DNA of 64,000 nt from Mesorhizobium sp. (GTDB taxonomy: Bacteria > Pseudomonadota > Alphaproteobacteria > Rhizobiales > Rhizobiaceae), in contig SAJS01000001.1 in the NCBI GenBank assembly GCA_004017535.1, positions 434,001 through 498,000 of the forward strand, given 5' to 3'. A program made the position numbers and the translations under genes. Shown here one piece after another: positions 1 through 64,000 of the stretch (its first letter is position 1; every line of letters starts with the position of its first letter). The notes under the pieces were generated by a model. That model searched no databases and was not told where the DNA came from. It saw only the letters and a program-made list of their open reading frames with translations.

Positions 1-741
<741 letters not shown>

Positions 742-854
742 TCATCCCCTTGCGCGAGGCCTTCGAATACAGGCTTTTACGACGCCGGCTTTTAGCTTTG
801 ACAGCGCCTCAAACTGCGGTTAAGGGGACCATTCTTTTTTTGACGAGGCCTGAC

Positions 855-1250
855 GTGGCAAAAGCTGAACTTGGCACCAAACGTATCGACCCCGAAACGG
901 GTCGGAAATTCTACGATCTGAACAAGGACCCGATCGTCTCGCCCTATACCGGCAAGAGCTATCCGCGCTCCTATTTCGACGAAGGCAAGATTTCCGCCCT
1001 CGAGGAAGATGAGGAAGTTGCCGACAAGGAACTAGACGGCGACGAGGAAGAAGGCGCCGAAGTCGTCTCGCTCGAGGAAGCCGATGACGAGGCCAAGGGC
1101 GGCGGCGACGATCTTCCCGATCTCGGCGATGACGAGGACGATGTCGATCTCGGCGATGATGAAGACGACACCTTCCTTGCCGACGAAGAGGAAGAGGACG
1201 ACGACGTCTCCGATATGATCGGCGTCGGCGATGACGAGGACGAGGTCTGA
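855..1250 (+). CDS. TIGR02300 family (FYDLN domain) acidic protein
   Basis: This is a 131-residue protein using a GTG start at 855; the longer open frame upstream lacks the family's N-terminus. The first 40 residues (AKAELGTKRIDPETGRKFYDLNKDPIVSPYTGKSYP, here split as AKAELGTKRIDPETG and KFYDLNKDPIVSPYTGKSYP) match the alphaproteobacterial TIGR02300/FYDLN family. The remaining two thirds is almost entirely Asp and Glu with Gly and Val, and should be disordered. The family has no assigned function. It lies divergent from aroA and upstream of a tRNA gene, an arrangement I recall from other Rhizobiales. Confidence 0.9.
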   Translation: MAKAELGTKRIDPETGRKFYDLNKDPIVSPYTGKSYPRSYFDEGKISALEEDEEVADKELDGDEEEGAEVVSLEEADDEAKGGGDDLPDLGDDEDDVDLGDDEDDTFLADEEEEDDDVSDMIGVGDDEDEV

Positions 1251-1427
1251 TTTTAGACCTCGGCGCGATTGTTTGCCGGCGATTTTCGCCTGTTACGAAA
1301 AAGCGGTCTTTGAAGGCTTGATCTTGACCGAAGGCGGCGCTAGAAGCCGCCAGCACTAAACGACGGCGCGGTTCCCAACCGCGTCGGATCTCTTCGCCGG
1401 AAACGGCGCCGGCTGACTGCCGGGAGT

Positions 1428-1503
<76 letters not shown>

Positions 1504-1611
1504 AACAGTCTTTCCTGAGCAGATTTTTTAGCGGCAGAAATCGTCCCCCCTGTTCACTCTTGTCTGCGCGGCGCTCGGGCCCGTATGGGTGGCCTGGGAC
1601 GCAATGCGGCG

Positions 1612-1714
1612 AGAGCAATTCCAGGAGAAGTGTGACACGGTTTTCCGTTCGGAATTGCGTAAAGACAAAGAGATAGAGCGGTTCGCCGTTTCCATGAAAC
1701 TGTGAAACGCTCTA
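1612..1714. repeat. Two-hairpin intergenic palindromic element, copy 1
   Basis: The element is about 103 bp, bounded by AGAGC at the left and GCTCT at the right (inverted ends). It contains two stem-loops: GCAATTCC (1615-1622) with GGAATTGC (1651-1658), and a second one near 1680-1710. It closely matches copy 2 at 3966-4068 along its whole length. The rightmost CTA (1712-1714) is also the TAG stop of the minus-strand DUF6496 gene. It resembles the RIME-type mosaic elements known in rhizobia; exact family membership is not established here. Confidence 0.85.
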
Positions 1715-2212
1715 ACCGCGCTCGGCGCGGGTTCTGGCTGCCTTGCGCGCAGCCGCTGATCGTCCGGCGGCGCCTTTGGTGTGCGCGGCTTTCCTGGCCG
1801 CAGCCGACCGCTCTGCGGCCGTGCGGCCGGATGCGGCGCTCTTGGCCTGCCGCGACAGGGCATTGTGCGAGGCGGTGCTTTTCGGCTCGCCCTCGAGCAC
1901 TTTCGACACCGCCTTCGAGACCTTCGGCTGGCGCTTCGGCTTGCGTTCGCCCTGGCCTGCCTCGTAGGCATATTCGGCGCTCTTGCGCGTGGTCTCCTTC
2001 ACGTCGCCTTTTTTGGGCGGCGGCAGGTCGACGCCCGCGCGGCGCGCTTCCGATAGGCCGATGGCGATCGCCTGCTTGGTGGAACGGGCGCCGTGCTTGC
2101 TTTGGCGGACTTTGTCGATTTCCGCGTGAACGAATTCACCGGCCTGCGTGCTTGCCGATTTGCCTTCGCGCTTGTCCTTGCGCGCCTTTTCGATGGTTTT
2201 CTTGTCCGGCAT
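1712..2212 (-). CDS. DUF6496 domain protein, basic Ala/Lys-rich
   Basis: A 166-residue protein starting at an ATG (cat at 2210-2212) with an AAGGAGAAA ribosome site upstream. Residues 1-60 (KDKREGKSASTQAGEFVHAE, then HGARSTKQAIAIGLSEARRAG) match the DUF6496 family, whose function is not known to me. The C-terminus carries tandem Ala/Arg/Lys blocks, with SAAARKAA occurring twice, giving a histone-H1-like basic tail that could bind nucleic acid (inference). The stop codon is contributed by the end of a palindromic repeat, so the native C-terminus may have been altered. Confidence 0.8.
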   Translation of the reverse strand: MPDKKTIEKARKDKREGKSASTQAGEFVHAEIDKVRQSKHGARSTKQAIAIGLSEARRAGVDLPPPKKGDVKETTRKSAEYAYEAGQGERKPKRQPKVSKAVSKVLEGEPKSTASHNALSRQAKSAASGRTAAERSAAARKAAHTKGAAGRSAAARKAARTRAERG

Positions 2213-2274
2213 CGTTTTTCTCCTTGTTCCAACGGGGCACGATCGAACGCCGACAGGCCGCTTCGGATCGCGCG

Positions 2275-2733
2275 TCAGCGGCTTTCATAGGTGCCGACAA
2301 GCTCGGCGGTGGCGATCATGTGCGGTCCCGCATGGGCCAGAAGGTCGGCGATTGCCGTTTCTCCGCTGGATTCCAGCGTCTCCACGTCGAGTGCTGAAAG
2401 GCGGAAGTGATAGTGATGGACGCCATGCCCCTTTGGCGGCTGGGGTCCGTCATAATGGGCGTTGCCGAAGTCGTTCACGCCTTGGCGGAAACTCTCCGGC
2501 CCGGCAGTGCCTTCTGGCAGGCGATCCCGCCCGGCGGGGATGTCGTAGACAGCCCAATGGCGAAACATGCCGCGCGGCGCATCGGGATCCTCGACGACAA
2601 GCAGGAAGCTTCTGGTCCCGGCCGGCGGGTTCTTCCATTGCAGGGGAGGAGACAAGTTGCCTCCGTTGCGGACATAGGGCTCGGGAATGGTCTGCCCGGG
2701 GTCAAAGGCTGGACTCTCAAGCGTGAAAGCCAT
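2275..2733 (-). CDS. YbhB/YbcL family Raf kinase inhibitor-like (PEBP) protein
   Basis: The protein has 152 residues; the ATG at 2733 was chosen because it has an AGGGAG ribosome site and the family N-terminus MAFTLESPAFDPGQTIPE follows. Family landmarks are GGNLSPPLQW, the ligand-site stretch VVEDPDAP, FRHWAVYDIP and GHGVHHYHFRL. Bacterial PEBP proteins are small cytoplasmic or periplasmic phosphate-ligand folds of unclear role; no signal peptide is seen here. The much longer open frame upstream is not supported by homology. Confidence 0.93.
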   Translation of the reverse strand: MAFTLESPAFDPGQTIPEPYVRNGGNLSPPLQWKNPPAGTRSFLLVVEDPDAPRGMFRHWAVYDIPAGRDRLPEGTAGPESFRQGVNDFGNAHYDGPQPPKGHGVHHYHFRLSALDVETLESSGETAIADLLAHAGPHMIATAELVGTYESR

Positions 2734-3069
2734 GCTGGAACTCCCTGCTTTATCGCGTTCTTCTCGAAGGAAATCGACAAACGATCTCGGATCGGTGGAG
2801 CGCAATCGCGGCTGGTTTCTTGGGAACGCGGGGCGTCGGCGGGAGTTCCAGCATTGCGACCCGCCGACGGCGCTCGATGAATGCTCGCAAGTGGAGCTAT
2901 CGCCCCTTGAAAAGCCGCCCGGACGGAAGCGACGCAGGCCGTATCCGGCGAAAGAGTTGGCAGGTCGGCATAAGAGCCATTGACGCGGAACCGCAGGTCT
3001 CGAAGATTTGCGGACCGCATTTTCGGTATATTGAATGCGGAAGGTGTCGGCGCAACAGGTAACAACGTC
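2734..3069. other. Intergenic stretch, no gene recognised
   Basis: Between the divergent PEBP gene and the small membrane peptide I see no convincing coding sequence; the open frames here are short and have no recognisable motif. It should hold the promoter of the PEBP gene and possibly that of the downstream small peptide. Confidence 0.4.
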
Positions 3070-3195
3070 ATGCGCGTTCTGGTCCGGATTGCGGTAATCG
3101 TCGCGATATTGTTGGCGTTGCTGTATCTGGGATTGTGGTATTCGACTGGCGAACAGGGCTTTCTGCTGCTCCCTGGCGGCGCGCCGTCTCAATAG
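3070..3195 (+). CDS. Putative 41-residue single-span membrane peptide
   Basis: An ATG-initiated reading frame of 41 residues has an Arg-containing N-terminus, one hydrophobic helix (IAVIVAILLALLYLGLWY, about residues 6-23) and a short polar tail. This is the layout of a small inner-membrane protein. No family is recognised and no strong Shine-Dalgarno is visible, so it could be chance. It may extend upstream to 2980 in the same frame. Confidence 0.4.
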   Translation: MRVLVRIAVIVAILLALLYLGLWYSTGEQGFLLLPGGAPSQ

Positions 3196-3374
3196 ATGGA
3201 GTGTCCGTCTCGCGGGCCCGACATTCCTGCGATGAATTTCCCGTTGAGCCACGGCGTCCCTGCGATGACCTGCTCGCCCGATCGTTTGGCCCGGGTACAA
3301 AGGAAAGTGCCCGAGGAAACCCCTATGCCGGCGACGGCAACTAGGCTAAGGGGCTTCCTGTCAGAGGGATGCTT

Positions 3375-3950
3375 ATGAGAATTCCGGTTTTGGGTGGGAA
3401 ACTGGCGCAGGGACGGGTTCGATCTGGATTGCTTGCGCGATCAAGCAGCCTCTTGCCGATGCTGGGCGTTGTGGCCACGCTTGCCGCTTGCCAGTCGACT
3501 CCAGACACACAGCCTGTTACTGGTTCGCAACCTGTTGCCGACCCGCAACCCGCTCCCGCCGCTACACCCGCTCCGGCCTTGCCGAATTCGGCGGTGCTGG
3601 ATCCGACGGTCGCGGTCGTTCCGCCCGCCAAGGGCGTTCCGGCGAGATATGCCGCCTTCTCCGGCATATGGGCGGGGCAACTCAACGGCATGTATGACGG
3701 CAAGCTGGCGGTGCTGACCGTGTCCTCGGGCGGACAGGTGACGGTGAGCTACGCATGGGGCGACCTGGCCGACAACAAGCCGGGCGTCGCCGACGGTTCC
3801 GGCAGGATTTCCGGCAATACGTTGAAGCTCGGGCGCCTGCCGAACGGCGCCGACATCACTGCAACGATGCCGTCGCCGGGAACACTCAACGTCACCTATG
3901 CGCTCGCCGGCCAGACCTATGCCGGCACGTTCGCCCGGGTCAGCCAGTAG
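3375..3950 (+). CDS. Putative outer-membrane lipoprotein
   Basis: This protein has 191 residues from the ATG at 3375, which has AGAGGG six bases upstream; an in-frame ATG at 3369 is too close to it. A long basic n-region precedes the hydrophobic segment and the lipobox LAAC, giving a lipidated Cys at residue 39. After it comes a Pro/Ala/Gln/Thr-rich linker (about residues 41-85), then a small domain rich in beta strands (SGIWAGQLNGMYDGKLAVL to the C-terminus). No family can be named. It stands alone, followed by a palindromic repeat. Confidence 0.75.
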   Translation: MRIPVLGGKLAQGRVRSGLLARSSSLLPMLGVVATLAACQSTPDTQPVTGSQPVADPQPAPAATPAPALPNSAVLDPTVAVVPPAKGVPARYAAFSGIWAGQLNGMYDGKLAVLTVSSGGQVTVSYAWGDLADNKPGVADGSGRISGNTLKLGRLPNGADITATMPSPGTLNVTYALAGQTYAGTFARVSQ

Positions 3951-3965
3951 GGCAACGCCAGCCGT

Positions 3966-4068
3966 TAGAGCAATTCCAGGAAAAGTGTGAGCAGTTTTCC
4001 GTCCGGAATTGCGTAAAAACAAGGAGATAGAGCAGTTCGCCGTTTCCGTGAAACGGCGAAACGCTCTA
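3966..4068. repeat. Two-hairpin intergenic palindromic element, copy 2
   Basis: The 103-bp element has perfect terminal inverted repeats TAGAGC and GCTCTA. The first hairpin pairs GCAATTCC (3970-3977) with GGAATTGC (4005-4012). The second is a perfect 11-bp stem, TTCGCCGTTTC (4036-4046) with GAAACGGCGAA (4050-4060). It aligns with 1612-1714 over its full length with few mismatches. Its last CTA (4066-4068) is the TAG stop of the minus-strand lactonase. Confidence 0.88.
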
Positions 4069-5178
4069 GAATTGAGCCGTATCCCGCGTGATCCGTACGC
4101 ACATCGGCGTTCCGATCCCGATGGCCTGCCCGGTGTCGGTCAGCCGGCCGCTTTGCTCGTCGCGTGCGAAGATCGAGATGCGGTCGGCGTTCTGGTTGGC
4201 CGAAAACAGGTGTCGCCCCGACGGCGTCAGCGCCAGGTTGCGCGGAGTCGCGCCGCCGCATGGCGTGAAGTCCACCGTTTGGAGCTTTCCTGTCTGCTGG
4301 TCGACGGCGAAGATGGCGACGCTGTCGTGGCCGCGGTTGGAGCCGTAGAGGAAGCGCCCGTCGGGCGAGATCTGGATGTCGGCGCAATGGTTGCGCGCGC
4401 GAGCCTCTCCGGGAACTGCCGGCTTGGTGTCGATGAGTTCAAGCCTGCCGGAAGATGGCTCAAGCGCCAGCGACACGACCGTCGAGTCCAGCTCGTTCAT
4501 GACGAAGACGAAGCGTCCGTTCGGATGCAGCGCGACATGGCGCGGACCGGCGCCGGGCGCGAGCGCCGAGGACGCGAGCTTCACCAGCGCGCCGTCTAGC
4601 TCGATCCGGTAGGAGACCAGCTGGTCGATGCCGAGATCGGCGACGATGGCGATGCCACCCTGGATGGTCTCGGTGACGCTGTGGGCATGCGAGCGCTCCT
4701 GCCGCTCTGCATTGGGGCCGGCGCCGGAATGCGCGACGCTCGCCAGCGGCGCCGTCAGGCCGCCATCGGCCGTAAAGCCGAACACGGCGACCGCCTTGTC
4801 GGGGCCGCCGCTGCCCATGCCGTAATTCGCGACCAGAAGCTTGCTGCCGTCGTGGGTGATCATGTTGTGGGCGGTGATGCTGCCAAGCGATGGCTGCTTG
4901 TTGATATAGGCGAGCGAGTTGGTGGCGCGGTCGAAGCGATAGGCCGTGACCGTTCCCTCGCGCCAGGCGAAGACTTCCGAATTGGCATAGATCAGCGTCC
5001 CGTCCGGCGTCACCGACAGGAAGGTCGGATTGTCGACCTCATTGGTCTCGGCAAGTTTTTGAATGGCAAGCGTTGCCTCGTCGAAGGCGTAGACGCCGAG
5101 GCCGACGCCGCGCGCGCCCTGGAAATAGGGCGCCTCGCGGTTGAGGCTACCGACAAAGACAAGACAGGCGCTCTGCAT
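4066..5178 (-). CDS. Lactonase family beta-propeller protein (6-phosphogluconolactonase-type, COG2706)
   Basis: A 370-residue protein starting at the ATG of 5176-5178 with GGGAGGAAG upstream. Repeating blade-like segments ([77 protein letters not shown]) are typical of the seven-bladed Pgl/3-carboxymuconate cyclase family. HAHSV and [12 protein letters not shown] carry conserved polar residues. These enzymes hydrolyse sugar lactones in the cytoplasm. Its substrate cannot be read from sequence, but the neighbourhood is rich in sugar-acid pathways. The stop codon lies inside a palindromic repeat. Confidence 0.88.
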
Positions 5179-5194
5179 CGATCTTCCTCCCTAA

Positions 5195-5239
5195 GCAGAT
5201 TCCGCAAAAGTGTCTTACGGTTTTGCGAAGAGAACCTGC
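5195..5239. repeat. Palindromic element with AAAAGTG-N5-CGGTTTT core, variant arms
   Basis: This imperfect hairpin sits in the leader of the lactonase gene. Arms GCAG-A-TTC and GAA-C-CTGC flank CGCAAAA and TTTTGCG. The loop-side core AAAAGTG, five bases, CGGTTTT is the same as in the other elements of this window, although the arm sequence differs. Confidence 0.7.
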
Positions 5240-5438
5240 GAAACAACAATGCCGGCGGCCCCTCCGCCTGTGCCGGCCTTACAAAAATTTCGCCGATCGT
5301 CGCTTGCAAGGCAATCCCATATGTGAAAATATTATTCACAAAAGAAAATTGACGGGAGGAAGCGATCATGTGTCTCGCCATCCGGCATCGTGCCCGGAAC
5401 CGCCTTGCAGGCCGCGCCGGAAGCTCCCGGAGAGGATC

Positions 5439-5990
5439 ATGAGCGCGTTCTCGCCGACCGTCGGTATCGCCTCGACGCATCCGGCCGACATGCCTGAGGC
5501 GCATGCCGACATCCCCGTCTGGAATTCGGAAAACTGGTTCTACGAGGACTGGCAGCCCGGCCACAAAATCCGTTCGCTTCGTCGCACCATTGCCGAGGGC
5601 GAAAGCCATATGTTCAATGCGCTGGTGCTGGATATCCACCCTTACGTTCAGGACCAGATGTTCGCCGAGCGGGAAGGCATTTTCGGCAAGCGCCTGGTGG
5701 CCGGCGCCTTCGTCTTTTCGGCTGGGCTCGGCCTCGTCGCCACCAACTGCGTCAATGCCTTTTCCTATGGCTATGACAAGCTCCGCTTCATCAAGCCGGT
5801 CTTCATCGGCGACACTATCTATTCGATCCGCACCAACCTCGACAAAAAGTCGCGCTATCACGACATGGGCCTCATCCGCGCCAGCTATGAAGTCTTCAAG
5901 GGTGAAGGAGAGCTCGTGCTCTACTGCGAGCATCTGCAGACGGTGAAATACAAGAATCCGGCCGATTTCGTCGGCAAGACAGAGAAGTGA
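5439..5990 (+). CDS. MaoC family (hot-dog) dehydratase-like protein
   Basis: This protein has 183 residues; the ATG at 5439 follows GGAGAGGAT. A hot-dog fold is indicated by [36 protein letters not shown] and [19 protein letters not shown]. MaoC enzymes add water to enoyl-CoA esters. The hydratase-2 active-site pattern D-x-N-P-x-H appears here as D65-I-H-P-Y-V70, so the catalytic His position holds Val; activity is therefore uncertain. It is the first gene of an operon with a CoA-transferase and an ABC importer. A paralogue with the His intact lies at 21640. Confidence 0.88.
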
Positions 5991-5993
5991 ACC

Positions 5994-7154
5994 GTGGCCG
6001 CTGACGCTGAACTTCCGCTGACCGGCCTCGTGGTCGTCGACATGAGCCAGTTCCTGTCGGGGCCTTACTGTTCGCTGCGCCTGCTCGACCTCGGCGCGCG
6101 CGTCATCAAGATCGAGCGGCCTGATGGCGGGGATCTCTCGCGCCGGCTCTATCTCAGCGACACCGAGATCGGCGGCGATTCCACCATCTTCCATGCCATC
6201 AACCGCGGCAAGGAGAGCCTGGCCATTGACCTCAAGAACGAGGCCGACCTCGCCGCGCTGCGCGGCCTGATCGCCAAGGCCGACGTGCTGATCCAGAATT
6301 TTCGGCCGGGCGTCATCGAGCGGCTCGGCCTCGACTACGAGCATGTCAGCACCATCAACCCGCGGCTCGTCTACGCATCGATCAGCGGCTATGGCGACGA
6401 CGGTCCCTGGGTGAAGCGCCCGGGGCAGGATCTGCTTGCCCAGGCGCGCTCCGGCGTGATGTGGCTGAACGGCGACGAGGAGCAGGGGCCGGTGCCGTTC
6501 GGGCTGGCGATCGCCGACATGCTGGCGGGCGCGGCCTGCGCGCAAGGCATCCTCGCCAAACTGGTGCGGCGCGGCATCACGGGCGAGGGTGGCCATGTCG
6601 AGACCAGCCTGCTCGAGGCGCTGGTCGATTTCCAGTTCGAGGTGCTGACCACGCATCTCAATGACGGCCGCCGCCTGCCGAAGCGCTCGTCCTTTCGCAG
6701 CGCCCATGCCTATCTCTCGGCGCCTTACGGCGTCTATCCGGCCAAGGACGGTTACCTGGCGATCGCCATGACGCCGATCCCGAAGATTGCCGATCTGCTC
6801 GAATTGGCCGAGCTCGACCCGTTCCGCGACAAGCCCGCGACCTGGTTCACCGCCCGCGACGAGATCAAGGCGATCATCGCCAGACGCATCGCCGAAAAAA
6901 CCACCGACGAGTGGCTGGCCATTCTCGAGCCCGCCGACATCTGGTGCGCCAAGGTGCTGACCTGGCCGGAGCTGATGGAAAACGACGGCTTCAAGGCACT
7001 CGACATGCTGCAGACCGTGACGCGCGAGGACAATGTCTCGATCCTCACCACGCGTTCGCCGCTGCGCGTCGATGGCGCCCGCGCTAAGGTGGATCGGGCC
7101 GCTCCGCGCATCGGCGAGCACAGCGACAAGATCCGCGCGGAGTTCGGCCTGTGA
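5994..7154 (+). CDS. CaiB/BaiF (class III) CoA-transferase
   Basis: The 386-residue protein uses a GTG start three bases after the preceding stop. Class III CoA-transferases move CoA between carboxylic acids through an Asp-anchored anhydride. Family features are GLVVVDMSQFLSGPYCS, ARVIKIERPDGGD, the RG(K)ESLAIDLK segment, QNFRPGVIERLGLDY and PGQDLLAQARSGVM. The Asp in AIADMLAG (about residue 175) matches the catalytic Asp. With the MaoC gene upstream it suggests activation of an acid to its CoA ester followed by hydration, as in itaconate or mesaconate metabolism; the actual substrate is unknown. Confidence 0.93.
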   Translation: MAADAELPLTGLVVVDMSQFLSGPYCSLRLLDLGARVIKIERPDGGDLSRRLYLSDTEIGGDSTIFHAINRGKESLAIDLKNEADLAALRGLIAKADVLIQNFRPGVIERLGLDYEHVSTINPRLVYASISGYGDDGPWVKRPGQDLLAQARSGVMWLNGDEEQGPVPFGLAIADMLAGAACAQGILAKLVRRGITGEGGHVETSLLEALVDFQFEVLTTHLNDGRRLPKRSSFRSAHAYLSAPYGVYPAKDGYLAIAMTPIPKIADLLELAELDPFRDKPATWFTARDEIKAIIARRIAEKTTDEWLAILEPADIWCAKVLTWPELMENDGFKALDMLQTVTREDNVSILTTRSPLRVDGARAKVDRAAPRIGEHSDKIRAEFGL

Positions 7155-8302
7155 GCGGTGTTTTTCTGAAAGGCATGACCTGGAGCCATCCGCGCGGCTA
7201 CGACCCGATGGTGGCTTGCTCGGCGCTGTGGCAGGAAAAGACCGGCGTATCGATCGAATGGGAGAAACGCTCGCTGCAGGATTTCGAGTCCTTCCCGGTG
7301 GAAGAGCTGGCGCGGGCCTATGATCTGATCGTCATCGACCATCCGCATGTCGGCCAGATCACCGCCGAAAAGTGCCTGGCGCCGCTCGATGTAGCCGGAC
7401 GCGAGGCGGAACGCGAGGCTCTGGCCAGGGGCAGTGTCGGCAAATCCTACCCGAGCTACAATTGGCAGGGCCGGCAATGGGCTTTCCCGATCGATGCCGC
7501 CACCCAGGTGCAGGCCTGGCGGCCGGATCTGATCGAAGCCGCGCCGGTGATCTGGACCGAAGTGCTGGCGCTTGCCGAGCAGGGCCGCGTTCTCTTGCCG
7601 CTCAGGCCGCCGCATTCGCTGATGTGCTTCTACACTTTGGCCGCCGAACTCGGCCGGCCCTGCACGATCGACGGCTCGGTTGACCTCGTCGATGGCGAAA
7701 CCGGCGAAACCGCCTTTGAGATGCTGAGCGAGATCGCGGCGCTCGTCGATCCCGCATGCCTGACGATGGACCCTATCGCGGTTTTCGAGAAAATGGCCGA
7801 GCCCGGTTCACGCATCGCCTGCGCGCCGCTGATCTATGGCTATGTTCCCTATGCGGTGGCGGACTTCCGGCCGCATCGCATCGCCTTTGCCGACATGCCG
7901 GTCGTCGGCGGCAATGGGCCGGTCGGCTCGGCGCTCGGCGGAACCGGCATTGCCGTCTCCGCCTTTTCCGGTGCGCGCGAGGCGGCCATCGACTTCGCCT
8001 ACTGGATCGCCAGCGGCGACGTGCAGCGCGGGCCTTACGCCGCTGCCGGCGGCCAGCCCGGCCATGCCGCGGCTTGGGAAGACGACGCCGTCAACGCCGC
8101 GACCGGCAATTTCTATCGCGACACGAGGGCAACGCTCGAAGGCGCCTGGGTGCGTCCGCGCCATGACGGCTACATGGCGTTCCAGCAGCAGGCTTCCGAC
8201 CGCATCAACGAAGGCCTCGCCGGCAGACAGGACGCCCGCCGCGTCGTCGCCGACATCAACCGCCTGTTCCGGGAGAGTTTCGCGCCGGCCGCCGCCGGCT
8301 AG
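7151..8302 (+). CDS. Extracellular-solute-binding-like protein without signal peptide
   Basis: The 383-residue protein starts at GTG 7151, overlapping the CoA-transferase stop by four bases. The sequence resembles family 1 sugar-binding proteins (WEKRSLQDFESFPVEELA, YDLIVIDHPHVG, QGRQWAFPIDAATQVQAW). The N-terminus MSGVFLKGMTWSHPRG lacks a basic-hydrophobic leader, lipobox or Tat motif, so export is not predicted. A genuine periplasmic binding protein follows at 8329. It may be a cytoplasmic ligand-binding protein, or the start may be misjudged, though the four-base overlap argues against a longer N-terminus. Confidence 0.8.
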   Translation: MSGVFLKGMTWSHPRGYDPMVACSALWQEKTGVSIEWEKRSLQDFESFPVEELARAYDLIVIDHPHVGQITAEKCLAPLDVAGREAEREALARGSVGKSYPSYNWQGRQWAFPIDAATQVQAWRPDLIEAAPVIWTEVLALAEQGRVLLPLRPPHSLMCFYTLAAELGRPCTIDGSVDLVDGETGETAFEMLSEIAALVDPACLTMDPIAVFEKMAEPGSRIACAPLIYGYVPYAVADFRPHRIAFADMPVVGGNGPVGSALGGTGIAVSAFSGAREAAIDFAYWIASGDVQRGPYAAAGGQPGHAAAWEDDAVNAATGNFYRDTRATLEGAWVRPRHDGYMAFQQQASDRINEGLAGRQDARRVVADINRLFRESFAPAAAG

Positions 8303-8328
8303 TTTCACTGCACCAAGGGAGGAAAATA

Positions 8329-9513
8329 ATGACCAGCCTGATACGCGGCCTGCTCGCCGCAACCGCCATAATCTCGATCCCATTCGCCGCTCACGCCGCC
8401 GATGCGAAGTCGGTGATCGACGGCCTGCCCGCCGATCTCAAGGCGCAATATGACGGCGCGCCGCAGAAAGTGCTGCCCTCGGCCTGGGATAATTTCACGC
8501 CGCCGGCGAAGCCCTGGAAGTGGTGCCATTCGGAAAGCTACCAGGGCAATCCGTGGCGCGTCTCGGTCACCAAGGAGCTGAAGCGGCTGGTCGATGGCCT
8601 CATCGCCGACGGCACGGTGTCGAGCTTCGAGGTCTCGGATTCGAACAACGATCCCAGCCAGCAGATCAACCAGATCCGCGCCTTCATCGACAAGAAATGC
8701 TCGATCATCACCTCGATCCCTGGCTCGGCGACGGCGCTCGACGACGCCGTGGATGCCGCGGCCAAGGCGGGCATTCCGTTCATCACGGCGGCGGGTTCGA
8801 TCACCAGCCCCAACGCCATCAATGTCGATTCCAACTATGCCCGCTGGGGCTATGACATGATGACGGCGATCGGCAAGGCGAAGCCCGACGCCAGCGTGCT
8901 GGTGGTGGAAGGCATCGCCGGACATCCGATCGTGGTCCAGGAGAAGCAGGGCGCCGACAAGGCGCTTGCCGAGAACAAGGGCCTCAAGGTTGCGCGCACC
9001 GTCAACGGCAATTGGACGGCCAACGTCACCAAGACGGTGGTTCTGCAGGCGATCGCCACCAATCCGGCGCCGATCGACGCGGTGTGGACGACCGGCAGCG
9101 AAAGCCGGGTCGTTGCCGAGGCTTTTGCCGAGGCCGGCCGCCCCGCGCCGCTGATCACCGGCTCGATAACCGGCGACGCGCTCGGCTACTGGAAGGCCAA
9201 TCCCGACAAGTACCGCTTCGAGGGCCATGCGGTGCTGCCGGGCTGGACGGCGCAGACGCTGTTTCGTGTCGGCGAACGCATGCTCGACGGCCAAAAGCCG
9301 AAGCTCAACACGCTGCTGATCCCGATCCCGCCGGTGCACGCCGCCGAGCTCGACAAATGGTACAAGGACTGCATGACGCCGGATACCGTGTCGGTCTTCC
9401 CGGTGCCGCCGACCGACCCGATGCCCGAAAACGTGCTCGACGCCTATTTCAGCAATCCCGCGCCGACCAAGGGCTGGGATTACTCCAAGGTGCCGGACGC
9501 CTGCGCCAAGTGA
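8329..9513 (+). CDS. ABC transporter periplasmic binding protein, ribose/PBP1 type
   Basis: A 394-residue protein with ATG 8329 behind AGGGAGGAAA. A cleavable leader (residues 1 to about 23, ending AAHAA) precedes a PBP1-fold domain: SESYQGNPWRVSVTKELKRL, VSDSNNDPSQQINQIRAFI, GIPFITAAGSI and DAVWTTGSESRVVAEAF. It should deliver a small solute to the permeases at 11033 and 11979. It is longer than the usual 310-350 residue ribose-binding proteins, with extra sequence at both ends. Ligand is unknown; the linked CoA enzymes suggest a carboxylated or otherwise unusual compound. Confidence 0.9.
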   Translation: MTSLIRGLLAATAIISIPFAAHAADAKSVIDGLPADLKAQYDGAPQKVLPSAWDNFTPPAKPWKWCHSESYQGNPWRVSVTKELKRLVDGLIADGTVSSFEVSDSNNDPSQQINQIRAFIDKKCSIITSIPGSATALDDAVDAAAKAGIPFITAAGSITSPNAINVDSNYARWGYDMMTAIGKAKPDASVLVVEGIAGHPIVVQEKQGADKALAENKGLKVARTVNGNWTANVTKTVVLQAIATNPAPIDAVWTTGSESRVVAEAFAEAGRPAPLITGSITGDALGYWKANPDKYRFEGHAVLPGWTAQTLFRVGERMLDGQKPKLNTLLIPIPPVHAAELDKWYKDCMTPDTVSVFPVPPTDPMPENVLDAYFSNPAPTKGWDYSKVPDACAK

Positions 9514-9568
9514 TGTTCTGTGGAGCCGGCTCTTCTTGAGGGCCGGCTTCTCCATTTCGGAAAGACAC

Positions 9569-10306
9569 ATGCTGGAAGTCCAACGCGTCTCCAAACGCTA
9601 TGGCGAAACCGTCGCGCTGGCCGAGGCGTCGATCGCCTTTCGTCCAGGCACGATCCATACGATCCTGGGCGAGAACGGCTCGGGCAAGAGCACGCTGGTG
9701 AAGCTCTTGTCCGGCATCGTGCAGCCGGATGGCGGCGCGATCCTGCTCGATGGCACGCCGTTTTCCGGCACACATCCCGCCGCCTTCCAGGCTGCGGGCT
9801 TTGCCACCGTTTTCCAGGAGGTGCTGGTCGCGCCTGAACGTTCGGTGACCGACAACATCCTTCTCGGCCTCGACGGCCTGTGGCGACGAGGCGTGCCGCG
9901 CGGCGAGCGGCGCGCCCGGGCGCAGGCCGCGCTCGGCCGATTCGCGGTGACGCCGATCGATCTCGATAGGCCATGCGGCGAGCTGCCGCTTGCCGCAAGG
10001 CAGCTTGTGGTGCTCGCCCGCGCGGTCATCCGCAACCCGCGTGTCCTGATCCTCGACGAGGTGACGGCGGCGCTCGACTTCGCCGACCGCGAGTCGGTCT
10101 TTTCGCTGATGCGCGCCATGGCCGGGGCGGGCACGCTGATCCTGTTCATCACGCACCGCATGGACGAGGTGATGGCTTTGTCCGACCGCATATCCATCCT
10201 GCGCGCCGGCCGCGTGGTGAAGACCGAGGAGCGCGGCGCCTCGACGCCGGCCGAGCTTCTGGCGGCGATGGCGCCGCAAACGGCAGCGGAGCTGGCGCAT
10301 GGCTGA
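9569..10306 (+). CDS. Sugar ABC ATPase, N-terminal-half homologue (split RbsA)
   Basis: The protein has 245 residues from ATG 9569 (GGAAAG upstream; an in-frame TTG at 9536 is less likely). It corresponds to the first nucleotide-binding domain of RbsA/MglA-type proteins: Walker A GENGSGKST, Q-loop TVFQEVLVAPERSV, degenerate signature LPLAARQLV, Walker B VLILDEVTAALD and switch His FITHRMDEV. The normal second half is a separate gene starting inside this one (8-base overlap at 10299). It should power import together with that partner. Confidence 0.9.
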   Translation: MLEVQRVSKRYGETVALAEASIAFRPGTIHTILGENGSGKSTLVKLLSGIVQPDGGAILLDGTPFSGTHPAAFQAAGFATVFQEVLVAPERSVTDNILLGLDGLWRRGVPRGERRARAQAALGRFAVTPIDLDRPCGELPLAARQLVVLARAVIRNPRVLILDEVTAALDFADRESVFSLMRAMAGAGTLILFITHRMDEVMALSDRISILRAGRVVKTEERGASTPAELLAAMAPQTAAELAHG

Positions 10307-11036
10307 GACAAAGGCGCTTCATGTGCGTGGGCTGGTCATCGCGCCCGGTGTCAATCCGATCAGCCAGACCATCGCGCCGGGCGAGATCGTCGGCCTTGCC
10401 GGGCTGGACGGCCATGGCCAGGAACGCTTCCTGCGCGCGCTGGCCGGGCTTGAGCGGCCGGTGGCTGGCGAGATTTCCGTCGACGGCAAGGCCGGATCGA
10501 TCACCAGCTTTCGCAAGGCCGTCGCTGGCGGCATCGCCTATCTGCCGCGCGACCGCCGTTCGACCGGTATTTTCCCGACGCAGTCGGTGCTCGATAATTT
10601 CGCCATTTCAACCGTGTCGAACGACCGCCGCTTCGGCCTCTTGAGCTTCGCGGCGCGTCGCCGTCGCTACGAGACGTACAGGCAAAGGCTTAGCATCGTG
10701 GCGCCGCGTCCCGATGCAGCGATCACCACGCTGTCCGGCGGCAACCAGCAGAAGGTGCTGCTCGCGCGGGCCCTTGCTTTGCAGCCGAACGTCCTCTTGC
10801 TCAACGATCCGACGCGCGGTGTCGACGTGGCGACCCGGCACGTGCTCTACGACGTCTTCCGCGGCCTTGCCGCCGAGGGCATGGTCTTGGTGATCCTGTC
10901 CAGCGAGATTGAGGAGATATTGCTTCTGTGCCACCGCGTGCTGGTGTTCCGCGAACAGCGCGTGTCGGCCGAGTTCTCGGGCGCGGAAATGACCACCGAC
11001 GCGGTGATCGCCGCCATGTTCGGACGCGCCGCATGA
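10299..11036 (+). CDS. Sugar ABC ATPase, C-terminal-half homologue (split RbsA)
   Basis: The protein has 245 residues, with its ATG inside the end of the preceding gene. It matches the second domain of RbsA-type ATPases: the degenerate Walker A GLAGLDGHGQE, canonical signature [15 protein letters not shown], Walker B VLLLNDPTRGVDV (Asn replacing the usual Asp before the Pro-side Asp) and ILSSEIEEIL in place of the switch His. This asymmetry is normal for the second half of fused members. Here it is made as its own polypeptide, presumably forming a heterodimer with 9569-10306. Confidence 0.9.
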   Translation: MAETKALHVRGLVIAPGVNPISQTIAPGEIVGLAGLDGHGQERFLRALAGLERPVAGEISVDGKAGSITSFRKAVAGGIAYLPRDRRSTGIFPTQSVLDNFAISTVSNDRRFGLLSFAARRRRYETYRQRLSIVAPRPDAAITTLSGGNQQKVLLARALALQPNVLLLNDPTRGVDVATRHVLYDVFRGLAAEGMVLVILSSEIEEILLLCHRVLVFREQRVSAEFSGAEMTTDAVIAAMFGRAA

Positions 11037-11974
11037 GCCCGGTCCTTCGCAAATTGCGCGGCGTCGGCTTTGCGATGGTGATGCTCGTCGTCCTGCTCGT
11101 GCTCAACATCGCGCTCAATCCGGCGCGCTTTCAGCCTTCGTCCTGGGGCACTCTGCTGGGGTTGGCCGCCCCGCTGATCGGCGCGGCTGTCGCCTCGGCG
11201 CCGGTCATCCTGGCGGGGCGCGGCGGCATCGACATCTCGGTCGGCCCGCTGATGGGCTTCGTCAACGCTTTGGTTATCCAGGTGCTGTTCCTCAATCTCG
11301 GCATCTCGTCGCCGCTGGTCATCGTTCCGTCCGCGCTGCTGGTCGGGGCGGCGGTCGGCGCCGCGAACGGCGCGCTTGCCACAATCGTCCGCATCCAGCC
11401 GATCGTGGCGACGCTCGGCACCTATCTGATCCTCACTGGCGTCACGCTCACCATCCTGCCGGCGCCGATCGGTCCGGCGCCGGACTGGCTGAAGGCCATG
11501 GCGGGACCGCTCTCAATCGTGCCGCTGGCGCTCATCGGCCTGTGCTGGTTCCTGGTGCGCCGCACGCCCTATTACGACCTGCTGATGGCCGTCGGCAGCG
11601 ACGACCGCGCCGCCTACACGGCCGGCGTGCCGGTGACGAAGGTGCGGCTCATCGCCTATGTCCTCACCGGGATCTTCGCGGCCGCCGCCGGGCTGATGCT
11701 CACCTCGCTGATCGGCTCGGCCGACCCCAATATCGGCCCGACCTACACGCTGATGGCGATTGCTGCGGTGGCGCTCGGTGGCGTCAGCCTCGCCGGCGGG
11801 CGCGGCGGTCTCGGCGGCGCCGCGATCGGCGCCATCGATATCTTCCTGCTGCAGAGCCTGCTCACCACCTTCAACGTTTCAACCTATGTGTTGCAGATCG
11901 CCTATGGCCTGATCCTCGTCGTCGCCGTGGTGCTGACGGCGTTGCAGGAACGGCTGTCGCGGCGGAAAGGCTGA
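11033..11974 (+). CDS. ABC transporter permease, RbsC/BPD_transp_2 type
   Basis: The 313-residue inner-membrane protein starts at an ATG overlapping the preceding TGA by four bases. Several hydrophobic helices and the family signature GGIDISVGPLMGFVNALV are present, as are the glycine-rich segments GAVGAANGALATI-like (residues near 110) and VALGGVSLAGGRGG. It pairs with the permease at 11979 to form the channel of the importer. Confidence 0.92.
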   Translation: MSPVLRKLRGVGFAMVMLVVLLVLNIALNPARFQPSSWGTLLGLAAPLIGAAVASAPVILAGRGGIDISVGPLMGFVNALVIQVLFLNLGISSPLVIVPSALLVGAAVGAANGALATIVRIQPIVATLGTYLILTGVTLTILPAPIGPAPDWLKAMAGPLSIVPLALIGLCWFLVRRTPYYDLLMAVGSDDRAAYTAGVPVTKVRLIAYVLTGIFAAAAGLMLTSLIGSADPNIGPTYTLMAIAAVALGGVSLAGGRGGLGGAAIGAIDIFLLQSLLTTFNVSTYVLQIAYGLILVVAVVLTALQERLSRRKG

Positions 11975-11978
11975 CCGG

Positions 11979-12944
11979 ATGACAAGCAACTGGTTCCAGT
12001 CCACCAACGCCCGCATCGCCGGCGCCTTCGCGATGGCGCTGCTGTTGCAGATCGTCGGCACGCTGCTCATTCCCGGCTATTCGGCGCCTTTCGCCATCCG
12101 CGCGCTGCTGGTCATCGCCTCGCTGCTCGCGGTCGCCTCCATCGGCCAGACGCTGGTCGTCATCCTGGGCGGCATCGATCTGTCGATTCCCTTCGTCATC
12201 GGCTTTGCCAATGTCGTCGCGGCGCAGCTTTATGGCCAGGGCTGGAACTTCGCCCTCGTCTGCGGTCTCGTCGGTGTGCTTGCGATAGCGATCGGCGCGC
12301 TCAATGGACTGATCTCGCGCGGGCTCAACATCCATCCGCTCATCGTCACGCTCGGCATCGGGATGATCGTCCAGGGCGCCGTGCTGTTGTGGACTGGCGG
12401 CTTTCCCTCCGGCTCGGCGCCGCAAGCCGTGTCCAGCTTCGTCTCGATCGGCGGCTCGGTCGGGCCCTTGCCGGTGCCCCTGCTGGTGCCCAGCCTCGTC
12501 GTGCTGACGGCGCTGATCGTGCTGGTGCTCGCCCGCACGCCCTATGGGCGCCGCCTCTATGCGGTCGGCAGCAACCCCGAAGCAGCCCCGTTGGCGCTGA
12601 TCGATCCGCTGCGCATGTGGATCGTCACCTATGCTGCGAGCGCCTTCTTCGCGGCGGTCGCCGGCGTGCTTTTGCTCGGCTTCACCGGCTCGGCCTATGG
12701 CGATGTCGGCCAGCCCTATCTCTTCCAGACGATCGCAGCCGTCGTGGTCGGCGGCGCAGCACTTGTCGGCGGGCGCGGCAGCTATCTCGGCACCATCGCC
12801 GGCGTCCTCGTGCTGACCGAAATCAACACGCTGCTGATCGGCCTCGGCTTCCGGCCGTCGACGGTGCAGGCCGCCCTTGGCCTGGTCATCCTGCTTCTGG
12901 TCTCGCTCTACGGACGCGAGCGCCACGTAAGCACGACGATCTAG
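11979..12944 (+). CDS. ABC transporter permease, RbsC/BPD_transp_2 type (second subunit)
   Basis: A 321-residue multi-span protein starting four bases after the previous gene. Family marks are the GGIDLSIPFVIGFANVV segment, GALNGLISRGLNIHPLIVTL and VVVGGAALVGGRGSYLGT. Many ribose-type systems use one permease gene as a homodimer; this operon encodes two distinct ones, fitting the split ATPase. It ends nine bases before the stop of a convergent gene, leaving no room for a separate terminator. Confidence 0.92.
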   Translation: MTSNWFQSTNARIAGAFAMALLLQIVGTLLIPGYSAPFAIRALLVIASLLAVASIGQTLVVILGGIDLSIPFVIGFANVVAAQLYGQGWNFALVCGLVGVLAIAIGALNGLISRGLNIHPLIVTLGIGMIVQGAVLLWTGGFPSGSAPQAVSSFVSIGGSVGPLPVPLLVPSLVVLTALIVLVLARTPYGRRLYAVGSNPEAAPLALIDPLRMWIVTYAASAFFAAVAGVLLLGFTGSAYGDVGQPYLFQTIAAVVVGGAALVGGRGSYLGTIAGVLVLTEINTLLIGLGFRPSTVQAALGLVILLLVSLYGRERHVSTTI

Positions 12945-12953
12945 ATCGAGCGA

Positions 12954-13793
12954 TTAGCCAAGCCGCCACAGCCGGCGCGCATTGCCCGAAAGCAGCCGCG
13001 CGCGCCCCGACTCGCTCGTGCCGGCGAGCAGCGCGTGCGTGGCGGCAATCCAGGTTGTCAGGCCGCCGCCCAGCGTGCAGACCGGCCAGTCGCTGCCCCA
13101 GATCACCCGGTCCCAGCCGAACGAGCCGATCGTGTGCTCGACATAGGGCCGGAGCGTCTCGACCGTCCAGGTCGCCGGGTCGGCATAGGCGACGACGCCG
13201 GAGATTTTGCCGACGACATTCGGACGCTTGGCGATGGCTTCCATATGCTCGCGCCACGGATGGTCCGCATTGCCCTTGATGTCGGGCACGCCGCAATGGT
13301 CGAGGACGAACTGGACGTCGGGCGCGAGATCGGCAAGCGCCATCGCCTTCGGGATCTGATGCGGCAGTACAACAAGGTCGAAGGTCAGCCCGGTGCTGGC
13401 CAGCCGCTTGATGTTCTGGCGAAACAGAGCTCCTTCCGAGACATCGTCGGGCACGACATGCAGCACGCGGCGGAAACCCTTGATGAACGGGTCTGCCTTG
13501 ACCGTCTCCAGATAGGCCTCGAAACCGGCCTCCTCCGGCCGGCAGGCGGCGATCGCTCCGCGAAGCAGGCTCCCGGCCCGGCCGGCCAGCGACTTCACGT
13601 AAGCGGTCTCGGCTGCGATGTCGGCAGGGTCGACATCGACCTCCATATGCAGGACGCCTTCGATGCCGGAACGCAACGCGTCGGTGGCGTATTCCTGATA
13701 GGAGAAATCGCGATTCAGCGCTGGCACGCCGGCCAGCCACGGGTAGCGAAGCGCGGCCTGGTCGATGATGTGCAGATGCGTGTCGATGATCAT
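12954..13793 (-). CDS. Amidohydrolase-family lactonase (L-fuconolactonase-like, COG3618)
   Basis: The 279-residue protein is assigned the ATG at 13793, which follows GGGAGGAG and gives MIIDTHLHIID at the N-terminus. Features of the fuconolactonase/2-pyrone-4,6-dicarboxylate hydrolase branch are the metal-site DTHLHI, GVLHMEVDVD, GFRRVLHV, FVLDHCGVPDI, VVGKISGV and IWGSDWPV. It would open L-fucono-1,5-lactone to L-fuconate in the cytoplasm. Its place beside an L-fuconate dehydratase locus supports this, though other sugar lactones are possible. It is probably co-transcribed behind the IclR gene. Confidence 0.85.
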   Translation of the reverse strand: MIIDTHLHIIDQAALRYPWLAGVPALNRDFSYQEYATDALRSGIEGVLHMEVDVDPADIAAETAYVKSLAGRAGSLLRGAIAACRPEEAGFEAYLETVKADPFIKGFRRVLHVVPDDVSEGALFRQNIKRLASTGLTFDLVVLPHQIPKAMALADLAPDVQFVLDHCGVPDIKGNADHPWREHMEAIAKRPNVVGKISGVVAYADPATWTVETLRPYVEHTIGSFGWDRVIWGSDWPVCTLGGGLTTWIAATHALLAGTSESGRARLLSGNARRLWRLG

Positions 13794-13858
13794 GGCGACG
13801 TCTCCTCCCTTTGTGCCAGACACTATCCCGCCTAAAAATCCATTATTCAAATAAGAAA

Positions 13859-14647
13859 TTACGACGATTGCGGCACATCCGACCCTGCGAGCTGCGACAA
13901 CCGTGCGGCAGCGTCCTGTAGGTGCCGAATCGTCAGCGTGATGTCGGGGGCCGTGGGGGCGTTGACGAGGGTGATGTAGGGGATGGTCAGCGCCGCGATG
14001 GCTCTGCCGTCGGGTCCGAGCACCGGCGTCGAAAGATTGTAGACGCCGGCGGTCTGCAGCGATGCCATCATCTCGTAGCCGCGGTCGCGCACCTGGTCGA
14101 GGCGGGCGAAGAACTCGGGTGTCAAATTGAGTTGTTCGGTGCTCTGCAGATGCTCGGCGATCATCATCTTACGCTCCTCCGGCGAGCGGAAGGCGAGCAG
14201 CACATGGCCGGAACCGGTGTCGAACAGGCTGATATGCGACCCGACGCGAATCGAGATCCCCCAGTAGCGCGGCGCTTCCTGCTGGGCGATGACAACGGCG
14301 GCGCCGCGGTCGAACACCACCAATTGATTGGCCTGCCATGAGGTTTCGGCGAGTTCGCGCATGATCGGCGTCGCATAGGACACCAGCCGGCGCACCGGCG
14401 CGTGCAATTGCGCCAGCCCGAAAAGCTTGAGCGTCAGCGAATAGCGGTCGCCGTCGTTCTTGGTGACATAGCCGCGCCGCACCAGGCGGTCGAGCATGCG
14501 GTAGAACTCGTTCGGGCTGCGGTCGAGCCGCTTGGCGATCTCCGCCTGGGTCAGCCCGCCGTCCACGCTCGCCAGCAGCTCGAGAATGTCCAGTCCTTTG
14601 TCCAGCGCCGGCGCGCGGTAGCGGTCCCCGTCTTCTTCCTCGGCCAC
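13859..14647 (-). CDS. IclR family transcriptional regulator
   Basis: A 262-residue protein; I prefer GTG 14647 because GGAGGGG lies just upstream, while an in-frame ATG at 14707 has no clear ribosome site and lies within the divergent promoter. The N-terminal winged helix is seen in ALDKGLDILELLASVDGG, TQAEIAKRLDRSPNEFYRML and GYVTKNDGDRYSLTLKLF. The C-terminal effector domain follows (YWGISIRVGSHISLFDTGSG, AIAALTIPYI). It likely senses a sugar-pathway intermediate and controls both the lactonase gene and the divergent importer and catabolic operon. Confidence 0.92.
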   Translation of the reverse strand: MAEEEDGDRYRAPALDKGLDILELLASVDGGLTQAEIAKRLDRSPNEFYRMLDRLVRRGYVTKNDGDRYSLTLKLFGLAQLHAPVRRLVSYATPIMRELAETSWQANQLVVFDRGAAVVIAQQEAPRYWGISIRVGSHISLFDTGSGHVLLAFRSPEERKMMIAEHLQSTEQLNLTPEFFARLDQVRDRGYEMMASLQTAGVYNLSTPVLGPDGRAIAALTIPYITLVNAPTAPDITLTIRHLQDAAARLSQLAGSDVPQSS

Positions 14648-14671
14648 CTGCCCCTCCAGTGAATTTTCTCC

Positions 14672-14750
14672 TGCATATATGCATGAAGTTCGTGTCGCTG
14701 GAAGCATAATCGGCTTGACCCGCGAATGAAAATGCTATTTGCATATGAAT
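14672..14750. promoter_or_regulatory. Divergent promoter/operator region of the IclR locus
   Basis: The palindrome TGCATATATGCA (14672-14683) is followed by TGAA, and a related sequence, GCATATGAATGAA, lies at 14741-14753. The two similar AT-rich blocks in an otherwise GC-rich interval between divergent genes are plausible IclR operators. No binding is shown. Confidence 0.5.
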
Positions 14751-14814
14751 GAAACTTAAGCGATCGGCTGCGCATCCGGCCGGCCGTCGCCGCGAGCTCA
14801 TGGGAGGAGAGAAC

Positions 14815-16131
14815 ATGACGAGACTGCTTTTAGGCGTTTCCGCCGGCCTGGCCGGCTTGCTGCTGAGCGGCACGGCGTTTTCAGCCGATCTGCCCGGCAA
14901 ATTTCCGGGCGTGACGATCGACGCGAAGCTGATCGGCGGCCAGCAATATGAAAAGCTCTACGAGCGCATTCCCGAATGGGAGAAGCTGACCGGCGCCAAG
15001 GTCAACATCCTGTCGAAGAAGAACCACTTCGACCTCGACAAGGAGATCAAGTCGGACATTGCCTCCAACTCGATCACCTGGTGCGTCGGCTCCAACCACA
15101 CCTCGTTCGCGCCGCAATATCCGGGCATCTACACCGATCTCGCCAAGCTGCTGCCGAAGGAAGAGATCGACGCCTTCGTGCCGGCCAACATCGCCGCCGG
15201 CACGCTGGACGGCAAATTGGTCATGCTGCCGCGCGCCCAGTTCGACGTCTCGGCGCTCTACTATCAGAAGAGCCTCTACAAGGACGAAGCCAAGAAGAAG
15301 GCCTACAAGGACAAATACGGCGAGGAGCTTGCTCCGCCGGACACGTTCGATGAGATGGCGCAGCAGGCCGAATTCTTCGCCAGCCCGCCTGACTTCTACG
15401 GCACCCAATATGCCGGCAAGGAAGAGGCGATCAACGGCCGCTTCTACGAGATGGTGGTCGCCGATGGCGGCGAATATCTCGACAAGGACGGCAAGCCCGC
15501 CTTCAACTCCGAGGCTGGCGTCAAGGCGCTCGACTGGTTCGTCAACCTCTACAAGGCCAAGGCGGTTCCGGCCGGCACCACCAACTATCTGTGGGACGAT
15601 CTTGGACAGGGCTTTGCTTCCGGCACCGTGGCGATCAACCTCGACTGGCCGGGCTGGGCCGGTTTCTTCAACGACCCCAAGTCGTCCAAGGTTGCCGGCA
15701 ATGTCGGCGTCAAGGTCCAGCCCAAGGGCTCGTCCGGCAAGCGTTCCGGCTGGTCCGGCGCGCATGGCTTCTCGGTGGCCGAGAACTGCGCCAACAAGGA
15801 AGCCGCCGCTTCGCTGGTCTGGTGGCTGACCAATGAGGACAGCCAGAAGCTGGAGGCCGCGGCCGGCCCGCTGCCCACCCGAACCAAGGTTTGGGAATGG
15901 GATCTCGAGCAGGCGAAGTCCGATCCGTACAAGACCGAAGTGCTGCAGGCCTTCCAGGAAGCCGCCAAGAACGCTTTCCCGGTGCCTCAGACGCCGGAAT
16001 GGATCGAGATATCCAACGCCGTCTATCCCGAGCTGCAGGCCGCCATCCTTGGCGACAAGTCGTCGAAGCAGGCGCTCGACGACGCTGCCGCCAAGGCAAC
16101 GCAGATCCTCCAGGACGCGGGTAAGCTCTAG
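14815..16131 (+). CDS. CUT1 sugar ABC transporter binding protein
   Basis: The protein has 438 residues from ATG 14815, preceded by GGGAGGAG. The leader MTRLLLGVSAGLAGLLLSGT ends near FSA at residue 24. The mature part is a family 1 extracellular binding protein: IPEWEKLTGAKVNILSK, MLPRAQFDVSALYYQKSLY, TFDEMAQQAEFF, SGTVAINLDWPGW and NKEAAASLVWWLTNEDSQ. It feeds the permeases at 16243 and 17139. The gene neighbourhood points to L-fucose or a related sugar or oligosaccharide as ligand (inference). Confidence 0.92.
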   Translation: MTRLLLGVSAGLAGLLLSGTAFSADLPGKFPGVTIDAKLIGGQQYEKLYERIPEWEKLTGAKVNILSKKNHFDLDKEIKSDIASNSITWCVGSNHTSFAPQYPGIYTDLAKLLPKEEIDAFVPANIAAGTLDGKLVMLPRAQFDVSALYYQKSLYKDEAKKKAYKDKYGEELAPPDTFDEMAQQAEFFASPPDFYGTQYAGKEEAINGRFYEMVVADGGEYLDKDGKPAFNSEAGVKALDWFVNLYKAKAVPAGTTNYLWDDLGQGFASGTVAINLDWPGWAGFFNDPKSSKVAGNVGVKVQPKGSSGKRSGWSGAHGFSVAENCANKEAAASLVWWLTNEDSQKLEAAAGPLPTRTKVWEWDLEQAKSDPYKTEVLQAFQEAAKNAFPVPQTPEWIEISNAVYPELQAAILGDKSSKQALDDAAAKATQILQDAGKL

Positions 16132-16148
16132 GCACCCGCATCCCGCAA

Positions 16149-16175
16149 CCGCCTCCCTGTCAACCGGGGAGGCGG
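16149..16175 (+). terminator. Intercistronic hairpin after the binding-protein gene
   Basis: A perfect 9-bp stem, CCGCCTCCC (16149-16157) with GGGAGGCGG (16167-16175), has a 9-base loop and no T-run. It lies between the binding protein and permease genes. Such hairpins commonly raise binding-protein mRNA relative to permease mRNA by stability or partial termination. Confidence 0.65.
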
Positions 16176-16242
16176 CCGCGTAGCCTTGCCATCCTCGGTA
16201 TCGACCGGGGCTGGATCATTTCACCTCGCTGATAGGATCCCG

Positions 16243-17139
16243 ATGAAGGGCTTCAAGCCATCCGCGCCGATTCTCCTGCTGCTGCCGGCCTTCGTCGTGT
16301 TGGCGGCGGTGGTGCTCGTGCCGCTGCTCTTATCGCTCTATTCCAGTTTCACGCCCTTCCGCTTGACCCGGCCCGAGACCTTCTTCGTGCTGATCGGCTT
16401 CCGGAACTATGTCTCGATCCTGAGCAATCCGGACTTCTGGTGGGCCTTCGGTCGCACCGTTCTGTTGCTCACCATCGCGCTCAACCTCGAAATGCTGCTC
16501 GGCCTCGGCTTGGCCATGCTGGTCGAGAAGGCAACGCGCGGCCAGCGCATCCTGCGCACGCTGATGATGTTCCCGATGATGTTCTCGCCGATCCTGGTCG
16601 GCTTTCAGTTCAAATTCATGTTCAACGACAATATCGGCCTGGTGAACAACGCGCTGCAGTCGCTGGGCATCACCCAGAACGCCATCCCGTGGCTGATCGA
16701 GAGCCACCTCGCCTTCACCGCCATCACCATAGCGGAAGTCTGGTCGTCGACCTCGATCTTCGCCATCCTGATCCTGGCCGGTCTGCTCGCCATGCCCAAG
16801 GAGCCGATCGAGGCGGCCCGCGTCGATGGCTGCACGCCCTGGCAGACCTTCCGCTATGTGACCTGGCCCTTCGTCATGCCTTTCGCCTACATCGCCATGA
16901 CGATCCGCTCGCTCGACGTCGCGCGCGCCTATGACATCGTCAAGATCATGACCGATGGCGGTCCGGCCGGCCGCACCGAGCTGTTGTGGACGCTGGTCGG
17001 GCGCACCGCCTACAGCGACGCCCGCATGGGGCTGGCCAACGCCATGGCCTATTTCTCGATCCTGCTGTCGATCGCCTTCACCGTCTATTTCTACAACAAG
17101 CTCGCCGCGGCGCGCGCGCAGATCGGTGCGGAGTGGTGA
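16243..17139 (+). CDS. CUT1 sugar ABC permease (MalF/UgpA type)
   Basis: A 298-residue protein with the ATG at 16243 (AGGA nearby); the longer frame from TTG 16186 is less likely. About six hydrophobic spans are visible, starting with ILLLLPAFVVLAAVVLVPLL. The ATPase-contact EAA loop reads EAARVDGCTPWQTFRYVTWP near residue 192. It forms the channel with the next gene, which overlaps it by one base (TGATG). Confidence 0.94.
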   Translation: MKGFKPSAPILLLLPAFVVLAAVVLVPLLLSLYSSFTPFRLTRPETFFVLIGFRNYVSILSNPDFWWAFGRTVLLLTIALNLEMLLGLGLAMLVEKATRGQRILRTLMMFPMMFSPILVGFQFKFMFNDNIGLVNNALQSLGITQNAIPWLIESHLAFTAITIAEVWSSTSIFAILILAGLLAMPKEPIEAARVDGCTPWQTFRYVTWPFVMPFAYIAMTIRSLDVARAYDIVKIMTDGGPAGRTELLWTLVGRTAYSDARMGLANAMAYFSILLSIAFTVYFYNKLAAARAQIGAEW

Positions 17140-18008
17140 TGATAGACGAGAACGCCTCCGCCCGCCTCACGCGCCGCGCGCTGACATTCGCGCATCGCGT
17201 CGGCCTCTTCCTCGCCATGCTCGTCATCTGCCTGCCGGGCATCTGGATCGTGCTGTCGTCGCTCAGGCCCACGGTCGAGATCATGGCCAAGCCGCCGGTC
17301 TGGATCCCGCAAGAGCTGTCCCTCGATGCCTATGTCGCTATGTTCAGCGGTATCGGCAAAGGCGGCATTCCGGTGCTCGACTATTTCCGCAACTCGCTGA
17401 TCATCTCGGTCACCTCGACGGTGATCGCGGTCGCCATCGGCATGGCCGGCGGCTACGCCTTCGCCCGCTACCGCTTCCGTGGCAAGTCGGGCATGTTCCT
17501 CGGCCTGATGCTGACCCGTACCGTGCCGGGCATCGCCATGTCGCTGCCGCTCTTCTTCGTGTATGCGCGGCTCGGCATCATCGACACGCATTTCGGCATG
17601 ATCCTCGCCTATGTGGCGCTGAACATCCCCTTCACCATCTGGCTGATCGACGGGTTTTTTCGCCAGGTGCCGAAGGACCTCGCCGAAGCAGCCCAGATCG
17701 ACGGCTGCACGCGCTGGCAGGCCTTCTGGCAGGTCGAGTTTCCGCTGGCGCGTCCCGGCATCGCCTCGGCCGCGATCTTCGCCTTCCTCACCTGCTGGAA
17801 CGAGTTCGCGCTGGCCTCGCAGCTGACCCGTTCCGTCAACTCCAAGACGCTGCCCGTCGGGCTGCTCGACTACACGGCCGAGTTCACCATCGACTGGCGC
17901 GGCATGTGCGCGCTGGCCGTGGTGATGATCATCCCGGCGCTGACCCTCACGTACATCGTCCAGAAACACCTCGTCGGCGGCCTCACCTCCGGCGCGGTGA
18001 AAGGTTGA
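17139..18008 (+). CDS. CUT1 sugar ABC permease (MalG/UgpE type)
   Basis: The 289-residue multi-span protein begins at the ATG overlapping the preceding TGA. The first span is VGLFLAMLVICLPGIWIVL, followed by the MalG-type motif ISVTSTVIAVAIGMAGGYAF and the EAA loop EAAQIDGCTRWQAFWQVEFP. The C-terminus VGGLTSGAVKG is typical of the subfamily. It is translationally coupled to its partner and followed by the ATPase gene. Confidence 0.94.
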   Translation: MIDENASARLTRRALTFAHRVGLFLAMLVICLPGIWIVLSSLRPTVEIMAKPPVWIPQELSLDAYVAMFSGIGKGGIPVLDYFRNSLIISVTSTVIAVAIGMAGGYAFARYRFRGKSGMFLGLMLTRTVPGIAMSLPLFFVYARLGIIDTHFGMILAYVALNIPFTIWLIDGFFRQVPKDLAEAAQIDGCTRWQAFWQVEFPLARPGIASAAIFAFLTCWNEFALASQLTRSVNSKTLPVGLLDYTAEFTIDWRGMCALAVVMIIPALTLTYIVQKHLVGGLTSGAVKG

Positions 18009-18013
18009 ACTTC

Positions 18014-19111
18014 ATGGCAACGGTTTCGCTGAAAAAGCTCACCAAGCGTTATGGCAATATGGAGATCGTGCATGGCATCGATCTCGATATCGCAGACCGC
18101 GAATTCATCGCGCTGGTCGGCCCGTCGGGCTGCGGCAAGTCGACGACCTTGCGCATGATCGCCGGCCTCGAGGACATCAGCGGCGGCAACATCGACATTG
18201 GCGGCCGCGTGGTCAACGACCTGCCGCCGCGCTCGCGCAACATCTCGATGGTGTTCCAGTCCTACGCGCTCTATCCGCATATGACGGTGCGCGAGAATCT
18301 CGGCTTCTCGCTGAAGATCGCAGGCGCCGCCAGGGACGACATGGACCGGCGCGTGGCGGAAGCCTCCGCCATCCTCGGCCTGGACGAACTGCTTGACCGT
18401 CGGCCTTCGCAGCTTTCCGGCGGCCAGCGCCAGCGCGTCGCCATGGGCCGCGCCATCGTGCGCGATCCCGACGTGTTCCTGTTCGACGAGCCGCTCTCCA
18501 ACCTCGACGCCAAGCTGCGCACGCAGATGCGCACCGAGATCAAGAAGCTGCATGCCAAGGTGAAGTCGACGGTGATCTATGTCACCCACGACCAGGTCGA
18601 GGCGATGACGCTTGCCGACCGCATCGTCATCATGCGCTCCGGCCATATCGAGCAGGTCGGCACGCCGGACGAGGTGTTCAGCCGTCCCGCCACCCGTTTC
18701 GTCGCCGGCTTCATCGGCTCGCCGCCGATGAATTTGCACGACGCGACCGTAAGCGACGGCAGGCTTGTCTTCGGCGGCGGCGACAGCCTGCCGCTGCCTG
18801 GGCAGTTCAAGTCGAAGACAGCGGCCGGCGACAAGGTCGTGTTCGGCATCCGCCCCGACGATTTCTACCCCACCGGCCACCGCCTGAGCTCGGGCGGCGA
18901 AACCGAGGTTCACCGCGTCGAGCTGCCGGTCAGCATCACCGAGCCGCTCGGCAACGAGACGCTGGTCTTCGCCGAGTTCAACGGCGCCGACTGGGTCTCG
19001 CGCATGCTCAATCCCAAGCCGCTGAAAGCCGGCGACAGGATCGGCATGAGCTTCGATCTGAGCCGCGCGCATCTGTTCTCCGCCGAAACCGGCAAGTCGC
19101 TGAGGAACTGA
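18014..19111 (+). CDS. ABC transporter ATP-binding protein (UgpC/MalK type)
   Basis: The protein has 365 residues from ATG 18014. The nucleotide-binding domain carries Walker A GPSGCGKST, Q-loop VFQSYALYPHMTV, signature [15 protein letters not shown], Walker [13 protein letters not shown] and switch VTHDQVEAMTLADR. A C-terminal TOBE domain (from about residue 240; IRPDDFYPTG, ITEPLGNETLVFAEF) is characteristic of CUT1 ATPases that may serve several importers. It energises the 14815-18008 system. Confidence 0.95.
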   Translation: MATVSLKKLTKRYGNMEIVHGIDLDIADREFIALVGPSGCGKSTTLRMIAGLEDISGGNIDIGGRVVNDLPPRSRNISMVFQSYALYPHMTVRENLGFSLKIAGAARDDMDRRVAEASAILGLDELLDRRPSQLSGGQRQRVAMGRAIVRDPDVFLFDEPLSNLDAKLRTQMRTEIKKLHAKVKSTVIYVTHDQVEAMTLADRIVIMRSGHIEQVGTPDEVFSRPATRFVAGFIGSPPMNLHDATVSDGRLVFGGGDSLPLPGQFKSKTAAGDKVVFGIRPDDFYPTGHRLSSGGETEVHRVELPVSITEPLGNETLVFAEFNGADWVSRMLNPKPLKAGDRIGMSFDLSRAHLFSAETGKSLRN

Positions 19112-19112
19112 C

Positions 19113-20225
19113 ATGGCGAAAATCGAGAAGATCGAACTGCGCATGGTCGACCTCGTGCCGAAGGTGAAGCGCACGGACGCGATCCAGAGCTTCGTCAGCC
19201 AGGAGACGCCGATCGTCACCATCACCGATGCCGACGGCGCGACGGGTACCGGGTACAGCTACACGATCGGCACCGGCGGCTCGTCGGTGATGCGGCTTCT
19301 GGCCGATCATCTGGCGCCGCGCCTGATCGGCCGCGATGCCGACCAGATCGAAGCGATCTGGCACGATCTCGAATTCGCCACCCACGCCACCACCATCGGC
19401 GCCATCACCGCGATCGCGCTCGCCGCGATCGACACGGCTTTGTGGGATTTGCGCGCGAGAAAACAGAACCTGCCGCTCTGGAAGCTCGCCGGCGGCGCCA
19501 AGGACCGCTGTCCGCTCTACACGACAGAAGGCGGCTGGCTGCATATCGAGACGCAGGCTTTGGTCGACGACGCGCTGGAGGCGAAGGCCAAGGGTTTCAC
19601 CGGCTCGAAGGTCAAGATCGGCAAGCCGCATGGCTCGGAGGATTATTCGCGGCTGTCGGCGGTGCGCAAGGCGGTCGGCGACGGCTACGAGATCATGACC
19701 GACTGCAACCAGGGTTTTTCCGTCGACGAGGCGATCCGCCGCGCCGAGCGGCTGCGCGATCTCGATCTCGCCTGGATCGAGGAGCCGCTGCCGGCCGACG
19801 ACATAGACGGCCATGTGCGGCTGTCGAAGTCGACGGCGACGCCGATCGCCGTCGGCGAGTCGCTCTATTCGATCAGGCACTTCCGCGAGTACATGCAGAA
19901 AGGCGGCGCCAACATCATCCAGGTCGATGTCGGCCGCATCGGCGGCATCACGCCCTGGCTGAAAGTCGCCCATGCCGCGGAGGCCTTCGACATGCCGGTC
20001 TGCCCGCATTTCCTGATGGAGTTGCATGTCAGCCTGGTCTGCGCCATCCAGAACGGCAAATATGTCGAGTATATTCCGCAGCTCGATGAGTTGACGGGCG
20101 CCAAGATGCGCATCGAGGATGGCCATGCGCTGGCGCCCGGCGAGTCCGGCATCGGCATCGACTGGGACTGGGACGCGGTCAAGGCAAGAAGCATCGCCGA
20201 ATTCACCACGGCGATCGTGAAATAG
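19113..20225 (+). CDS. Mandelate racemase/muconate lactonizing family protein (enolase superfamily)
   Basis: A 370-residue protein one base after the ATPase stop. Enolase-superfamily residues are evident: the K-x-K general-base site in GSKVKIGKP, metal ligands in MTDCNQGF (Asp), WIEEPLP (Glu) and AVGESLYS (Glu), and a barrel-end His in CPHFLMELH. It should abstract an alpha-proton from an acid sugar and eliminate water, or racemise. Specificity is not readable. Since a dedicated L-fuconate dehydratase lies at 22884, this one may act on a second aldonate delivered by the same importer. Confidence 0.88.
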   Translation: MAKIEKIELRMVDLVPKVKRTDAIQSFVSQETPIVTITDADGATGTGYSYTIGTGGSSVMRLLADHLAPRLIGRDADQIEAIWHDLEFATHATTIGAITAIALAAIDTALWDLRARKQNLPLWKLAGGAKDRCPLYTTEGGWLHIETQALVDDALEAKAKGFTGSKVKIGKPHGSEDYSRLSAVRKAVGDGYEIMTDCNQGFSVDEAIRRAERLRDLDLAWIEEPLPADDIDGHVRLSKSTATPIAVGESLYSIRHFREYMQKGGANIIQVDVGRIGGITPWLKVAHAAEAFDMPVCPHFLMELHVSLVCAIQNGKYVEYIPQLDELTGAKMRIEDGHALAPGESGIGIDWDWDAVKARSIAEFTTAIVK

Positions 20226-20235
20226 GGAGACGAAG

Positions 20236-20565
20236 ATGCAGCGCATGGGCATGGTGCTCGGCTTGAAACCCGAGAAGGTCGAGGAATATGTCCGCCTTCA
20301 CGCCGCCGTCTGGCCGGACGTGCTGACCATGATCTCGGCCTGCAACATCAAGAACTATTCGATCTACCTGAAGCGGCCGGAGAACTTGCTTTTCTCCTAT
20401 TTCGAATATTACGGCACCGACTACGCCGCCGACATGGCCAAGATGGCGGCCGATCCCAAGACCCAGGAATGGTGGTCGGTATGCATGCCCTGCCAGGAGC
20501 CACTCGAAACCCGCAAGGAAGGCGAGTGGTGGGCCTCGATGGACGAGGTCTTCCATCATGACTGA
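20236..20565 (+). CDS. L-rhamnose/L-fucose mutarotase family protein
   Basis: The 109-residue protein (ATG 20236) matches RhaM/RhaU-type mutarotases, which interconvert alpha and beta anomers. Conserved landmarks are EEYVRLHAAVWPDVL (Tyr and His of the active site), NYSIYLKRPENLLFSYFEY and the paired Trp in TQEWWSVCM. The family is usually about 104 residues. In this locus it would present the correct anomer of an L-sugar to a dehydrogenase. It overlaps the next gene by eight bases. Confidence 0.92.
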   Translation: MQRMGMVLGLKPEKVEEYVRLHAAVWPDVLTMISACNIKNYSIYLKRPENLLFSYFEYYGTDYAADMAKMAADPKTQEWWSVCMPCQEPLETRKEGEWWASMDEVFHHD

Positions 20566-21631
20566 CGCCTTCGATCCAGCGTCACTGGCCCAGTCCTGGC
20601 CGAAGCCGTCGAAGCCGCGCCCGATCGTCACCTTCGGCGCCGGTTCGATCGTCGGCGACGCGCATTTTCCTGCCTACCGCAAGGGCGGCTTCCCGATTTC
20701 CGGGTTGTACGATCCGGACCAGGCGAAGGCGCAGAAGCTCGCCGACAAGTGGGGCGTGACGGCGTTTCGTTCGGTCGAGGAGGCAGCGGCGGTGAAGGAC
20801 GCGATCTTCGATCTCGCCACGCCGCCGGGCCGGCACGCCGAGGTGCTGAAGGCGCTGCCCGACGGCGCGGTGGCGCTGATCCAGAAGCCGATGGGCAACT
20901 ATCTCGGCGAGGCGTCAGAAATCCTCGAAATCTGCCGCGCCAAACAACTGAAGGCTGCGGTCAACTTCCAGCTCCGTTTCGCGCCGATGATGCTGGCGCT
21001 GAAGGACGCCATCGCCCACGGATGGCTGGGCGAGGTCGTCGATTTCGACGCGCTTCTCGCGCTCGACACGCCCTGGCAGCTCTGGGAGTTCCTGCTCAAG
21101 GCGCCGCGCGTCGAGATCGCCATGCATTCGATCCATTATCTCGACCTGATCCGCCAGCTTCTCGGCGATCCGCTGGGCGTGCACGCCAAGACGCTCGGCC
21201 ATCCCAACCACAAGGTCGCGCAGACTCGCACCAGCGCGATCCTCGACTATGGCGATAAGGTGCGTTGCGGGCTGTCGATCAACCACGACCACAAATTTGG
21301 CCGGCGCCACCAGGCCTGCGAGTTCCGCATCTGCGGCACCGAGGGCGCGGCCTATGTCAAGCTCGGCCTCAACCTCGACTATCCGCGCGGCGAGCCGGAC
21401 ATCCTGGAAATCCATCCCAAGGGCGGATCGGACTGGGTCACCGTCCCGCTTGCCGGCGAATGGTTCCCCGATGCCTTTGTCGGCCGCATGGCCAATGTCC
21501 AGCGCTTCGCGTCCGGCGAGGACGCGGAACTCGTCAGCTCCGTCGAGGATGCCTGGCACACCATGGCGCTGGTCGAGGCCGCCTATAAATCGAGCGCCAC
21601 GCCGGCAACGCCGCTGGCCGCGAAGCCGTAA
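20558..21631 (+). CDS. Gfo/Idh/MocA family oxidoreductase
   Basis: The protein has 357 residues. The Rossmann entry is [20 protein letters not shown], followed by the conserved Lys motif written as LIQKPMG (usually EKP), the [10 protein letters not shown] segment and the catalytic-side pattern [17 protein letters not shown]. Family members oxidise or reduce sugars and derivatives with NAD(P). It is a candidate for the first oxidation in the pathway (sugar to lactone), since no other dehydrogenase for that step is seen in the cluster. That assignment is inference. Confidence 0.88.
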
Positions 21632-21639
21632 GGCCGGAC

Positions 21640-22086
21640 ATGGAACAGACCACCTATTTCGAGGACTATGAGATCGGCGCGTCGCGCCTCACCAGCGGCC
21701 GCACTATCACCGAGACCGATTTCGTCGTCCATGCCGGCCACACCGGCGATTTCTTCCCGCATCACATGGATGCCGAGTTCATGAAGACGACGCCCTTCGG
21801 CCAGCGCATCGCGCATGGCACGCTGGTCTTCTCGGTCGGCGTCGGCCTGACGGCGAGCGTCATCAACCCCGTCGCCTTCTCCTATGGCTACGACCGGCTG
21901 CGCTTCATCAAGCCGGTCTTCATCGGAGACACGATCCGCACCCGCACCACCATCGCGGCCAAGGAAGACGACCCGAAACGACCAAACGCCGGACGCGTCA
22001 TCGAGCGTGTCGAGGTTTTGAACCAGCGCGACGAGGTCGTGCTGGCGGCGGATCACATCTACATCGTCGAGCGACGGCCCGGCTGA
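21640..22086 (+). CDS. MaoC family (R)-hydratase-like protein
   Basis: A 148-residue hot-dog protein. The hydratase-2 motif is present as GDFFPHH, with Asp37 and His42 in the D-x-N-P-x-H spacing (Asn replaced by Phe). [19 protein letters not shown] is almost identical to the corresponding stretch of the MaoC protein at 5439. MaoC enzymes hydrate enoyl-CoA or act on analogous substrates; none is expected in the textbook non-phosphorylating fucose route. Its place between an oxidoreductase and an SDR indicates a role in the same pathway. Confidence 0.9.
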
Positions 22087-22103
22087 AGGACGGAGACAGA
22101 AGA

Positions 22104-22835
22104 ATGGCTGACATCACAGGCAAGGTCGCGGTCGTCACGGCGGCCGCGCAAGGCATCGGGCGGGCAAGCGCGCTGGCATTCGCCAAGGCCGGCGCCATCG
22201 TCCACGCCACCGACATCAACGAGACGGCCCTGGCCGAGCTGGCCAGTACGCCCGGCATCACGACGCGAAAACTCGATGTGCTGAACGACGAGGCGGTGAA
22301 GGCCGCCTTTGCCGAGATCGGCCACGTCGACGTGCTGTTCAACTGCGCCGGCTTCGTCCATGCCGGCTCGATCCTGGAGATGAAGGACGAGGATCTCGAC
22401 TTCGCCTTCAATCTCAATGTGCGCGCCATGATCCGCACCATCCGCGCCGTGCTGCCCGGCATGCTGGAGCGCGGCGACGGCTCGATCATCAACATGGCGT
22501 CCGTCGCCGGCGCCCCGAAAGGGGTGCCGAACCGTTTTGCTTACGGCGTGACCAAGGCGGCCGTCATCGGCCTGACAAAATCGATTGCCTCCGACTATGT
22601 TGCCAAGGGTATCCGCTGCAACGCCATCTGCCCGGGCACCGTCGAGAGCCCTTCGCTTCAGGGCCGCATGCAGGCGCAGGGTGACTATGAGGCGGCGCGC
22701 GCGGCCTTCATTGCCCGCCAGCCGATGGGCAGGATCGGAACGCCGGAGGAGATCGCCGATCTTGCCGTCTATCTCGCTGGCGCCACCTACACGACTGGGC
22801 AGGCCTATAACATCGACGGCGGCTGGTCGATCTGA
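22104..22835 (+). CDS. SDR oxidoreductase, 2-keto-3-deoxy-L-fuconate dehydrogenase-like
   Basis: The 243-residue classical short-chain dehydrogenase has cofactor motif TAAAQGIGRASA, NCAG (NNAG site), active-site Ser in NMASVAG, YGVTK (Tyr and Lys) and the C-terminal YNIDGGWSI. The stretch from CPGTVESPSLQGRMQAQG through RIGTPEEIADLAVYLA matches the BDH2-like branch that includes 2-keto-3-deoxy-L-fuconate dehydrogenase. It would oxidise the dehydratase product to 2,4-diketo-3-deoxy-L-fuconate. It lies directly upstream of the L-fuconate dehydratase gene. Confidence 0.87.
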   Translation: MADITGKVAVVTAAAQGIGRASALAFAKAGAIVHATDINETALAELASTPGITTRKLDVLNDEAVKAAFAEIGHVDVLFNCAGFVHAGSILEMKDEDLDFAFNLNVRAMIRTIRAVLPGMLERGDGSIINMASVAGAPKGVPNRFAYGVTKAAVIGLTKSIASDYVAKGIRCNAICPGTVESPSLQGRMQAQGDYEAARAAFIARQPMGRIGTPEEIADLAVYLAGATYTTGQAYNIDGGWSI

Positions 22836-22883
22836 GGCCGTTCCGGCGATCGGATGACGAGGCAGGCCAGCTAAGAGGCAGCA

Positions 22884-24161
22884 ATGACGAAAATCACGGA
22901 CCTCAGAACCTTCGACCTGCGTTTCCCGACATCGCAAAGCCTGGACGGCTCGGACGCGATGAACCCGGATCCGGACTACTCGGCCGCCTATGTCATCCTC
23001 GACACTGACGTGCCGTCGCTGAAGGGCCATGGCCTGACCTTCACCATCGGTCGCGGCAACGAGATCTGCTGCGCGGCGATCGAGGCGCTGCGCCATCTCG
23101 TCGTCGGTCTCGATCTCGACTGGGTGAAAGAGGACCCCGGCCGCTTCTGGCACCATGTGACCGGCGACAGCCAGTTGCGCTGGATCGGGCCGGACAAGGG
23201 CGCCATGCATTTGGCGGTCGGCGCGGTGGTCAACGCGGTCTGGGACCTCTGGGCCAAGGAAGCCGGCAAACCGGTCTGGCGCCTGGTCGCCGAGATGAGC
23301 CCGGAAGAGATCCTGCGCATCGTCGACTTCCGCTACCTCACCGATGCGATCACGCCCGCCGAGGCTCTGGCGATTTTGAAGAAAGCCGAGGCCGGCAAGG
23401 CCGGGCGCATCGCCACGCTCGAGCGCGAAGGCTATGCCTGCTACACCACCTCGGCCGGCTGGCTCGGCTATCCCGACGACAAGCTCAGACGCCTCTGCCA
23501 GGAAGCGGTCGACGATGGCTTCAACCACATCAAGCTCAAGGTCGGCGGCGATCGCGCCGACGACATCCGGCGCCTCAGGATCGCCCGCGAGGTGATCGGT
23601 CCGGACCGTTACCTGATGATCGACGCCAACCAGGTCTGGGAGGTCGACCAGGCGATCGACTGGCTGAAGGACCTCGCCTTCGCAAAGCCCTTCTTCATCG
23701 AGGAGCCGACCAGCCCGGACGATGTCGCCGGCCACGCCAAGATTCGCAAGGCTATCGCGCCGATCAAGGTCGCGACCGGCGAGATGTGCCAGAACCGCAT
23801 CATGTTCAAGCAGTTCATCGCCGGCGGCGCGATCGACGTGGTGCAGATCGATTCCTGCCGCATGGGCGGCCTGAACGAGGTGCTGGCGGTGCTGCTGATC
23901 GCCGCCAAGTTCGGCCTGCCGGTCTGGCCGCATGCCGGCGGCGTCGGCCTGTGCGAATATGTCCAGCATCTGTCGATGATCGACTATGTCGCCGTGTCAG
24001 GTACTAAGGATGGGCGGGTGATCGAATATGTCGACCACCTGCACGAGCATTTTATCGAACCCTGCGTCATCCGCGACGCCGCCTATATGCCGCCCCAGGC
24101 GCCCGGCTTCTCGATCGAGATGAAGGCGAAGTCGATCGAGGATTACCTGCATCGCGCCTGA
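22884..24161 (+). CDS. L-fuconate dehydratase (enolase superfamily)
   Basis: The protein has 425 residues. It dehydrates L-fuconate to 2-keto-3-deoxy-L-fuconate. Diagnostic segments are SQSLDGSDAMNPDPDYSAAY, HGLTFTIGRGNEICC, CYTTSAGWLGYPDDKL, the catalytic KLKVGGD, MIDANQVW, IEEPTSPDD, ATGEMCQNR and the WPHAGGVGLCEYVQHL His motif. These closely match the FucD/ENOSF1 group, whose members are about 430-440 residues. It is the last gene of the catabolic operon and the strongest evidence that the locus handles L-fucose. Confidence 0.94.
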   Translation: MTKITDLRTFDLRFPTSQSLDGSDAMNPDPDYSAAYVILDTDVPSLKGHGLTFTIGRGNEICCAAIEALRHLVVGLDLDWVKEDPGRFWHHVTGDSQLRWIGPDKGAMHLAVGAVVNAVWDLWAKEAGKPVWRLVAEMSPEEILRIVDFRYLTDAITPAEALAILKKAEAGKAGRIATLEREGYACYTTSAGWLGYPDDKLRRLCQEAVDDGFNHIKLKVGGDRADDIRRLRIAREVIGPDRYLMIDANQVWEVDQAIDWLKDLAFAKPFFIEEPTSPDDVAGHAKIRKAIAPIKVATGEMCQNRIMFKQFIAGGAIDVVQIDSCRMGGLNEVLAVLLIAAKFGLPVWPHAGGVGLCEYVQHLSMIDYVAVSGTKDGRVIEYVDHLHEHFIEPCVIRDAAYMPPQAPGFSIEMKAKSIEDYLHRA

Positions 24162-24230
24162 GACAGTGCGCGGCCGTGACCGCGATGGTGCCGCTGGGCC
24201 GACTGGCCGCGAATCGGCTATGCCTCTTCC

Positions 24231-24890
24231 ATGCAGGAGACTTCCCTCTACGAGCCGGTGAAGCGGTTTCTCGAGAGCATGGATTTCGCCGTCAAGGGCG
24301 AGGTCGGCGGCTGCGACGTGGTCGGCGTGCGCGCCGGCGAGCCGCCGGTCGTCGTCATTTGCGAGCTCAAGCTGCAATTCAACCTCGAGCTTGTCCTGCA
24401 AGCCGTCGACCGCGCGGCGGCCTGCGACGAGGTCTGGCTCGCCGCCTATATGTCGGCGCGCGGCAAGGGCCGTGAGCACGACCGACGCTTTCGAGCGCTT
24501 TGCCGCCGCCTCGGCTTCGGCCTGCTCGGCGTCGGCAGGAAGGGCGAGGTGGAGCTGTTGCTCAGCCCCGCCGCCCTGCCGCCGCGTCGCGATCCCCGGC
24601 GGCGCTCGCGCCTGGTCGAGGAGCACCATCGCCGCAAGGGCGATCCGTCCATCGGCGGCAGCACGCGCAAGAAACCGATCATGACCGCCTATCGGCAGGA
24701 GGCGCTCGCCTGCGCCGCCGCCATGGCCGACGGTCCGAAGCGGCCGCGTGATCTGAAGGCGCTTTCGCCACGCGCCGCGAGCATCCTGCAGCATAATTAC
24801 TATGGCTGGTTCGCCCGCGCGGAGCGCGGCGTCTACGCGCTGACCGAAGCCGGCCTTACGGCAATCACACCTGCGGCGGTGTCGCTATAA
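24231..24890 (+). CDS. DUF2161 family protein (putative PD-(D/E)XK-type fold)
   Basis: The 219-residue protein starts [19 protein letters not shown]. The segment [12 protein letters not shown], then [21 protein letters not shown], resembles the D...E-x-K arrangement of PD-(D/E)XK enzymes and is the DUF2161 signature. A C-terminal domain holds [18 protein letters not shown] and [11 protein letters not shown], winged-helix-like. Function is unknown. It follows the fucose operon by 69 bases on the same strand but looks unrelated to it. Confidence 0.82.
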
Positions 24891-25035
24891 ACTCAAACAC
24901 AGACTTGAGGTCCCAGCGGCTGTAGAGCCTATTTGCGGCGACCTCCTTCAGCGCCTCGCGATTTTCGCTGAGCACCGGCTCCTCGATGAACATCAGCCGG
25001 CATGGCTCCAGTTCCTTGACCAGAATGCACGCCAT
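24865..25035 (-). pseudogene. Remnant of a D-galactonate dehydratase-like gene (enolase superfamily)
   Basis: A 56-residue open frame on the minus strand reads [35 protein letters not shown] and [14 protein letters not shown] in succession. The first part matches the barrel segment of galactonate dehydratases, including the metal-site FIEEP. The [10 protein letters not shown] part normally follows about nine residues later, after the T-x-I-P-x-A-x-G-E strand, which is missing. Both ends of the protein are also absent. It overlaps the 3' end of the convergent DUF2161 gene by 26 bases. Confidence 0.72.
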
Positions 25036-25089
25036 CCCCGGAAGAATCCAAGTCGCCCGGTTGACTTCTTGCTTCGATCATGCAGAAAT

Positions 25090-25100
25090 TGGTTGGACCA
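25090..25100. promoter_or_regulatory. FadR/GntR-type operator upstream of the GntR gene
   Basis: TGGTTGGACCA fits the FadR-subfamily consensus TNGTNNNACNA, and the adjacent bases TTGAACCA give a partly overlapping second half-site. It ends 25 bases before the regulator's start codon, suggesting autoregulation of the operon. Confidence 0.6.
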
Positions 25101-25125
25101 TTGAACCATTTTAGGCGCAGCCGGC

Positions 25126-25857
25126 TTGACCGATCACTTGCCCCCGATCCAGACGACGGCTCGCGATGACGCGGTGCTGAAGGCGTTGGCGGGGTTCGTG
25201 CGGCAGGAGGCTCTGGGTCCGGGCGAAAAGCTGCCGACCGAGCGCATCCTCGCCGAACGGCTCAAGGTCAGCCGCAACACGGTGCGCGAGGCGCTGACGC
25301 GCTGGGAAGGGCTGGGCCTAGTCGAACGGCGGCAGGGCTCGGGCACCTATCTCAAGGCCGCTGTCTCGCCCGACATGCTGCACATGCCGCTGACGCTCGC
25401 CGGCGGCAATGATTTCGCCGGCCTCATGGCGACGCTGGAAATCCGTCGCGCTCTGGAGGCGGAGGCGGCCGCCCTTTGCGCCATTCGCGCCGGCAAGGCC
25501 GAGCTCGCCGAGATCGAGCGCAAGCTCGACCTCATGGAGGAGGCGTTCCAGACTCGCGCCGGCATGTCCTCGGACGAGGATTGGGAGTTCCACCAGGCGG
25601 TCTTCCGTGCTTCGGGCAATCCGCTGTTCGAGCAGATCATCGCCGCCATGTACGAGATGTTCCACCGCTTCTGGGAACATCCGCTCGGCGTGCGCGATTT
25701 TGGCCATGCCAGCTTTCCCTATCACCGCACCATTTTCGAACGCATCGCCGCGCATGACCCTGAGGGCGCCCGCGCCGAGGCGCTGAAGCTCATCGCCACC
25801 GTCGAGGACGATCTGAAGCGCGGCGCCGCCAATCTCAAACTTTCGGACCGCAGATGA
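25126..25857 (+). CDS. FadR/GntR family transcriptional regulator
   Basis: The 243-residue protein starts at TTG 25126; no ATG lies near. The winged helix-turn-helix is KLPTERILAERLKVSRNTVR through ALTRWEGLGLVERRQGSG. The C-terminal FCD effector domain has the metal-site pattern WEFHQAVFRASGN and PYHRTIFERIAAHDPEGAR. It probably responds to a small acid or sugar derivative and controls the PLP enzyme and importer downstream, whose first gene overlaps it by four bases. Confidence 0.92.
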   Translation: MTDHLPPIQTTARDDAVLKALAGFVRQEALGPGEKLPTERILAERLKVSRNTVREALTRWEGLGLVERRQGSGTYLKAAVSPDMLHMPLTLAGGNDFAGLMATLEIRRALEAEAAALCAIRAGKAELAEIERKLDLMEEAFQTRAGMSSDEDWEFHQAVFRASGNPLFEQIIAAMYEMFHRFWEHPLGVRDFGHASFPYHRTIFERIAAHDPEGARAEALKLIATVEDDLKRGAANLKLSDRR

Positions 25858-27056
25858 ACGAGCAGCCCAATACCTTCGACCCGGCCTCCCTGGCCAGCGA
25901 CTATCTCGGCGAGGCGGCGACGCTGCTGGCGCATGACGATCCGTTCCCGGGCGGCGCCGTGGTTCCACCGATCTACCAGACCTCGCTCTTCACCTTCGCC
26001 AATTACGCCGACATGGCCGACACCTTTGCCGGCCGGAGGAAGCAGCCGATCTATTCGCGCGGCGACAACCCGACGGTGATGGAGTTCGAGGCGCGCGTGG
26101 CGGCGCTCGAAGGCGCCGAAGCCGCGCGCGGCTTCTCCAGCGGCATGGCGGCGATCAGCGCCACGGTGCTCGCCTTCGTCGGCGCCGGCGAGCGCATGGT
26201 CGCCGTGCGCAACTGCTATGGCGATGCCTACCGGCTGTTCGAGCGGCTGTTCCCGCGCCTCCATATCAAGGTCGACTATGTCGACGGCTCGGATCCGGAC
26301 GCGGTTGCGGCGGCGCTTCCCGGTGCCAAGCTGCTCTATCTCGAAAGCCCGACCTCGATGATGTTCGAGCTGCAGGATCTCGAGCATCTGACGCGGCTGG
26401 CGAAGGAGCAGGGCATTGTCACAACGATAGACAATTCCTGGGCGACGCCCGTCTTCCAGAAGCCGATCTCGCACGGCGTCGACCTGGTGCTGCATTCGGC
26501 CTCGAAATATCTGAGCGGCCACAGCGACACCGTCGCGGGCGTGGTGGCGGGCTCGGCCGCCCACATAAAGCACATCAACGAGCAGACCTATTCCCAGCTT
26601 GGCGGCAAGCTGTCGCCCTTTGAAGGCTGGCTCTTGCTGCGCGGGCTGCGCACGCTGCCGCTGCGCCTGCCGCATCACATGAAGAGCGGGCTCACCATCG
26701 CCGAGCGGCTGAAGGCACATGGCAAGGTCGAGCGGGTCAACCATCCCGCCTACTCCAACCATCCCGGCAAGAAGACCTTAGCCGGCTATGCCGGCCTGTT
26801 CTCCTTCGAGGTCACCGAGGATGTCGACATCCCGGCCTTCGTCGATGCACTGAAATATTTCCGCATCGGCGTCAGCTGGGGCGGCCATGAAAGCCTGGTC
26901 GTGCCGGCAAAGGCCTCGCTCGAGCAGACGCCGGGCATCAATTCGATGGCGCGCTTCGACGTCAGCCCCCGAACCATCCGCTTCAATGTCGGATTGGAAA
27001 ATGTCGAGGACCTCTGGGCCGACATTGCCCAGGCCTTCGACAAGTCAAAAAAATAA
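25854..27056 (+). CDS. Cys/Met metabolism PLP-dependent enzyme (cystathionine gamma-synthase/lyase family)
   Basis: The protein has 400 residues. The fold is clear from PPIYQTSLFTF, YSRGDNPTVMEFEARVAALE, the cofactor-contact FSSGMAAISA, LLYLESPTS, TIDNSWATP and the PLP Lys in LHSASKYLSGHSD. The C-terminal substrate Arg region SPRTIRFNVGLENVEDL is present. Members do gamma- or beta-elimination or replacement on sulfur amino acids or their analogues. Being translationally coupled to a GntR regulator and followed by a sugar-type importer is unusual and suggests a catabolic rather than biosynthetic job. Confidence 0.92.
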   Translation: MNEQPNTFDPASLASDYLGEAATLLAHDDPFPGGAVVPPIYQTSLFTFANYADMADTFAGRRKQPIYSRGDNPTVMEFEARVAALEGAEAARGFSSGMAAISATVLAFVGAGERMVAVRNCYGDAYRLFERLFPRLHIKVDYVDGSDPDAVAAALPGAKLLYLESPTSMMFELQDLEHLTRLAKEQGIVTTIDNSWATPVFQKPISHGVDLVLHSASKYLSGHSDTVAGVVAGSAAHIKHINEQTYSQLGGKLSPFEGWLLLRGLRTLPLRLPHHMKSGLTIAERLKAHGKVERVNHPAYSNHPGKKTLAGYAGLFSFEVTEDVDIPAFVDALKYFRIGVSWGGHESLVVPAKASLEQTPGINSMARFDVSPRTIRFNVGLENVEDLWADIAQAFDKSKK

Positions 27057-27083
27057 CGAGTGTTCCAAATGGGAGTCCTGAAC

Positions 27084-28361
27084 ATGAAAAGACTGACCTT
27101 CATGCTTGCCGCCGTCGCCGGCCTGGCGATCTCCGCCAGCGGCGCGCTGGCCGACACCACCATCAAGCTGGTCGAAGTCATCACCAGCCCGCCGCGCACC
27201 GAATTCCTGAAGAAGCAGATCGCCGAATTCGAGAGCGCCAATCCGGGCATCAAGGTGGAGGTGGTATCGCTGCCTTGGGGCCAGGCCTTCGAAAAATTCC
27301 TCACCATGGTGCAGGCCGGCGACACGCCAGACGTCGTCGAGATGCCGGAGCGCTGGATGGGCCTTTATGCCAACAACGGCCAGCTCGAGGATCTTGGCCC
27401 CTACATGGCCAAATGGGACGACGCCAAGACGCTGGGCGAGCGCGCCAAGCAGTTCGGCTCGACCGTCAACAACACCCAGTTCATGATTCCCTACGGCTAT
27501 TATGTGAACGCGCTGTTCTGGAACAAGAAGCTGTTCAAGGAGGCCGGCCTCGACCGGCCGCCGGCAACGCTGGACGAGTTCGTCGACTTCTCCAAGAAGA
27601 TATCCGCGATCCCCGGCAAATACGGCTACTGCCTGCGCGGCGGTCCCGGCGCCTTCAACGGCATGCACATGTTCATGAACATCGCCGACGGCAAGGGCGG
27701 CTATTTCACCGACGACGGCGTCTCGACAATCAATGACGAGGGCTCGGTGAAAGGCCTGCAGATGCTGGCCGACATGTACAAGAATGGCCTGGCGCCCAAG
27801 GACGCCGTGAGCTGGGGCTTCAACGAAACCGTCACCGGCTTCTACTCCGGCACCTGCGCCATGCTCAACCAGGATCCCGACGCGCTGCTCGGCATCGCCG
27901 ACAAGATGAGCGCCGACGACTTCGCCGTCGCGCCGCTTCCGGTGGGCCCGAGCGGCAAATCCTATCCGACGCTGGGCTATGCCGGCTGGGCGATGTTCGC
28001 CAACTCCCAGCACAAGGACGAGGCGTGGAAGCTGATGGCCACACTGCTGTCGCCCAAGGACAATCTGGAATGGGCCAAGGAAGTCGGCGTCGTCCCGATC
28101 CACAACGGCGCCGACCAGGACGCGCATTTCAAGACCGAGCAGTTCAAGGGCTGGTTCACCGAACTCAGCGACAGCTCCAAATATGAAATGGTGACGCCGC
28201 CGACCCATCTGGAAAACCTCGGCAATTTCGTCGACCAGGTGGCGATCAAGAATTTTCAGGAAGTGCTGCTCGGCCAGAAGCCGGCCAAGGACGTGGCCGA
28301 CGAATGGGCCAAGTTCCTGACCAAGGAGCAGCAGGACTGGCTGGCCAAGAATAAGAAGTGA
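27084..28361 (+). CDS. CUT1-type ABC transporter binding protein
   Basis: The 425-residue protein is assigned ATG 27084, which follows GGGAGT; a longer frame from 27060 lacks a ribosome site. The leader MKRLTFMLAAVAGLAISASG ends at about ALA (residue 23). The mature part is a family 1 binding protein: QIAEFESANPGIKVEVVSLP, VEMPERWMGLYANNGQLEDL, PYGYYVNALFWNKKLFKEAG and WAMFANSQHKDEAW. The ligand is unknown. Confidence 0.92.
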   Translation: MKRLTFMLAAVAGLAISASGALADTTIKLVEVITSPPRTEFLKKQIAEFESANPGIKVEVVSLPWGQAFEKFLTMVQAGDTPDVVEMPERWMGLYANNGQLEDLGPYMAKWDDAKTLGERAKQFGSTVNNTQFMIPYGYYVNALFWNKKLFKEAGLDRPPATLDEFVDFSKKISAIPGKYGYCLRGGPGAFNGMHMFMNIADGKGGYFTDDGVSTINDEGSVKGLQMLADMYKNGLAPKDAVSWGFNETVTGFYSGTCAMLNQDPDALLGIADKMSADDFAVAPLPVGPSGKSYPTLGYAGWAMFANSQHKDEAWKLMATLLSPKDNLEWAKEVGVVPIHNGADQDAHFKTEQFKGWFTELSDSSKYEMVTPPTHLENLGNFVDQVAIKNFQEVLLGQKPAKDVADEWAKFLTKEQQDWLAKNKK

Positions 28362-28371
28362 CATTCCCTTT

Positions 28372-28575
28372 CCTTCTCCCCGTTCCCGGGGAGAAGGTGT
28401 CACGCGATGCATGTCGCCCAAAAGTGCGAAGCGGTTTTGGGATAACGACATGCACAAAAATGCCCGGATGAGGGGCAGCGCCAAGGTCTGAAAAGCTAGC
28501 GCCGCCCCTCATCTGCCTGCCGGCTTTCGTCCGCAGCGCGGACCGCTCCTCAACTCCCCGTAGACGGGGAGAAGG
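28372..28575. repeat. Composite palindromic element between binding protein and permease genes
   Basis: Four inverted repeats lie in 204 bases. CCTTCTCCCCG pairs with CGGGGAGAAGG (28372-28397). GCATGTCG-CCCAAAA pairs with TTTTGGG-CGACATGC (28409-28453, with core AAAAGTG-N5-CGGTTTT). GATGAGGGGC pairs with GCCCCTCATC (28467-28513), and CTCCCCG pairs with CGGGGAG, followed by AAGG (28554-28575). The first and last units are near copies of each other. The layout is like rhizobial intergenic mosaic elements. It may also act as the post-binding-protein mRNA stabiliser. Confidence 0.82.
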
Positions 28576-28623
28576 ACGCTATTGCCGATGCCGGCGCTCA
28601 CACCTCACCGTAGAGCCAAAGTC

Positions 28624-29547
28624 ATGACCTACGCAGTGTCCGAAATCCGATCCGCCGCCCGGCCGCGAAAGCAACGGCTGAGTAAGGCCGCGATCGAGCC
28701 GTGGCTCTATCTATCGCCCGCTATCGTCCTCTTGGTTCTGGTGCTGTTGGTGCCATTGATCATCGGCATCAGCTATTCCTTCCGCAAATTCTCGGCCTTC
28801 AAGTCGCAATATGTCGGCCTTGCCCAGTATCAGGCGATGTTCTCCGACCAGGTGCTCGGCCAGGCGCTGATCAACACGCTGTGGTGGACCGTCGCCAGCC
28901 TGTTCTTCCAGTTCTTCCTGGGGTTGGGCCTGGCGCTGCTGCTCGACAAGCCGTTCTACGGCCGCAAGGTCGTGCAAGCAGTTGTCTTCCTGCCCTGGGC
29001 GGTGCCGTCTTTTCTCTCGGGCCTCACCTGGGCGTGGCTGTTCAACCCGATCATCGGACCGCTGCCGCACTGGCTGTTCGCACTCGGCCTCAAGGCCGAA
29101 CCGACCAATGTGCTGTCCGACCCCGCCACCGCCATGTGGGGGCCGATCGTCGCCAACATCTGGTTCGGCATCCCCTTCTTTGCCATCACGCTGCTCGCTG
29201 CGCTGAAGTCGATCCCGTCCGAATTGCATGAGGCCGCGGCCATCGACGGCGCCTCGCCCTGGCAGCGCTTCACCAAGGTGACGCTGCCCTTCCTGGCGCC
29301 CACGATCGTCATCACCGTCATGCTGCGCACCATCTGGATCGCCACCTTCGCCGATTTGATCTTCGTCATGACCGAAGGCGGGCCCGCCGGCTCGACCAGC
29401 ACGGTGCCGGTCTACATCTATGTCAGCGCCTTCAAGTCGCTCGACAAAGGCTACGCGTCCGCCGTGGCGGTACTGCTGCTGGTGCTGCTCATCGCCTATG
29501 CCATCGGGCTGATCGCCATCCGCCGCACGCTTGTGAGGCACGTCTGA
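28624..29547 (+). CDS. CUT1 sugar ABC permease (MalF/UgpA type)
   Basis: A 307-residue protein from ATG 28624; starts at 28588 or 28582 are alternatives, all with weak ribosome sites. Hydrophobic spans begin with WLYLSPAIVLLVLVLLVPLI. The EAA loop is EAAAIDGASPWQRFTKVTLP. The gene follows a repeat-rich gap after the binding-protein gene and overlaps the next permease by one base. Confidence 0.92.
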   Translation: MTYAVSEIRSAARPRKQRLSKAAIEPWLYLSPAIVLLVLVLLVPLIIGISYSFRKFSAFKSQYVGLAQYQAMFSDQVLGQALINTLWWTVASLFFQFFLGLGLALLLDKPFYGRKVVQAVVFLPWAVPSFLSGLTWAWLFNPIIGPLPHWLFALGLKAEPTNVLSDPATAMWGPIVANIWFGIPFFAITLLAALKSIPSELHEAAAIDGASPWQRFTKVTLPFLAPTIVITVMLRTIWIATFADLIFVMTEGGPAGSTSTVPVYIYVSAFKSLDKGYASAVAVLLLVLLIAYAIGLIAIRRTLVRHV

Positions 29548-30395
29548 TGATCGCCGGTCGCTCCAGCTCCTCGCGCATTTTCGGCGGCATCGGCCTCTAC
29601 GCGGCCATTGCGGCTTACGTGATCTTCGCGCTGTTCCCGATCTTCTGGACTCTGAAGATCTCGGTGACGCCGGAGCGCCTGCTCTACTCCGAAGGCATCA
29701 CCTTCTGGCCGTCTGAAACCACGCTCAAGAACTTCGCCACCGTGCTCGAGGCCTCCGACTTCCCGCGCTATTTCCTGAACAGCGTCATCGTCTCGGTGTC
29801 GACGGCCGCGTTCGTCACGGTGATCGCCACGCTTGCCGGCTACGCCATGTCGCGCTTCACCTTCCGCGGCAAGGCGACTTTGGCGATCCTGTTGCTGCTC
29901 ACCCAGACCTTCCCGCTGGTCATGGTCATCCCGCCGATCTACCGCATCATGGGCGACCTCGGCCTCACCAACAGCCTGATCGGGCTGATCATCATCTACA
30001 CCGCCTTCAACACAGCCTTCGCCACCTTCCTGATGCAGTCTTTCTTCGACGGCATTCCGAAGGATCTGGAGGAGGCGGCGATGATCGACGGCTGCACCCG
30101 CGCCCAGGCGATGCGCCGGGTGATCGTGCCGCTGACCTTGCCCGGCATGGGCGCGACGCTCGGCTTCGTCTTCACCGCCGCCTGGAGCGAATTGCTGTTC
30201 GCGCTGATGCTGATCTCCAGCGACGAGCAGAAGACTTTTGCCGTCGGCCTGCTCACCTTCATCGGCAAGTTCGCCGTCGACTGGGGGCAGATGATGGCGG
30301 CCTCCATCCTGGCGCTGATCCCGGTCTGCGTCTTCTTCGCCTTCCTGCAACGCTATCTCGTCACCGGCCTCACCGCTGGCGCGGTCAAAGGATAA
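29547..30395 (+). CDS. CUT1 sugar ABC permease (MalG/UgpE type)
   Basis: A 282-residue multi-span protein whose ATG overlaps the previous TGA. The first span is LYAAIAAYVIFALFPIFWTL, the EAA loop is EEAAMIDGCTRAQAMRRVIV and the C-terminus ends LTAGAVKG, as in the paralogue at 17139. It is the partner of the permease at 28624. Confidence 0.93.
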   Translation: MIAGRSSSSRIFGGIGLYAAIAAYVIFALFPIFWTLKISVTPERLLYSEGITFWPSETTLKNFATVLEASDFPRYFLNSVIVSVSTAAFVTVIATLAGYAMSRFTFRGKATLAILLLLTQTFPLVMVIPPIYRIMGDLGLTNSLIGLIIIYTAFNTAFATFLMQSFFDGIPKDLEEAAMIDGCTRAQAMRRVIVPLTLPGMGATLGFVFTAAWSELLFALMLISSDEQKTFAVGLLTFIGKFAVDWGQMMAASILALIPVCVFFAFLQRYLVTGLTAGAVKG

Positions 30396-30398
30396 AAG

Positions 30399-31466
<1,068 letters not shown>

Positions 31467-31475
31467 GTCCGCACA

Positions 31476-32327
31476 TCAACGCCAGAGAAAAGCGTCCAGG
31501 GTATAGTCTGGATGCGCATCGAGCCTGTCGAAAAGTCCGGCAAGGTCGCTGCGGTGGGCCAATATACCGGACAGAACCAGCGCCGTCGCCACGCCGGCGG
31601 ATTGTCCGCCGGCGATATCGTGCTCGACGCTGTCGCCGACACACACCACGGCGTGACGATCCGGATTTCCCGCAAGCGCGAGCGCCGCTTCGTAGATCGC
31701 CGGATAGGGTTTGCCGATACGGGTGACGCTGCCGCCGAGCCGTTCGTAAAGGTCGGCGATCTCGCCGGCACCGAAGCGCTGTCCGACCGCGGTCAGCATG
31801 ATCCGATCCGGATTGGTGCAGAAGCACGGCACCTGCCGCGCCGCCGCCGGGCCGAGAAGTCCGCGGTAGTGATCGAGGCCGTAGCGGTCGCCTTCGCTGG
31901 CCGCGATCAGCACCAGTTCGGCATCGTCGACGCCCTCGGTCAAAACAAGCGGCAGGCCCTCGATCGCAGAGCGGTCGCCATCGCGGCTGATCAGCAGGCA
32001 CCTTGTGCCGGAACGCAGCGTGCCTTCGCGCACCATGTCCGTGAAGATGCGCCACGCCACTTCGCCGGATGATACGAAATGGTCCCAGCTTCCCGCCTCG
32101 AAACCAAGCTTCAGCAGCCGCCTCTCATTGGGCTCCGCCCGCTTGCCGGAATTGGAGATCAGCGCCACCGTTTTGCCGGCCCGCTTCAGCGCCGACAGGG
32201 CTTCGACCGCGCCGGGGTAAGGCTGCTGCCCGTCATGCAGCACGCCGAACTGGTCGAGTAGGAACACGTCGTAGCGTTCGGCGAGCGCTGCGACCCCGTC
32301 GAGATGCATGGCGTGCTTCGCGCTCAC
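31476..32327 (-). CDS. TIGR01459 family HAD hydrolase (class IIA)
   Basis: The 283-residue protein starts at GTG 32327, overlapping the kinase stop by four bases. HAD motifs are DVFLLDQFGVLHDG (nucleophile Asp), ALISNSGKRAEPNE (Ser/Thr), GKPYPAIYEAAL (Lys) and VGDSVEHDIAGG (acidic pair). The class IIA cap lies between about residues 80 and 190. It resembles NagD-like sugar phosphatases. In this operon it may dephosphorylate a sugar phosphate formed by the FGGY kinase or relieve its build-up. Confidence 0.88.
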   Translation of the reverse strand: MSAKHAMHLDGVAALAERYDVFLLDQFGVLHDGQQPYPGAVEALSALKRAGKTVALISNSGKRAEPNERRLLKLGFEAGSWDHFVSSGEVAWRIFTDMVREGTLRSGTRCLLISRDGDRSAIEGLPLVLTEGVDDAELVLIAASEGDRYGLDHYRGLLGPAAARQVPCFCTNPDRIMLTAVGQRFGAGEIADLYERLGGSVTRIGKPYPAIYEAALALAGNPDRHAVVCVGDSVEHDIAGGQSAGVATALVLSGILAHRSDLAGLFDRLDAHPDYTLDAFLWR

Positions 32328-33598
32328 AACAGCCCCGCCTCTCTTGCTCCCATCAGCGCCAGCCGTGCAGCGCCGGCGGCTGCTTCGTCCGACAGCGCAG
32401 GCCGGAATTCGACGCCGAGCTTTCGTTGCCGGATCGCGGTCCAGGCGGCATTGGCGGCGCCGCCGCCGACGCTCCGCACCGATGTCAGCGGTGGCGCGCC
32501 GAGCTCGGCAAGCCTCCGGTAGCCCAGCGCCTCGATGGCCGCGATCCCTTCCAGCATCGCTTTCAGATAGTCGGCATCGGATCGCGGCCGGGGCAGAAGC
32601 CGCGACTGCAGCGTCGGATCGGCGATGGGAAAGCGCTCGCCGGCCGGTCCCAACGGATAATAGTCGAGGCCGGTCTCCGTCGCGGGATCGATCGAGGCGC
32701 TGAGCTCGACGATGCGCGCGAGCGAAAAATGCTGCGTCAGCACCTTGCCGCCCGTGTTCGACGCGCCGCCGGCCAGCCAGGCGTCGCCGAGCCGGTGGCT
32801 GTAGATGCCGTAGCGCGGCGCAAAGATCGGCCGGTCGGACAGGATCTTGATGGTCAGCGACGATCCGAGCGCGGTCACGCCGTCGCCGGCTGCCGCCGCG
32901 CCCGTCGCCAGGAACGAGGCGCAGCCATCCGTGGTGCCGGCAACCACCGCGACGTCGCGCGGCAGGCCGAGCAGGCCGGCGGCGGCTGCCGTAACCCTGC
33001 CGGTCACGCTGCCCGGACTGACGACGGCAGGCAGAAGCTCCATGCGCATGCCGGTCGCCGCGATCCACTCCGGCCAGCGGCGCGCCTCGGCGTCGTAGCC
33101 GGTCTTCAGGCTGTTGTTCTGGTCGCTGACGTCGAAGCGGCCGGACAATTGTCCGGCGATCCAGTCGGCTTGGTGCAGCACGGCATGGATGCCCGGCAGG
33201 CGCTGGAACCAGAGCGCCTTGGCAAGGCCGGAGGTCGCCCCATGCGCGGCGCTTGCTTCCGGCGCCGCGCCGTCGATCGCGGCAAGGATGGCCGCATCCG
33301 GAACCTTGTCGTTGTACATCAGCGGCTCGGCCAGAGGCCGACCGGCGGCGTCGATCGGCAGCAAGGTGCCGGACGTGCCGTCCACCGCGATTGTCCGCAC
33401 CGCTGCACGGTCGATCTGCGAGAAAAGCTCCTGCAGCGTCGCCTTGACCGCAGCCCACCAGACGGCAGGATCGCGGCCGTTCGCGCCGAACCGATCGAGC
33501 GGCATGGCGGCGGTCGCGGCGATGAAGAAGTCCGGACGCATCGCGACGGCGCGCGACCCGGACGTGCCGATGTCGATGCCTATTCCAAGCGGCACCAT
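32324..33598 (-). CDS. FGGY family carbohydrate kinase
   Basis: The 424-residue protein carries the ATPase-fold phosphate-1 loop GIDIGTSGSRAVAM and AVDGTSGTLLPID. VAGTTDGCASFLATG holds the catalytic Asp region, and SVGGGAANAAWTAIRQ the adenosine site. It is shorter than typical xylulo- or ribulokinases (about 490-540). It phosphorylates a ketose or polyol of unknown identity. It sits between the aldolase and HAD genes in a minus-strand operon. Confidence 0.88.
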   Translation of the reverse strand: MVPLGIGIDIGTSGSRAVAMRPDFFIAATAAMPLDRFGANGRDPAVWWAAVKATLQELFSQIDRAAVRTIAVDGTSGTLLPIDAAGRPLAEPLMYNDKVPDAAILAAIDGAAPEASAAHGATSGLAKALWFQRLPGIHAVLHQADWIAGQLSGRFDVSDQNNSLKTGYDAEARRWPEWIAATGMRMELLPAVVSPGSVTGRVTAAAAGLLGLPRDVAVVAGTTDGCASFLATGAAAAGDGVTALGSSLTIKILSDRPIFAPRYGIYSHRLGDAWLAGGASNTGGKVLTQHFSLARIVELSASIDPATETGLDYYPLGPAGERFPIADPTLQSRLLPRPRSDADYLKAMLEGIAAIEALGYRRLAELGAPPLTSVRSVGGGAANAAWTAIRQRKLGVEFRPALSDEAAAGAARLALMGAREAGLL

Positions 33599-33602
33599 TC
33601 AC

Positions 33603-34643
33603 CTAACCCGCGGCGTTGAGTTTCTGGCGATACTGCTCGGCATCCCAGTTGACCAGCTCGTCGTTCTCGGCGGCGGTGAGATAGTTCAATCGCGCCGCGA
33701 TGTCGACCCGCGCCGTCACGTCGGCGAGGCAGCGCTGCATGGCGTCAGCGCCGGAGCTGGCGTCGCCGCGCATCAGCACGCCGGCGCCTGGAAAGAGGAT
33801 CGCGACCGGGTTTGCGCCCAGCCGGGCGGCGACGTCGGCGACCTGCTCGCCGGGCCTTGCCACCACGGAGCCCCGGCCAAGGAAGATGACATGGTCCGGA
33901 TAGAGGCTGCCTGCTTCTGCGATGCGGCAACTGTCCGGGTCGAGCGCCACCGCATGCGCCTCGACATCCGCCGGCAATCGGTAGCCGCCGCCGCTGGCAA
34001 GCGTCGTCAGCGCCGCGATATCCGGAGCCGCCGTCTGCCGCGCCGGGCGGGCCAGGAGCGATCTCACCCGATGCAGCAGACGCTCCGCCTCGGCCACGGT
34101 CTCCGCCGCGACGACCAGGCCGTGATTGCCGAGGATCAGCACGTCGACCCCCGGCCGGAGGCGTTCGGCAATGCCCTGGGCAAGCGGCAGGCCCGGCCGG
34201 CGATAGGGGACATACGCCCACGCGATCCCCTGAAGACGTCGCCCGGCCTCGGCCTCGCAATCGGCCTGGACGGCAAGTGAGATCGTCTCGACGCAGTGGA
34301 CATGCAGCACGACCCGTTGCGGCATCAGCGCATGCACGGTGGTCTCGATCGATGGCCGCAGGCCGCGCGGGTTGAGGGCATCGATGGCGAAGGCCTGCGG
34401 CTTGTCGGCGCTCGGATCGCGTCGTTCCACCGCCTCGATGAGCGGACCCATCGCCACCGGCACCATGATGTGGTCGGTCAGGGCGTCCTTCAGCCATTTG
34501 CCGGAGGCCTTGATCCACAGCGTGTCGCCTGCCTTCAGCGATGTGTTGCCGCCGGCTGCCTGGGTCAGGTGCGGATCGGCGCCGATGGCGGCCGAAAGCG
34601 CCCGCAAGGCAGCCAGCTCCTGCGCATCAACTGTGGTCGCCAT
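33603..34643 (-). CDS. Class II aldolase/adducin family protein
   Basis: The protein has 346 residues with the ATG at 34643, behind GGAGGA; a longer frame to 34691 is not supported. The AraD/FucA-like domain shows AAGGNTSLKAGDTLWIKASG, the zinc ligands HVHC in VVLHVHCVETIS and LGNHGLVVAAETVAEAE. A C-terminal extension of about 130 residues (PDHVIFLGRG, PVAILFPGAGVLM) is typical of the longer RhaD-like bacterial members. It would cleave or isomerise a ketose phosphate. It is the first gene of the minus arm, divergent from the DeoR regulator. Confidence 0.88.
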   Translation of the reverse strand: MATTVDAQELAALRALSAAIGADPHLTQAAGGNTSLKAGDTLWIKASGKWLKDALTDHIMVPVAMGPLIEAVERRDPSADKPQAFAIDALNPRGLRPSIETTVHALMPQRVVLHVHCVETISLAVQADCEAEAGRRLQGIAWAYVPYRRPGLPLAQGIAERLRPGVDVLILGNHGLVVAAETVAEAERLLHRVRSLLARPARQTAAPDIAALTTLASGGGYRLPADVEAHAVALDPDSCRIAEAGSLYPDHVIFLGRGSVVARPGEQVADVAARLGANPVAILFPGAGVLMRGDASSGADAMQRCLADVTARVDIAARLNYLTAAENDELVNWDAEQYRQKLNAAG

Positions 34644-34790
34644 GGCGATCTTCCTCCAACGGCTCGGTCGGTCTCGCACGATCTCCGTCAAGGGAGAACG
34701 ATTGGTGCTGATATCGCAGATGCGAGCGATCTACGTCAACTGTGATCTACTATCATCAAAACTGGCTTGCAATCCGCCCGATGTTGAGTA

Positions 34791-34810
34791 AGTTGCACCA
34801 AATGCCGTGC
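34791..34810. promoter_or_regulatory. Candidate DeoR operator
   Basis: A perfect inverted repeat TTGCAC-N8-GTGCAA lies in the divergent intergenic region, ending 25 bases before the DeoR start codon. Its position suits control of both the aldolase and regulator arms. No experimental support. Confidence 0.5.
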
Positions 34811-34835
34811 AAATGGCATTGTCGGGAGGAAAAGA

Positions 34836-35618
34836 TTGAGCGACTCCGGCCGCCAGCGTCAGATCGTCGAGCTATTGCGGGACCGGCCGTTCGCCTCGGT
34901 GCGCGAGCTGCAGGAGCGGCTCGGCGTCTCGGCCGCGACGGTCAGGCGCGACATCGACAAGATCGACGAGGCTGGCGAGGCCAGGAAGGTCTATGGCGGC
35001 ATCTCGGCGCTCGACGGCGCCTCGCAAGCCGGCATCGCCTATGCCAGGCCGTATGACGAGAACCGAGATCTGGCGGTCGATGCCAAACGGCAGATCGCCG
35101 CTGTCGCCGCCACCATGGTGCGCGACGGCGATGCGGTCATCGTCCATGGCGGCTCGACCTGTTTCCATCTCGGCGTCAAGCTGGCCGACCGCAACATCCG
35201 CCTCTTCACCAATTCCATGCCGCTCGCCGCCTATCTCAGCGACCATGGCCATTGCAGCCTGACCATCGCCGGCGGCGATCTGCACCGCGAGCCCGGCATC
35301 ATCCATTCGCTCACGCAGGCCACGCTCTTCTATGCCTCGAAGTTCTTTCTCGGCGCACAGGGGCTTGGCCATGACGGCGTGCTGGAATCGCATCCGCTGC
35401 TGGTGCGCTCGATCGTCGATCTCAGTCTCTGCGCCGACCAGATCGTAGTGCTGGCCGACAGCCGCAAGCTGTCGATCCATGCCCGCAACGTCGCGCTGCC
35501 GCTGTCGCGCATCGGCACGTTGGTGACCGACGACGGCCTGTCCGACGCCGATGCGCGCATGCTGGAAGATGCCGGCGTCGCCGTGCGTATCGCCTCGCCT
35601 TCGGGAGCCGTCCAGTGA
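34836..35618 (+). CDS. DeoR/GlpR family transcriptional regulator
   Basis: The 260-residue protein uses TTG 34836, with GGGAGGAAA upstream. The DeoR helix-turn-helix is QIVELLRDRPFASVRELQER through SAATVRRDIDKIDEAG, with the family tail KVYGGIS. The sugar-phosphate sensing domain has DGDAVIVHGGSTCFHL, FTNSMPLAAYLS, FLGAQGLG and VVLADSRKLS. It likely represses both arms of the locus and is released by a phosphorylated sugar made by one of the two kinases. Confidence 0.94.
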   Translation: MSDSGRQRQIVELLRDRPFASVRELQERLGVSAATVRRDIDKIDEAGEARKVYGGISALDGASQAGIAYARPYDENRDLAVDAKRQIAAVAATMVRDGDAVIVHGGSTCFHLGVKLADRNIRLFTNSMPLAAYLSDHGHCSLTIAGGDLHREPGIIHSLTQATLFYASKFFLGAQGLGHDGVLESHPLLVRSIVDLSLCADQIVVLADSRKLSIHARNVALPLSRIGTLVTDDGLSDADARMLEDAGVAVRIASPSGAVQ

Positions 35619-36994
35619 AGGTGGCGGTGCTTGATTTCGGAAAGACCAACTCGAAGCTGTTCGTCTTCGGGCAGGATGGGCGCATCGTCAACGAACGGCG
35701 CACGAAACCCGACTGGATACGCAAGGGCGGCCTCAGTGTGCTTGACGAAGCGGCGCTGCATGACTGGGCGCTGGAAGCCGTCGACGAAGCCGCTGATGCC
35801 CACGGCATCGAAGGTCTGATGGTGTCCGGCCACGGCTGCACCTTTGCGCTGGTCGACGATACGGCGCTGACGCATCCGATCCTCGACTATGAGCAGGAGC
35901 CGCCGGCCCATATCGCGGCGCGGATCGATCGCCGCATTCCCGATTTCGCCGAGACCTTCTCGCCGCGCCTGCCGCTCGGCTTCAACTATGGCCGCCACAT
36001 GCTGTGGCTGAAGGAAGTGGAGCCCAGCGCCTTCTCGTCGGCGAAGGCGATCCTCGGCTATCCGCAATATTGGAGCTGGCGCTTCGGCGGGCGCGCCGTT
36101 TCGGAAGTGTCCTATCTCGGCTGCCACTCGCATCTTTGGGCGCCGCGCAAGCGTGACTTCTCCTCGCTGGTCGACGCCGAGGGCTGGCGTGGTCAAATGC
36201 CCGCCTTCGCGCGCGCCGGCGCCGTGACCGGCGAGCGGCGCTTTGGCCGGGCCGGCAAGCCGGTCGCTATTCACAACGGCGTCCATGACAGCAACGCCGC
36301 GCTTCACGCCTATCGGCGGCAGGATCTCGGACCAGTCACTGTGGTGTCGACGGGCACCTGGGTGATCGTGCTCAACCCGGACTGCCCGCTCGAGGCGCTC
36401 GACCGCGAACGCGACATGCTGGTCAATGTCGATGTCGACGGCGGCCCGGTGCCCACGATCCGCTTCATGGGTGGGCGCGAATTCGCAGCGATCAGCGGCA
36501 ACTGGCAGGGCGCGATTGCGCCGGCCTCGATACAGCGCGCGATCGACGCCGGCACCGTGGCCCTGCCGAGCTTTGCCCCGGGCGGACCGCTGCCGGGCCG
36601 GACGGGCGAAATCGTCGGACCGGTTTCGGATGCCGAGGAGCGCGCGGCCGTGGCACTGCTCTACGTGGCATTGATGATCGATCTGTCGCTCGATCTGATC
36701 CGTTCAAGCAACACCGTCGTCGTCGATGGCGGACTGAATACGGATGGACTGCTTGCCGCCCTGCTGGCCGCGCTGCGGCCGGGCCAGCCCTTCATGCAGG
36801 GCGCCACGCTGGAAGGCAGCGCCACGGGCGCCGCGGCGCTTGCATTCGAGAGCGTCGGCCGCGAGTTCGCCGCCGAGACTCCGGAGCCGGTACGCGCCCC
36901 GGACTTCAAGGGTCTGGACCGCTACCGCGACGACTGGCGCGACATTATTGCCGGACGCCACATCGCCGGCGCGGCGGCAGGAGCTGCGCAATGA
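35615..36994 (+). CDS. FGGY family carbohydrate kinase (L-fuculokinase/rhamnulokinase-like)
   Basis: The 459-residue protein starts at GTG 35615 overlapping the DeoR stop. The phosphate loop is [38 protein letters not shown] (catalytic Asp), [11 protein letters not shown] and [17 protein letters not shown] (adenosine motif) follow. The Lys in GKTNSK and the GTW motif recall rhamnulo- and fuculokinases. It phosphorylates a ketose brought in by the adjacent importer; the exact sugar is uncertain. Confidence 0.88.
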
Positions 36995-38547
36995 CCGCCG
37001 CCGCCCATGTCGAAGCGCCGCAAAGGCCGGTGCTGGAGATGCGCCACATCTCCAAGACCTTCGGTCCCGTCCGCGCCCTGCAGGACGTATCGCTCACCGT
37101 CGATGCCGGCGAGCTGCATGCGTTGATGGGCGAGAACGGCGCCGGCAAATCGACGCTCATGAAGGTGCTGTCCGGCGCCTATCGGCCGGATGCCGGCGGC
37201 GAGATCCTGATCGAGGGCACGCCGGTCGCCACGGGCGATCCGATCAAGGCCCGCGCCCAAGGTATCGCCGTCATCTACCAGGAACTTTCGCTGGCGCCGA
37301 ACCTGACGGTGGCGCAGAACATCTTCCTCGGCAACGAGCCGCGCAGGTTCGGCATCGTCGATCGCGACCAGTGCAACCGCCGCGCCAAGGAGATCATCGA
37401 GCGGCTCGGCGTTTCCTTTTCGACGCGCGCACTGGTCTCCAGCCTGTCGCTTGGTGAGCGCCAGCTGGTCGAGATCGCCCGCGCGCTGTCGACCAGCGCC
37501 CGCATCATCGTCATGGACGAGCCGACCACCTCGCTGACCTCGCGCGAGACCGACCGCCTGTTCGAGGTGATCGCGACGCTGAAGGCGCAGGGCATCGCCA
37601 TCATCTACATCAGCCATCGCATGGAAGAAGTGTACCAGCTCGCCGATCGGGTCAGCGTATTGCGCGACAGCGGCTATGTCGGCACCCTCGAGCGTGCCGA
37701 CCTCAACGCATCGCGCCTGGTCTCGATGATGGTCGGCCGCGATCTCTCGGCCTTCTACAAGAAGGATCACCGGCCGCCGGACAGCCAGCGCCGCGTGGCG
37801 CTGTCGGTGCGCGGCATGTCGGACGGCGGATTGCTGAAGGACTGCTCGTTCGATCTTTACCACGGTGAGGTGCTAGCGCTGGCAGGGCTGGTCGGCTCCG
37901 GCCGCACCGAGCTTGCCAGGCTGATTTTCGGCGCCGACCGCCGCACGGCGGGCGAGGTGGAACTCGACGGCAAGCCCCTTATCATTGCTTCGCCGCGCGA
38001 GGCGCTGGAGGCCGGCATTGCCTACCTCACCGAGGACCGCAAGGAACTCGGCCTGTTCCTCGACATGTCGATCGCGGACAACATCAATATGGGCGTGCTT
38101 GCGAAGGACGCGCGCACCGGCGGTTTTCGCGATTTCACCGCCGCCGACAGGCGCGCGGCAAAGGCTATTGCGGACCTCTCGATCCGCACGCGCTCGGCGC
38201 AGGCCAATGCCGGCTCGCTGTCGGGCGGCAACCAGCAGAAGGTGCTGCTCGCCCGCTTGCTGGAGACCGAGCCCAAGGTCGTCATCCTCGACGAGCCGAC
38301 GCGCGGTGTCGACGTCGGCGCCAAGTCGGAGATCTACCGGCTGATCGACAGACTTGCCGGCAGGGGCATCGCCATCCTGATGATCTCCAGCGAGCTGCCC
38401 GAAGTGATCGGCGTGGCCGACCGCGTGCTGGTCATGCGCGACGGCGCCATCGCCGGCCAGGTGACGGCGTCGGAGGGCAGACCGCTGCGTCAGGAAGAGA
38501 TCATGGAACTTGCGACGGGAGCGGCCCAGGAAGGACCGACAAGATGA
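36991..38547 (+). CDS. Sugar ABC ATPase, fused double domain (RbsA/MglA type)
   Basis: The protein has 518 residues, the normal fused length. Domain 1 (to about 250) has [47 protein letters not shown] and ISHRMEEV. Domain 2 has the degenerate Walker [43 protein letters not shown] and ISSELPEV. It serves as an in-window comparison for the split version at 9569-11036. It overlaps the kinase and permease genes by four bases each. Confidence 0.95.
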
Positions 38548-39542
38548 CCGACAGCTCAACAGTGGCGAAAGCGGCGGATCAGGCAGTGGTCAGGAGCCGG
38601 CGGCTGCGCACGGCCTTCGCCGCGCTCGGCATGCTGCCGGTTCTGGTGCTGCTTGCCGTCGGCTTCCAGTTCATCAACCCGCGCTTCCTTACCGGCACCA
38701 ACCTGCTCATCGTCAGCCAGCAGTCGTCGATCAATATCGTGCTCGCCGCCGGCATGACCTTCGTCATCCTCACCGGCGGCATCGACCTCTCCGTCGGCTC
38801 GATCCTCGCCGCCTCGGCGATGGTCGCGGTGCTGGTGTCGCTGGTGCCGGACTGGGGCATGCTCGGCATTCCGGCCGCCATTCTGCTCGGCCTCGGCTTC
38901 GGCGTCATCAACGGGCTGCTTGTCGCCTATATCAAGCTGCCGCCCTTCATCGTCACGCTGGGCTCGCTCACCGCCGTGCGCGGCGTCGCCCGCCTGCTCG
39001 GCGAGGACACGACGGTGTTCAATTCCGACCTGCCTTTCGATTTCATCGGCAACGGCTCGCTGTTCGGCATTCCGTGGCTCGTCATCATCGCGCTGACGGT
39101 GGTGGTGCTGTCCTGGCTGGTGCTCAAGCGCACCGTGCTCGGCACCTGGATCTATGCCGTGGGCGGCAATGCCGAGGCGGCGCGCCTCACCGGCATCAAG
39201 GTGCCGCTGGTGCTGCTCTTCGTCTATGGCGTGTCGGGCCTGCTTGCGGGTCTCGGCGGCGTCATGTCGGCGGCCAGGCTCTACGCCGCCAACGGCCTGC
39301 AACTCGGCCAGTCCTACGAGCTCGACGCCATCGCCGCCGTCATTCTCGGCGGCACCAGCTTCGTCGGCGGCGTCGGCTCGATCTGGGGCACGCTGATCGG
39401 CGGGCTGATCATCGCCGTTCTTTCCAACGGGCTCATTTTGGCCGGTGTCTCGGACATCTGGCAGTACATCATCAAGGGTTTGGTCATCATCGTGGCGGTC
39501 GCCCTCGACCGTTACCGGCTCCAGGCCGGAGCAAGAACGTGA
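38544..39542 (+). CDS. ABC transporter permease, RbsC type
   Basis: A 332-residue multi-span protein coupled to the ATPase gene by an ATGA overlap. Signature segments are the [20 protein letters not shown] box, [20 protein letters not shown] and [20 protein letters not shown]. This single permease would act as a homodimer, unlike the two-permease system at 11033-12944. Confidence 0.94.
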
Positions 39543-39625
39543 TTGACCTTGGTCGCCGGCCAAGATGAGCCGGATTGTGTGTAACGCACCGTGAGAGGCG
39601 CGGGGCAATCGGAGGAAGCAAGTAA

Positions 39626-40564
39626 ATGAAGACCATCGCCAAACTTCTCTGCGGCGCGGCCCTCGCGGCCCTCGCCATCGCGCCGGCATCGGCCAAGGAC
39701 CTCAACAAGGTCGGCATCTCGGTCGGCCTGCTCGGCAACCCCTTCTTCGTCGCCACCATCAAGGGCATCGAGGACGCGGCCAAGAAGATCAATCCGAAGG
39801 TCGAGGTGACGTCGGTGTCGGCAGACTACGACCTCAACAAGCAGGTCTCGCAGATCGATTCCTTCATCGCCGCCGGCGTCGACGTCATCATGCTCAACGC
39901 CGTCGACGCCAAGGCGATCGCGCCCGCGGTCAAGAAGGCGCAGGCGGCCGGCATCGTCGTCGCCGCCTTCGACGTTTCGGCGCCGGGCGCCGACGTCACC
40001 GTGATGACCAACAACGTCAAGGCCGGCGAGGAAGCCTGCCAGTATCTGGTCGACCACACCGGCGGCAAAGGCAACTACGTCATCCTCAACGGCCCGGCCT
40101 CGTCGTCGATCCTGGAGCGCGTCAAGGGCTGCAAGAATGTTCTCTCGCAGCATCCGGACATCAAGATCCTGTCCGACGACCAGAACGCCGAGGGCTCGCG
40201 CGACGGCGGCCTGAAAGTGTTCCAGTCGCTGCTCACCCGCTTCGACAAGATCGACGCGGTGTTCGCCATCAACGATCCGACGGCGATCGGCGCGCAACTC
40301 GCCGCCAAGCAGCTCAATCGCTCGGAATTCATCATCACCGCGGTCGACGGCGCCCCCGACATCGAGAAGGAGTTCGCCTCCGGCACCTCGATGATCAAGG
40401 CTTCCGCCTCGCAAGATCCCTATGTCATGGCCGGCCAGTCGCTGACGATGGCGGCGGATGTGCTTGCCGGCAAGAAGCCGGCCGAGCCGACCGTGCTGCT
40501 CGATCCGAAGCTGATCACCGCCGAGAACCTGAAGGACTACAAGGGCTGGACGGCCGCCCGCTAA
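39626..40564 (+). CDS. ABC transporter sugar-binding protein, RbsB/PBP1 type
   Basis: The 312-residue protein (ATG 39626, with CGGAGGAAG upstream) has a leader of about 23 residues ending APASA. The mature PBP1 domain shows GISVGLLGNPFFVATIKGIE, NKQVSQIDSFIAAGVDVIML, GIVVAAFDVSAPGADVTV, FAINDPTAIGAQLA and TAVDGAPDIEKEF. It is probably a monosaccharide-binding protein feeding the epimerase and kinases of this operon. Confidence 0.93.
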   Translation: MKTIAKLLCGAALAALAIAPASAKDLNKVGISVGLLGNPFFVATIKGIEDAAKKINPKVEVTSVSADYDLNKQVSQIDSFIAAGVDVIMLNAVDAKAIAPAVKKAQAAGIVVAAFDVSAPGADVTVMTNNVKAGEEACQYLVDHTGGKGNYVILNGPASSSILERVKGCKNVLSQHPDIKILSDDQNAEGSRDGGLKVFQSLLTRFDKIDAVFAINDPTAIGAQLAAKQLNRSEFIITAVDGAPDIEKEFASGTSMIKASASQDPYVMAGQSLTMAADVLAGKKPAEPTVLLDPKLITAENLKDYKGWTAAR

Positions 40565-40583
40565 AAAGCCTGCTCCCAAGGCT

Positions 40584-40611
40584 GGCGCGGCCGGATCGGT
40601 CCGGCCGCGCC
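40584..40611 (+). terminator. Strong hairpin after the binding-protein gene
   Basis: A perfect 12-bp GC-rich stem, GGCGCGGCCGGA (40584-40595) with TCCGGCCGCGCC (40600-40611), has a TCGG loop and is followed by TCATTTAT with no proper T-run. It is likely a partial terminator or mRNA stabiliser between the binding protein and epimerase genes. Confidence 0.7.
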
Positions 40612-40635
40612 TCATTTATCGGACGGAGATGACTC

Positions 40636-41529
40636 ATGTCGCGCATTGGAATCCACTCTTTCGTCTGGTCTGCGAGCTCGGCGCAGGCGGATCTCGAACG
40701 CACGCTCGCCAACACCAAGGAAGCCGGCTTCGACCTGATCGAGTTCTCCTATCTCGATCCGGCCGATGTCGATATCGGCAGGCTCGCCAAGAGCATCGCC
40801 GATCTCGGCCTGGGCGTTGCGATCAGCATCGGCCTGCCGGCCGATGGCGACATCTCCAGCCCCGACAAGGCGGTCGCCGCGCGTGGCGTCGAGATCTTGA
40901 ACCGTACCATCGCCCTCACGCGCGATCTCGGCGGTCAAAAGGTCGGCGGCATCCTCTCGACCAGTCATGGACTGCAGACCGAAGCACCGACGCGAGACCA
41001 GTGGAACCGCAGCGCGGGAACACTTGCCAAGGTTGCCGAGACCGCCAAAGCCGCCGGGGTCACGCTCAATCTCGAAATCGTCAACCGCTTCGAGAGCAAC
41101 CTGCTCAACACCGCCGCGCAAGGGTTGGCCTTCATCGAGGACACCGGCTCCGACAACATCTTCCTGCATCTGGACACTTTCCATATGAACATCGAGGAGG
41201 CCGATGTCGGGCTGGCCATCCGCCACGCCGCGAAGAAGATCGGCTATGTCCATATCGGCGAGAGCCATCGCGGCTTCCTCGGCACCGGCAGCATCGACTT
41301 CGCCGCGATCTTCAATGCGCTGACGGCGATCGGCTACAGCGACGACCTCAGCTTCGAGTCCTTCTCCTCGGAGATCGTCGACGAGAACCTGTCGCGGAAG
41401 ACGGCGATCTGGCGCAATCTGTGGACCGACAATATGGAGCTCGCCCGCCATGCGCGCCGCTTCATCGCGGTCGGTCTGGAGACGGCGCGGCGCAAGGCCG
41501 ATCTCGTCTCGGCTTCGCAGAGGCCCTAA
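40636..41529 (+). CDS. Sugar 3-epimerase-like TIM-barrel protein (tagatose/psicose epimerase family)
   Basis: The protein has 297 residues from ATG 40636 with CGGACGGAG upstream. The xylose-isomerase-like barrel shows IGIHSFVWSA at the start, the metal Glu in LNLEIVNRFESN, the metal Asp and His in HLDTFHMNIEE, YVHIGESHRGFLGTGSIDF and a C-terminal Glu in SFESFSSEI. The four metal ligands expected for ketose 3-epimerases are present. It would convert one ketose to another before phosphorylation by the kinase at 35615. Confidence 0.9.
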   Translation: MSRIGIHSFVWSASSAQADLERTLANTKEAGFDLIEFSYLDPADVDIGRLAKSIADLGLGVAISIGLPADGDISSPDKAVAARGVEILNRTIALTRDLGGQKVGGILSTSHGLQTEAPTRDQWNRSAGTLAKVAETAKAAGVTLNLEIVNRFESNLLNTAAQGLAFIEDTGSDNIFLHLDTFHMNIEEADVGLAIRHAAKKIGYVHIGESHRGFLGTGSIDFAAIFNALTAIGYSDDLSFESFSSEIVDENLSRKTAIWRNLWTDNMELARHARRFIAVGLETARRKADLVSASQRP

Positions 41530-41571
41530 GAGTCTCCGAACTTGATGCCGATTCGCTTGAAAAGCCTGACC

Positions 41572-42740
41572 CTACTGTCGCCTTGGTTCCGTTCCCTCTG
41601 CCAAGCGGTCCAGGTAGGCTTGATACGCAAACACGCGATGCCGTTGTTTGCCTGTCACTTCGCGAACGATACCGATCGAGATCAGGTGGCGAAGTGCTGA
41701 ATTGATCGTCGGTTCGGACAAGGATAGGTCCTGCGCGGCCTTTTGGATGGTTACGAGGGCGCGGCGTTGGAGAAGGCCGTGCACCATGCCGGCGGACGCG
41801 GCAGCCCTGCCCAAGTCCTGAATCCTACGGGCGTCTGTCTCGAACAGGCGTAGCAAATCCTGGGCAGTTCTGGCCGCCTGGTCGGCGGTCTCTGTAACCC
41901 CTTCGAGGAAGAACGACAGCCAGCCTTCCCAGTCGCCGACCATTCGCACACGCTGCAGCAGGTCGTAGTAGGCGCCGCGGTGGGCCTTGAAATACAGGCT
42001 GAGATAGAGCGTGGCTCCCTGAGCACGTTGTTAGAGCAGAGGAACAGCGTGATTAGAAGCCGTCCCAGGCGACCATTGCCATCGAGAAACGGATGAATCG
42101 TTTCGAACTGGACATGTGCCAGGGCCGCCTTGACAACATTCGGCATGCGGTCGTCGTTGTGCAAGAATTTCTCGAAGCTATCGAGACATTGCATCAGTTG
42201 GTCGGGAGGTGGAGGGACGAACATGGCATTACCTGGCCGTGTGCCGCCGATCCAATTCTGCGAGTGCCTAAATTCGCCAGCCTGGGATGAGGCCCCACGC
42301 CCCGCTTTGAGAAGGATGCTGTGGATCTCGCGGATGAGCCTGAGCGACAGCGGAAATCCCTTCCGCATGCGGTCAAGGCCATATTCAAGAGCGGCGATGT
42401 AGTTGGAGACCTCCTCGACATCGTCCAGAGGCACCATTGGCAATTCGTCCGCCTCAAACAACAACAGGTCGGAGAGCGAGGATTGGGTTCCTTCGATCTG
42501 GGACGATAGCAGAGCCTCTTTGCGCACGTACATGAAGATGAACAATGGGGGAGCCGGAAGAATGGACGTGACGCCATCCAAACGGCCCAGAGCCAGGTTC
42601 GCGCGTTCTATAAGTTCGGAAAACGTGCCAAGATCGACGGGAGGTATCGGTGGCAGCGGTGGCGGTACGAATGGACGGACTTTCTCGCCCGCGACCGATG
42701 TCTCAACCCAAAGGCCAAGGCGGGTGTCCTGGTGGGGCAT
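41572..42740 (-). pseudogene. Fic family protein, single-base frameshift
   Basis: The N-terminal frame (42740 to about 42015) holds the Fic N domain, the inhibitory-helix-like SSQIEGTQSSL and the complete Fic motif HPFLDGNGRLGR. After NNVLREP it runs into unrelated sequence. In the next frame the family continues as TLYLSLYFKAHRGAYYDLLQ, RMVGDWEGWLSFFLEGV and a C-terminal winged helix (TIQKAAQDLSLSEPTINSAL). Loss of one base near 42012-42016 explains it; restoring it gives 389 residues. Fic proteins AMPylate targets. It may be a real mutation or a sequencing error. Confidence 0.88.
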
Positions 42741-42752
42741 TGGGCAGGGATT

Positions 42753-42779
42753 CTTTCGTTAGCTTTTGGCTAACGAAAG
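42753..42779. promoter_or_regulatory. Perfect inverted repeat just upstream of the Fic gene
   Basis: CTTTCGTTAGC (42753-42763) and GCTAACGAAAG (42769-42779) form 11-bp perfect arms around a 5-base centre, 12 bases upstream of the Fic start codon. Its position over the expected promoter or ribosome site suggests an operator, perhaps bound by the winged helix of the Fic protein itself. Confidence 0.6.
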
Positions 42780-42920
42780 GATAAGGCCTTTTCCTTGTCT
42801 TAGGAAGCGATATGTATACGGTTCGTTCTGCTTCTGCCGGAAAATTCAGTTCACAAGACGAATTCTTGCTGACCCGAGCACAGGCTACCAGACCAGTCCG
42901 AATTGGTTCGCTTCGTAGTT

Positions 42921-44726
42921 CTAGAACTCGCCGGTACGCCAGCAGGCTATGAGGTGGCCGTCGCCGTACGGCCTGAGGGCCGGCTCCGCATTACGGCAGT
43001 CGGCGAGAGCCATCGGGCAGCGATCGGCGAAGGCGCATCCCTTGTTTGGAAGCGCGTCCGCCGCAGTGCCCGCCTGAGCGGCAATCTCCGGCCCGGTTTC
43101 GTCCGAAGACGCCGCCAAAAGCTGCTTCGTGTAGGGGTGGTTGGGTCCGCGAAAGACCTGTTCGGACGTGCCGGTCTCGACCAGCCGGCCGCGATAGAGC
43201 ACGCCGATCCTGTCGGCCATGTAGCGCACCACCCTGAGATCGTGGCCGATGAACAGATAGGTCGTGTTCCTGTCGCGCTGCAGATCGTTGAGCAGGTTGA
43301 GCACCGTCGCCTGCACCGAGACGTCGAGCGCCGAGGTCGGCTCGTCCAGCACCACCACTTTCGGCGCGCCGGCGAAGGCGCGAGCGATCGCCGCCCTCTG
43401 CCGCTGGCCGCCGGACAGCGAGCGTGGTTTCTGTTCCGCGGTTGTGTCCGCCAGCCGGACGGAGCGGAGAAGCTCGGCAACGCGGTTCTTCGCATCGCTG
43501 CGGCCAAGCCCGGCAAGCCGCCGCAGCGGCCGGCTGATAATCCGCCCGATCCGGTGGCGCGGATTGAGCGTGCGGTCGGGCGACTGGAAAACCATCTGCA
43601 CGTCGCGCCGTTCGCCTGGCGCCCGCTTTTCGGCGCGTGGCGCCACCGTCCTGCCGAACAGCTCGACCGATCCTTGGCTGGGCGTCTGCAGCCCGGTGAC
43701 GATCCGCGCCAGCGTCGATTTGCCGGAGCCGGATTCACCGATCAGGCCGAAGGTTTCGCCCTGCTCGATGCGGAGCTCGACCTTGTGCAGCACCGCCTGG
43801 TCGCCAAAGGAATGACTGATGTTCTTGCACGCGATGGCGACCTGTCTGTCTCTTGGAGCGGCAGGAGCGGGGATCGTCCCTGTACGACCACGAACGGTCG
43901 TAACGGTCTCGGCCAGGCGGCCGTCCCGCTTGGTGAAATTGAGCGCCGGGATCGAGGCGATGAGCGCCTTGGTATAGGCATGGGCCGGGTTCTCGAAGAC
44001 ATCCGCGGCGCCGCCGCTCTCGACCACGGCGCCCGACTGCATCACCGCGACGCGGTCGCAGGAACGGCGGATCAGGTCGATGTCGTGGCTGATCAGGAGG
44101 ATGCTGGTTTTGTGGTCGCGGCGCAGGTCGTCGAGGATCGCGATGACCTCCGACTGCACGCTTGCGTCGAGCGCCGTGGTCGGCTCGTCCAGCACCAGCA
44201 GCGCCGGGTCGAGCGCGATGGCAATCGCGATGTTGGCGCGCTGCTGCATGCCGCCGGAAAGCTCATGCGGGTAGAGATCGAGCACCCGCTCGGGATTGGC
44301 GACGCGCACCCGCCGGAGCAACTCGGCGGAGCGCCAGCGCGCTTCCTCGTGGCGCACCGGGCGATGGCGCATGATCGTCTCGCCGATCTGTCTTCCGATC
44401 GTCATGGCCGGACTGAGCGCGGCGCCCGGATGTTGGTAGACAGCCGCGATGCGATCGCCGCGCAGGCCGCGCAACTCCTCGCCGGAAAGCCCGCTGATTT
44501 CCCGGCCCTGGAACTCCAACGCCGAGGCCGCCACTCGCGCGTTCGCCGGCAGGTAGCGCAGGATCGCCATGGCCACCGAACTCTTGCCCGAACCGGACTC
44601 GCCGACCAGTCCCAACGCTTCGCCCTGGTCTATTGCGAGCGACACGCCATTGACGGCGGATTGCCATCCTCTTTTCCCGCCATAGGCGATGGAAAGTTTC
44701 TCCACATTCAGGACCGAAGGGGACAT
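42921..44726 (-). CDS. Fused dipeptide-type ABC ATP-binding protein (DppD-DppF/GsiA-like)
   Basis: The 601-residue protein is assigned the ATG at 44726. It has two complete nucleotide-binding domains. The first has GESGSGKSS, LSGGMQQRANIAIAI, LLVLDEPTTALD and ISHDIDL. The second, from about residue 310, has [36 protein letters not shown] and IGHDLRV. The C-terminal oligopeptide-transport Cys region (CAFADRCPMALADC) is also present. It should drive the permeases at 48789 and 49745, although it is transcribed divergently from them. Confidence 0.94.
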   Translation of the reverse strand: MSPSVLNVEKLSIAYGGKRGWQSAVNGVSLAIDQGEALGLVGESGSGKSSVAMAILRYLPANARVAASALEFQGREISGLSGEELRGLRGDRIAAVYQHPGAALSPAMTIGRQIGETIMRHRPVRHEEARWRSAELLRRVRVANPERVLDLYPHELSGGMQQRANIAIAIALDPALLVLDEPTTALDASVQSEVIAILDDLRRDHKTSILLISHDIDLIRRSCDRVAVMQSGAVVESGGAADVFENPAHAYTKALIASIPALNFTKRDGRLAETVTTVRGRTGTIPAPAAPRDRQVAIACKNISHSFGDQAVLHKVELRIEQGETFGLIGESGSGKSTLARIVTGLQTPSQGSVELFGRTVAPRAEKRAPGERRDVQMVFQSPDRTLNPRHRIGRIISRPLRRLAGLGRSDAKNRVAELLRSVRLADTTAEQKPRSLSGGQRQRAAIARAFAGAPKVVVLDEPTSALDVSVQATVLNLLNDLQRDRNTTYLFIGHDLRVVRYMADRIGVLYRGRLVETGTSEQVFRGPNHPYTKQLLAASSDETGPEIAAQAGTAADALPNKGCAFADRCPMALADCRNAEPALRPYGDGHLIACWRTGEF

Positions 44727-44915
44727 CGAGACCTCGAAATCGCTTTCTGCCGGTGCCCTAATCGAGGGCAATCGCTTCCGCTTGCATAGTATATTATCTC
44801 GATAAAATTACTCGAATTAGAGCCAAGCGCAATCTAGGCTTTTGCAAATTGGAGATCGCGGGTCGCACCGACCCACGCGGCGCCCGCGTCTCCCAGCGAT
44901 TGCAAGGAGTCCGGC
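44727..44915. promoter_or_regulatory. Divergent intergenic region with AT-rich centre
   Basis: This holds the two divergent promoters. The AT-rich block near 44788-44813 (TATATTATCTCGATAAAATT included) stands out from the GC-rich surroundings and is the likely promoter core. No operator palindrome of note was seen. Confidence 0.4.
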
Positions 44916-46274
44916 ATGGCGCGAAATCAGTTGATCCTCAGCGCGTTCTTCTTCAACCCGCAGGGCGACCATCGCATGTCGTGGCGCCATCCGCGCGCGC
45001 CCGGCCGGGAAGTGCTCTCCTTCGATTACTATCGCGAGCTGGTCCAGGCGGCCGAGCGCGCCAGAATCGACACCATCTTCGTCGCCGACCACGTATCGAT
45101 CTGGGATTCGGTGAGCAGCGGCGTCGCGCACTACGCCAATGCCCGCCTCGAGCCGCTGACGCTTTTGTCGGCGCTGGCCGGCGTGACGAAACATATCGGC
45201 CTCATCACCACCGCTTCGAGCTCCTACAGCGAGCCCTACAATGTGGCGCGCCTGTTCGCCTCGCTCGACCATATCAGCGGCGGCAGAGCGTCGTGGAACG
45301 TCGTCACCTCGGCCATGGACGAGGAGGCGCGCAATTTCGGCCGCGACGGCAATATCGAGCACGCCTTCCGCTACCAGCGCGCCGCCGAATTCCTCGATAT
45401 CGTCAAGGGGCTGTGGGACAGCTGGGAGGACGAGGCCCTGCTGTTCGACAAGGAAACCGGCTATTTCGCCGATCCGGACAAGGTCCATGTGCTCGACCAT
45501 CGCGGCTCGCATTTCAAGGTGCGCGGGCCGCTCAACGTGTCGCGGCCGCCGCAGGGCCATCCGCTGATCGTCCAGGCCGGTTCCTCGGAGGACGGCAAGA
45601 ACTTCGCCACCGCCCATGCCGATGCGCATTTCGCCATCTACAGCACCAGGGAAGATGGCATCCGGTATCGCGAGGACATCAACGAGCGCCTCGCCCGTCA
45701 TGGCCGGCGTCCCGAGAGCTTCAAGATCCTGCCCGGCATATTGCCGATCGTCGCCGCTTCCGAGGCCGAGGCGCGCGACAGGCAGGAACATCTCCAGACG
45801 CTGCTGCCGGATCGCGTCGGCATCGACCTTCTCTCGAGCTGGAGCGGCATCGATCTTTCGGCCTACCCGCCGGACGGCCCGCTGCCGCAGCTGCCGGATG
45901 AAAGCACCTTCAACGGCGGGCGCACCTCGCTCAACCGCGTCAAGCAGTGGGCGACGCAGAACCTGACGCTGCGCGAGATCGCCCGCAAGCTGGCGAACAG
46001 CGGCTCGGTGCCGACCGTCGCCGGCACGCCGAAGCAGATCGCCGACCAGCTGCAGGATTGGTTCGAGGCGGGCGCCGCCGATGGCTTCAACCTGATGTTC
46101 CCGCTGCTGCCGGAAGACTGGATCAACTTCGCCGAGCAGGTCGTGCCCGAGCTGCAGCGCCGTGGCGTCTTCCCGACCGAATACGCGGCCGGAACGCTGC
46201 GCGACCGCTTCGGTCTCGCCCGTCCCGCAAACCGCTTCGCCGAGCAGCGCGCCAGCCAGCGCGCCGTGTCCTGA
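44916..46274 (+). CDS. LLM class flavin-dependent monooxygenase (NtaA/SnaA/DszA family)
   Basis: A 452-residue TIM-barrel oxidoreductase. Characteristic segments are ILSAFFFNPQGDHRMSWRHP, FDYYRELVQAAERARIDTIF, EPLTLLSALAGVTKHIGLI, the STASSSYSEPY-like flavin-side stretch read here as TTASSSYSEPYNVARLFASL, ISGGRASWNVVTS and PLIVQAGSSEDGKNFA. Relatives use reduced FMN from a separate reductase to cleave C-N or C-S bonds. No flavin reductase gene is seen nearby. Co-location with a peptide-type importer suggests scavenging of an N- or S-containing compound. Confidence 0.92.
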   Translation: MARNQLILSAFFFNPQGDHRMSWRHPRAPGREVLSFDYYRELVQAAERARIDTIFVADHVSIWDSVSSGVAHYANARLEPLTLLSALAGVTKHIGLITTASSSYSEPYNVARLFASLDHISGGRASWNVVTSAMDEEARNFGRDGNIEHAFRYQRAAEFLDIVKGLWDSWEDEALLFDKETGYFADPDKVHVLDHRGSHFKVRGPLNVSRPPQGHPLIVQAGSSEDGKNFATAHADAHFAIYSTREDGIRYREDINERLARHGRRPESFKILPGILPIVAASEAEARDRQEHLQTLLPDRVGIDLLSSWSGIDLSAYPPDGPLPQLPDESTFNGGRTSLNRVKQWATQNLTLREIARKLANSGSVPTVAGTPKQIADQLQDWFEAGAADGFNLMFPLLPEDWINFAEQVVPELQRRGVFPTEYAAGTLRDRFGLARPANRFAEQRASQRAVS

Positions 46275-46285
46275 GGAGAGCCGCC

Positions 46286-47059
46286 ATGACCGCCGCACCG
46301 AGATTGCAGCCGCGCGAGGCGACCGCGCCGCAACTGATCAACGTCCTGCACAGCCACAAGCGCATCCGCGTCAAATTCGCCGGCCGTATCATCGCCGACA
46401 GCCGCAATGTGCTGGTGCTGCGCTCCAACCATTTCCTGCCGATCTATTTCTTCCCGTTGGCCGCCGTCGACCAGTCGGTGCTGAAACCCTCGAAGGAGGG
46501 TCAGCAGCATCCCGTCGGCGGCGAGACCAAATACTGGGATATCGAAGCCGGCGACCGGCGCGCTGCCGATGCCGCCTGGTCGTTCACCGCGCCGCCCGAC
46601 GAGAATCTCGCGCCGCTCGCCGGCCGCGTCGCCTTCACCTGGAACCTCATCGACCAATGGTTCGAGGAAGACGAAGAGGTCTTCGTCCATGCCCGCGATC
46701 CCTATGCGCGCATCGACGTGCTGCAGAGCTCCAGTCATGTCGAGATCTGGTTCGAGGGTGAGCCGATTGCCGACAGCCGCCGTCCGGTGCTGCTGTTCGA
46801 AATGCATCTGCCGACGCGCTTCTACCTGCCGCCGGAGGATGTTCGTCTCGACCGGCTGAGGGCCTCGTTGACGAGGACCCGATGTCCCTACAAGGGCATC
46901 GCCTCCTACTGGTCGGGCGTGCTCAAGGACGGTTCGCTGCGCGAGGACATCGCCTGGGCCTACCGCGATCCGATCGCCGAGATGCCGAAGATCAAGGGGC
47001 TGATCGCCTTCTATCCGCAAGCAGTCGACCGCATCCATCTCGACGGCCAGCCGGTCTGA
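46286..47059 (+). CDS. Protein with two DUF427 domains
   Basis: The 257-residue protein (ATG 46286) contains two related halves. The first has IRVKFAGRIIADSRNVLVL, FPLAAVDQSVL and GETKYWDIEAGDR. The second has VEIWFEGEPIADSRRPVLLF, PTRFYLPPEDV, RTRCPYKGIASYWSG and AWAYRDPIAEMPKIKGLIAF. DUF427 is a small beta-rich domain of unknown biochemical role often found near oxidoreductases. Its position between the monooxygenase and binding-protein genes links it to that pathway. Confidence 0.88.
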   Translation: MTAAPRLQPREATAPQLINVLHSHKRIRVKFAGRIIADSRNVLVLRSNHFLPIYFFPLAAVDQSVLKPSKEGQQHPVGGETKYWDIEAGDRRAADAAWSFTAPPDENLAPLAGRVAFTWNLIDQWFEEDEEVFVHARDPYARIDVLQSSSHVEIWFEGEPIADSRRPVLLFEMHLPTRFYLPPEDVRLDRLRASLTRTRCPYKGIASYWSGVLKDGSLREDIAWAYRDPIAEMPKIKGLIAFYPQAVDRIHLDGQPV

Positions 47060-47113
47060 TCCAGCCCGTCGTCTCCATTTCATTTCAACACCACGATCTT
47101 CACAGAGGCAAAA

Positions 47114-48757
47114 ATGACCAAGCGCAACGAAATCGACGGCCTTCGCAACCTCTCCGGCGACATCTGGAACGTCGCCGTCGACGAATATGCCAAGGGCTAC
47201 CTCAAGCGTCGCGACCTGTTGAAATACGCCGCACTCATCGGCCTGACCGGCTTTGCCGCTTCGCAAGGGCTGGGCTTCTCCGGTCAGGCCCGCGCCGCTG
47301 CCGCCGGCGGCACGGTTCGCGTCGGGCTCGGCCAGCCGACCAAGGCGATCGATCCGGTCACGGTCACCGATCCGGCCAGCATCGGCGTTCTCAGCCAGGT
47401 CGGCGAATATCTGATCCTCGACGATCCCAAGGACGGGCTGCAGCCGAAGCTGGCGCTTTCCTGGGAAGCCGACGAGACGGCCAAGCGCTGGACCTTCAAG
47501 CTGCGTCCGGGCGTGAAATTCCATGACGGCCGCACCGTCACCGCCAAGGACGTGGTGGCGAGCTTCGAGCGTCTGGTCGATCCGAACAGCGGCTCCTCGG
47601 CGCTCTCCGCCTACAAGGGCATCCTGTCCAAAGGCGGCGCCAAGATCGTCGACGACGAGACGGTCGCCTTCGATCTCGACCAGTCGAACTCGAATTTCCC
47701 CTTCTATGTCTCCTCCGACGTCTACAACGCGGTGGTCCTGCCGGCCGACTATGCCGGCGACTTCGAGAAGAATTTCAACGGCACCGGCCCGTTCAAGCTG
47801 GAATCCTTTCGTCCGAAGCAAGGCGCCAGCTTTGTGCGCAATCCCGACTATTGGGGCGACAAGGCGCTGCCCGATCGGGTCGAGATCAAATTCTTCGATG
47901 ACGAGCAGGCGCAGGTCGTGGCGTTGCAGGCCGGCCAGCTCGACGTCATCCCCAGCACCACGCGCCTTGAGCTGGCGATCGAGGGCAATGCCAACTTCAA
48001 GCTGCTGAGCGTCCAGGCAAGCTCGCACGACGCCGTGCATCTCAGGACCGACCAGGCGCCGTTCACCGACAAGCGCGTCCGCCGCGCCCTGGCGCTCACC
48101 CTCGACCGCGAAGCCATCGTCAAGGGTCTGCTCAAGGGTCGCGCGATCGTCGGCAACGACACCCCGTTCGCGCCGATCTTCCCCTCGGCCGATCCGTCGG
48201 TGCCGCAGCGCAAGCAGGACATCGCCGAGGCCAAGCGTCTACTCGCCGAAGCCGGCGTGCCCAACGGCTTCGAGGTGACGCTGACCACCGAGCGCGCCTA
48301 CGACATCCCCGACTACGCTGTGATCATCCAGAACTTCGCCAAGAAGGCCGGCATCGACATCAAGCTCAATGTCCTGCCGCAGGATGCCTATTACGGCTCG
48401 GCGACCTTCGGCAGCTCGCCATGGCTCGATTCCAATCTCGGCATCACCGATTTCGGCCATCGCGGCACGCCCGACATCTTCCTCAACGCGACGCTGAAGA
48501 GCGACGGCGCGTGGAACGCCGCGCATTTCAAGAATGCGGACTATGACGCCTTGCTGGTCGAATACGGCAAGGCCCGGGACCTGCAGACGCAGCGCATCGC
48601 GGCCGGCAAGATCCAGACCTTGCTGCTCGACGAGACGCCGGAGATCATCTCCTACTTCTCGCAATACAGCCGGATCGCCAGCGCGAAGGTCGAGGGCGTG
48701 CGCTTCACGGCGATCTCGCATCTCCTGCTCGATCGCGTTTCCTTCGTCCAGGCATGA
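47114..48757 (+). CDS. Peptide/opine-type ABC binding protein (family 5) with Tat leader
   Basis: The protein has 547 residues. An extended n-region of about 30 residues precedes KRRDLLKYAALIGLTGFAAS, a twin-arginine export signal, with cleavage probably near ARAAAAG. The mature part is a family 5 binding protein: LKPKLALSWEAD-like LQPKLALSWEADETAKRWTF, LRPGVKFHDGRTVTAKDVV, GTGPFKLESFRP and NPDYWGDKALPDRVEIKFF. Tat export implies folding in the cytoplasm, unusual among such proteins but known for some family 5 members in Rhizobiales. Confidence 0.92.
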   Translation: MTKRNEIDGLRNLSGDIWNVAVDEYAKGYLKRRDLLKYAALIGLTGFAASQGLGFSGQARAAAAGGTVRVGLGQPTKAIDPVTVTDPASIGVLSQVGEYLILDDPKDGLQPKLALSWEADETAKRWTFKLRPGVKFHDGRTVTAKDVVASFERLVDPNSGSSALSAYKGILSKGGAKIVDDETVAFDLDQSNSNFPFYVSSDVYNAVVLPADYAGDFEKNFNGTGPFKLESFRPKQGASFVRNPDYWGDKALPDRVEIKFFDDEQAQVVALQAGQLDVIPSTTRLELAIEGNANFKLLSVQASSHDAVHLRTDQAPFTDKRVRRALALTLDREAIVKGLLKGRAIVGNDTPFAPIFPSADPSVPQRKQDIAEAKRLLAEAGVPNGFEVTLTTERAYDIPDYAVIIQNFAKKAGIDIKLNVLPQDAYYGSATFGSSPWLDSNLGITDFGHRGTPDIFLNATLKSDGAWNAAHFKNADYDALLVEYGKARDLQTQRIAAGKIQTLLLDETPEIISYFSQYSRIASAKVEGVRFTAISHLLLDRVSFVQA

Positions 48758-48788
48758 TGCCCAAACGTCAATCCGGCCGGGGCATCGG

Positions 48789-49748
48789 ATGCTGACCGGC
48801 CGCGCCTTGTCGGCGCGCGCGGCCTCGCTGCTCCTTACCTTGTGGCTGGTCAGCGCGCTGGTCTTTCTCGCCGGGCAGGTCCTGCCCGGCGATGTTGCGC
48901 GCGTCATGCTCGGTCCCTTCGCCGATGCGCAGGCCGTCGCGGCGCTGAACAGGCAGCTCGGCGCCGACCAGCCGGTGCTTGTCCAGTACTGGCGCTGGTT
49001 CAGCGCGGCGCTTGGCGGCGATTTCGGCACGTCGCTGTCGATGCGCGCGCCGGTCGCGCCCTTCGTGCTGGCAAGCCTCGGCCGCTCGGCGGCCCTTGCT
49101 GGCATCATCCTTTTGTTTCTTGTGCCGCTGGGCGTCGGCGCAGGCATCGTCGCCGGCCTCAATCAGGGCCGGCTCGCCGATCGGCTGATCGTGCTCGCCG
49201 GCATCTCCTTCGGTATCGTCCCGGATTTCGTCTCCGGCCTGCTCCTGCTCCTGGTCTTCGGCCTGTGGCTGAACTGGCTGCCGATCACAGGTGCCGCGCC
49301 CGACGGCGCGGGGCCCTGGACGAGCGGCTACTATCTCATTCTGCCGGCGCTGCCGCTCGTGCTCAACCTTGCGGGCTATCTGGCCCGCATGACGCGGGCC
49401 GGTGTCATCGAGGCGCTGGCCGCCGACTATACGCGCACCGCCATCCTGAAAGGGCTGGATCGCCGGCAGGTCATTATCCGCCACGTGCTGCCCAACGCGC
49501 TGACGCCGACGATCGCGGTGCTGGCGACGCAGAGCGGCTATATGCTCGGCGGGCTGGTGGTGATCGAGGCGCTGTTCGGCATCCAGGGTCTCGGCAATCT
49601 TGTGCTCAATGCCGCCAAGTCGCGCGATTTCCCGATGCTCGAGGCAGGCGCGCTGGTGATGGCGACGATCTTCGTCCTGTCAGCCGCGATCGGCGATCTC
49701 ATCCAGGCGCTGCTCGACCCGCGGCAACGGCGGCGGGCGTCGTTATGA
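48789..49748 (+). CDS. ABC permease, DppB type
   Basis: A 319-residue membrane protein from ATG 48789. Features are the N-terminal span SLLLTLWLVSALVFLAG, the DppB-type VLPGDVARVMLG and LNRQLGADQPVLVQYWRW, and the cytoplasmic loop DYTRTAILKGLDRRQVIIRH followed by VLPNALTP. It pairs with the next gene, overlapping it by four bases. Confidence 0.93.
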   Translation: MLTGRALSARAASLLLTLWLVSALVFLAGQVLPGDVARVMLGPFADAQAVAALNRQLGADQPVLVQYWRWFSAALGGDFGTSLSMRAPVAPFVLASLGRSAALAGIILLFLVPLGVGAGIVAGLNQGRLADRLIVLAGISFGIVPDFVSGLLLLLVFGLWLNWLPITGAAPDGAGPWTSGYYLILPALPLVLNLAGYLARMTRAGVIEALAADYTRTAILKGLDRRQVIIRHVLPNALTPTIAVLATQSGYMLGGLVVIEALFGIQGLGNLVLNAAKSRDFPMLEAGALVMATIFVLSAAIGDLIQALLDPRQRRRASL

Positions 49749-50632
49749 TGGATCTCCTGGAATTCCCAGCGCCGTCGCATGCGCCCGCTGTCCTGCGGGT
49801 CGCCGGCAGGCTGGGCCGCGCCGTTCGCGGCCTTCCTGTCTCCGTCATCATCGGATCGCTCATCCTCGCCTTCTGGATCGCCTGCGCCCTGTTCGGCGAC
49901 CGGCTGGTGCCCTACGATCCCTATGCCGAGGATTTCCTCGCCACGCTGGCGCCGCCGGATGCCGCGCACTGGTTCGGCACCGATCATCTCGGCCGTGACG
50001 TGCTGTCCCGCATCATCGTCGGATCGCGCGACATCCTGCTGGTCGCGCCGCTCGCCACGCTTGGCGGCGTCGCCTCCGGCACCATTATCGGCCTGGTGCT
50101 CGGCTATTTCGATGGGCTGGTCGATGCGATCGGCGCCAGGCTGCTCGACACGCTGATGGCCTTCCCCTTCATCGTGTTGGTCACCATGACGCTGGTGGCG
50201 CTAGGGCCTTCGAACCCGACCGTCATCCTGGTGATCGCCATCGCCTATGCGCCGCTGGTGGCAAGGACCGTTCGCGCCGCCGTGCGCGAGCAGAAGGAAC
50301 GCGAATATGTCAGCGCGGCCCGCCTCGGCGGCGAGAATGCCTTCGCCATCATGGTGCTGGAGATCCTGCCCAACATCAGGGAGACGATCCTGATCGAGCT
50401 CGTCACCAGACTGGGCTACGCCTTCTTCTCGATCGCCACGCTGAGCTTTCTCGGCCTCGGCATCCAGCCGCCCTCTGCCGACTGGGGCCTGGCGGTCGCG
50501 GAAGGCTACGGCTTCCTCACCGGCGGCAAATGGTGGGTGGTGGTGTTCAATTCGGCGGCGATCGTCTCGCTGGTCATGGCGACCAACCTCATCGCTCAAG
50601 GCGTCGGCGCCTTCGAGAATATCGAGAGGTGA
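49745..50632 (+). CDS. ABC permease, DppC type
   Basis: A 295-residue membrane protein. The N-terminal VPYDPYAEDFLATLAPPDA and HWFGTDHLGRDVLSRIIVGS are diagnostic of DppC-type subunits. The ATPase-contact loop is REQKEREYVSAARLGGENAF. An in-frame ATG at 49748 is an alternative start. Confidence 0.94.
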   Translation: MMDLLEFPAPSHAPAVLRVAGRLGRAVRGLPVSVIIGSLILAFWIACALFGDRLVPYDPYAEDFLATLAPPDAAHWFGTDHLGRDVLSRIIVGSRDILLVAPLATLGGVASGTIIGLVLGYFDGLVDAIGARLLDTLMAFPFIVLVTMTLVALGPSNPTVILVIAIAYAPLVARTVRAAVREQKEREYVSAARLGGENAFAIMVLEILPNIRETILIELVTRLGYAFFSIATLSFLGLGIQPPSADWGLAVAEGYGFLTGGKWWVVVFNSAAIVSLVMATNLIAQGVGAFENIER

Positions 50633-50683
50633 ATTGCGGCTTTGATTGCTAGACTCCGTTGATTCGTCTCGACAGGGAACGGC

Positions 50684-51169
50684 ATGAGCAAGGCCCTCGG
50701 TACATTCGCACTGATAACGGTTCTGAGCGCCTTGCTGATGGCGCTCTCTTTGGCGGTTGCCAGGCACGGCTATCCCTACGGCGCGTTCGGCGTGAAGCGT
50801 CTCGACGGCATCGCCGACGCCGGCTCCTTCCTGGCCATGGCCGCCATCTATTTCTTCGGCGCCATGCTGATGATGATCCTGCCGATCCGCGCCGCCGGCG
50901 TCGTGCTGACCCATGCCGCCGACGCGATCTTCTGGGCGACGATCATGCTGTTCGCGACCATCGTGGGCGCGCTGATCGCCAGATGGGCCTTCGGCCAGCA
51001 TGAGGTGCTTTGGGCGCTCTTCAATTGGCGCTTCCTGTTCGTCGCGGCGATCGTGGCGGCGCATCTCACCATGAACGAGCTTCGCCGCAACGTCCTGCTC
51101 AGAAGCCTGTTCTTTGTCGTCTTCGGCGCGGCCACACTCGCTTGCCTGTTCTGGTCGTTTTCGGCCTGA
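50684..51169 (+). CDS. Hypothetical integral membrane protein
   Basis: The 161-residue protein has about five hydrophobic helices: near residues 8-26 (LITVLSALLMALSLAVA), 48-68 (LAMAAIYFFGAMLMMILPI), 80-100 (AIFWATIMLFATIVGALIA), 115-130 and 140-158. No family is recognised. It lies 52 bases after the importer operon and has no visible tie to it. Confidence 0.7.
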   Translation: MSKALGTFALITVLSALLMALSLAVARHGYPYGAFGVKRLDGIADAGSFLAMAAIYFFGAMLMMILPIRAAGVVLTHAADAIFWATIMLFATIVGALIARWAFGQHEVLWALFNWRFLFVAAIVAAHLTMNELRRNVLLRSLFFVVFGAATLACLFWSFSA

Positions 51170-51202
51170 GTCCTAGCTTTGTCGCTTATGCCGGGTAGAC
51201 CT

Positions 51203-51237
51203 CTGTCCGGACAGTGGCTATATCATTTGTCTGACAA
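51203..51237. promoter_or_regulatory. Candidate operators upstream of the semialdehyde dehydrogenase gene
   Basis: CTGTCCGGACAG (51203-51214) is a perfect 12-base palindrome. TTGTCTGACAA (51227-51237) is a perfect inverted repeat around a central base that fits the FadR/GntR consensus TNGTNNNACNA. Both lie within 82 bases of the start codon, with a TATATCAT stretch between them that could be a -10 region. Confidence 0.58.
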
Positions 51238-51283
51238 TTGACCCGGCCGAAGACCGCCGCGACCAAAACCCAAGGAAAACAAG

Positions 51284-52723
51284 ATGACCCTGCACCGCAA
51301 GAACCTGATCGACGGCGAGTGGCTTGGTGAGGCCGGCTCGCGCAACATCAACCCCTCGAACACCAACGACGTCGTCGGCGAATACGCGTCGGCCGGGCCG
51401 GAGGAGGCAAAGCAGGCCATCGCCGCCGCCAAGGCCGCCTTTCCGGCCTGGTCGCGCTCCGGCCCGCTGGCCCGCCACGCCGTGCTGAAGAAGACCTCGG
51501 ACGAGATCATGGCGCGCAAGGACGAGATCGGCCGCTCGCTCGCGCGCGAGGAAGGAAAGACATTGGCCGAGGGCGTCGGCGAGACGATCCGCGCCGCGCA
51601 GATCTTCGACTTCTTCGCCGGCGAGACGCTGCGCCTTTCGGGCGAGATGGTGCCGAGTGTGCGGCCGGGCGTCGGCGTCGAGATGACTCGCGAGGGCGTC
51701 GGCGTCGTCGGCATCATCACGCCGTGGAATTTCCCCATCGCCATTCCTGCCTGGAAGATCGCGCCGGCGTTGGCCTACGGCAACACCATCGTCTTCAAGC
51801 CGGCCGAGCTCGTCCCTGAAAGCGCCTGGACCATCGTCGACATCCTGCATCGCGCCGGCCTGCCCAAGGGCGTGCTCAACCTCGTCATGGGCAAGGGCTC
51901 GGTGGTCGGCCAGGCGATGCTCGACAGCCCCGACATCAATGCCATCTCCTTCACCGGCTCGGTCGGCACGGGCAAGCGCGTCGCAGCGGCAAGCGTGGAG
52001 TATATGCGCAAGTTCCAGCTCGAGATGGGCGGCAAGAACCCGCTGGTCGTGCTCGACGATGCCGACCTCGCGGTGGCCGTCGACTGCGCCGTCAATGGCG
52101 CCTATTTCTCGACCGGGCAGCGCTGCACGGCGTCCTCGCGCCTTATCGTCACCGACGGCATCCACGATCGCTTCGTCGACGCCGTGAAGGAGCGGCTGGA
52201 CAAGCTCGTCATCGGCGATGCGCTGGATGCCAAGACGCAGATCGGTCCGGTCGTCGACCAGACCCAGCTCAAGCAGGATGAGGATTACATTGCCATCGGC
52301 CGCCAGGAAGGCGCCGAGCTTGCTTTCGGCGGCGACCGGCTGGAGCGCGGCACGCCGGGCTTCTATCTGCAGCCGGCGCTGTTCGTCGGCTCAACCAATG
52401 CCATGCGCATCTCGCGCGAGGAGATTTTCGGCCCGGTCGCCAATGTCATCCGCGTCAAGGATTATGACGAGGCGCTGTCAGTCGCCAACGACACGCCGTT
52501 CGGCCTCACCTCCGGCATCTGCACCACCAGCCTGAAGCATGCGACGCATTTCAAGCGCAATTCCGAAGCCGGCATGGTTATGGTCAACCTGCCGACGGCG
52601 GGCGTCGACTTCCACGTGCCGTTCGGCGGCCGCAAGGGCTCGAGCTACGGTCCGCGCGAGCAGGGCCGTTACGCCATGGAGTTCTACACCACGGTAAAGA
52701 CCGCCTATACGTTCGCCGGCTGA
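51284..52723 (+). CDS. Alpha-ketoglutaric semialdehyde dehydrogenase-like aldehyde dehydrogenase
   Basis: The 479-residue protein has the full ALDH fold: GVVGIITPWNFPIAIPAWKI, FKPAELVPESAW, SFTGSVGTGKRVA, the general-base Glu in LEMGGKNPLVVLDDAD and the nucleophile Cys in STGQRCTASSRL. REEGKTLAEGVGETIRAAQI and FFAGETLRLSGE are typical of the 2,5-dioxovalerate (ketoglutarate semialdehyde) group. That enzyme ends non-phosphorylating pentose and hexarate pathways by making 2-oxoglutarate. Substrate specificity within ALDHs is inferred from similarity only. Confidence 0.88.
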   Translation: MTLHRKNLIDGEWLGEAGSRNINPSNTNDVVGEYASAGPEEAKQAIAAAKAAFPAWSRSGPLARHAVLKKTSDEIMARKDEIGRSLAREEGKTLAEGVGETIRAAQIFDFFAGETLRLSGEMVPSVRPGVGVEMTREGVGVVGIITPWNFPIAIPAWKIAPALAYGNTIVFKPAELVPESAWTIVDILHRAGLPKGVLNLVMGKGSVVGQAMLDSPDINAISFTGSVGTGKRVAAASVEYMRKFQLEMGGKNPLVVLDDADLAVAVDCAVNGAYFSTGQRCTASSRLIVTDGIHDRFVDAVKERLDKLVIGDALDAKTQIGPVVDQTQLKQDEDYIAIGRQEGAELAFGGDRLERGTPGFYLQPALFVGSTNAMRISREEIFGPVANVIRVKDYDEALSVANDTPFGLTSGICTTSLKHATHFKRNSEAGMVMVNLPTAGVDFHVPFGGRKGSSYGPREQGRYAMEFYTTVKTAYTFAG

Positions 52724-52743
52724 TCCAATTCGGGAGGACATCG

Positions 52744-53319
52744 ATGAGCGTGGCCGACATGACATGGCTCAACCCGCCGCCGCACCACGTGTTCGGCGAC
52801 GGCACGCTCACCGTCCGCACCGGCAAGGACACGGATTTCTGGCGCGAGACTTTTTACGGCTTCTGGCGCGACAACGGTCATTTCCTCTATCGGCCCGTCG
52901 AAGGTGACTTCAGCGCCGAGGTCACCGTCAAGGGCGACTACAAGGTGCTCTACGATCAGGCGGGGCTGATGCTGCGCCTCTGCGAAACGCACTGGATCAA
53001 GGCCGGCATCGAATACACCGACGGCCTGGCTTACTTCTCCGTCGTCGTCACCAACGACACGTCCGACTGGTCGCTGGTCGCCATCGCCGCCGGCAAGGAC
53101 GGCGTCCGCATCCGCCTGACCCGTCACGCCGAGGCGATCCGCATCCAATATCTGGATACCGCCGACGGCCATTGGAAGCCGGTGCGGCTGGCCTATTTCC
53201 CGGTCTCGAAATCGGTCGATGTCGGCATGATGTGCTGCTCGCCGCAGCGCGAGGGCTTCGAGGCGACATTTTCGGGCTTCACCGTCGGGCCGGCGATTTC
53301 GCGGGATCTGCACGACTGA
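52744..53319 (+). CDS. DUF1349 domain protein
   Basis: The 191-residue protein fits the DUF1349 beta-sandwich family. TDFWRETFYGFWRDNGHFLY, VEGDFSAEVTVKGDYKVLYD, QAGLMLRLCETHWIKAGIEY and VDVGMMCCSPQREGFEATFS are the recognisable blocks. The fold resembles concanavalin-type carbohydrate-binding proteins. The gene is 20 bases behind the dehydrogenase with GGGAGGA between them, so the two are co-transcribed. Function is unknown. Confidence 0.87.
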   Translation: MSVADMTWLNPPPHHVFGDGTLTVRTGKDTDFWRETFYGFWRDNGHFLYRPVEGDFSAEVTVKGDYKVLYDQAGLMLRLCETHWIKAGIEYTDGLAYFSVVVTNDTSDWSLVAIAAGKDGVRIRLTRHAEAIRIQYLDTADGHWKPVRLAYFPVSKSVDVGMMCCSPQREGFEATFSGFTVGPAISRDLHD

Positions 53320-53398
53320 GCCCACGGCAAAGGCAGCTGTGCTTTCCCAATCGTCGGGAAAGGCGTAAGACAGTGCGTCGTCTGATCCGAAGAGCCTG

Positions 53399-54400
53399 AT
53401 GCCGTCAAACGCCCCGCTGATCCTCTTCTGGACGCGCTACTTCAACAAGCCTGTCGACGTCGCGGCCATCCCGCGATGCTCCGTGCCCGTCGAATGGACC
53501 AACGACCGGCGGCGGCTTGCCGAGTCCGACGCGGTGGTCTTCCATCTGCCAAATTTTCGCGAAGCCGGCGATGCCCACAAATATCCTGGCCAGCTCTGGG
53601 TCGCATGGTCGATGGAGAGTGTCGTCAACTATCCAGTCATGGCGGACGCCGCCTTCATGCGGCACTTCGATGTCGTCATGACCTACGAAACCGGATCGGA
53701 CGTCTGGAGGCCTTATCTGCCGCAAGCAAGCTGGTGGGAAGGCGCCCGCCACGCGCCTATACCGCCTAAGACCGAGCGCGCCCCGGCGGTGCATTTCCAG
53801 TCATCGAGCTTTAACAAGAGCGGGCGTGATACATTCATCGCCGAACTGTCCCGGCACATCGCGGTCGACTGCTACGGCCGCTACCGGCCCAACCGCGAGA
53901 TCATAGGCCCTGATCTCGGCCGGCAGACCAAGCTCGAGACCGTTGGCCGCTATCACTTCTGCCTGGCGCTGGAGAATTCGATCGCGCTCGACTACGTCAC
54001 CGAAAAGATGTTCGATCCGCTCGCCGCCGGCACCGTGCCGGTCTATCTCGGCGCGCCCAATGCCGCCGCGTTCGTTCCCGACAATTCCTTTATCGACGCT
54101 GCATCTTTCAGCACACCGGCCGAACTCGCGACCTATCTTCGCCAACTCATCGAAACACCGCCAGCCTATGAAGCTTATCTGGCCTGGCGATCGAACCCGC
54201 TGCCCGAGAAACTGGCAGCCCAGATTGCCAGCCTTGACACGCCTCCGCTCTGCCGGCTCGCTCGGCTCGTCACTCACCGCCTGACACAGCACGGCGCGGG
54301 CCAGCCGCCTGGCAAACCCTCGCTGCCGTTTGGTGGCAAGGCGTTTCTGCGCACCAGGTGGCGCCGTTGGCTGGCTGCCCGCCGCGGCAGGTCGATGTAA
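53399..54400 (+). CDS. Glycosyltransferase family 10 (alpha-1,3-fucosyltransferase-like)
   Basis: A 333-residue protein matching GT10. The N-terminal acceptor half includes AWSMESVVNYPV and FDVVMTYETGSDVW. The C-terminal donor half carries the hallmark motifs YHFCLALENSIALDYVTEKM and FDPLAAGTVPVYLGAPN. GT10 enzymes transfer fucose from GDP-fucose to GlcNAc or glucose. The basic C-terminal tail (RTRWRRWLAARRGRS) could bind the inner membrane, as in the Helicobacter enzymes. It converges on a GT32-GT62 gene nine bases away. Confidence 0.92.
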   Translation: MPSNAPLILFWTRYFNKPVDVAAIPRCSVPVEWTNDRRRLAESDAVVFHLPNFREAGDAHKYPGQLWVAWSMESVVNYPVMADAAFMRHFDVVMTYETGSDVWRPYLPQASWWEGARHAPIPPKTERAPAVHFQSSSFNKSGRDTFIAELSRHIAVDCYGRYRPNREIIGPDLGRQTKLETVGRYHFCLALENSIALDYVTEKMFDPLAAGTVPVYLGAPNAAAFVPDNSFIDAASFSTPAELATYLRQLIETPPAYEAYLAWRSNPLPEKLAAQIASLDTPPLCRLARLVTHRLTQHGAGQPPGKPSLPFGGKAFLRTRWRRWLAARRGRSM

Positions 54401-54408
54401 GACGGGCG

Positions 54409-55974
54409 TTACCACGGCACGTGGAGGATTTCGAGCTTGGGCAGGCCCACCGGCCGGATACCAAGATCGTTGGCCAGCATACCGAAGGCCTCAGTCTCGA
54501 TCAGGTCGCGATAGGGGATCTCCGGAAAGCGAAGTCCGCCGCGATGTAGGGCCGCGTCGACGAGAAGCATGGTGCCGCCGACCGCGTCGAGGCCGATGCT
54601 GTCGAGATGCCTGACGTCGCTAAGATGCAGGCGGCCGTAGGAATGGGCCGGCGGTTGATAGATGCCGCCGCGTATCTGGCGATAGTAGTGATAGTCTTTC
54701 TGCTTGCGCACGCTGATGAAGTTGTTCAGGTCGAAGCTGCCCCCGCCGGCGATCTTGACGCAGTTTGGGACCACGATGCGATTCCTGCTTTCGATAAGCC
54801 GGATCAAGACATCGCGGGGAAATCGCCACACGTCGATATCGACCCACAGTGCCCAATCGTCGCTCGCGTCGAGGCCGTGGTCGATGAGGTGGTTTCGCAC
54901 CTTCGCGATGGCGCCGCGCCTCATGCGCTGCAGGCCTCGCTTGGCGCGCTTCGTCCGGTCGAGCTGGACGCCTGTCCGCTTCTGCAGCAGAATCACGTCC
55001 CGATAAATGCGGGCCAGCGGCGCGACGGCTTGCCGCAATCGCTCCCAGCTCCCGTCCTCGCTGTCGCCCTCACAAAAGACCAGCTTGATCCTGTCCTTCG
55101 GGTAATCGAGCGCGCCGACGGCATCGAGGAAGGGCTGGATATGATCGGCCGCGTCGCGCAGCGGCACCAGGATGGCGACGTTGCGGCCTGACGGGGCCGG
55201 CGCCGCGAGGGCCGCCTGGCTCACGCCCTGCCTGGCGGCTGCTTCGCTTAGATGGGCGCCGCGTGTCAGATAGTGCCAGGACCGATAGGCATGCGTGCGA
55301 ATCTTGTCTCGCCATCCCGGCGCCGGAGCGCGTGTCCACCATGTGCCGGCCCAATGGTGGATGGAAAGCGTCGCGGCCCCATCGTCGCTACTGCGCCCAG
55401 CCGAGTCGACCGGTGCGAACAGCGCCGAAGGATGGATGGCGAAGGCGGATTGGTCGGCGTAGCTGAGCTGGGCTGAAGTCATCACGCAGGGGCCTGTCGC
55501 GTCTATGGTTTCCTTGGCGCGGGCGAGCCCCGGCAGGAAGGACAGGAGGTGAAGCCAGAAGGGATGGCCGGCCGGGCTGGCGATCGTGCCGTTGAACAGA
55601 AGATAGGGCAGCCGGCGGAAATCGGCCTGCACCCGTGCATGCGTGTCCGGTTCCTTGCAGACAACGATCCGGTCCTCGCTTGCCAGCGGATCGAACGGCG
55701 CCACGCATTCGCAGTCGATATCGGCGTATACCCCGCCGAAATGATGCAGGAGCAGGTACCGTCCGGCATCCGCCCTCAGCACGCCGCTCTGGTAACTGCA
55801 AAAGGTCGGCAGGAAGTCGGGATAATGCCGCGCGACGAACTCGAGCAACTGACGATCGTTCCAGAACATCATCGTCCAGTCCGGATGGTGCCACTTCCAG
55901 CTCTCGACATAAGCCTGGAACCGGGTCGGGATCTGGCCGGTCTTCCAGGTCTGGTGCAGGATCTTGGGGATCAT
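54409..55974 (-). CDS. Two-domain glycosyltransferase: GT32 (OCH1-like) plus GT62 (Anp1-like)
   Basis: The protein has 521 residues. Residues 1 to about 250 are a sugar-binding DXD (GT32) domain: IPKILHQTWKTGQIP, LRADAGRYLLLHHFGGVYAD and the metal DID at 85-87. From about 265 the Anp1-like domain begins (VAILVPLRDAADHIQPFLDA, FCEGDSEDGSWERL, WALWVDIDVWRFP, GGTMLLVDAALHRGGL, PEIPYRDLIETEAFGMLA). Both families are best known from fungal Golgi mannosyltransferases. Last gene of a minus-strand operon, 22 bases after the GT2-GT4 gene. Confidence 0.87.
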   Translation of the reverse strand: MIPKILHQTWKTGQIPTRFQAYVESWKWHHPDWTMMFWNDRQLLEFVARHYPDFLPTFCSYQSGVLRADAGRYLLLHHFGGVYADIDCECVAPFDPLASEDRIVVCKEPDTHARVQADFRRLPYLLFNGTIASPAGHPFWLHLLSFLPGLARAKETIDATGPCVMTSAQLSYADQSAFAIHPSALFAPVDSAGRSSDDGAATLSIHHWAGTWWTRAPAPGWRDKIRTHAYRSWHYLTRGAHLSEAAARQGVSQAALAAPAPSGRNVAILVPLRDAADHIQPFLDAVGALDYPKDRIKLVFCEGDSEDGSWERLRQAVAPLARIYRDVILLQKRTGVQLDRTKRAKRGLQRMRRGAIAKVRNHLIDHGLDASDDWALWVDIDVWRFPRDVLIRLIESRNRIVVPNCVKIAGGGSFDLNNFISVRKQKDYHYYRQIRGGIYQPPAHSYGRLHLSDVRHLDSIGLDAVGGTMLLVDAALHRGGLRFPEIPYRDLIETEAFGMLANDLGIRPVGLPKLEILHVPW

Positions 55975-55996
55975 GTAAGGCTCGTTGTGCGGCGGT

Positions 55997-58090
55997 TCAT
56001 CGGCTGGTTCCGTACAGTCCCAGGCCGTGGCGAACAGCGTCGCGGATTGCCTGAGGTCCGAAACGGGACCAAGCGGTATCGTGAGCCCGGGCGCGCAGTC
56101 TCGCCATGCGGGCGGGGTCGGAACAGAGTGCGACCGCCAGGTCGGCCAATCCTTCGTCGGTGTCGGACAGAAGCAGGTCTTGGCCGCCGGTGAGGTCGAG
56201 CCCCTCCGCCGCCAATGGCGTCGCGATCACCGGCACGCCCGAGGCCATCGCTTCCAGGATCTTGATGCGCGTGCCGCCCCCGATCCTGAGCGGGACGATG
56301 CAGAGATGCGCTGCCGACAGCAGGGGACCCACATCGTCAGGGTTTTCGATCAGGACCACGCCGTCGAGTTTGGCCAGGATGCGGACGGCCGGATCGGGCG
56401 AACGACCGGCTAGGATAAGCCGCGCGGCTGGCAAGGCCCGCCGGATCCGCGGCAGGATGATACCGGCCAGGCGTTCCGCGGCATCGATGTTGGGGTGGTA
56501 GCCGAGGTGGCCTGCAAAAAGGATCACGGGAAATCCGTCGGACGTGCCGGGCGATACAGGCAGCTCGGACGTCCCTTTGGCCCGCGGTATCCCGTTCGGC
56601 ACGATGTCGATCGGTGTTGCGTGCTCGACGATTGCCTTGAGCCGCTCGCGGTCCAGCTTCGAGCAGACCCAGATGCGGTCGACGATCGCAGCCGCCCTCC
56701 GCTCCAGCTGCCTTATCTCGGGCGACACGGCCGATGGCGCATTACCGGGGGTCTGGGCGGCGAGATCGGACTCGACATTGTGCATGTCGAGAATGAGCTG
56801 CCTGGTCAGCGGCCGCAGAGGCTGCAGCAGCTTGAACAGCGGAATGCTTTCGACGACGATCGTGTCCGGACGGAACTCGCGCGCCAAGGCCTTGAGGCGG
56901 GCGAGCGCCGGACGCGGAATCCGGTTCTCGCCCTTGACCCGCCGCCAGCCGAGCGAATGCGATCGTTTGTCGGCTTCCGTGGTCAGTGAGACTACGCGGA
57001 TGTCGCGGCCGCGTGGTCGCGTCGAGCCGGCAGGCCTGATCGAGGCAAGGCGGACCGGACCGACTTCGGCGGCCGCGACGGCATTGCCGAAGGTCCTTAG
57101 GTCGGCGCCAGAGGTGGGCGGGTAGGCCGGGTCGAAGCTGACGATCAGCGTGCGCCGTGGCGCAGCCAAGCTGGCGGCCGGCCTGATCCCGGCCAGCCGC
57201 CCGATCCAGATCCTGGTCAGGTATTGGGCCGCTTTCCAGCTTTGGCCGAGCTCCTTGTGCGCCAGGACCGCGCGCATCATGCCGGCGGCGTCCGTGAACA
57301 ACCGGTGCTTGATGAGCTGGCGCGCAATGCGTTGCGCTATCCAGGCCTTTCGCCATTGCAGCGCGTCCCGCTCGACTCCGGCGGCTTCGAGGCTGTCGAG
57401 CTCGCGTGCAATGGCGAGGAACGTCTTGCGTGGCGCGGTGATGAAGCGGCGCGCCATTCGCTCTTCATTGTGGTGATAGAGGAGCACCGGCGTCTCGATC
57501 GCGACGACTTCGGCGCGCGCCAGCAGCGCCGCCCAGTAGCAGGTGTCCTCGTCGAGGCCGATCGTTTCGGGAAAGCGAATGCCGGCTGTCGCCCAATTGG
57601 CCATCAGCGCGCTTCCCATCGCGATCGGCCACAACTCGTTGCGCAGATATCGGCGCGTGTTCTGCCGCCTGTCGGGGCCATAGCCATGTGGCGTCTTGAG
57701 CTTGTCCGACCGGCCCTTCGCGCGCCGTATGCTGGCCCCGACGGCAAGGCCGGCGCGAGGCTGGCCTGCGAGCGCCGAACCCAGCTGCGACAGGCTGCCG
57801 GGCATCACCTCGTCATCGGCGTCAAGAAAGAAGATGGAAGTGCCGCTTGCCCGCTCGATGCCGACATTGCGCGCGGCGCCCGCGCTGCCCTGCCGAACGC
57901 TCACCACATCCAGCGGCAAGCCAAGGCGGCGCGCGCTTTCCATCGCCACCTCGGCCGTGCGGTCATCCGAGCCGTCGTCTATTACCAGGATCTCGCGGAT
58001 AACCGGCCTGTCGGCGGCCAGGCTGCCGAGCGCCGCGTCCAGCGTCGCGGCCGCATTCCTTGCCGGGATGACGACGGTTATGGCGGCCAT
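55997..58090 (-). CDS. Two-domain glycosyltransferase: GT2 plus GT4
   Basis: The protein has 697 residues. The N-terminal GT2 domain has ITVVIPARNAAATLDAAL, LVIDDGSDDRTAEVA, GSAGAARNVGIERASG and the metal-site FFLDADDEVMPG. From about residue 310 comes a GT4-like B-type domain: VSFDPAYPPTSGADLRTFGN, LDMHNVESDLAAQ, VPNGIPRAKG, ILFAGHLGYHPNIDAAERLA and the donor-binding RIGGGTRIKILEAMASGVPV. It probably adds two residues to a surface glycan. It is in the middle of the operon between the primase-like and GT32-GT62 genes. Confidence 0.92.
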   Translation of the reverse strand: MAAITVVIPARNAAATLDAALGSLAADRPVIREILVIDDGSDDRTAEVAMESARRLGLPLDVVSVRQGSAGAARNVGIERASGTSIFFLDADDEVMPGSLSQLGSALAGQPRAGLAVGASIRRAKGRSDKLKTPHGYGPDRRQNTRRYLRNELWPIAMGSALMANWATAGIRFPETIGLDEDTCYWAALLARAEVVAIETPVLLYHHNEERMARRFITAPRKTFLAIARELDSLEAAGVERDALQWRKAWIAQRIARQLIKHRLFTDAAGMMRAVLAHKELGQSWKAAQYLTRIWIGRLAGIRPAASLAAPRRTLIVSFDPAYPPTSGADLRTFGNAVAAAEVGPVRLASIRPAGSTRPRGRDIRVVSLTTEADKRSHSLGWRRVKGENRIPRPALARLKALAREFRPDTIVVESIPLFKLLQPLRPLTRQLILDMHNVESDLAAQTPGNAPSAVSPEIRQLERRAAAIVDRIWVCSKLDRERLKAIVEHATPIDIVPNGIPRAKGTSELPVSPGTSDGFPVILFAGHLGYHPNIDAAERLAGIILPRIRRALPAARLILAGRSPDPAVRILAKLDGVVLIENPDDVGPLLSAAHLCIVPLRIGGGTRIKILEAMASGVPVIATPLAAEGLDLTGGQDLLLSDTDEGLADLAVALCSDPARMARLRARAHDTAWSRFGPQAIRDAVRHGLGLYGTSR

Positions 58091-58102
58091 GCGCTCAATG
58101 GC

Positions 58103-58753
58103 TCATTGCCGTTCGAAGAAGCCGCGCTTGAGCAGGCGGTCGTAATAATGCTTGAGCAGCGACACCGGGCGCAGCGAGAGGCTGCCAAGGTCATCAACGA
58201 GTTGCGGCTCGACGTCGAACGGCGACTGGCTTTCGAGCCAGCCGTAGGAAGAGCCGTCCCTGAGCACCGAAGGAGAGCCCACCACATAGCCGCCGAGCGC
58301 CTTGACGTGGCCGACCCGTCGCAGGCCGAAATGCAGGCTGGAAGAGATCATTGGTTCGCGCGTCCTCAGATAGACATGAAACCCGCTCGGCGACTTTGCG
58401 ATCGGCGTGCTGTTGGCAATTGCCTTGTGATCGGCCTGCCAGGCACGGTAGCCGGCCGCGTCATCGAAATCGAGGATCATCAGGTTGGAAAATCCTCCCA
58501 ATATGCCGACATTGCCGGCAAAGCCGCCAAACCAGCGTGCAATGTCGCTACCGTCCGGCGGCTTCTGCGCCAAGTGGAAGGTGATGGAATTGAAAGCCAG
58601 TTCCTTCAGATCCTTGCGCAACGCCCGCAGATGCAGCGGATCATACCCCATCGCCGCCAGGTCGAGATGCTTGCCGCCGGCACGAAGCGGCAGGCATATA
58701 TAGCCGCGCCCCAGCAGCCTCAAAGCATAATCCGTCAGCACCCGAGGCTGCAT
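58103..58753 (-). CDS. Orphan primase-polymerase (Prim-Pol N-terminal) domain-like protein
   Basis: A 216-residue protein from ATG 58753; a GTG at 58780 is possible. It resembles the bifunctional primase/polymerase N-terminal domain of the archaeo-eukaryotic primase superfamily. It has LTDYALRLLGRGYICLPL at the start, motif I as LMILDFDD (Asp about 95 and 97), motif II as AKSPSGFHVYLRT (His about 126) and the KALGGYVVGSPSVL block. There is no helicase partner or phage gene nearby. Instead it is 12 bases upstream of a glycosyltransferase, in the same operon. Its role there is unknown. Confidence 0.8.
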   Translation of the reverse strand: MQPRVLTDYALRLLGRGYICLPLRAGGKHLDLAAMGYDPLHLRALRKDLKELAFNSITFHLAQKPPDGSDIARWFGGFAGNVGILGGFSNLMILDFDDAAGYRAWQADHKAIANSTPIAKSPSGFHVYLRTREPMISSSLHFGLRRVGHVKALGGYVVGSPSVLRDGSSYGWLESQSPFDVEPQLVDDLGSLSLRPVSLLKHYYDRLLKRGFFERQ

Positions 58754-58861
58754 GCGCCAGTTTAGCCCTATCGAACCCACGGCCGATCTTCGTTAGCCAA
58801 CGGCGCCGTCGTCAAGCCATTCGTTGGGATACCATCCCAGCCCGACGCGTTGTTGTGCAGG

Positions 58862-58984
58862 CTAGCTTTCCATCCGGTGCTGGAAGAATTGCAGGAACAG
58901 TTCGCGCTCGGTGGTGATGTCGAGCTTTTCATAGATGCGGCGGCGGTGGTTCTTCACCGTGCCGACGGTGATCCAGATCACCGG
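58862..58984 (-). pseudogene. C-terminal fragment of a LuxR-family regulator
   Basis: The last 38 or so codons read VIWITVGTVKNHRRRIYEKL followed by DITTERELFLQFFQH, the recognition helix and tail of a LuxR-type DNA-binding domain. The upstream part of the domain and the whole sensor region are missing. A palindromic element begins 25 bases away at 59009, and the exoQ gene follows. It is a truncated remnant. Confidence 0.8.
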
Positions 58985-59008
58985 CGGCGCTTTGTGGGAG
59001 CGTGCAAA

Positions 59009-59049
59009 GCAATTCTGAAAAAAGCGCAGCGGTTTCCGCGCGGATTTGC
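59009..59049. repeat. Degenerate palindromic element
   Basis: GCAATTCTG (59009-59017) and CGGATTTGC (59041-59049) form an imperfect stem. The inside reads AAAAGCG-CAG-CGGTTTCC, a decayed form of the AAAAGTG-N5-CGGTTTT core. It is closest to the first hairpin of the elements at 1612 and 3966 and lies at the broken edge of the LuxR fragment. Confidence 0.55.
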
Positions 59050-59064
59050 GCTTGGCTATTCTGA

Positions 59065-60348
59065 TCAGACCGGCGCCGGGATGCGGCCGTTGGCAGGCCT
59101 CTCGTCCTCGGCCGGAATGGCCACCCTGCGGCGCCGGAAAGCCGGCAACGGGGTCAGCCTGAACAGGCCGTAATAGACGATGAAGGACGCCATGAAGTAG
59201 GGGCCGAGCATCTCGACCTCGAAGAACGAGCGGATCAGCATCAGTCCGATCGCGCCGGCAAGCACCACCGAATCGGCGCTCCAGTCGCCGAACACCACTT
59301 TCGACACATGGCCATAGAAAGCGCGCAGGATGACCAGCGCCAGCAGGGTGACGCCGATGAAGCCGATTTCCACCAGCGTCTCGACATAGGTGTTGTGGAA
59401 GTGGAAGCCCGAGCGGGTCGAGATATAGAATTCCGCCCACAGCCGCTCCGGATCGGCAAAACCCTGCACCCAGTAGGCGGCGTAGCCATAGCCGAGCAGC
59501 GGATGCTGCTGCGCCGCCTCCCAGCCCTGCTCCCACAGATAGGTGCGGCCGGTCAGCGTCGAATCCTTGCCGAAGATGCCGAGCACGACATCCAGTAGGC
59601 CGAGATTGAGCGCTGCCACGACAGCCGTCACCAGCGCGCCGGCGCCGACAACGAACAGCACGCGGCGATAACGCAGCGACAGCACCTTGCTCATGGTGAG
59701 CAGCGACACGACGCCGATCACGGCCGGCAGCGAGGCCACGGACGTCGCCGAATGAGCGATTGCCAGCATGTAGACCGACAACAGCATGATCGGCGCGGTC
59801 CAGGCGAAGCCCAGCCAATTGCGCCGATAGAAGACCAGGAACGCAAGGCAAAAGAAGATGCCGAGCGATGCGAAGAAGCCGACCTGGTTCTTGGAACCGA
59901 AGGCGCCGACGAAATTGACCGTGCCGTCCATGATGTCGAGCGCATAAGCGCCGACTTTCATTGAATAGAGCAGAACGACGAAGATACCGATCAGCGAGCC
60001 CACCACCAGCGTGCGCACGCTGATGGTGCGCGCCGCGACATAGGCGCAGACGATATGCGAGGAATATTGCACCGCCGCGCGCGCGCTGATGCCCGCCGCC
60101 TGGGACCAGAACACCGACAGGCAGACATAGAGTGCAAGCGTGATCGGCAGCCACGCCGTGGAAAGCCTCCAGGTGAAGCGCCGGTAATCGACGAACAGCA
60201 GCGGCAGCCAGACAGCATAATAGGCGAGGATCAGGATCTGGCCGAAATTGGGCGAATAGGCGAAGGCGATCACGGAAACCGCGACCGCGAAGGCGCCGTA
60301 GGTCTCGTTGCGATCGGGATCGATCAGAATGGATTTCGGGATCTTCAT
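59065..60348 (-). CDS. exoQ: O-antigen ligase/polymerase family protein (ExoQ-like)
   Basis: A 427-residue membrane protein with about ten hydrophobic spans. The Wzy/WaaL-type periplasmic region shows FGKDSTLTGRTYLWEQGWEA, HPLLGYGYAAYWVQG and SGFHFHNTYVETLVEIGFIG, with His residues typical of the ligase/polymerase family. ExoQ polymerises succinoglycan repeat units into high-molecular-weight polymer. The order exoY, exoF, then this gene is the same as the Sinorhizobium exoYFQ operon, apart from an acyltransferase inserted between exoF and exoQ. Confidence 0.85.
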   Translation of the reverse strand: MKIPKSILIDPDRNETYGAFAVAVSVIAFAYSPNFGQILILAYYAVWLPLLFVDYRRFTWRLSTAWLPITLALYVCLSVFWSQAAGISARAAVQYSSHIVCAYVAARTISVRTLVVGSLIGIFVVLLYSMKVGAYALDIMDGTVNFVGAFGSKNQVGFFASLGIFFCLAFLVFYRRNWLGFAWTAPIMLLSVYMLAIAHSATSVASLPAVIGVVSLLTMSKVLSLRYRRVLFVVGAGALVTAVVAALNLGLLDVVLGIFGKDSTLTGRTYLWEQGWEAAQQHPLLGYGYAAYWVQGFADPERLWAEFYISTRSGFHFHNTYVETLVEIGFIGVTLLALVILRAFYGHVSKVVFGDWSADSVVLAGAIGLMLIRSFFEVEMLGPYFMASFIVYYGLFRLTPLPAFRRRRVAIPAEDERPANGRIPAPV

Positions 60349-60388
60349 GCCGGATTTTGTCCGTTAGGCCCTTCTTGAGTGAGCGGCG

Positions 60389-61480
60389 CTAAGCCACGGC
60401 TCGCGCGCGCTGCATCTGCCGCTGCAGGAAGCGCCGTACCGGCTCGTCGTAAGCGCGCGTGGCGATATCCGCGATCACGACGACCGAGACCGCCATGACG
60501 ATACCGAACCAGGGATGGTGCGCGAAAGGATCGATCGAGAAAGCCTTGCCGGCTCCGGCGATGATCATGAGCATCGGCGTGTGGATGATATAGATCGGGT
60601 AGGAGATCCGCCCGAGCCAGCCATAGAAGCCTGACAGAAGCGGCGCGGTCGGCGCCACCGCGCCGGTCGCCACCATGATCGGAAAGACGATGGCGATTGC
60701 GGCAAGGTCGTAGACAACGCGTGCGCCGCCGGCCGGTGCGAAGGCGAAAACGGCAAGGGTGAGCAGGATCGCGCCTTCGACCCACAAGCCGCGCCGTAGG
60801 AAGCCGAGACTGCCCTGCCAGTTCGTCATCGAGCGGCAGAGCAGCACGCCGAGGAAGAACGAGAAGGTGACGCGCGGCAGCCCGCTGACGATGGTCTTGC
60901 CTGTCATGCCGAAATCCAGCGTGCCGGCGAAAACCGAGGCCGCGACGAGCAGGACCAGGCTGACGAAGACGATCCCAGTCAGCACGCGCCGCGACAAAAC
61001 GACGAACACCGCGACATAGGCGATGTTGACGATCAGCTCGAAGAACAGCGACCACGACGCCGGGTTGAGCGGGAAGATCGTGTGATAGGCGTCGCTGACC
61101 AGCGGGATGAAGAACATGCCTGTCGTCAGCTGCAGGCCGATCTCGGACAACGGCATGTACTCGGCTGGCATCAGCCTGTTCTTGACCAGCAGATAGAAGA
61201 AGCCGAGCAGCGTGCCGGCGAGATAAAGCGGATAAAGCCGGATCAGGCGGATCGCCACGAACGAGCCGAAGCCCATGCCGTTCTCGATCTTGCGGTCATA
61301 GGCATGCGCGATGACGAAGCCGCTCAGCAGAAAGAAAAGGTCGACCGCGAGATAGCTCGACGGCAGCACCTTGCCGTCGGCCAGGAACGGCGAGAAGTGA
61401 TAGAGCATGACGCTGATCGCCGCCACGCCGCGGATGGCGTCGAGGTTCAGATACACGTGACGCGGAGCTGCGGGCTGCAT
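60389..61480 (-). CDS. Acyltransferase family 3 membrane protein (ExoZ/OafA-like)
   Basis: The 363-residue protein has the family entry YLNLDAIRGVAAISVMLYHF (catalytic His at the end), the AVDLFFLLSGFVIAHAYDRK block, FVAIRLIRLYPLYLAGTLLG and about ten membrane spans. Such proteins O-acetylate or otherwise acylate surface polysaccharides. It lies between exoF and exoQ in the same orientation, 41 bases before exoQ, and is likely to decorate the exopolysaccharide. Confidence 0.92.
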   Translation of the reverse strand: MQPAAPRHVYLNLDAIRGVAAISVMLYHFSPFLADGKVLPSSYLAVDLFFLLSGFVIAHAYDRKIENGMGFGSFVAIRLIRLYPLYLAGTLLGFFYLLVKNRLMPAEYMPLSEIGLQLTTGMFFIPLVSDAYHTIFPLNPASWSLFFELIVNIAYVAVFVVLSRRVLTGIVFVSLVLLVAASVFAGTLDFGMTGKTIVSGLPRVTFSFFLGVLLCRSMTNWQGSLGFLRRGLWVEGAILLTLAVFAFAPAGGARVVYDLAAIAIVFPIMVATGAVAPTAPLLSGFYGWLGRISYPIYIIHTPMLMIIAGAGKAFSIDPFAHHPWFGIVMAVSVVVIADIATRAYDEPVRRFLQRQMQRARAVA

Positions 61481-61599
61481 GTTATGCCTTCAAGCGGTCC
61501 AAACCGATCGCCCGCTCGCGTTGTGCGCGAACGAGCCTGACGTGTTCCTCCCGCCTCCGTTCCTCGGTTCGCTGCGGGGCAAGCTCGGGCCGGCGCGCG

Positions 61600-62922
61600 C
61601 TACTGGCTGGCTGTCGGCGCGAGCTTCACCTTGATCACGTCGCCCGGCAGCACAGGCGTGTCTTCCTTGGCTTCGATCTCGCTCGTCTTGCCGTCGGCAA
61701 CCCGCACCAGCGAATAGAGCAGGGGCGGTTCTTGGCTGCCGGTGAGGGCGGCAGTCGTTGCCGGGTCCGATGCCTGAGCGATCAAGCCCTTCTGCATGCC
61801 GACCCTCAAGGCTGCCTCGTTGAGGTTCGCCTCCGTTTGCTGCCGATCGGCAGTGAGGCTCGAACTCAGTGTGTTACGGGCATCGATGGCATCCTGCTCT
61901 GCCTTGCTGATCGACTGCTTGGCGGTGAGGATGGCCGTCTCATAGTCCAGGATCTTGCCCTGCAGGTCGGTGACCGTCTGCTGCGAGGAAAGCAATCGCG
62001 CATTGGCAATCAACCCTTTCTGCGCCAGCGGGCCGATGCTGTTTGCCTGCTGCTCCGCCAGGTCGACCTGCTTCTGCTGGTTGGCGATCTTCTTTTGCAG
62101 CGATTCGATTTCCGACTGCAGAACACCCTTCAACTGGTCGAGCGCATCGAGCTTCAGCTTCAGCGACTTCTGATCGGAAACCAGGATCGCCGTTTCGTCG
62201 GCGACGATGGTCGGCAATCTCGGATCGCCCTGGATTTCCTGAGGCACCTCGAAAGTCGTCTTCCCGGCCAGGTCGGCGTCGATGCGGGCTCGCTTGACCA
62301 TCAGCCGTAAGCGCTGGTCGTCATAGATGTCATAGCTGCCCTTGGCGGTGATTAGATCCTTTTCGATCTGCGGACCATAGTCGGCATTGCGCCTTATGCC
62401 GCCGGCGATGCTGATTGCCTTGAGCACCGTCAGATCGGGCACGAAGGGAAACTGGCCGGGGTTCTGGACTTCGCCTGAAATATAGAACGGCCGGAACTGC
62501 GCCATCTCGACCGAGGCTTCCGGCTTGTCGGGCAGCGCTAGCTTACGCTGCAGCGCGAGTCCGATCGCCGAAGCGATCTCCGCCGTCGTCTTGCCGGCGG
62601 CCTGCATGTCGCCGACGAACGGCACCGAGAGCGTTCCCGCCGGGCCAACCGAATATTCGCCATTGATGGCCGACCAGTCGCGGAACGTGCCGTCGACGGT
62701 CTGCCATTCGGCGACGCGGATGTTGAGCTTGTCCTGCGGGCCGAGCTGATAGTCGCCGGCGGCGGCGAATTGCGGCATGGCCAGTGACGCCGCAAGCAAG
62801 AAGCCCGCGACGCGGGCTGGTGTCCGAGATATGAGACTGCAGGCGAAAGACAGTCCGAAGAGGTCTTTTGTCAAATGAACGTTTCCGATCCGCTTTGGCC
62901 CCATCCGCCCGAATGAGATCAC
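61600..62922 (-). CDS. exoF: Polysaccharide export protein (ExoF-like)
   Basis: The protein has 440 residues with GTG 62922; ATG 62904 is an alternative. A late-starting leader (VAGFLLAASLAMPQFAAA, to about residue 55) precedes the export domain YQLGPQDKLNIRVAEWQ and the SLBB-like FYISGEVQNPGQFPFVPDLT. A long coiled coil follows (about residues 240-370; KLDALDQLKGVLQSEIESLQ). ExoF is the periplasmic/outer-membrane protein of the succinoglycan export apparatus. Sinorhizobium ExoF is slightly shorter. Confidence 0.88.
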   Translation of the reverse strand: MISFGRMGPKRIGNVHLTKDLFGLSFACSLISRTPARVAGFLLAASLAMPQFAAAGDYQLGPQDKLNIRVAEWQTVDGTFRDWSAINGEYSVGPAGTLSVPFVGDMQAAGKTTAEIASAIGLALQRKLALPDKPEASVEMAQFRPFYISGEVQNPGQFPFVPDLTVLKAISIAGGIRRNADYGPQIEKDLITAKGSYDIYDDQRLRLMVKRARIDADLAGKTTFEVPQEIQGDPRLPTIVADETAILVSDQKSLKLKLDALDQLKGVLQSEIESLQKKIANQQKQVDLAEQQANSIGPLAQKGLIANARLLSSQQTVTDLQGKILDYETAILTAKQSISKAEQDAIDARNTLSSSLTADRQQTEANLNEAALRVGMQKGLIAQASDPATTAALTGSQEPPLLYSLVRVADGKTSEIEAKEDTPVLPGDVIKVKLAPTASQ

Positions 62923-62977
62923 TGCCGGATGCCTGCCCCAGTTGCCGCGGGGCAGGCCTGTTGGTCGATAGTTCCGT

Positions 62978-63655
62978 TCAGTAGCTGCCGCGCGACATCC
63001 ACACGGCAGGAACTGTCTTGAAGATGATGCGAATGTCCTCGATCAATGACCAGTTCTCGACATAGTGGCGATCGAAGGCGACCCGCGTGTCATAGGATAC
63101 GTCGTTGCGGCCGCTCACCTGCCACAGCCCGGTGAGACCCGGACGTGACTTCAGGTAATAGACAGCGGCGCTGCCATAGATTTCCAGCTCGTCGCGCACG
63201 ACGGGGCGCGGGCCGACAAGGCTCATGTCACCCTGCAGGATGTTGAGGATCTGCGGCAGCTCGTCGAGGCTGAGCTTGCGAAGCACCGCGCCGACGCGGG
63301 TGACGCGCGGATCGTTCTTCAGCTTGCGCGTCGCGATCCATTCGGCGTTGGCCTCCGGATTGGCCGCCAGATAGGCGGCAAGCACACGCTCGCCGTCCGG
63401 CACCATGGTGCGGAATTTCAGGCAGGAGAAAATCCTGCCGCCACGGCCGATTCGCTTGTGGCCGTAGAAGATCGGACCGTTGTCCGAAAGCTTGACCAGC
63501 AAGGCGACCATCAGGAAAAGCGGGCTGAGCAGAATCAGCCCGGACAGGGAACCGACGATATCGAAACTGCGTTTGATTAGACCGCCGATGGGGGGTGGAA
63601 AATCAACGCCGACCTGCGCAAAACCCGCATTAGCCGACTTGGCGACATCCCTCAT
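62978..63655 (-). CDS. exoY: Undecaprenyl-phosphate sugar phosphotransferase (ExoY-like)
   Basis: The 225-residue protein matches the size of ExoY. It has a membrane span ([20 protein letters not shown]), then the catalytic domain with [46 protein letters not shown] and [20 protein letters not shown]. It transfers the first sugar phosphate (galactose in succinoglycan) to the lipid carrier, starting repeat-unit assembly. It is the promoter-proximal gene of the exoYF-acyltransferase-exoQ operon. Confidence 0.93.
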
Positions 63656-64000
63656 GCAGAAGCTCCATACGTTGAACGGATGGTTTACGGCAAGATATCA
63701 AAAAAATGCTGCAGCGCAACACACAATTTCCCCTCACGCTGAAATGTTCACGTCATGAATTGATTAAATAATAAACCTCCCCTGCCCAAATTTTCACCTT
63801 TGTGGCGTGTTTATGACAAGGTGACAGAAAACCATGAAAATGTAGTCCGCCTTTCGGGCCTTTTTTGGACATTTCGTTCTTTGCTGCAGACGAAGCGCGG
63901 TTGCATGGCGCCAGAAGCACTCGCAACGGTAAGTTATTCAGGTAAAATACTATTCAAAGTCGCGGGTTTTACTGAAGCGAGAGGAGCGGCATTGAATAGC
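63656..64000. promoter_or_regulatory. AT-rich upstream region of exoY
   Basis: These 345 bases have no recognised gene and are far more AT-rich than the rest of the window, notably 63708-63780 (TTGATTAAATAATAAACC included). This fits a regulated exo promoter region with long leader. A GAGAGGAG site and TTG at 63992-63994 could mark the start of a rightward gene cut by the window edge (in Sinorhizobium exoX lies in this divergent position). Confidence 0.55.

Follow-up and report, generated by a model that had tools for sequence, protein, structure and literature searches.

In the 64,000-nucleotide stretch of a Mesorhizobium sp. genome analysed here (the window), a small protein at the head of a glycosyltransferase operon, called PP below, is best read, with a probability of roughly 0.6, as a Prim-Pol fold recruited from replication into a transferable glycan cassette, where its old nucleotide site would serve a dedicated GT2 glycosyltransferase partner. 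There is good support both for the AEP fold and for a recruitment of PP into a glycosyltransferase module; a functional tie of the cassette PP to the glycan module is highly probable, and the protein is in good likelihood not a primase and most likely does not prime DNA. The features on which this reading rests are collected in Table 1.

Table 1. Genes, remnants and active-site positions in and around the PP operon, in window coordinates.
Feature	Position	Strand	Basis
PP, Prim-Pol (AEP) fold protein, 216 aa, operon gene 1	58753..58103	-	PF09250, AF2, Foldseek
GT2-GT4 fusion glycosyltransferase, 697 aa	58090..55997	-	Pfam PF00535 + PF13692
GT32 (Gly_transf_sug)-GT62 (Anp1) fusion glycosyltransferase, 521 aa	55974..54409	-	Pfam PF04488 + PF03452
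GT10 fucosyltransferase-like gene, convergent, optional neighbour	53399..54400	+	Pfam
O-antigen ligase/polymerase-like (Wzy_C) gene, adjoining polysaccharide cluster	59065..60348	-	Pfam
LuxR-type regulator, C-terminal remnant of ~36 aa	58862..58972	-	comparison with relatives
Motif I, D95-F-D97	58463..58471	-	aligned to 1RNI; pRN1 D111/E113 by count on the alignment
Motif II, His126	58376..58378	-	aligned to 1RNI; pRN1 H145 by count on the alignment
Motif III position, His149 replacing the usual Asp	58307..58309	-	loci count and alignment
Family-specific N-terminal insertion, residues ~29-57, with H29, H41, K47, K50	58583..58669	-	alignment

The original prediction had described a 216-residue open reading frame with three Prim-Pol motifs as the first gene of a tight minus-strand operon, followed by a GT2-GT4 and a GT32-GT62 fusion, and each element of this description holds: the motifs are all in place, with a match to PF09250 at E 6.6e-12 (46.6 bits, cut-off 22.8; Pfam), the coordinates agree with spacings of 12 bases between PP and GT2-GT4 and 22 bases between GT2-GT4 and GT32-Anp1, and the Pfam domains of both partners are as named, Gly_transf_sug and Anp1 both scoring over the cut-off in the latter. 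A GTG at 58780, nine codons upstream, is an alternative start of PP; the alignments of many Mesorhizobium relatives begin at the same ATG as that adopted here. The nearest relatives by sequence are Mesorhizobium, and PP is the sole PF09250 match at E 0.001 in the 6.86 Mb host genome. A Pfam scan of seven window proteins, namely PP with both of its partners and the products of four flanking genes, found neither a helicase nor a helix-bundle domain. Since an O-antigen ligase-like gene, an acyltransferase and a polysaccharide export gene (Pfam) lie upstream of PP on the same strand, the cassette adjoins an exopolysaccharide cluster. Comparison with one related locus (L035) indicates that ~6.5 kb between the Wzy and PP genes is missing in the window; the regulator remnant adjoins a 15-residue stretch which in L035 lies just past Wzy, and 13/36 loci of the genome collection described below carry the LuxR-type regulator as an open reading frame of ~269 codons that lies 0.1 to 5.6 kb upstream of PP.

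The supposition that the motifs belong to an AEP protein is borne out by structure prediction, AF2 and Foldseek giving the AEP fold and no non-AEP outcome. The AF2 model (pLDDT 93.2) has the Prim-Pol domain of pRN1 ORF904 as its best structural match (Foldseek/VIA) and aligns with it over residues 1-198; membership in the AEP/Prim-Pol superfamily (PF09250) is indicated by fold and family profile alike, and the Prim-Pol (AEP) fold of PP is thereby predicted with high confidence and well supported. The closest known protein, pRN1 ORF904 (PF09250; PDB 1RNI, 3M1M), differs from PP in having helix-bundle and helicase domains, in its plasmid replication context as against a glycosyltransferase operon, and in lacking an insertion of ~25 residues, while motif III of PP, read against the pRN1-related pORA1, has His instead of the usual Asp. 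PP ends after the catalytic core: no helix-bundle domain follows the Prim-Pol domain within its 216 aa, where PF09250 is the sole Pfam domain found.

The motif I DxD/E and the motif II His of AEP proteins are retained (D95, D97, H126), and position 149 is His, in 66/66 loci, a set that joins 36 loci from the genome collection with 30 from the genus, which overlap in species and are not independent; the former were found with two peptide patterns, one of them holding the His149 stretch, and are therefore biased to the His form, with distant relatives missed, and the latter by profile search. The acidic motif III residue of the canonical triad is thus replaced in PP, a feature that the original prediction does not mention. 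Among the seven full-length relatives recovered by whole-protein search from 297 family genomes, motif III is His in six and Asp in one (L024), and among the distant members L024, L025, L067 and L237 the Asp is likewise confined to L024, where it sits in an otherwise altered stretch. Both pORA1 and the canonical Prim-Pols have Asp at this position in the alignment. Phage Prim-Pols (PHROG 1156, 5852; NrS-1) also differ from PP, from which they branch apart: of 172 relatives from the viral contig scan, with best segments 26-37% identical, 80 were kept, and their motif III, read like that of the canonical rows from the sequence strings themselves, is Asp in 76 and His in one, with three unreadable. 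The lone His among the 77 readable viral relatives belongs to a viral-contig Prim-Pol (L158) with the stretch GVHHIKANGGY. According to the consulted text of PMC10345425, the two metals are held by acidic residues in motifs I and III, mutation of which ablates Prim-Pol activity; the RepE/RepS primases have Gln at motif III (PMC5862659, in the portion consulted). Because of that Gln and of the phage His, the change at motif III alone is no proof of lost polymerase activity.

The N-terminal insertion is absent from pORA1 and from the canonical and viral Prim-Pols in the alignment. Its H29, H41, K47 and K50 are invariant in a 33-row alignment of relatives, K47 is Arg in 1/30 genus loci, and these residues are less conserved in L024, L025 and L237.

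The linkage of PP to the glycosyltransferase was surveyed in a collection of genomes of 84,980 species, scanned with patterns from an alignment of five relatives, where 79 stretches matched and 36 encode a relative. The survey of neighbours suggested with the original prediction gave a clear answer, since a GT2 follows PP directly on the same strand in 35/36 loci spread over three phyla, the sole exception being a Pseudohoeflea locus (L067); with the distant relatives L024, L025 and L237, which were found otherwise and have no GT2, the count is 35/39. The same gene pair in 35/36 loci makes the operon more than chance and rules out a one-off rearrangement. The gap between PP and GT2, taken from the start codon nearest the GT2 match, is at most 26 bases in 31/34 measured cases, with a 4-base overlap in 5/34. 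The GT2 half of GT2-GT4 is the constant partner, GT4 being present in 34/36 loci and GT32 in 30/36 (encoded on the other strand in L060 and L063), while a GT10 and a Wzy-like gene each lie near the cassette in 12/36. As one Hoeflea locus (L064, of the same genome as G279) carries PP and GT2 alone, that pair is taken as the core of the cassette. The cassette GT2 matches the PF00535 profile, and its D38, D39, D90, D92, D93 and D180-E181-D182, which carry the DxD and catalytic ED motifs of GT2 enzymes, are invariant in 35/35 loci.

The hosts are mostly Mesorhizobium, joined by three Verrucomicrobiota loci grouped in a single clade (100/99) and by a single Desulfuromonas locus (Thermodesulfobacteriota), so that the cassette spans Pseudomonadota, Verrucomicrobiota and Thermodesulfobacteriota, some of the host names resting on metagenome bins. 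Where non-Mesorhizobium loci were inspected, unrelated genes surround the cassette, and neither a flippase nor a polysaccharide polymerase was seen by eye (10 ORFs scanned). The GT10 gene just upstream of PP in the Desulfuromonas locus (L061, 8805-9890) has a G+C content clearly below that of its neighbours, and beside the cassette of a Verrucomicrobia bin (L063, 10067-14022) a Cas9-like protein in two pieces is followed, as judged by eye, by cas1/cas2-like ORFs.

The whole-protein search of the 297 family genomes gave matches at E 0.001 in 13 genomes, in seven of them full-length, and a GT2 lies beside four of these seven (the window's own, G067, G038 and G279) and not in G186, G008 and G043. 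A second, divergent copy in G796 (L237) also has no GT2; in the stretch 6990-10799 it overlaps by 4 bases a polysaccharide pyruvyltransferase gene (PS_pyruv_trans, PF04230, E 8.7e-25) and has two neighbour proteins in common with L025 of G043 (56% and 44% identical), one of them weakly GT2-like, and this solely in L237 (PF00535, E 0.035, below the cut-off), the other unassigned. No glycan gene was found among the six neighbours scanned at L067/L023 (G186), nor a glycan neighbour by eye at L024 (G008), and the glycan link therefore covers much, not all, of the PP family. In the Pseudohoeflea locus L023 (8649-10254) two Prim-Pol genes stand in tandem, the upstream copy matching PF09250 at E 2.2e-10, and adjoin an Exo_endo_phos-family gene and an aspartate dehydrogenase-like gene.

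A midpoint-rooted tree, in which the program flagged long branches, places the 40 rows of the PP family apart from the three viral and two canonical Prim-Pols used, with support of 100/100. Searches beyond the order, in samples of 385 class and 398 phylum genomes with at most eight candidates scored per genome, gave only weak partial matches (best E 2e-13, ~residues 58-188) and no full-length members, and the divergent G796 copy as query found no new member in 213 family genomes. No match to PP was found at E 0.01 in 50,697 phage records, and the plasmid search returned a single one, pORA1, with 31.6% identity over 64% of PP; a remnant of phage or plasmid replication was rejected on these results.

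Within the genus, PP is present in 34/146 genomes at E 1e-10, being unbroken in 32 (one of these copies cut by a contig end), truncated in one (G808) and broken in one (G217). G796, with its second, divergent copy, is among the 32. The full-length cassette GT2 (at least 64% identity) is found in 32/146 genomes, the same 32 that have an unbroken PP, a correspondence to be read with the Mesorhizobium cassette at one shared chromosomal site, which means that the genomes are not independent trials; a distinct GT2 paralogue (33-39% identity) is widespread, also in genomes without PP. The decayed copies are varied: G808 has a PP cut off at residue 139 and has lost GT2, GT4 and GT32-Anp1; G073 has lost PP and retains only scraps of GT2 and Anp1; G217 has a broken PP, lacks the stretch from ~PP residue 121 to GT2 residue 128, and keeps GT4 and GT32-Anp1; G085 has a broken PP and has lost GT2. 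G131 combines a wrecked PP with an adjoining GT2-GT4 in frame that has 51/51 of the GT2 residues invariant in the 35 loci, from which it follows that PP is not always needed. Pairwise distances over the 36 loci correlate most closely for PP and GT2 (rho 0.94, 595 pairs), followed by PP and GT4 (0.91) and by PP and ALDH, a chromosomal neighbour (0.66); given ALDH, the partial rho of PP and GT2 is 0.82 over 276 pairs. Median dN/dS, from 26 Mesorhizobium-type loci and pairs with dS of 0.05-1.0, is 0.21 for PP, 0.20 for GT2, 0.26 for GT4 and 0.08 for ALDH, so purifying selection on PP is about as strong as on GT2. Of the earlier idea that the domain had been recruited into glycan synthesis, the part that stands on fold, linkage and co-occurrence is the tie to the glycosyltransferase module, and the biochemical role that it suggested (nucleotide-sugar, nucleotidyl or signalling) is taken up below with less weight.

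The cassette is thus seen as PP and GT2, usually with GT4 and GT32-Anp1, in which the old polymerase nucleotide site, with its altered metal site, would serve the GT2 reaction by handling an NTP or NDP-sugar. Judged from its sequence, the cassette PP probably keeps nucleotide binding along with a metal site, and that it performs catalysis rather than binding alone is given somewhat less than even odds. The favoured activity would be the transfer, without a template, of a nucleotidyl or related phosphoryl group to a glycan intermediate or carrier, with ligand-gated control of GT2 as the alternative; the specific proposal, that the His-altered PP moves such a group onto a sugar, glycan or carrier and thereby supplies or caps the GT2 substrate, is tentative. 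The making of a donor sugar was also considered and is weakened by the finding of no sugar-modifying enzyme in the cassette. The consulted part of PMC11009956 calls the pRN1 H145A mutant catalytically inactive, leaving room for a small residual activity, and still observes bound nucleotide signals; kept H126 therefore favours catalysis.

The main rival, rather unlikely in our estimate, sees in PP a nucleotide-binding subunit with no catalytic activity, which senses an NTP, an NDP-sugar or a dinucleotide signal and switches GT2 on, as the replacement of one metal-holding acid and the small size of PP, constant partner of one GT2, may suggest. Palm-type folds act as receptors in exopolysaccharide control, and the degenerate GGDEF domain of PelD switches on Pel polysaccharide synthesis; such receptors resemble PP, by analogy only, as palm-type nucleotide domains tied to a glycosyltransferase, whereas PP keeps catalytic-type residues. 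The conservation of D95, D97 and H126 in 66/66 loci exceeds what a simple pocket should require, and the part that the equivalent H145 plays in pRN1 catalysis likewise speaks against a pure sensor. It is improbable that PP has remained a primase-polymerase or a repair polymerase whose neighbours are incidental: the Pfam Prim-Pol match over the cut-off, the His or Gln at motif III of replication AEPs, the three of seven full-length relatives in the 297 family genomes without GT2, and the polymerase activity supported by the pRN1 catalytic domain alone (PMC8076596, as far as consulted) are in its favour, but they are set against the 35/36 linkage across three phyla, the lack of helicase and helix-bundle domains in the seven window proteins, and the near absence of PP from phage records and plasmids. 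As the helix-bundle domain of pRN1 is needed to prime, not to extend, according to the same portion of PMC8076596, its absence together with the replaced motif III Asp argues that PP is not a primase.

An equally improbable reading, if not slightly more so, would have the module act on nucleic acid, the glycosyltransferases decorating an oligonucleotide made or held by PP, for example in phage defence or for a nucleotide natural product. The patchy spread and decay of the cassette would suit it, as would the unrelated surroundings of the non-Mesorhizobium cassettes with no flippase or polysaccharide polymerase seen by eye; however, a Wzy-like gene lies near in 12/36 loci and in the window, and none of four proteins matched any PADLOC anti-phage defence family at E 0.01, a result by which a known defence system was also rejected. 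Relatives of Anp1 and GT32 act on glycans, which counts further against it. Least probable is a neutral passenger or decaying gene, to which the broken copies in G217, G808, G131 and G085 might point, but the dN/dS of PP is close to that of GT2 and the active-site residues are kept.

The roles of the Prim-Pol superfamily covered in the consulted text of two reviews are DNA replication, repair, damage tolerance and CRISPR (PMC10345425, PMC4538821), 'glyco' does not occur in that of PMC4538821, and no report joining a Prim-Pol protein with glycosyltransferases in this sense was found in the open-licence literature. A hypothetical protein with a Prim-Pol domain, SCO3972 of Streptomyces coelicolor, is listed in the sigma-E cell-envelope stress regulon (PMC6767563, in part), and the CRISPR-associated Prim-Pol (CAPP) is, like PP, an AEP taken into a non-replication operon (PMC10345425, in part). 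PP is a new variant within the AEP fold, with a role that would be new if proven, and the evidence suggests a DNA-replication fold put to work in making a sugar polymer. A nucleotidyl or phosphoryl transfer outside nucleic acid synthesis, if borne out, would add a new catalytic role to the primase superfamily, and the conserved link with glycosyltransferases, seen across three phyla, would carry Prim-Pol into cell-surface or glycan chemistry. The misleading label 'bifunctional DNA primase/polymerase' would be corrected, and PP with GT2 would give a compact two-gene system for direct tests of the role.
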